From: a virus | Strand: one strand, 5' to 3' | IMG/VR virus record: IMGVR_UViG_3300042336_000180 | Coordinates: 1-24,604 of that record | Length of the DNA stretch: 24,604 nucleotides | Shown here: piece after piece, positions 1-24,604 of the stretch | Layout: the number at the start of each line of letters is the position of its first letter | Numbering within the stretch: position 1 is the stretch's first letter | Made by a program: the position numbers and the translations under genes | Notes under the pieces: model-generated | Told to the model about the DNA's origin: nothing | Database searches by the model: none | Seen by the model: only the letters and a program-made list of their open reading frames with translations

Positions 1-131
1 CGGATGAGGAGATCGACCGAGTTATCGACGTTAACTGGTCAATCAACAACTACAAGCCAACCTATGCGGCGCACCGCGCTTTCGCCCGCGCCATCGAGCG
101 CGCACACAAGATCGGAGGCAACGATGACTGA
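1..131 (+). CDS. C-terminal fragment of a phage protein of unknown function (5' end outside window)
   Basis: An open frame enters from the left edge (first full codon at base 3) and reads 42 residues to a TGA at 129-131. The visible part is charged and helical-looking, with an AHRAFARAIERAH stretch near the end. Similar short AFARAI endings occur in small early phage proteins, but I assign no function. It overlaps the next start codon (124) by 8 bases, which fits translational coupling in an early operon. The competing frame that opens at base 4 has a much poorer start and would swallow this junction. Confidence 0.6.
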   Translation, partial: DEEIDRVIDVNWSINNYKPTYAAHRAFARAIERAHKIGGNDD

Positions 132-387
132 CCAAGAAGCAGCAGCCTGGACTCGCGGCCACGCCGTTGGCATGAAAGAGTTGAAGGCTGCTGAGAAGCG
201 GTGGCAAGTCGAGCGGGCCGAACTCAGAGCCGAGGTCGAGAGGCTGCGGGCGGCGGCAAGGCAGGCTGTGAAGGCTTTGGAAGGGTCGAATTGCAACTGC
301 TTCTCAGGCTGCGATGTTTGCGCCGAATGGCCCGGATGGGCTGAAACCGCCGATGCTATTCGCACCGCCATGAAGGAGCCGAAATGA
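124..387 (+). CDS. Small coiled-coil protein with a C-terminal Cys cluster, unknown function
   Basis: This encodes 87 residues. The ATG at 124 is chosen because a clear GGAGG lies at 114-118; an in-frame ATG at base 4 has no such site and would overlap the upstream gene fully. Residues about 15-55 are rich in Glu, Arg, Ala and Leu and look like one amphipathic coiled coil. They are followed by a compact Cys-rich motif (NCNCFSGCDVC) that could bind a metal ion. The stop at 385-387 overlaps the next ATG as ATGA. No family was recognised. An early accessory protein is likely from position only. Confidence 0.7.
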   Translation: MTDQEAAAWTRGHAVGMKELKAAEKRWQVERAELRAEVERLRAAARQAVKALEGSNCNCFSGCDVCAEWPGWAETADAIRTAMKEPK

Positions 388-503
388 GCTACTTGTCTTT
401 TTACTTAGTCTGGCTTGGCGCTATCGTCGCAATTGGCATTGTTGCTGTGTGCAAGGGGCTTGAGGACATCGCCGCCGCCATTCGCGCAAGGGGAGAGAAA
501 TGA
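384..503 (+). CDS. 39-residue single-pass membrane peptide
   Basis: The reading frame begins at the ATG of an ATGA overlap with the upstream stop and has an AAGGAG-type site at about 372-377. The first 24 residues are almost wholly hydrophobic (one membrane segment, LVWLGAIVAIGIVAV). A short charged tail (KGLEDIAAAIRARGEK) is probably cytoplasmic. Size and context resemble the many uncharacterised membrane peptides of early phage operons. No function can be given. It ends in another ATGA overlap with the following gene. Confidence 0.6.
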   Translation: MSYLSFYLVWLGAIVAIGIVAVCKGLEDIAAAIRARGEK

Positions 504-628
504 CCCGCCTCTCATGGCACCTCGAAAGCCTCGCGTGGTGGCTCGCGCTCACCGGCATGCTGGTCGTGTACTGCGTGGCGGTGACGGTCGGAACGATTGC
601 TGGACTACTCAGGAGGAATGGACGATGA
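500..628 (+). CDS. 42-residue single-pass membrane peptide
   Basis: This begins at ATG 500, overlapping the previous stop (501-503), with a GGGAGA stretch just upstream. Residues about 10-36 form one hydrophobic segment (WWLALTGMLVVYCVAVTVGTI), followed by a basic end (RRNGR). The end overlaps the next gene's ATG at 625 and supplies that gene's AGGAGG site (611-616). Function is unknown. The tight coupling with both neighbours is the main support that it is translated. Confidence 0.6.
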   Translation: MTRLSWHLESLAWWLALTGMLVVYCVAVTVGTIAGLLRRNGR

Positions 629-1035
629 CCACCCCAACCTGCTGCACCGGAGACTGCAATCAAGGCCGCGAGTGCCCGCTACGGCCGCGTCGTAGGGGAT
701 GGTGGAAGCGGCTGATGGCGGCGGTGTTTTGCCTGTCGCTCACCGGCTGCGCGACGATTCAGGAGGTCGCATCCAGCAAGGAAACCTTCGCCGTCTGCCA
801 AGCCGTAGACGCAGTGACGACCTATGCCGCGCTGACATCCAAGATCGGTCTGGTCGAAGGCAACCCGATCATGGCGGCGGTGCTGAAGCACGGCTGGCTC
901 CCGTTCATCGGCTTCAAGATCGCGCTGGTCTGGGCGGTCTACAACGCCGATTTCAGCCCCAAGGCGCAGACGGTCGCCAACGTGGTCGCCTGCGCGCCGG
1001 CAGTCTGGAATACGCATTTGCTGGTGGCTCAATGA
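625..1035 (+). CDS. Putative phage lipoprotein/membrane protein with CNQGRxCP N-terminus
   Basis: This encodes 136 residues from ATG 625, which follows a strong AGGAGG at 611-616. The first 20 residues carry CCTGDCNQGRECPLR, a motif I associate with small phage proteins. Next come a basic stretch (RRRGWWKR) and a hydrophobic segment ending in LTGC, which matches a lipobox (Cys41). The C-terminal half has at least two membrane-like segments and a DAVTTYAAL...EGNPIM pattern reminiscent of DUF5658-like membrane proteins. An internal ATG at 715 would give a normal lipoprotein signal peptide without the Cys-rich head but has a weak ribosome site. Its role is unknown, and an Rz1-type spanin is unlikely given its length and hydrophobic C-terminus. 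Confidence 0.65.
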   Translation: MTTPTCCTGDCNQGRECPLRPRRRGWWKRLMAAVFCLSLTGCATIQEVASSKETFAVCQAVDAVTTYAALTSKIGLVEGNPIMAAVLKHGWLPFIGFKIALVWAVYNADFSPKAQTVANVVACAPAVWNTHLLVAQ

Positions 1036-1232
1036 TCACCGCTGCCGAGGTTCAGCAACTGCTGGACAACCGCCCTGCCGCCAAGCCCAAGCCCAAGCCT
1101 CTGAGCAACGGGCGGCGTGCGGGATACTGGAGCGAGTATCATGCACACAGGCAAGCGACTGACCCGGCGTATCGGGCCAGGAAGGCCAAGGCGGCACTGA
1201 AGCACAAGGCACTGAGGCAACCATGTCAATGA
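1032..1232 (+). CDS. Small basic protein of unknown function
   Basis: This encodes 66 residues starting in an ATGA overlap with the lipoprotein-like gene. The N-terminus (ITAAEVQQLLDNR) looks helical. It is followed by a KPKPKPKP run and a strongly basic C-terminal half (YHAHRQATDPAYRARKAKAALKHKALR). The charge suggests nucleic-acid contact, but no known fold was recognised. It overlaps the next gene by 10 bases. No good Shine-Dalgarno is visible, so it probably depends on coupling to the upstream gene. Confidence 0.6.
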   Translation: MITAAEVQQLLDNRPAAKPKPKPLSNGRRAGYWSEYHAHRQATDPAYRARKAKAALKHKALRQPCQ

Positions 1233-1417
1233 CCCCGACTCGCGAGCAGATCCGCGAGACCCGCATCGCGGCCGGCCTGACGCAGGCCCAGGCCGCGGCG
1301 AAAGTGTTCACGACCCCGAATGTCTGGTCTCAATGGGAACGCGGGCTGCGGCGCATGCACCCCGCGTTCTGGGCGCTCTTCATCCTAACGACACAACCGC
1401 CCGCCCAGAAGGGCTGA
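1223..1417 (+). CDS. Small XRE-type helix-turn-helix DNA-binding protein
   Basis: This encodes 64 residues from ATG 1223; an in-frame ATG at 1229 is an alternative. Residues 7-45 fit an XRE-like helix-turn-helix: REQIRETRIAAGLTQAQAAA, then a recognition helix with TPNVWSQWERGLRRM. The order 'LTQ..AA......V..WE.G.R.M' is typical of the family. It is probably a small transcriptional regulator or antitoxin-like DNA binder; its operator is not evident. Its 3' end overlaps the convergent 3' end of the primase-helicase gene (1380-1417), so the two messages are antisense over 38 bases. No intrinsic terminator was found at this junction. Confidence 0.75.
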   Translation: MSMTPTREQIRETRIAAGLTQAQAAAKVFTTPNVWSQWERGLRRMHPAFWALFILTTQPPAQKG

Positions 1418-3401
1418 TCTGGATGTACTGGCCGCTGGAGCCGTTCTTCTGCTTGATCGAGACGACCTCCAGCAGCTTCTCCCGGCGGCACGCCGCCACG
1501 ATGCTGTCGACCTCATCGCGGCTGATCTCAGCCCCGCCGAACCGCTGCACGCACTTGCGTGCGTTCATGTTCGCCCGATCAGACGCCGAGACCCGCACAT
1601 CCTGTTGATAGGCCTGCTCGAAGGCCAGCAGGACCTCCCTGCGCCTGGCGGTGCGCAGCGTGTTGCGCGCCGCGGCCGCGCCTGGGACTTCGCCGAATCG
1701 CCGGAAGACCTTGGCGGTCGGGTCAAACTCCAGCTCGAGCGGTTCCATCTTGGGGCCGAGGTTCGACTTCTCGTGCGCGAGGATCAGCCGCTCCTTCTCT
1801 CGCGTCATCGCCCAGCGCGACCGGACGCTGTTGTTCCACGCGGTCGAGCCTGAGAACGTCGAGTCGGTGTCCTTCCCGACCGTCATCCGCACGCTGGCCT
1901 TGTCAACGTGGGCCAGCAGCAGGATCGCGCAATCGGTTCCGGCCGCGATCTGGTTCAGGCAGCGCAGGAACCCCCGCACCTGGGCGCGATCGTTCTCGTT
2001 GCCGGCAAAGACGTCGGAGGCGTTGTCGATGATGACTGCGTCAACCGCATGCTTGCGCGTCATGTCGGCCAGCCACTGCATCCGGTCTGTTGCCCCCTCG
2101 CGCCAGAGGGTCGAGTCGACCGCGCTCATGTCGTAGCAGATCAGGTCGCCGTGCAGCGCCGACATCGCGACCCCGGAGTCGGCGCAGATGTTCGCGACCC
2201 GGAAGTGGACGACCCGCGCATCGTCCTCGGCCGACAGGATCAGGACGCGGGAGCGTTCCGTGTCGATGCCGAGCCAGTCGCTGCCGATCGCCATCGCGAC
2301 GGCGAGCTGCAACGCCACGTTCGACTTGCCCACGCCGCCGTTGGCAGAGAGCAGCGTCGTCGTGCGCCGCGGGAGCCAGCCATTGACCAGGAACTCGGGC
2401 GCCTCTGGCGGTGTCTGCTCGAGCACCGTCCAGTCCAGCGCGGTCAGGTCGTCCTTGACCTCTTCCGCCGGCGCACCCAGGTTGATTGTCACGGTCGCCG
2501 GCGCCCGCTCGGGCGGCGCGAACTTCTCGGCCGACTTCACCGCGCGCGGGATCTCTGCCCGCCGGGTCTCCCAGCGCCTGACCTCCTCGCCGGGGCCATC
2601 GGGCCGGATCGAGTCCATCAGCGCGTACAGGTACTGTACGACCGCGCCGGGGAACATGCCCGAGCCGACCATGCTGGCCGCGAGCGAGGTGATGCTCTGA
2701 TGATACGACCGCTCCGATAGCGGCGCGATCAGCGAGGCCAGAGCGTCTGCCGCGACCGGGGCCTCGCGCTGGGCCTTGACGGGCATCGAGACCCCGCGCA
2801 GCGAGTCCAGATCGATCCCTACCGACGCGCAGGAGTCTTCCAGCGTCCAGCGTATCTGCGGGTTCCATGCGGCCAACTGGTGCCGCCACGGGCCTGCGGC
2901 GCGGGGCTTGGTGTTGGTGCCGACCGGCAGGCGGCAGTAGCGCATGGCCGCGTTGCCTGATGAGTCGTTCCCGCCCAGCTTGCCGCGGGCCGAGAGCGCA
3001 GACATCACGCGGTCGATCAGGACAAGATCGCGGGTGTCGGGGTCTGTCTCGTCGAGCGCCCAGCCGAGCTGCCACTTGCCGGGGGAGGTCTGCAACGTCC
3101 ATGTGCATCCGCCCAGCACGCTCTCGGGGTCGATGTCATCGACGACCAGCGCGGCCAGGCGGTGGAACGTGGTCTTGTTCCGTTTCCACTGCGTGCCATC
3201 GAAGCCCGAGAACACCGCGCACGAGAAGTAGGTGTTCAGATCGTCCGCGCGGTCGATGATCCGGGCCTGCGCTGACTCGCCAACGTAGGGCCTGCCAGAC
3301 CACTCGCCCATCTCTGGCGAGGCCGCGAAGGCGCAGACCCACCCGTACTGGCCGGCATCGACCGGCCCGAGCACTTCCGCCAGGAAGTCGCTGTTTGTCA
3401 T
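1380..3401 (-). CDS. Bifunctional DNA primase-helicase (RepB-like primase plus RecA-fold ATPase)
   Basis: This encodes 673 residues. The N-terminal third has the layout of an archaeo-eukaryotic-type (RepB-like) primase: acidic motif LVVDDID (85-91), SPGKWQ (106-111) and RYCRLPVGTNTK (154-165). A linker leads to a RecA-like ATPase with Walker A GGVGKSN (355-361), AEDD (391-394), Walker B DAVIIDN (454-460), an LLLAHVDK sensor-like motif (494-501) and an Arg-rich SVRSRW segment. The C-terminus (580-673) may be a winged helix. It likely unwinds and primes phage DNA at replication start. ATG 3401 was chosen to avoid overlap; GTG 3419, which overlaps the upstream TGA as GTGA, is a plausible coupled start. 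The longer frame to 3776 overlaps the HTH gene and is rejected. Confidence 0.85.
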   Translation of the reverse strand: MTNSDFLAEVLGPVDAGQYGWVCAFAASPEMGEWSGRPYVGESAQARIIDRADDLNTYFSCAVFSGFDGTQWKRNKTTFHRLAALVVDDIDPESVLGGCTWTLQTSPGKWQLGWALDETDPDTRDLVLIDRVMSALSARGKLGGNDSSGNAAMRYCRLPVGTNTKPRAAGPWRHQLAAWNPQIRWTLEDSCASVGIDLDSLRGVSMPVKAQREAPVAADALASLIAPLSERSYHQSITSLAASMVGSGMFPGAVVQYLYALMDSIRPDGPGEEVRRWETRRAEIPRAVKSAEKFAPPERAPATVTINLGAPAEEVKDDLTALDWTVLEQTPPEAPEFLVNGWLPRRTTTLLSANGGVGKSNVALQLAVAMAIGSDWLGIDTERSRVLILSAEDDARVVHFRVANICADSGVAMSALHGDLICYDMSAVDSTLWREGATDRMQWLADMTRKHAVDAVIIDNASDVFAGNENDRAQVRGFLRCLNQIAAGTDCAILLLAHVDKASVRMTVGKDTDSTFSGSTAWNNSVRSRWAMTREKERLILAHEKSNLGPKMEPLELEFDPTAKVFRRFGEVPGAAAARNTLRTARRREVLLAFEQAYQQDVRVSASDRANMNARKCVQRFGGAEISRDEVDSIVAACRREKLLEVVSIKQKNGSSGQYIQISPSGRAVVSLG

Positions 3402-3415
3402 GGTCGCGGTCGCGC

Positions 3416-3655
3416 TCACTGGATGGGATAAAGATCGGAGATACTCATCTTGACGCCTTCTTCGCGGGCCAGCACGAGCAGCCGCTGCCAGTAGCGTTGC
3501 GGGATCGTGCCCCCGGTGCCGTCCGGGTGCGGGCTGCACCAGCGGGTTATGGTCGATGGCGCCAGCCCGAGCTCGCGGGCGACGAAGGTCTTGCCGCCCA
3601 GCAGCGTGATCACGCGGTACGCAGGGTCGAGGGTCTGAGTCGATTCGATGGGCAT
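3416..3655 (-). CDS. Cro/YdaS-like small HTH repressor
   Basis: This encodes 79 residues from an ATG at 3655 preceded by AGAGGA at the usual distance. Residues 13-40 form a helix-turn-helix (YRVITLLGG, then FVARELGLAPSTITRW). A HPDGTGGTIPQRYWQRLL segment follows, a hallmark of the short Cro-like/YdaS-like phage regulators that end with 'A...G'. It is the first gene of a leftward unit whose second gene is the primase-helicase (14-base gap). It therefore probably controls its own message, replication, and the divergent operon through the palindromes at 3669-3771. Target binding is inferred from position, not shown. Confidence 0.8.
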   Translation of the reverse strand: MPIESTQTLDPAYRVITLLGGKTFVARELGLAPSTITRWCSPHPDGTGGTIPQRYWQRLLVLAREEGVKMSISDLYPIQ

Positions 3656-3668
3656 GGTGCGTCCTCTG

Positions 3669-3683
3669 TTGCGGAATCCGCAA
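3669..3683. promoter_or_regulatory. Operator O1, perfect 15-bp palindrome
   Basis: TTGCGGAATCCGCAA is a perfect inverted repeat of two 7-base arms around one central base. It lies 14 bases upstream of the HTH repressor start, in the region that would become its leader. It is the best copy of a motif present three times in the divergent control region. It probably binds a dimer of the small HTH protein. Confidence 0.75.
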
Positions 3684-3695
3684 TGTTGCCCGAAG

Positions 3696-3710
3696 TCGCC
3701 GATTCTGCAA
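3696..3710. promoter_or_regulatory. Operator O2, degenerate copy of the palindrome
   Basis: TCGCCGATTCTGCAA matches the O1 sequence at 11 of 15 positions, with the right arm (TTCTGCAA) better kept than the left. Its centre is 27 bases from O1. It lies just downstream of the leftward promoter candidate at 3721-3749, so a bound repressor could block that promoter. It is a weaker call than O1 and O3. Confidence 0.5.
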
Positions 3711-3720
3711 ATAGGAAATT

Positions 3721-3749
3721 TCTATCGGCCCTGCGACATCGATCATCAA
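3721..3749 (-). promoter_or_regulatory. Candidate leftward promoter for the HTH-primase unit
   Basis: Read on the minus strand, TTGATG (3749-3744) and GATAGA (3726-3721) are 17 bases apart in the most AT-rich stretch of the control region. Transcription would begin near O2 and run through O1 into the HTH gene. Both boxes are imperfect (4 of 6 and 3 of 6), so this is tentative. Confidence 0.3.
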
Positions 3750-3756
3750 TTGCATG

Positions 3757-3771
3757 TTGCGTAATCCGCAA
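3757..3771. promoter_or_regulatory. Operator O3, near-perfect palindrome over the rightward promoter
   Basis: TTGCGTAATCCGCAA differs from O1 by one base. It coincides with the -35 position of the rightward promoter candidate, so occupancy should repress the recombination operon. Its centre is 61 bases from O2. Confidence 0.7.
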
Positions 3772-3786
3772 AGCATGCGCTATATT
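3757..3786 (+). promoter_or_regulatory. Candidate rightward early promoter (PR-like)
   Basis: A -35-like TTGCGT (3757-3762) and a -10-like TATATT (3781-3786) are separated by 18 bases. They lie 30 bases ahead of the GTG start of the Sak4-like gene, which has an AAAGGAG site at 3803-3809. The -35 overlaps operator O3. The -10 matches the sigma-70 consensus well and the -35 only moderately. Confidence 0.5.
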
Positions 3787-3815
3787 CCGCCTCACCCCAA
3801 CCAAAGGAGACAGAT

Positions 3816-4544
3816 GTGGCATTCGACCTGAAGTCCATCCAACGCAACGTGAGCCTGAGCGCCCCGCGCATCATGCTCTACGGAGTCGAGGGCATCGGCA
3901 AGACCACGTTCGCGGCCGGCACGAACGCGCCCGTGTTCATCCTGACCGAGGACGGCCTCGGTAGCCTGGAGGTCGATCACTTCCCGCTCTGCACCGAGGC
4001 GAGTGATGTGCTGGACGCGCTGGCCTCGCTGGCGACCGAGGATCACAAGTTTTGCACCGTGGTGCTCGACAGCGTCGACTGGCTCGATCAGTTGATCTGG
4101 AAGGACGTCGAGTCCACGCACGACGCCAAGGAGCTCGCCTATGGTAAGGGCGCCATGATCGTCGGCGAGCGGTGGCGCGAGATCCTCGCGGGATTCAACC
4201 ACCTCCGCAACGCGAAGGGCATGTGCGTGATCCTGCTGGCTCACTGCCAGATCAAGCGGTTCGACAGCCCGGAGACCGAGCCCTACGACCGCTACCAGCC
4301 CAAGTTGCAGGAGCGCGCGAACGCGATCCTGCGCGAGTGGTGCGACGCGCTGCTGTTCGCCAACTACAAGACGATCGTCAAGAAAGACGACGTCGGCTTT
4401 AACAAGACCTCCAACCGCGGCATCTCGAGCGGCGAGCGTCTGCTCTACACGGCCGAGCGGCCCGCCTACATGGCAAAGAACCGCTACGGCCTGCCCGAAT
4501 CGCTCCCGATGTCGTGGGAGTCTTTTGCCCAGGCGATCGCCTGA
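3816..4544 (+). CDS. RecA-fold ATP-binding protein, Sak4-like recombination ATPase
   Basis: This encodes 242 residues from a GTG start, chosen because AAAGGAG lies at 3803-3809 and the overlapping ATG (3814) is in a frame that stops at once. It has Walker A GVEGIGKTT (23-31), a Walker B-like VVLDSVDW (82-89) and a LAHCQIKRF segment (141-149). This arrangement is typical of phage nucleotide-binding proteins of the Sak4/AAA_24 type, many of which act in single-strand annealing or strand exchange. The following DUF669 protein, nuclease and resolvase support a recombination role. The exact activity (annealing or strand invasion) cannot be read from sequence. It is probably first in a four-gene operon controlled from O3. 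Confidence 0.8.
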   Translation: MAFDLKSIQRNVSLSAPRIMLYGVEGIGKTTFAAGTNAPVFILTEDGLGSLEVDHFPLCTEASDVLDALASLATEDHKFCTVVLDSVDWLDQLIWKDVESTHDAKELAYGKGAMIVGERWREILAGFNHLRNAKGMCVILLAHCQIKRFDSPETEPYDRYQPKLQERANAILREWCDALLFANYKTIVKKDDVGFNKTSNRGISSGERLLYTAERPAYMAKNRYGLPESLPMSWESFAQAIA

Positions 4545-4570
4545 TCTCAACCAGCAACGAGGACGCAACC

Positions 4571-5068
4571 ATGCAATTCACGTTCGACACCGCAACCGCC
4601 CCCGCCTCCAACGCCCCCCGCGAGTACGGGCCGCTGCCTGCGGGCAACTACACGATGATCATCAGCGCCACCGCGATCAAGGCCACCAAGGCCGGGACCG
4701 GCGAGTACCTCGAGGCGTCGATGGAGGTCGTCGAGGGCGAGCACGCCGGCCGCAAGCACTGGGAACGCTTCAACGTCAGCAACCCCAGCAAGCAGGCCGA
4801 GGACATCGCCCGCGCCGCGCTCGGCAACCTGTGCGAGGCCCTCGGCCTGTCGGTCATCAACGACACCGACCAGCTCTGCGACCAGATGTTCATTGCTCGG
4901 GTCGAGATCGACCGCAAGGACGCGACCCGCAACCGCATCATGGGCTACGAGCGCGCCGGCGCTGCTCCGGCAGCGCCTGCGGCCCCTGCTCCCGCTGGCC
5001 GGGTGCCGGCCCGCCCTGCGCCGCCCGCCGGCCGCGCCGCCGCCCCTGCCCGCCCGTGGCAGGCGTAA
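4571..5068 (+). CDS. DUF669-family protein, probable ssDNA-binding partner
   Basis: This encodes 165 residues from ATG 4571 with a GAGGA-type site just upstream. The N-terminal 125 residues match the DUF669 pattern (YGPLPAGNYTMIISATAIKA, then EYLEASMEVVEGEHAGRKHW and an N-S-K-Q-A-E-D-I-A-R helix region). The last 40 residues are an Ala/Pro/Arg tail (PAAPAAPAPAGRVPARPAPP) ending PWQA, a flexible tail like those on many single-strand DNA-binding proteins. DUF669 genes commonly sit beside Sak4-like ATPases, as here. ssDNA binding is inferred from this context and from the tail, not from a resolved OB fold. Confidence 0.75.
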   Translation: MQFTFDTATAPASNAPREYGPLPAGNYTMIISATAIKATKAGTGEYLEASMEVVEGEHAGRKHWERFNVSNPSKQAEDIARAALGNLCEALGLSVINDTDQLCDQMFIARVEIDRKDATRNRIMGYERAGAAPAAPAAPAPAGRVPARPAPPAGRAAAPARPWQA

Positions 5069-5173
5069 GATAACCTCGGGGCGACCGGGAGCCCGGTGAG
5101 CGCGTTTCTCCTCCTTGCGCGCAATGAGTCTGTGGTGGCGCACAGATCGCCCCCCCCCTCTTCCAAGGCAACG
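5069..5173 (+). promoter_or_regulatory. Structured 105-base leader before the nuclease gene
   Basis: This gap is unusually long for the operon. It contains a perfect hairpin ACCGGG-AG-CCCGGT (5084-5097), a second hairpin TCTGTG-6-CACAGA (5129-5146) and a run of nine C (5150-5158). The first hairpin would mask a possible in-frame GTG start at 5096; translation from there would pass through the C run. There is no U tract, so a simple terminator is unlikely. A role in translational control is possible but unproven. Confidence 0.4.
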
Positions 5174-6322
5174 ATGAAGATCCCCGAGCCGCAAAACACA
5201 ACCAGCCAGGCCATCGTCAAGTGGTACGAGGCAAAGCCTCAAGAGCACCGGCAGCACATGGGTGCGAGCATCATCGGGCACGACTGCCCGCGCTACATCT
5301 GGCTGACCTGGCGCTGGGCCAGACAGCCCGAGTTCCCCGGCCGCATCCTGCGCCTGTTCTCCACCGGGAACCGCGAAGAGCCGCGGTTCATCGAGGAGCT
5401 GCGCGGGATCGGTGCCACGGTCTGGGACCGCGACGAGCGCGGCGAGCAGTTCACCGTGCGCGCGCTGGACGGGCACTTTGGCGGGTCTCTTGACGGCATC
5501 GCCAAGGGCGTGCCGGAGGCCCCGAAGACGCCCTGCGTGCTGGAGTTCAAGACCCACAACCACAAGTCGTTCCTGGCGCTCGTCAACAAGGGCGTGCAGG
5601 AGGCGAAGCCGCAGCACTACGCTCAGATGCAGATCTACATGCACCTGATGCAACTGGAGCGGGCCTTGTATCTCGCGGCAGACAAGGACACGGACGAGAT
5701 TTATTCCGAATGGGTGCATTTGGATAAATCCGCAGCCGAGCGCCTGCTCGCCCGCGCGCAGAGCCTGATCGAGGCGACGTCCCCGCCTGAGCGGATCTCG
5801 GACGACCGCAACAGCCGTGCGTGCAAGTACTGCGCCTTCCAGGCTCACTGCCACGGCGACATCGCGGCGCAGTCGAACTGCCGTACCTGCTGCCACTCGA
5901 CGCCGGCCGAGGAAGGCTCCTGGCGCTGCGAGAGCAAGCGGGTGACGCTGACCCATGAAGATCAACTGGCGGGCTGTGCGCTGCACCTGATGATCCCGGC
6001 GCTCGTCACCTACGCCACCGCGATCGACGGCGGCGAGAGCTGGATCCAGTACAAGCACAACACGCTCGAGGTCGAGTTCATCAACGGCCAGGCGCAGGCG
6101 TCGGACACGGCCGTGTTCTCGTCGCGCGAGCTGGAGCATTCGCCGGCCTCCCTGATGCCGCAGGTAGCGGCGACCAAGGTCGCCTTCGACGGCGTGGTCG
6201 ACCCGTTCGCAGACTTCACCGACGATCTGGAGCCGGTCTATGGCCCCGGCGCCGCCGCGAAGCAGGAGGCCAAGCGGACCAAGGTCAGGCAATCCGCACG
6301 GGCCATGAAGGGCGCATCATGA
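5174..6322 (+). CDS. PD-(D/E)XK nuclease, Cas4/RecB-like, with Fe-S-type cysteines
   Basis: This encodes 382 residues from ATG 5174 (AAGG at 5165-5168). A GTG at 5096 would add 26 low-complexity residues and is judged less likely. Catalytic residues of the PD-(D/E)XK fold are visible: Asp107 in SLDG, Glu124 and Lys126 in EFKT, and the QMQIYM helix (151-156). One Cys at 38 and three at 217, 220 and 226 match the one-plus-three arrangement that holds a 4Fe-4S cluster in Cas4/AddB-like nucleases. A second Cys group (236, 239, 240, 252) may bind zinc. It is probably the exonuclease that makes single strands for the Sak4-like/DUF669 pair. Its stop overlaps the resolvase ATG. Confidence 0.85.
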   Translation: MKIPEPQNTTSQAIVKWYEAKPQEHRQHMGASIIGHDCPRYIWLTWRWARQPEFPGRILRLFSTGNREEPRFIEELRGIGATVWDRDERGEQFTVRALDGHFGGSLDGIAKGVPEAPKTPCVLEFKTHNHKSFLALVNKGVQEAKPQHYAQMQIYMHLMQLERALYLAADKDTDEIYSEWVHLDKSAAERLLARAQSLIEATSPPERISDDRNSRACKYCAFQAHCHGDIAAQSNCRTCCHSTPAEEGSWRCESKRVTLTHEDQLAGCALHLMIPALVTYATAIDGGESWIQYKHNTLEVEFINGQAQASDTAVFSSRELEHSPASLMPQVAATKVAFDGVVDPFADFTDDLEPVYGPGAAAKQEAKRTKVRQSARAMKGAS

Positions 6323-6810
6323 TGACGCTGGGGATTGATCCGGGGCTGTCTGGCGCGATTGCGATCCTCGAGCGCGACCGGCTGATTCAGGTCTTCGACA
6401 TGCCCACGGTCAGGATCGAGGTCAACGGCAAGGCCAAGCGTCGGATCAGCCCGGAGATGCTGGTCAGCGAGCTGGGCATGTACCGCGACAGCCTGCGCTT
6501 TGCCTGCGTCGAGAAGGTCAACGCGATGCCGGGGCAAGGCGTCAGCAGCATGTTCGCCTTTGGTGAGGCATTCGGCATCATCAAGGGCGTCATGGCGGGG
6601 CTGGGCGTGCCCTGCTTCCTGGCCCCGCCCGCGCAGTGGAAACGCGGGGTCGGGCTGAAGCAAGGCAAAGACGCCAGCCGCGCGCTGGCCGCGCAGATCT
6701 GGCCCGCCCAGGCGGGGGAGTTCTCCCGCGTGAAGGACGATGGTCGCGCCGAGGCCGCGTTGATCGGCCTCTGGGGCTACAGGACCTCTGCGGCCTCCTT
6801 GACCGGTTGA
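6319..6810 (+). CDS. RuvC-like Holliday-junction resolvase
   Basis: This encodes 163 residues starting in an ATGATG at 6319; 6322 is an equally possible start. RuvC hallmarks are present in order: GIDPGLSGAIA with Asp7, CVEKVN with Glu65, a GxxxGxxxG-like central helix (FGEAFGIIKGVMAG) and a C-terminal DDGRAEAALIG with Asp140/141 and Glu145. These supply the acidic metal-binding site. It probably cuts branched DNA formed during phage recombination or replication and completes the recombination operon. Its last 34 bases overlap, on the opposite strand, the 3' end of the late operon's final gene. Confidence 0.85.
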   Translation: MMTLGIDPGLSGAIAILERDRLIQVFDMPTVRIEVNGKAKRRISPEMLVSELGMYRDSLRFACVEKVNAMPGQGVSSMFAFGEAFGIIKGVMAGLGVPCFLAPPAQWKRGVGLKQGKDASRALAAQIWPAQAGEFSRVKDDGRAEAALIGLWGYRTSAASLTG

Positions 6811-6926
6811 GCCTGCGCCGCCTTCTGCATCTCAGCGATCATTGCCGCAACCTCTTGATACGGACGCTGGCCGAGGTATTGCAGGATCGCGTTGGCGAGG
6901 TCGATGGGGAGGGTGATCTCTTTCAT
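6777..6926 (-). CDS. 49-residue phage protein at the end of the late operon
   Basis: This short frame starts at ATG 6926 with AAGAGG upstream and ends at TAG 6777-6779, inside the convergent resolvase gene. The product begins MKEITLPIDLANAILQYLGQ and continues with RPYQEVAAMIAEMQKAA. It is compact and helical, ending in an Ala/Glu-rich segment. Similar small 'LP.DLANA.L.YL..RPY.EV' proteins are familiar beside phage tail-fibre genes, but their function is unknown to me. It lies 8 bases after the tail-fibre stop. A possible stem (GAGGCCG at 6751-6757 with CGGCCTC at 6765-6771) follows its stop but lacks a U tract. Confidence 0.7.
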   Translation of the reverse strand: MKEITLPIDLANAILQYLGQRPYQEVAAMIAEMQKAAQAQPVKEAAEVL

Positions 6927-6934
6927 GGGGCCTC

Positions 6935-8065
6935 TTAGGTCGCGTTGGTGGTGGCGAGCAGGTAGTAGATCGTACCATTGACCTGCATGGCGATCTTGTG
7001 GGTGACGGTCGTGCTGGTAATGCCTGCGTTGGTGACGCCGGAGCCTTCGCAGTAGATGGCGGGGATCGTGTTGCCTGCGCTGCGGTCAACGCTGAATAGT
7101 TGCACCGTGTCTGCGGGGCCGCTCGTCGGTGCCGTGCCGGTGCCGAGGGAGAGGACGCCTGCTGCGCTGGTGCCGAAGGTGGTTGTGTTGAGGCCAAGGT
7201 TGCCGGAGGTGTCGAGGCGCATGCGCTCGGTGTTGCCGGCCAAAAAAACTAGCGGATGCGATGTGATTGTTCCGACATTGCCTTGAGACGATCCGCTGGA
7301 CTGCAATATCGTTACGATGTTGTCATTCGAAGATGCGATTGCAGGGCTTCCAGTACCCGACAAATACGCGTCCAGCTTGTAGGCGGGCGAACGGCCAATC
7401 CCGAGGTTGCCGGAGCCGTCGAGGGTCATGCGGGTCGTGAGGTTGGTGGCGAACGTAATGCCTGCCGCAGTCCCCGTGGTTATGCCAAGCGCGCCCGTAG
7501 ATTGATAGATCGTGTTGGTTACGTCAGTGCCCGCCAACCGCAGCCCGTTGGCAGTGAAGTACGTCCCATCAAACGTCAGCGCAGAGCCGCTGGAAGCGAC
7601 CTTGCTACCATCGAGGAACAGCACGCCGTTTGCCGTTCCAGCCGACAGCGTCGGATTCGCCGTCAGGGTCGCCGCGCCGGTCAGCGTCGTCGTGCCCGTC
7701 ACGGCCAGCGTGGTGGACAGCGTCACCGCAGCAGAGACCCCCAGCGTCCCCGTCACGCTCACCCCTGCGGCCTGCCAGCGCATCACATCGCTCGTCGCCA
7801 CCGCCAGGCGCACATCGTTCGTCCCGGCGCGATACAGGCCTGTTGTCGTCTCCGTCGACCACGCCAGAGCGGGCACCGCAGCCGTCCCCGCGTCCAGGCG
7901 AAGTGGGCCGGTCATGCCGCCCGAGCCTGCCCGCGAGAGCGAGCCGGTCATCTCGGTCGCGACATCGTTGAGGGTCGTGTTGGCCCAAGTCGCCTCGATG
8001 GCCGTGCCGGCAACAACCGGGTTGCCGGCCGGGAGGGTATAGGTTCCAGATCCGTTACGGGGCAT
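6935..8065 (-). CDS. Tail fibre / host-recognition protein
   Basis: This encodes 376 residues from ATG 8065 (AAGGA upstream). The N-terminus (MPRNGSGTYTLPAGNPVVAG, then TWANTTLNDVATEMTGSLSR) has the form common at the virion-attachment end of short-tailed phage fibres. The rest is Thr/Ser/Gly-rich, low in charge and beta-prone, with repeated turns of the type RM.LD.SGNLG (two clear copies, near residues 215 and 280), as in trimeric fibre shafts. No S74 chaperone or lectin domain is seen at its end (HKIAMQVNGTIYYLLATTNAT). The stretch near 7230-7400 is visibly poorer in GC than its surroundings and may be a mosaic insert. It probably binds the host surface. Confidence 0.75.
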   Translation of the reverse strand: MPRNGSGTYTLPAGNPVVAGTAIEATWANTTLNDVATEMTGSLSRAGSGGMTGPLRLDAGTAAVPALAWSTETTTGLYRAGTNDVRLAVATSDVMRWQAAGVSVTGTLGVSAAVTLSTTLAVTGTTTLTGAATLTANPTLSAGTANGVLFLDGSKVASSGSALTFDGTYFTANGLRLAGTDVTNTIYQSTGALGITTGTAAGITFATNLTTRMTLDGSGNLGIGRSPAYKLDAYLSGTGSPAIASSNDNIVTILQSSGSSQGNVGTITSHPLVFLAGNTERMRLDTSGNLGLNTTTFGTSAAGVLSLGTGTAPTSGPADTVQLFSVDRSAGNTIPAIYCEGSGVTNAGITSTTVTHKIAMQVNGTIYYLLATTNAT

Positions 8066-8074
8066 GGGAGTTCC

Positions 8075-9991
8075 TTACTGAGTGACAGCGGCAGCAGGCG
8101 CGCCGCGCAGGATTTGCAACACGCCGGCCTCGGCTGTGGACAGCGGCTGATTGGCTTGCAGCCTGCGCTCGAGCACGCGGAGCAGTTGCTGCGGGTCTTG
8201 CAAGGCCTCGGCCAAGGCGCGGTCGCGGTAGGTGTTGGCGAAGTCGAGCGCCCTGTCGATGACCATCTTGGCGCCCGACCCGGCAGGCCCGCCGGCCATG
8301 CCCGCCACCACATCCCCGACCTGACCGGCAGTTCTTGCCGCCATCAGATCGGACGCGGTGTTGCTGCCGCCGCCTGCGGTGGCCGACCGCTTGACCGCTT
8401 GAACGATGCCCTGCTGCCGCAAGGCACCCAGCACGTTCCCGAGTCTTGCCGCCGCAGCCGGGTCGAGGACCATCTCGCCGCGCGGGCCGCGAGCGACGTC
8501 CATGGCACGCCCCAGGCCGGCCTCGGTGATCTTGGGCACATCACCCAAGACGTCAGCCGCAACGCCGCGCACCCGGCCGGTCTCGGGATCGACGAACGCG
8601 CCCCTGACCTTGCTTGCTGCCTGCGAGGATCGGACGATGTCGCTGTCGCGCTTGTACGCGTTGACGGCGCCCTGCCAGCGGTTGTTGGTCGCGTTGTTGA
8701 GCAGGTCATCGATCCTGTTGATCGTGCTGATCGTGGCGGCGCTATCCCGAGGTGCCGCCTGATAACTGTTCTGCGGAATCATCGGGGGCTTTTGTGCGAG
8801 GTTGGCCCGGATGGTCGCGAGGTTCTCAGGGCGGAAGTCTGGCCCGAGCCTGTCGATCTCATCGGCAATCGTTGTCAGCATCCCTCGCACGGCCGGGTTG
8901 CTGGACTCTGCCGATCGCATGGCGGTATCAAGACCGGCCCGGAAATCGGACAGGTTCCGCGCGAACGTGGGCTCGTTGATTGACCCCATCGCCTGGTTGA
9001 GCATCGTCTGATAGTTGGAGCCGCGCAACGCCTTGCGCTGCCCGATCTGCGTGGCACCGCCAGTGGCCCCCATCAGTTCGTCTGCGACCGCGCGGGCCTG
9101 CGCTTGATCGAAATCGTACCAATTCGCCCCGCTGCGGGCGCGAGAGCCTGCCTCGAGCCGCGCCAGTTGCGGGTCGCTCAGTTGGGCGGCAGCAGACAGC
9201 GGGATCGGGCCCCGCTGGCCCGGCGGTTGAGCCCTCAGGCGATCAATCGTCTGCCGCAGCACCGCCGCCTCGTCTGCGGCGCCCTCGCCCAGCCCTGCGG
9301 CGATCTGCTGCCCCGCGCGGCCAGCGCCGCCGCCAGGCGTGACCATGCTGTACACGCCGCGGCCGGCGACCGCCGCGCCAGGCAGCACGCTCGACGCCGC
9401 AGCGCCCATCAGCACGTTATTCAACCTGCTCTCGTCGTTGGCCAGAGGGTTGAGTGCGCCAGCCACGCCGCCAGCCAGCGCGCCCTCGCCGACCGCGCCC
9501 GCCGTGCCCAGCCGCGCCGGGACCCGCGCCGCGACCTGCCCGCCGCGCATCATCTGCACCGCGCGCGGCAACGCCATCGCCGCTCCCGTGTACGCACCGA
9601 CAGGGACCGCCATCAATGGCGCGGCCTCTCCGGCGAATTGCAGCGCAGAGCCGCCCGTTGGCATCCAGCTCGGCAGCGTCCCGGTGTCGCTGGCCTGTGC
9701 GAGCGCCTGCTTGACCCCCCGCGAGCGCGCGACCTCCCGGCGACTCTCGTCGGTCGCCCCGCCCAGCAACTGCTGGATGCCCTGCCGCAGCGTGTCAACG
9801 CCCGCGCCGGCCTGGATCGCCGCCCGCGTGTACCACGGCTGATCGGCCAGCGTCATGCTCGCCGCCGTGCGGTTCATCCACTCCTGCGACGGGGGCGCCC
9901 CGCCTCGGCCGAGGCGGCGCATCAACTCCCGCTGGGTGATGCCCTCGGGGACATTCTTGACGATCGTGCCGTCTTCGAGCCTGACGTCCAT
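8075..9991 (-). CDS. Large internal virion / DNA-ejection protein candidate
   Basis: This encodes 638 residues. It starts with VRLEDGTIVKNVPEGITQ, a short domain often found at the front of phage internal or ejection proteins. Residues about 110-230 hold several Gly/Ala-rich hydrophobic segments (e.g. GEGALAGGVAGAL, VLMGAAASSVLPGAAVAGRG) that could enter a membrane. The remainder is long, helical and Arg/Ala/Asp-rich. Size and position between tail and fibre genes resemble the internal virion proteins of T7/P22-like phages that exit the head to form a channel. No lytic transglycosylase motif was found. The assignment rests on composition and context. Confidence 0.6.
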   Translation of the reverse strand: MDVRLEDGTIVKNVPEGITQRELMRRLGRGGAPPSQEWMNRTAASMTLADQPWYTRAAIQAGAGVDTLRQGIQQLLGGATDESRREVARSRGVKQALAQASDTGTLPSWMPTGGSALQFAGEAAPLMAVPVGAYTGAAMALPRAVQMMRGGQVAARVPARLGTAGAVGEGALAGGVAGALNPLANDESRLNNVLMGAAASSVLPGAAVAGRGVYSMVTPGGGAGRAGQQIAAGLGEGAADEAAVLRQTIDRLRAQPPGQRGPIPLSAAAQLSDPQLARLEAGSRARSGANWYDFDQAQARAVADELMGATGGATQIGQRKALRGSNYQTMLNQAMGSINEPTFARNLSDFRAGLDTAMRSAESSNPAVRGMLTTIADEIDRLGPDFRPENLATIRANLAQKPPMIPQNSYQAAPRDSAATISTINRIDDLLNNATNNRWQGAVNAYKRDSDIVRSSQAASKVRGAFVDPETGRVRGVAADVLGDVPKITEAGLGRAMDVARGPRGEMVLDPAAAARLGNVLGALRQQGIVQAVKRSATAGGGSNTASDLMAARTAGQVGDVVAGMAGGPAGSGAKMVIDRALDFANTYRDRALAEALQDPQQLLRVLERRLQANQPLSTAEAGVLQILRGAPAAAVTQ

Positions 9992-9999
9992 TGTTCAGC

Positions 10000-11094
10000 C
10001 TATTTCGGGAGCGTGTTGAAATCGACAACACCCGGCGCCCCGGCGCCTGGCGAGCTGGGCAGCACATCCTCGACCCGCAGCCCTTGCCGCTGGGCGACGC
10101 CTCGGTAGAAGTCGTTCAGGGCAGAGCGCCGGTCACCGGCCCCGGAGTAGAGGCTGCTTGCGACTTGCCGCATGCTCGCCAGTTGCGCCGGCGAAATCCT
10201 TGCGCCGGTCCTGATGCGCTCCGGGATCTGCGAGAGCGAATCCATCAGCCCCCGCGCGTTGGCGATAAGCGCGTACTCGGACTCCCGCACGACAGACTCG
10301 GGATCGAGCAGCTTGCCGAAGGCGAAGATCAGGGATACCTGCTTCGTGGGGTCTCTGACGATCGTCGGATCGTTCAGTAACGAGGTGACTGTCTCAGCAT
10401 GGCGCACGCCCTCGGCGACCTTGTCTGCGCGGCGCGTGTATTCGTTGCGCAAGGTCGTTGCCTGCTGGAATCGGCGGTTGTCAGCGGCGGAATCGCGCGC
10501 CCCGCCAACGGCATCGGCGGCAGAGCGTGCCGCTGCCCTTGCGTCAACCCCGGCCTGCATGATTCCGAGGCGTCCGAGGCCCAGTTCGCGCTTCAAGCCC
10601 TCTTCGCGCTCGGCTTGCTCTGCCCGCAGGCGCCTGGCCTCGCGTGAATCGATGACCCTTTCGACCTGCCCGATCCGACGATCCAGCGCCCCCGCCTGGC
10701 GCTCTTGGGCCTGCATCGGGTCGCGCACGAAGTCGCCCGTAGGCGTCAGGATGCCGCCGCCGACCTTCATGGGCTGCTGCGCTGCCTCGGCGCGGCGCAG
10801 GAGCTTGGTCTGGAGCGGCTGGAAGCCCTCGCCTGCATACTGCGCCGCCAGCGCGTTCAGGAGCGCGCCTTGGCCCATCTCGCCCTGCTGGCGGGCGAAG
10901 GCCTGCATCGCGCTCATGTCGGGCTGTTGCTGCTCCAGCGCAGTGCGCTGGCGCATCAGCTCCTCGAGCTGCGCCTCGGGGTCGTACCCGCCCCGCGCCT
11001 GAGCGGGCATCGCTGTCCCCATCGCCTGCGGCAGCATGCGCCGGCGGGCGGCGAAGTCTTCCGCAAACGTGTTGCCGTAGATTGGTTCAGCCAT
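10000..11094 (-). CDS. Coiled-coil internal virion protein candidate
   Basis: This encodes 364 residues from ATG 11094, one base after the upstream stop. It is rich in Gln, Arg, Ala and Glu with long predicted helices: residues 38-75 (QLEELMRQRTALEQQ), 125-175 (REARRLRAEQAEREEGLKRE) and 195-240. The C-terminal part (SEYALIANARGLMDSLSQIP, then a GARISPAQLASMRQVA segment) resembles phage proteins found next to ejection proteins. There is no signal peptide or membrane segment. It is probably part of the internal core with its two neighbours. The function is inferred from position and composition. Confidence 0.55.
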   Translation of the reverse strand: MAEPIYGNTFAEDFAARRRMLPQAMGTAMPAQARGGYDPEAQLEELMRQRTALEQQQPDMSAMQAFARQQGEMGQGALLNALAAQYAGEGFQPLQTKLLRRAEAAQQPMKVGGGILTPTGDFVRDPMQAQERQAGALDRRIGQVERVIDSREARRLRAEQAEREEGLKRELGLGRLGIMQAGVDARAAARSAADAVGGARDSAADNRRFQQATTLRNEYTRRADKVAEGVRHAETVTSLLNDPTIVRDPTKQVSLIFAFGKLLDPESVVRESEYALIANARGLMDSLSQIPERIRTGARISPAQLASMRQVASSLYSGAGDRRSALNDFYRGVAQRQGLRVEDVLPSSPGAGAPGVVDFNTLPK

Positions 11095-11095
11095 G

Positions 11096-11467
11096 TCAGA
11101 AATCCGAGTAGTCGGTAATCTCGCCAGTAGCGCCAGGGATGGCAGGCATGCCGATGGGCATCTTCGCGCCGCCCTGACGACGACGGCGCAGGTCCTCGAG
11201 CATCTGCCGCTGGCGCTCGCTCATGCCGGCCATGCCCTTATCCTGCTGGCCCTGCGCCTGCCCTGCCATGTAGCCTTGGCCGAGTTGCGAGGCGTACTGC
11301 ACCATCGACGGCGGGACGTAGTGCTTGCCGATCATCTGCCCCTCCGGGGCCTGCATGGCCTTCCCGCGCAGGGCGGTGATCATCTCCTGCCGGCGGCGCA
11401 TGTCCTGCACCTCGGGCTGCATCGAGCCCATGCCGAGCAGGTAATCGAACATCAGTTCATCGTTCAT
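11096..11467 (-). CDS. Met/Gln-rich virion-module protein of unknown function
   Basis: This encodes 123 residues from ATG 11467, which shares a base with the upstream TGA (TGATG). A GTG at 11470 is an alternative. It is rich in Met, Gln and Arg (MRRRQEMITALRGKAMQAPE, AGQAQGQQDKGMAGMSERQR), with a central RQRQMLEDLRRRRQGG helix and a short acidic end (EITDYSDF). Nothing catalytic is visible. It lies between the S74-tailed protein and the coiled-coil protein with 1-base spacing, suggesting joint translation and perhaps a shared structural role. Confidence 0.6.
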   Translation of the reverse strand: MNDELMFDYLLGMGSMQPEVQDMRRRQEMITALRGKAMQAPEGQMIGKHYVPPSMVQYASQLGQGYMAGQAQGQQDKGMAGMSERQRQMLEDLRRRRQGGAKMPIGMPAIPGATGEITDYSDF

Positions 11468-12870
11468 CACAGACCCCCGTAGTTCACCATGAGGTAACCG
11501 CTCGCGTGGCGCTTGACCAAGTCAGGCCGCACGCGCTCGACCTCCTGCGCGATCACGCCGCGCTGCGGCACCCCGTCCATCGTGTAGTCGTAGATGCCCA
11601 CGCCGATCGGGTGCGTGCCGACTTGCCTGATGTTGTCTTTCAGGCGGCGATCGGAGAACATGAACGCCGACGCGGCCGGGTTGCTCAACGCTGAAGAGCC
11701 AAGGCTGAACAGCCCGCCCATTGCGTTGGCGTTCTGCGCCTGCTGGGCGTTGTAGGCCCCGAGTTGCGCGTCGTAGCCCATCTGCGTTGCCCCGAGCAGG
11801 TTAGGCGTCTCTGACCTCTGGGCTGTGTTGAACGACGGCATCTGCGGCATCGACACCTGTTGCCCACTCAGCAGCGCGTTCATCTCGTTCAGGCTCATGC
11901 CGCGGCGCTGGGCCTCCTCGGCGATAGCCTGCTGGCGCAGTTGGTTCTGGAACCCTGCCGCCTGCTGGTTGATCCCGAACTGCTGCCCTGCGGCCTGGTT
12001 GGCCGCTTGCATGCGCGCGAGATCGAGCGCCTGCGCCTGCCCGAGGGCCTGATTCTGGAACTGCGCGCCAGACAGGCCCTGACCGAATGCCTGCCCTGCG
12101 GCCTGGTTGGCGAACTGTCCCGCGCCGACGTCTTCTTGGAAGCCCTGCTGCCGCGCGCCCATCTGCATGTTGAACAGCCGCTGGGCCTCTTGGCCGGCCA
12201 TGTCGAGCGCGTTGTACCGCTCGCCCGCCTGGCGCATCTGGAGCTCGTCGAGCGCCCGCTTGTAGCCTTCCGTTCCGACCTGGAAGCCTTGGTTGGAGAG
12301 CTGCGTCTCCATGGCGTTCTGCTGGCGCTCGTGGACCGGCACCATCCGCTCCATGAGCGACCGGGCGACCGTGTCGCGGTAGGATGAGTCGATCTGCGGC
12401 AGGGCCGGGTTGTCACCCATCGCCAATTGCCGCTGGATGTCCTGCTGCTGGACGTTCGACTGCATCCCCGGCACATAGTCGGTCGTGCCCGTCTCCAGTT
12501 GCGCAGGCCCGCCCAGCGCGGCGCGCTCGGGCAGGCTCTGCCACGGGAACTGCTGCCCGTACTCATCGGCCACGCGGCCCATGAATCCGCCGGCGAGCTG
12601 GCTGCGGCCGAGCTGCGTGCCGATCTGCGCGTCGAGCGCCGATTGCAGGCCGGGTGCGAGCTGCGTCGATTGCGTCCACTGCGTCACGGGCTGGCCCGAC
12701 GCAGGGTCGGTGATCGCTCGCGTGTTCCAGGTCGTCGAGCCGAACGGCGAGTATTGCTCTGGCCGGTTGGCGAAATTCTGGACGTCGGTCAGTTCACGCG
12801 AGGCCGCTGCCTGCGCGTTGGCCGCGCCGACGTAGTCCGGTGCTGGAGGTGCGCTACCCTTGCCGCCCAT
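11467..12870 (-). CDS. Gln/Ala-rich virion protein with C-terminal S74 intramolecular chaperone
   Basis: This encodes 467 residues; ATG 12870 has AAGGGA upstream. The N-terminus MGGKGSAPPAPDYVGAANAQ, followed by a YSPFGSTTW segment, is a familiar phage structural start. The middle (200-370) is extremely Gln/Ala/Gly-rich with short repeats such as QAAGQ.FG and ALGQAQALDLARMQAANQA. The last 62 residues form an endosialidase-type chaperone (Peptidase_S74): SDRRLKDNIRQ from Ser406, then RGVIAQEVERVRPDLV and YLMVNYGGL. S74 domains trimerise their carrier and usually cut themselves off before the Ser. The carrier here looks more like an internal or tail-core protein than a beta-rich fibre, which is unusual. 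Confidence 0.75.
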   Translation of the reverse strand: MGGKGSAPPAPDYVGAANAQAAASRELTDVQNFANRPEQYSPFGSTTWNTRAITDPASGQPVTQWTQSTQLAPGLQSALDAQIGTQLGRSQLAGGFMGRVADEYGQQFPWQSLPERAALGGPAQLETGTTDYVPGMQSNVQQQDIQRQLAMGDNPALPQIDSSYRDTVARSLMERMVPVHERQQNAMETQLSNQGFQVGTEGYKRALDELQMRQAGERYNALDMAGQEAQRLFNMQMGARQQGFQEDVGAGQFANQAAGQAFGQGLSGAQFQNQALGQAQALDLARMQAANQAAGQQFGINQQAAGFQNQLRQQAIAEEAQRRGMSLNEMNALLSGQQVSMPQMPSFNTAQRSETPNLLGATQMGYDAQLGAYNAQQAQNANAMGGLFSLGSSALSNPAASAFMFSDRRLKDNIRQVGTHPIGVGIYDYTMDGVPQRGVIAQEVERVRPDLVKRHASGYLMVNYGGL

Positions 12871-13276
12871 GATTCGTCCCTTTCAACCAGCGGCAATCGT
12901 CGTGCCGCATTTCAAAGATGATGCTGTCGCAGGTCTCACCGATGCGCTTGAATCCGAGCCGGTCGTTGAGATTCAGCGCCTCCGCGTTCTGCTTGCTGGT
13001 GAGTCCGTAGACTGCTTCCCTGCCTGTTTCGATGAAGGCGTATGCAAACACTGCCTTGAGAAGCGTCCGGTTGAGGCTGTGCGCCGAGTCGAGCGCGACA
13101 TGCATCCATGCAGACTTTTCCGACCACCCGTTAAAGCCCACCGCGCCCGCGATCTCGCCATCTTGGCGCATGATGCCGATGCACCGCAGGTCGGTCGACC
13201 ATGACAGCATCGTGCGCTTGCGTAACCAGTTCCACAGGACAGGTTCTTCATCAGGCTTGTCGGTGGCGAGCAGCAT
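12854..13276 (-). CDS. GNAT-family N-acetyltransferase
   Basis: This encodes 140 residues from ATG 13276, sharing a base with the upstream TGA. The GNAT fold is suggested by a central GEIAGAVGFNGWSEKSAWMH beta pair, a following helix region with LLKAVFAYAFIETG, and the C-terminal signature ALNLNDRLGFKRIGE (N..A..L....GF...G). It would transfer an acetyl group from acetyl-CoA to an amine; the substrate is unknown. Its 3' end overlaps the S74-tailed protein's start by 17 bases. Phages of this layout often keep an acetyltransferase among tail genes, so it may modify a virion or host protein made late. Confidence 0.75.
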   Translation of the reverse strand: MLLATDKPDEEPVLWNWLRKRTMLSWSTDLRCIGIMRQDGEIAGAVGFNGWSEKSAWMHVALDSAHSLNRTLLKAVFAYAFIETGREAVYGLTSKQNAEALNLNDRLGFKRIGETCDSIIFEMRHDDCRWLKGTNHGRQG

Positions 13277-13791
13277 CAGTCGCTGCTCTGGTGGTCGCGG
13301 AAATTGCCGAAGGAATAGCCGTAGTCGGGGTCTCCTTGAGCAATCCAGCGACCGTACTCATCCACATAAGAGCCGTCGGGGCCGACGGTTCCGGGCGCGG
13401 GCGGCGCGGGCGGCGCCGGCGGCGGGGCGACGTAGTCCTGCGCCGGCGCGAATTGCGGCACAGGCATCAGGTTGCCCGTCATCTGCGGCTGCATCGGCTG
13501 CGAGCTCGGCTGCGTCATCGGGTTGCCGTTCATTGACGGGCGCGAACTTCTGAGCAGGTTGAAAAACCGGCTAAAATCCCCCGGCGCTTGCGCGGCGCCT
13601 TGAGCGGGCGCGAACGACGGCGGCGTCATCAGGTTCCCGAACGACGAGGTGCCACCGAACGACATCGGCGAGCCTTGCCGCGCCGGGGCGTTAGGCGTCA
13701 TCGTCATGCCGGGAACGCTCACGCCAGACGCATTGCCGCCACCGCGCAGGGCGGCGATCAGACCGGATTGGTAAGCAGGGGCCTCGGCCAT
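13276..13791 (-). CDS. Pro/Met-rich protein of the tail gene cluster, unknown function
   Basis: This encodes 171 residues. ATG 13791 is chosen because it shares a base with the upstream stop and has GGTGGAG before it; the longer frame to 14394 is out-of-phase read-through of the tail gene. The product is low in complexity: PAYQSGLIAALRGGGNASGV at the start, a QPSSQPMQPQMTGNLMP section, a PPPAPPAPPAPG run (about 130-141) and an aromatic/acidic end (GDPDYGYSFGNFRDHQSSD). It is mostly disordered in appearance. A linker or scaffold role near the tail is possible, with no direct evidence. Confidence 0.6.
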   Translation of the reverse strand: MAEAPAYQSGLIAALRGGGNASGVSVPGMTMTPNAPARQGSPMSFGGTSSFGNLMTPPSFAPAQGAAQAPGDFSRFFNLLRSSRPSMNGNPMTQPSSQPMQPQMTGNLMPVPQFAPAQDYVAPPPAPPAPPAPGTVGPDGSYVDEYGRWIAQGDPDYGYSFGNFRDHQSSD

Positions 13792-15374
13792 CACATCACT
13801 CCACCGTTGTCGTACATCATGTGGGTGGACGAGAACACCGTCCCCGAGAGGCCGCGGACCTTCATCCGAATGCTCCCGTAGTAGCCCAGCCCGGTCACGC
13901 CCACGAAGGCCTGGTAGGTGTTCGCGTTGCCAGACCAGATCGCGTTGTTCCAGGTCGAGGTGTCCCATACCCCGGCTGATTGCACCGTGAACGATGGCGA
14001 GCCTGCGACCGGGTTTAACTGGTACTGCGTGTTGACTTGCAGCTTCACGCTCGGCGTGTCGTTGGCGATGAAGATCGGGCGGGCCATGCTGAAACGCTTG
14101 AGGATGCCCGCGTTGCCCATCGCGTTGAACGCGCACTGCACATCGGCCTCGACCAGATCGCCGCCCGTGCCGTTCATGGCGACTCCGTCCTTGTTGCCGA
14201 ACAGGCCCTTGTAGATGTAGCCGTCGTTCGTGCCGTAGTACATCGTGCCGTCCAGCACCGCTGCCGCGCGCATCCGCATGCCACTGAACGTGCACCACGC
14301 ACCTGTGGTCAGGTTCATCGCGTACTGCTGGTACGTCCCGGGCGGCGGCGAGATCAGCAGGATGTTCTGGGACGGGACGACCAGCATCTCCCACGCCTGC
14401 GCGTTCAGGTACGTCTGCACCAGCGGGTTCAGCACGCTCTGGATCTTGGCCGATGGGCCGGGGTCGCGCTCGACGAACTGCCCGTTGACGATCTTGGACA
14501 TCTGTTGCAGCCCGAGCGAGGACAGGATCATCACATCCCCGCCGGCGGGGGTGAAGTAGCGGCCGAACTCAGGCACAGGCCCGATGTACCAGACGCCTTG
14601 CAACGAAAACGTGGTCGCAGACTGCGGGTCTGTCCCCGCCCAGACCCCGAGGTCGCCCTGCGTGCCGACGACCACCAGATGGTCGTCTATGCCCACGCCT
14701 GCGTCGAGAGTCCAGTTGATGACGGCCGAGATGTAGCCGCCGTTGCGCAACAGCGAACCCATGCTGAACGGAGAGGTGTTGCCGGTGACGACGTCGACGC
14801 TGTGGAAGTAGTACACATTCGGGTCGTCGACGGCGGTGAAGAACACCCGCCGCTTCCAGACACCAACCGTGCGAAGCGTCGTGGTCGGAAGGCCTGAGGG
14901 CGTGCGGTGAACCCAGCCGGTCGCCTGAGAGTAGGTGTAGTACCCGGCGCCAGGCGAGACGGCGAGCAGGAACATGTCCGCGCCGGTCGAGAACTGCGTC
15001 GTCCACCAGAGGTCGTTGGTGCTGCCAGTGGTCGAGACGGCGACCGTTGCCGGGTCGACCGTGACGTCATAGATGTTCCCGCCGCGGGCGGCGAAGACCT
15101 TGTCGTTGGCCGAATTGGCGGCGTTGTAGGTGAAGACCGACTTGGCCTGTCCGCCGACATCGTCAACATGGAGCTGGTAGCCCTTGCGCATCTCCGCGCC
15201 CGACTGGCGCGGGATCATGTTGTCCAGCACCACCGCGTCGATGGGCTGCATCTCACTGATAGGGTCGCGGAAGTTCAGCCCGCCGACCGGGGCAGGGACG
15301 TTGCGCATCTTGACGGTCTGCGTGGCCGCAGAGCGCCTTGGTGCTGCGAACGGGGCAACGCGCTGCAAGGGCAT
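13791..15374 (-). CDS. P22 gp10-like DNA-stabilisation / tail nozzle protein
   Basis: This encodes 527 residues from ATG 15374, one base after the upstream stop. The region near residues 20-55 (APVGGLNFRDPISEMQPIDA, then VVLDNMIPRQSG) is a recognisable opening for the short-tail hub or stabilisation proteins of podoviruses. The rest is beta-rich with many aromatic residues and repeated motifs (DDLW-like, YYTYS, GVWAGTDP, MYYGTNDGYIYKG), consistent with the propeller fold seen in P22 gp10 and T7 gp12. It likely closes the tail below the gp4-like adaptor and keeps DNA inside the head. Family membership is inferred from pattern and gene order. Confidence 0.65.
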   Translation of the reverse strand: MPLQRVAPFAAPRRSAATQTVKMRNVPAPVGGLNFRDPISEMQPIDAVVLDNMIPRQSGAEMRKGYQLHVDDVGGQAKSVFTYNAANSANDKVFAARGGNIYDVTVDPATVAVSTTGSTNDLWWTTQFSTGADMFLLAVSPGAGYYTYSQATGWVHRTPSGLPTTTLRTVGVWKRRVFFTAVDDPNVYYFHSVDVVTGNTSPFSMGSLLRNGGYISAVINWTLDAGVGIDDHLVVVGTQGDLGVWAGTDPQSATTFSLQGVWYIGPVPEFGRYFTPAGGDVMILSSLGLQQMSKIVNGQFVERDPGPSAKIQSVLNPLVQTYLNAQAWEMLVVPSQNILLISPPPGTYQQYAMNLTTGAWCTFSGMRMRAAAVLDGTMYYGTNDGYIYKGLFGNKDGVAMNGTGGDLVEADVQCAFNAMGNAGILKRFSMARPIFIANDTPSVKLQVNTQYQLNPVAGSPSFTVQSAGVWDTSTWNNAIWSGNANTYQAFVGVTGLGYYGSIRMKVRGLSGTVFSSTHMMYDNGGVM

Positions 15375-15375
15375 A

Positions 15376-16125
15376 TCAGAATCCGATGTTGGTATCGGGC
15401 GTGTTCAGCAGCGGGTGCAGGTACGGGAATCGGAGGTCGCGCGCCATCGTCAGCACGGCCGCGCCTTTCTCCGAGCCCTTGCGGTTCTCGAAGGCGACGA
15501 GGAAGTCGCGCATCGCGGCCGCAGAGTCCAGGCCCTTCATCTCGAGCCACTTGACGCGGGTCAGCAGAGTGATGAGGTACGGATCGACGAGGATCGTGTC
15601 GCCGTTCTTCGTGACCCGGTTCTTGTAGAGCGTTGCATCGTCCGCGTCCTGGACCCATGCGAGGGACTGGTAGAAGAAGGTCAGCGTCTGCGCCGCAGCG
15701 GGCGGCGCGAGGATGTAGATCTTGCTGTCGCGGATCTGCCAGTAGAAAGACATCGTCGGGATGGTCGAGCGCACCAGCAGCGTCTGCCACATCTGCGGCG
15801 AGATCGGCCCGATGGCGGGCCACTGGTTGCTCGAGTTCCACTGCGTCTGATCCGTGAACTCGAAGAAGTCCTCCGGCAGCGGGAAGCCCTTCTCGTTCTG
15901 TCCAGGTGAGTCTGCGACCACGGACATGTTGTGGATCTTGGTCAGTTCCTGCCAGTCGTTCATCGAGAGCATGTCATTGCCCGCGACGTTGACCGCCTGG
16001 ACCATCTGGCCGATGGCCGGGTCGCTTGACCCGGCCGCGTCGGCAGGAGTCGAATAGCCAACCATCTGAGCAACGTTCTGAACGATGTTCAGCAGGCTCG
16101 AGTCGTTGATCAGTTGAAAGGCCAT
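15376..16125 (-). CDS. P22 gp4 / T7 gp11-like head-to-tail adaptor protein
   Basis: This encodes 249 residues from ATG 16125 (AAGGA upstream). It has the usual sections of these adaptors: an N-terminal helical part with AGNDMLSMNDWQEL, then FPLPEDFFEFTDQTQW, a beta section KIYILAPPAAAQTLTFFYQS, and DTILVDPYLITLLTRVKWLE near the C-terminal helices. It probably assembles as a ring below the portal and joins the gp10-like protein encoded directly downstream. The length is close to that of T7 gp11-type proteins and longer than P22 gp4. Confidence 0.75.
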   Translation of the reverse strand: MAFQLINDSSLLNIVQNVAQMVGYSTPADAAGSSDPAIGQMVQAVNVAGNDMLSMNDWQELTKIHNMSVVADSPGQNEKGFPLPEDFFEFTDQTQWNSSNQWPAIGPISPQMWQTLLVRSTIPTMSFYWQIRDSKIYILAPPAAAQTLTFFYQSLAWVQDADDATLYKNRVTKNGDTILVDPYLITLLTRVKWLEMKGLDSAAAMRDFLVAFENRKGSEKGAAVLTMARDLRFPYLHPLLNTPDTNIGF

Positions 16126-16134
16126 TCGGGGTCC

Positions 16135-16719
16135 TTAGTCCTTCTTCTTGCTGGAGTGGACCAACGACTCGACTTGCGCCTTCAGGGTCTCGATGACCTC
16201 GTCGCGCTTGGCGAGCTCTTCGTTCATCTTCTCCAACGGGGCGTTGCCGGCCGCGACGTCGAGGAAGGCCTTGGCGCGCGACTTGTCCTGCTGGAAGCCC
16301 ATGAACTTGCCGCCGACCGAGTCAGCCGCGGCGGCGAGCTGCTCGATCGTCTTGATGTGGAAGTAGCCGTACTCGGCGACCTTGCCAGGCGTCATCGTCG
16401 GGAGCGCCGAGAGCGGGGTCCCGCTCATCGCCTCGCCTTGGCCGGCGCGCCACTTGGCGAGCCGGTCAGCGAAGCGCATCTCGTCGATGGAGTCGACGGG
16501 GCGGTCGATGATGTTGTTCTTGTCGCCGGGGATGTGGATCCGGACGAAGTCCTTCTCCTCGTAGATCGCGCGGCCAGCGGCCTGCGACTTGTGCGGGTGA
16601 ATCACCGGCATGCGGTGGAACTCGACATGCAGCTTGGCGTCTTCGGCGAAACGGGACTCCTCCGGCCGCGCCATCGGCGGCGGTTGGATGAACTCTGAGG
16701 CGATCGCGGTGGGTTCCAT
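16135..16719 (-). CDS. Conserved head-region phage protein, unknown function
   Basis: This encodes 194 residues. ATG 16719 is chosen for AAGGA upstream; the longer frame to 16905 runs through the decoration-protein gene. The section YEEKDFVRIHIPGDKNNIID, a later FADRLAKWRAGQ, then SGTPLSALPTMTPGKVAEY and a helix-hairpin-like region (FHIKTIEQLAAAADSVGGKF) recur in many podovirus-type genomes beside the capsid gene. The end is a coiled coil (EELAKRDEVIETLKAQVESL) with a lysine tail. The hairpin region could contact DNA, and a structural role in the head is likely, but no function is established to my knowledge. Confidence 0.65.
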   Translation of the reverse strand: MEPTAIASEFIQPPPMARPEESRFAEDAKLHVEFHRMPVIHPHKSQAAGRAIYEEKDFVRIHIPGDKNNIIDRPVDSIDEMRFADRLAKWRAGQGEAMSGTPLSALPTMTPGKVAEYGYFHIKTIEQLAAAADSVGGKFMGFQQDKSRAKAFLDVAAGNAPLEKMNEELAKRDEVIETLKAQVESLVHSSKKKD

Positions 16720-16740
16720 GGGTATCCTTTTTTTGTGGTG

Positions 16741-16769
16741 AAACAGGGAAAGCGGGCTTGTGGCCCGCT
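16741..16769 (-). terminator. Weak intrinsic terminator after the putative decoration gene
   Basis: On the minus strand AGCGGGC, a 5-base loop and GCCCGCT (16769-16751) form a 7-bp stem directly after the stop of the 16781-17287 gene. They are followed by TTCCCTGTTT. The U-rich tail is broken, so partial termination or mRNA-end protection is more likely than full termination. Confidence 0.45.
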
Positions 16770-16780
16770 CCCCCTTGCCG

Positions 16781-17287
16781 TTACAACGTGCGTCCGACGC
16801 AGGGATACGACAGCATCGCGTCGGCATTGGTCGCCGCGACAGCGCCGGTCGCCGTGCCCAGCACCAGGCCGTCGATGGTCTCTGCGCCAGCGGTCGCGTC
16901 GTCATCCAGCGCGCCGTCCGTTGCAGTCGTGTTCAGCTTGGTCCCTTTCGCGGCCAGAGCCAGCGTGCGGACGCTGGCCTTGCCGTAGATCTGGAACCAG
17001 CCGAACTCGTTGTCGGCCAGCGTGGCTTGGGCGACCCCGACGCGCGAACCCGGCCCCTGTTGCCCCGGCGCGGTCGTGGTGGTCGTTGCCATCAGGAAGT
17101 CGAACCCGGTCGCCTCGACACAGACGTAGCCGATGGCGGTGATGGCACCGCTGGCACGCCCGTAGATGAACTCCTGATACCCGCTTGCAGGGTCGTCATA
17201 CCCGCCGACCGTGCCCAGCCGGAACGCCGCAACCGCCGACGCCCCGGTGACTTGGGTCTTGTCGATACCGATAACTGCTGAACTCAT
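16781..17287 (-). CDS. Putative capsid decoration / head-associated protein
   Basis: This encodes 168 residues from ATG 17287 (AGGAG upstream). It is small, Ala/Thr/Gly-rich, almost without long charged stretches and beta-prone. Notable segments are AFRLGTVGGYDDPASGYQEF, GFDFLMATTTTTAPGQQGPG and SVRTLALAAKGTKL. It lies directly downstream of the major capsid gene with a terminator between the two. Proteins of this size, make-up and location commonly bind the outside of heads, so decoration is a reasonable guess, but no specific family was recognised. Confidence 0.55.
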   Translation of the reverse strand: MSSAVIGIDKTQVTGASAVAAFRLGTVGGYDDPASGYQEFIYGRASGAITAIGYVCVEATGFDFLMATTTTTAPGQQGPGSRVGVAQATLADNEFGWFQIYGKASVRTLALAAKGTKLNTTATDGALDDDATAGAETIDGLVLGTATGAVAATNADAMLSYPCVGRTL

Positions 17288-17304
17288 TTGTCTGTCTCCT
17301 GAAG

Positions 17305-17341
17305 AAAAAAACCCTCGGGCCAGAGCTACCCAACCCGAGGG
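17305..17341 (-). terminator. Strong intrinsic terminator after the major capsid gene
   Basis: On the minus strand CCCTCGGG (17341-17334), a 14-base loop and CCCGAGGG (17319-17312) make a perfect 8-bp GC-rich stem followed by seven T. It lies 34 bases after the capsid stop and just ahead of the next gene's ribosome site. Some transcripts should end here, giving extra capsid message relative to downstream tail genes. Confidence 0.8.
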
Positions 17342-17375
17342 AAAGGTAGCCCCACCACAGGCCCACCGAAGTTGG

Positions 17376-18356
17376 TTACGCCACCATCCGACCCGAGAAC
17401 TGCGCGCCGCAGGAGGTCAGGTTGCCGGCCCAGGCGAGGATCTGCACTTCCGCGTCCTGGTTGGTGGAATAACGCCGATTCGGCGACAGCGGGACCATGT
17501 TCCGCTGCGCGTGCGGGCGCCACTTGAGGTATTTCGTGTTGAGGAAGAAGCCCGTGTTCGCGGGGCAGAACCCGCCGATGCCACCGTCCAGAACCACATC
17601 CGCGTCCATGAACTTGATGGACGGGAATCCGAGGTTCGCGCTGCTCGGGTCGGTGAAACGCTGGTTGGCTTGCAGGCTCGCCATGTAGAAGGCCCAGTAG
17701 TTCTGATCGAAGACGACCAGATCGGGGCGGTCGGTGCCGCGCACCGTCGAGCCCCAGAGGGCGTTCATGCACGACTGGATGTTTGCTGCGGTGGCCGCGC
17801 CGCCCGTGAAGGTGGAGACGTCCAGCAACTGCGAGCGCCAGAAGGTCCAGTTGACGCGATCGATGCCGCCGTAGGTGCCGGTCGACGGCGAGGTCGGGAC
17901 AGCCGCGCCCAGGCCGGTCACTTCCTTGCCGCCCGAGCCGGTGCCGTCTGAATAGATCGACTGCGCGAGCTTGTTCACCATCGTGGCCTCGGCCACATTG
18001 ATGCGCGACTCCATCAGATCGATCAGGGCCTCTTTGCCGCTGTTCTGGAGCATCTCCAGGCCGGACATGACGACCGGGACGGCGAACTGCTTGATGTCGA
18101 ACTGCGCGGCGGTGATGACGTCCTGCGCGGCCACCGGCAGGAGGTCATAGCCCGAGTAGAAGCCGGCGTTCGCGTTCTCGGCGAACGACAGCTCCTCGAG
18201 GATGATGTTGCCGCCGGAGATGGTCTTGATGTTGCCGCGCTGGTTCAGCCGAGCCAGAAGGGCGTTGTTCTTGGTGACGTTGTCGGCGATGGTGCGCGAC
18301 CGCGACTGGATGGTGGTCGCGATGATGTCGCTGACGTTGGGGTTGGCGAAAGCCAT
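17376..18356 (-). CDS. Major capsid protein
   Basis: This encodes 326 residues from ATG 18356 (GGAGA upstream). The sequence follows the capsid family of many short-tailed and related phages: NVSDIIATTIQSRSRTIADN, VTKNNALLARLNQRG, ISGGNIILEELSFAENANAG, FYSGYDLLPV, then VVMSGLEMLQNSGKEALIDL, IYSDGTGSGGKEVTGLGAAV and a GTYGGIDRVNW segment. The GlEmlqNSGkeaiiDL block and YSDGT loop are diagnostic. It forms the HK97-fold shell together with the upstream scaffold. It has its own structured leader upstream and a strong terminator downstream, which fits high, separately tuned expression. Confidence 0.9.
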   Translation of the reverse strand: MAFANPNVSDIIATTIQSRSRTIADNVTKNNALLARLNQRGNIKTISGGNIILEELSFAENANAGFYSGYDLLPVAAQDVITAAQFDIKQFAVPVVMSGLEMLQNSGKEALIDLMESRINVAEATMVNKLAQSIYSDGTGSGGKEVTGLGAAVPTSPSTGTYGGIDRVNWTFWRSQLLDVSTFTGGAATAANIQSCMNALWGSTVRGTDRPDLVVFDQNYWAFYMASLQANQRFTDPSSANLGFPSIKFMDADVVLDGGIGGFCPANTGFFLNTKYLKWRPHAQRNMVPLSPNRRYSTNQDAEVQILAWAGNLTSCGAQFSGRMVA

Positions 18357-18535
18357 GATGAGTCTCCACGAAAATAGGTATCCGCGATAGCGGGCCGATT
18401 CTGGTGGCCTTGAGCGAACCTGTGCAGTCCGGTCAATAGCCTGAGTGGGCTTTCGCTCTCAGGCGCTCATCGGTGGCTGCGGTGCTTTTGGGCGCACACG
18501 CAGGCGAGGAATCCTCGCCTTTTATCCTTTTACCA
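18357..18535 (-). promoter_or_regulatory. 179-base structured leader between scaffold and major capsid genes
   Basis: This is the longest gene-free stretch of the late operon. It contains three inverted repeats: GCCTGAG/CTCAGGC (18439-18464, enclosing a GCGAAAGC mini-hairpin on the minus strand), CCGC-GATA-GCGG (18382-18393) and the 19-base palindrome at 18502-18520. The capsid ribosome site (GGAGA) is at its end. No convincing sigma-70 promoter is visible; a TTGACC at about 18431-18436 on the minus strand lacks a good -10. It probably acts on capsid mRNA level or stability. Confidence 0.5.
18502..18531 (+). terminator. Terminator-like hairpin pointing against the late operon
   Basis: AGGCGAGGA-A-TCCTCGCCT (18502-18520) is a perfect palindrome. 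In plus-strand RNA it gives an 8-bp stem ending in TTTTATCCTTTT, the layout of an intrinsic terminator. On the minus (coding) strand the bases after the stem are TGCGTG, with no U tract. It lies directly after the scaffold stop. It may stop antisense transcription or act as an RNA-processing stem. Confidence 0.5.
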
Positions 18536-19648
18536 TCATCTGCTGTTCATTGCAATACTGGCCTCGATGGCCGCGCGGATGCTGTCGTTGGTCGCCGCGG
18601 GGGAGCCGATCGCAGGCCCGGTCGATGAGACAGACACCGCCGCCGCTCGAGCGCGCTGGGCGGCTGCGTTCTGGCCTTGGGCGGCGCCGTTCTGCCGGCG
18701 CTGCGAGAACGCGGCCCGGATCGACGGGTTCATGTTGCACGCCTGCTCGTAGGCGTCCTTGAGCGTCATCTCCCGGCCGCGCCGGGAGGCCATCTCGATC
18801 AGGTCGGCCATGTCCTCGCGGACGTCGTTGCCGAACTCGGCCTGCTGGATGAACTGCTCGACCTCGGACACGGCCTGCTGCTGCACACGCGCCTGGTTCT
18901 GGGCCTGCGCGTTCTGGATCTGCGACATGAATTGCTGGACGGGGGCGAGCTGCTGCTGGATGACCTGCTGGATCTGGCTGGTCTGGTCGTTCTCCTGCGG
19001 GCTGTTGCCGGCCAGCGCGGAGTCGAGCATGTTGATGAACTGCGTCCCGAATCGTCCGGTGCCGAATTGCGAGACCATCCCCGCCATGAGATGCGCCAGC
19101 TCAGGCCCGGTCGCCGTGCGCAGCCGCACCGCGGTCCCCATCAGGTTGTCGATGACTTGCGCAGGGCTCGCGTTCTCGGCCTTGATGTAGGCCTCGTAGG
19201 GCGCGAACGCACGGTTGAGGGAGTCTGCGTACTTGCGCGCCTCTGCGGTCTCCTGAAGCGTCCTGGTGACCTCTGCCTCGCGGCGGGCGACCTCTGCGCG
19301 CACGGGCTCGGGCAGTTGCTGCCAGTGCTCGCGGACCTCGGGGCGCCACGAGGCCGGCGCGCGGGCCTCTTTCGGCCCCGACTTGGGGCCGGGGGCGATC
19401 TCCGGCCGCGCCGAGTCGGGCTTGACGAACTTGCCCGATTCGTCGCGGGGGCGACCGGACTCCTGCTCGGCCAGCGCGTTGAGGTCGGTCTGCTCCTGCC
19501 CGCCGTCCGAAATAGACGAAACGCTGGCAAGGGTCTCGGCGACAGACTCGGCCGGGGCCGGGGCCGGGGCGGGCGCCTCGATGGCGGGCGCTTCTTCAGT
19601 GGGCATGGACGCTTCGAGCGCCTCGCGGATCGTGGTGGGATCGTTCAT
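18536..19648 (-). CDS. Capsid scaffolding protein
   Basis: This encodes 370 residues. ATG 19648 overlaps the upstream TAA and has AGGA before it. The N-terminal 100 residues are acidic and Pro/Ala-rich (EEAPAIEAPAPAPAPAE, then ESGRPRDESGKFVKP). The middle is strongly helical (RPEVREHWQQLPEPVRAEVA, REAEVTRTLQETAEARKYAD), followed by a long Gln-rich section (QIQQVIQQQLAPVQQFMSQI). The end is basic (about 325-350). This disordered, helical, Gln-rich form directly before the capsid gene is typical of podovirus scaffolds. It guides shell assembly and is then removed. Function rests on composition plus position. Confidence 0.75.
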   Translation of the reverse strand: MNDPTTIREALEASMPTEEAPAIEAPAPAPAPAESVAETLASVSSISDGGQEQTDLNALAEQESGRPRDESGKFVKPDSARPEIAPGPKSGPKEARAPASWRPEVREHWQQLPEPVRAEVARREAEVTRTLQETAEARKYADSLNRAFAPYEAYIKAENASPAQVIDNLMGTAVRLRTATGPELAHLMAGMVSQFGTGRFGTQFINMLDSALAGNSPQENDQTSQIQQVIQQQLAPVQQFMSQIQNAQAQNQARVQQQAVSEVEQFIQQAEFGNDVREDMADLIEMASRRGREMTLKDAYEQACNMNPSIRAAFSQRRQNGAAQGQNAAAQRARAAAVSVSSTGPAIGSPAATNDSIRAAIEASIAMNSR

Positions 19649-19977
19649 TATCGTGTCCTGTTCTGGAGTTGATGGATCGCCCGCTCAATGTCCGTTCTAC
19701 GGATCGAACCGCCGCGGGTCATGTATTCCTGGCGCTCTTTGCTTTGCCGCGCCCATTGCGATGAGAAGTCGTCCACGGTCGTGAGGCCGGTGCGCTTCAT
19801 GTACTCGCGGTGCTTGGTGCGACTCGAGATGTCCGCGCCGTCCGTTGCTTGCAGGCCGTCATAGCCTCGGTCGTTCCAGAGCAGGCCCGCATTGCGGGCG
19901 CCGTCTCGGGTCTCGCCGACGTAGTCGGGCGTGACCTCGATCAGTTCGCCCTTGATCTGCACCCAGCGCCGGCGCAT
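19648..19977 (-). CDS. Small conserved phage protein upstream of the scaffold
   Basis: This encodes 109 residues from ATG 19977, which shares a base with the upstream stop. It begins RRRWVQIKGELIEVTPDYVG, has a central section DGLQATDGADISSRTKHREY, and ends with basic helices (RGGSIRRTDIERAIHQLQNR). Proteins with 'W..I.GE..EV' and 'I.SR..HRE.' are common before scaffold or capsid genes in short-tailed phages. Their role is unknown to me. Its stop overlaps the scaffold ATG. Confidence 0.65.
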   Translation of the reverse strand: MRRRWVQIKGELIEVTPDYVGETRDGARNAGLLWNDRGYDGLQATDGADISSRTKHREYMKRTGLTTVDDFSSQWARQSKERQEYMTRGGSIRRTDIERAIHQLQNRTR

Positions 19978-20156
19978 CAGTAGCCTTTCTTCCGCAGCGC
20001 GGAGGCCTGCATGGCCTGCTTGAGCATCTTCCCGCCCTTGTCGGCCTGGTTGTACTCGCCGGCGACCGACTGCGGGACCCCAACCTTCTTGGCAAACTCC
20101 GGGTCGTGCGCGGCCGCGGCCATCATCCTTGCTTGGGCGGGCGACTTGCTGGGCAT
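19977..20156 (-). CDS. Small conserved phage protein (KSPAQARMM/GVPQSVA type)
   Basis: This encodes 59 residues from ATG 20156, with AGGAG about 9 bases upstream. It opens with MPSKSPAQARMMAAAAHDPE, continues FAKKVGVPQSVAGEYNQAD and ends KQAMQASALRKKGY. The 'SK...Q.R.M.A.AH...FA.KVGVPQ.V..E.N.AD' pattern is very widespread in phages. Its function is unknown, and its basic helical nature fits DNA or virion binding. Confidence 0.75.
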   Translation of the reverse strand: MPSKSPAQARMMAAAAHDPEFAKKVGVPQSVAGEYNQADKGGKMLKQAMQASALRKKGY

Positions 20157-20184
20157 TTTCTGCGTCTCCTGTGTCTGGTTTTGA

Positions 20185-20349
20185 TCACTTCTTCTTGTCG
20201 TAGACCGACCACGCCACGCCGACCAGCGTTGCGGCAGCGCCCACGACGACGTTGATGGTCTCGCCGTCGAGACCCCAGGCGGCGAAGAACCCGCCGCCGA
20301 CAGCGGTCAGGATGTGGCGGGTAAGTGCTGCGATAACGGTTGCATTCAT
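20185..20349 (-). CDS. Pam3-gp28-like putative holin
   Basis: This encodes 54 residues from ATG 20349 preceded by a strong GGAGGTG. It has two short hydrophobic segments, ILTAVGGGFFAAWGL and INVVVGAAATLVGVAWSVY, separated by DGET and ending DKKK. The layout 'R..LT..GG......D......GA...L.GVAWS..DKKK' matches the putative holins of the Pam3-gp28 type. It would open the inner membrane to release the endolysin. It is the last gene of the lysis cassette. Its ribosome site lies inside the decayed endolysin-end copy just upstream. Confidence 0.7.
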   Translation of the reverse strand: MNATVIAALTRHILTAVGGGFFAAWGLDGETINVVVGAAATLVGVAWSVYDKKK

Positions 20350-20351
20350 GG

Positions 20352-20421
20352 TCACACCTCCATCAGAGAAGAAATACGCCGCGCCCCCCCCCCGGCCGAA
20401 GATCGGCCAGCTTTGACGGCG
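20352..20421 (-). pseudogene. Decayed duplicate of the endolysin gene 3' end
   Basis: The plus-strand text from 20361 to about 20409 is a diverged repeat of 20976-21023 in the endolysin gene: 20 of 25 bases match on one side and 15 of 16 on the other, around a C run one base longer. Read on the minus strand with one G removed from the G10 run (20384-20393), it gives SWPIFGRGG then ARRISSLMEV and a stop. The real endolysin end has TWPSFGRGW then ARRIASLM. As it stands the frame is broken and has no start. Its final codons (ATGGAGGTGTGA) contain the Shine-Dalgarno of the downstream holin. Confidence 0.7.
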
Positions 20422-20430
20422 TGAGGTGCA

Positions 20431-20967
20431 TCAGCTAGCCGCGCCCTTGACGCCGCTCGCAGTGGCCTGAATCGCGGCGTTCTTTCCCCACTGGCGCAGG
20501 CCGGCGTAGGCCAGCGGCAGCGTCATCAGCAGGCCCAGTATCTCGACGCCAGGGTCATCCTGCGTGAACACATAGGCGATCGCTGCGAACAGCGCGACCC
20601 AGCTCTGGCCAGGTCGGGTTCTGCGCACGAATGGATCCTCGACCGCGTCACCCGCTCGAATCGTGGTCTGGGTCTGTTCATGCTCGGCTTGCTGGTCCTT
20701 GAGCTCGAGCTCAGTCATCGCGCGGATATGCTCGCGGATGCTCGCATCGTTCTGCAGCGCGAGCTCGCGCAGGCGCACAAGCGTGGCCGGGTCTTCCTGC
20801 AACCGGGATAGCGCGGCATCCGGCGTTGCCACACCAGTGGCGCTGCCGACCAAGGCCACGCCGGCGGCCACCGCACCAGGCACGTTGCCGGTCAGCAGCG
20901 AGCCTACAAGCGCCGCGCCAGCGCCCGCGTTGTCTTGAATCCACTCACCGACATCAGACCATTTCAT
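20431..20967 (-). CDS. 3TM-type holin family protein
   Basis: This encodes 178 residues from ATG 20967 in an ATGA overlap with the endolysin stop. It has one hydrophobic segment near residues 27-47 (VPGAVAAGVALVGSATGVA), a charged helical middle (ELELKDQQAEHEQTQ), the motif DPFVRRTRPG (111-120), and two further membrane segments (QSWVALFAAIAYVF and VEILGLLMTLPLAYAGL). The RTRP motif before a pair of membrane helices is typical of GTA-type 3TM holins. It would permeabilise the inner membrane. It lies between the intact endolysin and the decayed copy of its end, so it may be a late arrival in the cassette. Confidence 0.7.
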   Translation of the reverse strand: MKWSDVGEWIQDNAGAGAALVGSLLTGNVPGAVAAGVALVGSATGVATPDAALSRLQEDPATLVRLRELALQNDASIREHIRAMTELELKDQQAEHEQTQTTIRAGDAVEDPFVRRTRPGQSWVALFAAIAYVFTQDDPGVEILGLLMTLPLAYAGLRQWGKNAAIQATASGVKGAAS

Positions 20968-21443
20968 GCGGCCCCCATCAAGGATGCAATGCGCCGCGCC
21001 CAGCCTCGGCCGAAGCTCGGCCAAGTCGACAGCGACGTCATGAAGTTGAGCCGCTGGGCCAGCATCCGGCGCAGCAGCGCCTCGGGATCTTGGGCCTGCG
21101 CGCCGGCGAGCGTGCGCGGCCCCAGTACGCCATCATCCGACACGTCTAGCGCGCGCTGGAGCCATCGCACGGCCTGGCGCACGCCGGAGTTCACCGCTGC
21201 GTCAAACACGGCGTAGCGCACGCCTGCGGGCAGCTCGTCGGCACGCACGGCGTCCCAGTAAGCCGCCCGGTAGATCAGCCGCGCGGCGTCGAGCGGCAGC
21301 TCGCGCATGTCGCCGCGGTAGCCGTGCGCCCGCGCGACGACCTCGGTGATGCCGTAGCGGGTCTTTCCGCCCGGATCGGCCGCGTGGTCGGAGAAGCCGC
21401 CCTCGTGGCGCAGCAACTCGTCGAAGGCCTGGTCGAAGTTCAT
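20964..21443 (-). CDS. Endolysin, glycoside hydrolase 108-type muramidase
   Basis: This encodes 159 residues from ATG 21443, which shares a base with the upstream stop; ATG 21470 would add 9 residues and overlap that gene. The catalytic front is FDELLRHEGGFSDHAADPGG with Glu14, followed by KTRYGIT, the hallmark of GH108 N-acetylmuramidases. The C-terminal half (AVFDAAVNSGVRQAVRWLQR, then DDGVLGPRTL) is the usual peptidoglycan-binding helix set of this family. There is no signal peptide, so export needs a holin, two of which follow. It cuts the cell-wall glycan at lysis. Confidence 0.85.
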   Translation of the reverse strand: MNFDQAFDELLRHEGGFSDHAADPGGKTRYGITEVVARAHGYRGDMRELPLDAARLIYRAAYWDAVRADELPAGVRYAVFDAAVNSGVRQAVRWLQRALDVSDDGVLGPRTLAGAQAQDPEALLRRMLAQRLNFMTSLSTWPSFGRGWARRIASLMGAA

Positions 21444-21649
21444 CAGCTTGGGGCCTTGCCCGACAGCCACATTGCGATTGCCACGCCCAGCACGCCCAAC
21501 GCCCAGGTGAACTTGTGCAGCAGGCCTCGGCCGACCTCGCGGTACATGTTGTCCATGACTCGTTTCGCGGCCTTCTCAGCGATCTTGTCCATGATTTCCT
21601 CGGTCAGCGGCTGGTGCAGCCGTCGCTCGTCGCCCTCGTATTTGTCCAC
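21443..21649 (-). CDS. 68-residue single-pass membrane protein of the lysis cassette
   Basis: This starts at GTG 21649 behind a strong AGGAGG. The N-terminal half is charged and helical (DERRLHQPLTEEIMDKIAEK, AAKRVMDNMYREVGRGL). One membrane segment follows (FTWALGVLGVAIAMWLSG) with a 5-residue end. Similar 'ERR..PLTEE.M..IAE.AA..' proteins are familiar beside phage endolysins. It could be a holin partner or an antiholin, but it lacks recognised holin or spanin features. Its stop overlaps the endolysin ATG. Confidence 0.65.
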   Translation of the reverse strand: MDKYEGDERRLHQPLTEEIMDKIAEKAAKRVMDNMYREVGRGLLHKFTWALGVLGVAIAMWLSGKAPS

Positions 21650-21663
21650 GTTGCCTCCTTAGA

Positions 21664-22005
21664 TCAAACGAACCCGGTTGCTCGAATAGCCCCGTTTGCC
21701 ACATAGGGCATCCCATTGTTGTACGACGCAGCGGCATCGGTTGAGCAGCAGACCTGATTGCCCGTGCTGACAGGAATGCCGTTCACGAACACGGTCCCTG
21801 CGGGTAGCCCAGCGGTGGCGTCCACGACGCAGACCTGTCCGCTGCTGGTCTGCGGGATTCCGTTGTTGTAGAGCGCGACCGCGCCAGAGGCCGCCCGGAC
21901 CTTGCCATCGGAGGCAAGGCGGAACCCGCCCATGAACGTGTCGGCGGGGTCAACCGCGGCTGTCGTGAACTGCACCTGCTCGCTTGAGACCGTGAAAATG
22001 CTCAT
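21664..22005 (-). CDS. Repeat-containing putative virion protein (NG(I/M)P repeats)
   Basis: This encodes 113 residues from ATG 22005 (GAGGAAG upstream). After an N-terminal stretch (FTVSSEQVQFTTAAVDPADT), three imperfect repeats begin at residues 46, 73 and 95, each opening with an aromatic residue and NGIP or NGMP (YNNGIP, FVNGIP, YNNGMP). Two of them carry QVC. The beta-turn repeats suggest a small structural or fibre-associated protein. No enzyme motif is present. It precedes the lysis cassette by 14 bases. Confidence 0.6.
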   Translation of the reverse strand: MSIFTVSSEQVQFTTAAVDPADTFMGGFRLASDGKVRAASGAVALYNNGIPQTSSGQVCVVDATAGLPAGTVFVNGIPVSTGNQVCCSTDAAASYNNGMPYVANGAIRATGFV

Positions 22006-22012
22006 GTCTTCC

Positions 22013-22513
22013 TCACATCAAGAGCAGGATTTCTTCTTCCCGCCGACGCTTGAGAATCCTGTACTGCCGCTCCTTGATCGCCGCCTCCAGCGCGGCGACC
22101 GCCTTGCGCTGGGCCTGCTCGCTTGCTACTCGCCGCGCCTCGATCCCGGCGCGCTCGAGCGCGGCCGAGACCATCCTCGCGACCTCTGCCACATCGAACG
22201 ATGCCGGCACAGGGACTGCCGTCTGCCTTGTCCGCGTGACGATCGCGATGCCTTGTTCGCCATCCTCGGACTCTGTCTGCACAATTTGCGCCGACTTGGC
22301 GCGGATCGGGTCGACCGCGCGCTCGACCAGCAGGCGCAGCTCCTCGCGCTCCTTGCGCTCATCAATGAACTCGCGTTGCCTGGCCTTGCGTGGCTTGAGG
22401 TAGTCGCCGTCGCCGGTCGGAGTGACGACGGGCGGCGGGGGCGTGCCGCCGCCCCACGACGTCCCCCACGATGCGGCCCAAGAGGTGCCCCAGGTGTTGT
22501 AGGCGAAGCCCAT
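22013..22513 (-). CDS. SWG-motif coiled-coil phage protein
   Basis: This encodes 166 residues from ATG 22513. The N-terminus repeats Trp/Ser/Gly (NTWGTSWAASWGTSWGGG), then has a Pro run (TPPPPVVTPTG). A long charged coiled coil follows (KARQREFIDERKEREELRLL, and later EQAQRKAVAALEAAIKERQY). It ends RRREEEILLLM. The SWG-type head recurs in phage proteins and may be an anchoring peptide. The function is unknown. It has 3-7 base spacing to both neighbours in the late operon. Confidence 0.6.
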   Translation of the reverse strand: MGFAYNTWGTSWAASWGTSWGGGTPPPPVVTPTGDGDYLKPRKARQREFIDERKEREELRLLVERAVDPIRAKSAQIVQTESEDGEQGIAIVTRTRQTAVPVPASFDVAEVARMVSAALERAGIEARRVASEQAQRKAVAALEAAIKERQYRILKRRREEEILLLM

Positions 22514-22516
22514 TGC

Positions 22517-23038
22517 TTACACCGGCCCCCACTCGTCGCCGCCCGCGCCAGTGCCCTTGACCTGTACATCGTTCACATACTGGATGTTGGCGTCGATCTG
22601 GTTTGCGACCGTGAAGGTCAGGCTGTCGGTCTTGGCCTTGACTGCCGTCAGGTCGGACGCAGTCGCCAGTCCGGTTTGAATCTCGGTCACCGCATCAGTG
22701 GCCAGCGCGCTTGCGGTCACCGCATCGGCGGCAATACTTGCCACCACCACGCTGTCACCCGGAAGCAGAGCGAACACCTGCTCCCGGAGGTCGATCGGGT
22801 CAGCGCCCGCAGCCGTGATGTGGAGGACAAAGTCCCCAAGGGTATCAGTGTGGCTACTGGTCAGCGCAAGGCTGTACCAGCCGTCCCCGCGCTCGGTCAC
22901 AACCGGGGTAATTGCCCCGAACGCCGCGCCGTTCTTTGACAAAGATATCGTCAGCGTCGCGCCCGTCAGTCCGGTAACGTGGTCGGTCGAGTCCGTGAGG
23001 AAGACCATCAGATTTCGCGTGGTCGATTGCTTGATCAT
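22517..23038 (-). CDS. Putative virion protein with Ig/beta-sandwich-like N-terminus
   Basis: This encodes 173 residues from ATG 23038. The first 85 residues look like a single beta-sandwich: TTRNLMVFLTDSTDHVTGLT, ATLTISLSKNGAAFG, then GDGWYSLALTSSHTDTLGDF. The pattern 'L.ISLSK.G..F......V.E.G.GWY.L.L...DT.G' is common in phage structural proteins. The second half is an Ala/Thr/Asp-rich helical stretch (IAADAVTASALATDAVTEIQ), often seen as a coiled spacer. It is probably an appendage or tail-associated protein, with the location not determined. Confidence 0.6.
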   Translation of the reverse strand: MIKQSTTRNLMVFLTDSTDHVTGLTGATLTISLSKNGAAFGAITPVVTERGDGWYSLALTSSHTDTLGDFVLHITAAGADPIDLREQVFALLPGDSVVVASIAADAVTASALATDAVTEIQTGLATASDLTAVKAKTDSLTFTVANQIDANIQYVNDVQVKGTGAGGDEWGPV

Positions 23039-23041
23039 GTG

Positions 23042-24463
23042 CTACCCCTTGTTGACCACGCGAGACTTGCTGTAGGTGTTCCCGCCACCGCCGCCTGCGT
23101 ATGTGCCGGTGAACTCCGTTCCGCCCGCGCCGTACTGAACGCCGAGCTTGACGTCGGCCTCGATGGGCTGCTCAAGCGTGCCGGTGAAGTCGTTGCCGTT
23201 CGGGCCGTACAGCACGCCCTGGTCTACGTCGCCGACCGGAGGGAAGGTGCCGCTTCCAGCAGGCGGCGGGTAGTGCAGGATCACCGCCTCGATGTCGAAG
23301 TTGATGAAGGTCGAATTGCTGCCGGTGGCCTGAGTGCCTCCCAACACTACATCTCGCCCCGCAACAAGGCCGAGGCCAGTGCCGGGTTTGATGATGATCC
23401 CTTCACCGGCTTTTGCAGAGAACATTAAATCGTCGTCCATCGTGCCAATGCGCATTCCCGGCACCTCACCAATGGCGCGGAAATCCTGCGCTCGGGTGGA
23501 GCGTGATAATGTCCCAGCGTCGATTTGCGCCTTGTTCCATGCTTGGATGTTTGCGCTGTTGGCTATATAGGCTGAACCGTGCGCTTGGTAGTAGTCGGCC
23601 TGCCACTCGCCTGCGATGACAGGCTGGAACGAACCGCCGACGACTTGCAGTGCGGAAGGGGCGCTCTTGCTGGTATCGGGCAGAGTCGGCGTCACCGTGT
23701 TGCCACCGAGCGCCAGACCAGCGATCCTGCACAAGCGCAATCCCGGAGTCAGCACGGCCTCGCCGTCCATCGGCAGCACCCACAGGCGCACCGCGAGAAC
23801 CACGCCGGAGCCGCTGCCATTGAAGATGGCGAACGTTGCCTCTCCGAGCCTGCGGTCAGTCGATAGATCGACCGAGCGGCAGATGTAGGTCGCGCCGGTC
23901 GCGGTGTTCGTGACCACAGCCGCCGTATGCATCGAGTGCTGCGTGCCGTACTGATCTTGGAGCAGTCCGACGCCTTCGCCCTCGCGCAGGATGATCGGCT
24001 CGACATTTGCGCTCTCGCCGCCACGGAAGATGTCGGCAAAGTGCGACTTCTGGTGGCTCGTCATCGAGCCGCCGTAGGTGCGGCTGCTGAACTGCGAGTT
24101 TGCGGTTGTCAGCGAATATGTGGGCGCGTCGGCGATGCGGCGAAAAATGTCCGTTGCGGTCGCAGTGTCCGGGTTGTTGCGAACCAGCACTTGCGCGGGC
24201 AGCGCAGCATCGGCTGTGTCCATTCGGATCGGCGTCACTGAGTCGCCGCCAGACAGCGCGGTGATGCGCGCGATCGACATCATCCCGGCGCGGCCGACGC
24301 TTGCCGCGCTGTTCGACAGCGGCGCTGACGGCGAAACCCGCAGCGACACCAGCTCGAAATAGCGTCGGTCGTCCGTCGTCTCGTTGTTGAAGATGCCGAG
24401 CAACGCATCCTCTAACGGGCGAACATCCACGGCATCCAGCTTGATGTAGAGCGTTTCAGGCAT
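23042..24463 (-). CDS. Large putative appendage protein with internal duplication
   Basis: This encodes 473 residues. ATG 24463 overlaps the upstream stop by 8 bases and has AGAGGTG before it. Two related sections are visible: residues 65-94 (ARITALSGGDSVTPIRMDT...) and 245-275 (CRIAGLALGGNTVTPTLPDT...). Each is preceded by a beta segment (LVSLRVSP, LAVRLWVLP) and followed by a GEG-containing section. The C-terminus has a second repeat type, QGVLYGPNGNDFTGTL (415-430) and LGVQYGAGGTEFTGTY (440-455), then a Gly run. It is beta-rich with no enzyme motif. A virion surface or tail role is likely from composition and operon; no family was recognised. Confidence 0.6.
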   Translation of the reverse strand: MPETLYIKLDAVDVRPLEDALLGIFNNETTDDRRYFELVSLRVSPSAPLSNSAASVGRAGMMSIARITALSGGDSVTPIRMDTADAALPAQVLVRNNPDTATATDIFRRIADAPTYSLTTANSQFSSRTYGGSMTSHQKSHFADIFRGGESANVEPIILREGEGVGLLQDQYGTQHSMHTAAVVTNTATGATYICRSVDLSTDRRLGEATFAIFNGSGSGVVLAVRLWVLPMDGEAVLTPGLRLCRIAGLALGGNTVTPTLPDTSKSAPSALQVVGGSFQPVIAGEWQADYYQAHGSAYIANSANIQAWNKAQIDAGTLSRSTRAQDFRAIGEVPGMRIGTMDDDLMFSAKAGEGIIIKPGTGLGLVAGRDVVLGGTQATGSNSTFINFDIEAVILHYPPPAGSGTFPPVGDVDQGVLYGPNGNDFTGTLEQPIEADVKLGVQYGAGGTEFTGTYAGGGGGNTYSKSRVVNKG

Positions 24464-24604
24464 CGGGGATCACCTCTGCGAACGCCGAGTATCGATCCTG
24501 CACGCCGCAGCCAGGGCATTGGATCGGCGGCGCAACGCCGCCCGTGCCGCCGTTGACATCTTGGCGAACCCGGTCGGCCAGCGCCTGCGCGGCTTCAAAC
24601 TCAT
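24456..24604 (-). CDS. C-terminal end of an upstream late gene (5' end outside window)
   Basis: An open minus-strand frame enters from the right edge and reads 48 full codons to TGA at 24458-24456. It contains a CPGCG pair that could be half of a zinc ribbon (visible part EAAQALADRVRQDVNGG, then PPIQCPGCGVQD). The stop overlaps the next start (24463) by 8 bases. The identity cannot be judged from this fragment. Confidence 0.6.
   Translation of the reverse strand, partial: EFEAAQALADRVRQDVNGGTGGVAPPIQCPGCGVQDRYSAFAEVIPDA

Follow-up and report, generated by a model that had tools for sequence, protein, structure and literature searches.

A decayed endolysin 3' end, probably left by recombination, lies between two holin-type genes in a phage lysis cassette

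The lysis cassette of the viral sequence analyzed here (the window: all 24,604 nucleotides of IMG/VR record IMGVR_UViG_3300042336_000180) carries, directly before its last holin gene, a further copy of an endolysin 3' end, now decayed. This scar is very probably an endolysin end that once stood immediately in front of a gp28-type holin and was left behind when recombination joined two lysis arrangements. It is homologous to endolysin 3' ends, both parental arrangements occur in other phages, and the Shine-Dalgarno sequence of the last holin is intact within it; the present order may have arisen in a single event. The features that bear on this reading are as follows.

21443..21649, minus strand: first gene of the cassette; its 68-residue product has a single predicted transmembrane stretch (hydropathy)
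20964..21434, minus strand: GH108 endolysin gene, 156 residues, C-terminal end WPSFGRGWARRIASLMGAA (Pfam PF05838, PF09374; phrog_315 endolysin)
20972..21034, minus strand: intact copy of the repeated stretch, within the endolysin 3' end (local alignment)
20431..20967, minus strand: gene for a 178-residue membrane protein, a putative holin (phrog_1544, weak GTA_holin_3TM, hydropathy)
20347..20410, minus strand: the scar, a decayed second endolysin 3' end with stop codon and next start codon (alignments with endolysin loci L007 and L006, shuffle test, unique among 88 loci)
20384..20393, minus strand: G10 run (C10 on the plus strand), the longest homopolymer of the window (run list)
20357..20361, minus strand: GGAGG, the holin Shine-Dalgarno, within what were the Glu-Val codons of the scar (sequence)
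20185..20349, minus strand: 54-residue holin gene, Pam3 gp28 family (Pfam PF23987, Phage_holin_10, 2.6e-13)

On the minus strand, the lysis genes run from the 68-residue membrane protein through the GH108 endolysin and the 178-residue membrane protein to the 54-residue holin, which follows after an 81-base gap. The endolysin (3.8e-27 against PF05838) and the Phage_holin_10 member both agree with the names given in an earlier sequence-only reading. The endolysin gene is taken here from 21434, the listed open reading frame from 21470 having an upstream GTG start; its viral relatives reach 84% identity, and the closest endolysins to it are those of L006 and L007 (83-84% protein identity). Pfam match and alignment place the last gene in the Pam3 gp28 family (50.2 bits, gathering score 27; residues 4-54 on 2-52 of 52, thus full length), and it is a predicted holin, for which the annotated phage collection gave no match and a holin-alignment scan of bacterial and archaeal genomes confirmed no relative. 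Comparison with Pfam and PHROG gave no family match for the 68-residue protein. The 178-residue gene and the endolysin gene share four bases (ATGA) at the start of the former and the stop of the latter. Its former label as a 3TM holin survives as a weak resemblance to GTA_holin_3TM (PF11351; 16.9 bits, E 0.0096), below the Pfam cut-off (gathering score 24.8), and it is its position and hydropathy that suggest a putative holin. The stop of this gene, the scar, and the ATG of the last holin share one frame (20349-20433; 27 codons, no other stop), so that a ribosome reading through a single TGA would make a fusion of both holin-type proteins.

The proposal that the intergenic piece repeats the endolysin 3' end (20361-20409 against 20976-21023) is borne out at nearly the length first given. 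Minus-strand 20357-20421 aligns with 20972-21034 at 49 of 65 identical columns and a local score of 31. When the intergenic piece was dinucleotide-shuffled 3000 times, scores averaged 12.5 and never exceeded 25; elsewhere in the window, counting both strands, the highest-scoring unrelated site reached 17. Alignment against related endolysins, the check that had been called for, gives a better match than the window's own endolysin: over 20347-20410, L007 is identical at 52 of 64 columns and L006 at 51 of 64, the highest agreement among the endolysin loci tested. Both matches take in the stop codon and the ATG of the following gene, and the usual junction is therefore kept. Over the whole scar, L007 scores 39, L006 scores 37, and the active copy of the window scores 31, because the end of the active copy is itself unusual (Met-Gly-Ala-Ala-stop and not Met-Glu-X-stop). 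Farther upstream than the TGG near 20410, in the direction of the membrane-protein stop, the similarity is not significant (p 0.06-0.97 by relative), and the scar is therefore about 60 bases long. In a comparison of 88 endolysin loci, only the window has another endolysin end downstream of its endolysin gene (31), the 87 others scoring at most 19. The exact text of the scar has no match in IMG/VR.

The features of a gene remnant are combined in this stretch, namely similarity to a gene, truncation with a broken frame, and an intact counterpart in the predicted order in relatives, where that order (endolysin then gp28 holin) is found with endolysins other than the closest type. The reading frame of the scar is shifted by the G10 run, which is present in the record; past the run, as the sequence-only reading had noted, the scar reads ARRISSLMEV-stop, followed by CC and the holin ATG. 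A C9 run at 5150-5158 is the second longest homopolymer of the window. The identification of the scar as an endolysin 3' end is supported both by its alignments with the closest endolysins and by the shuffle test.

The two arrangements that would have been joined can be recognized separately among other phages. A related GH108 endolysin followed by a gp28-family holin after a gap of 1-7 bases occurs in 11 IMG/VR contigs (L013, L016, L022, L031, L033, L035, L041, L104, L105, L144, and L174), 80 gp28 holin relatives having been fetched, and the predicted ancestral order thus exists. The other arrangement is present in L087, where the endolysin precedes a counterpart of the 178-residue gene with 86% identity; a further gene comes next, and the locus lacks both the scar and a gp28 holin. 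Its DNA is 77% identical over 21443-20451, spanning both genes. L089 and L090 also have the endolysin and membrane-protein pair without a gp28 holin. None of the gp28-holin loci examined contains the 178-residue gene, and no locus from the gp28 scan has both holin types. The exact ancestral pair that had been predicted, an endolysin ending in ARRISSLMEV before the 54-residue holin, was looked for and not found in any relative. The endolysins directly before gp28 holins have ends that match the scar at a score of at most 21, below L006 and L007, which themselves precede other genes. Very similar ends are found in L337-L339 (DLMEV or CDLMEV, TGA, N, CATGAA), with the junction text CTGATGGAGGTGTGA-N-CATGAA intact in L337, but there they stand before a different, 133-residue gene. 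In L019, and probably near-identical L096-L101, an intact 86-residue gene occupies the 264-base gap that separates endolysin and gp28 holin, which is another way for a gene to come between the two.

GGAGG lies 7 bases upstream of the holin ATG at 20349, within codons of the former endolysin end, and a Shine-Dalgarno core in the last four endolysin codons is common in the family when another gene is adjacent: of the distinct tails next to another gene, 38 of 59 have one, as against 1 of 12 tails lacking such a neighbour (Fisher p 0.0007, relatedness ignored). The suggestion that the old codons were kept because they contain this site therefore stands as far as its location is concerned, and it may be that the scar was retained for this purpose. 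A link between the last codons of an endolysin and the ribosome site of the next gene would explain the retention of such ends. Because these codons carry that site, it could further be speculated, with more doubt than confidence, that endolysin 3' ends in the GH108 family studied here form a recurrent joining point for holin exchange, the scar being a captured intermediate kept as a portable ribosome site.

Recombination between two lysis arrangements could have proceeded as follows. A unit of endolysin and 178-residue membrane-protein gene would have been joined about 60 bases before the stop of a second endolysin end, either through a single illegitimate crossover between two phages whose lysis cassettes differed or through insertion of the membrane-protein gene together with an endolysin-end repeat. 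The resulting cassette would have contained a single working endolysin and two holin-type genes, with a useless endolysin end separating the latter. This end may afterwards have decayed by substitutions and a change in length of the G run, while presumably still supplying the ribosome-binding site of the last holin. In the earlier account of this history, the scar as an endolysin end and the separate existence of both arrangements (11 contigs; L087) hold, and the direction and order of events that it gives may be otherwise. In that account the active endolysin end is the newcomer, having arrived with the 3TM holin; up to the ATG of '...SLMG', however, that end is nearer to L007 (34 of 39 alignable sites) than to the donor-like L087 (31 of 39), and sliding identity along the active endolysin shows no clear point at which L006/L007-like sequence gives way to L087-like sequence, so that its arrival with the membrane-protein gene is not directly supported.

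Within the recombination reading, it is possible, though not probable, that the scar arose locally, the endolysin's own 3' end having been copied at the insertion of the membrane-protein gene and the duplicate having then decayed. Scar and active end agree at 33 of the 39 sites, slightly above the 32 of 39 between scar and L006/L007, and both have a Ser codon where L006, L007, and L009 have Ala. Against this, the scar ends in Met-Glu-X-stop-ATG, the junction usual in the family and different from that of the active copy, and over its whole length it fits L007 and L006 better. From the near-tie of 33 and 32 sites, an endolysin end from a second phage and a duplicate of the phage's own end are indistinguishable.

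A similarly tentative version reverses the order, with the endolysin and the 178-residue gene resident and a foreign endolysin end plus gp28 holin added downstream. The pair without gp28 holin in L087 and in L089/L090 is consistent with this, as is the observation that gp28 holins also stand behind several unrelated lysis genes; on the other hand, no relative was found in which the 59-residue gene immediately follows the resident pair. The closest head-gene relatives, L175 and L177 (59-residue gene 93%, major capsid 96%), favour neither order, the cassette being missing from this place in both. Since the lysis genes are absent from that site, the flanking genes do not reveal the order of events. 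In L175 and L177, the 113-residue and 59-residue genes are about 18 bases apart, and the 1.5-kb cassette (20157-21656) is absent. The whole cassette therefore varies from one relative to another. In BUCT555, a cultivated Stenotrophomonas phage (major capsid 71%), the annotated endolysin is likewise found at another site, after the capsid genes.

It is improbable that the stretch is instead a functional short gene or leader, in which a 22-codon open reading frame (20431-20363) could couple translation by starting in the membrane-protein stop (TGATG) and ending just before the holin Shine-Dalgarno. Overlaps of the TGATG type and short open frames arise often in GC-rich DNA, and no relative has the stretch. 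Chance similarity or an assembly artefact is least probable of all: the scar is short and GC-rich (0.66), includes the G10 run, and is known from one metagenome-assembled record, but none of the 3000 shuffles reached a score of 31, and the match has the place, direction, and register that biology would lead one to expect, immediately in front of the holin.

Phage mosaicism is usually inferred by whole-gene comparison, and a leftover gene end marks a recombination joint to within tens of bases. The scar also shows that a lysis cassette can gain a second holin by joining beside the old endolysin-holin junction. Among the titles and abstracts listed in literature searches, none describes this scar.

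The scar documents ordinary mosaicism of phage lysis cassettes in an unusually legible form and is a neat case, not a new mechanism. Among lactococcal phages, recombination swaps lysis genes, once as an entire holin-endolysin block (PMC9371310). The same kind of swapping between phages is proposed for the window, which in addition keeps a short readable piece of the old junction, a kind of remnant undescribed in the part of that report considered here. Gordonia phage cassettes likewise combine several different membrane-protein genes directly after the endolysin, none of them duplicated (PMC9671378), although these are other phages with apparently other holin types, and, unlike the window, the cassettes covered by that part of the work have no endolysin fragment between holin genes. 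In most of the relatives examined, a holin of the Pam3 gp28 family stands immediately behind an endolysin, or else behind an endopeptidase-like or spanin/holin-like gene, whereas in the window the scar and another putative holin intervene after the endolysin.
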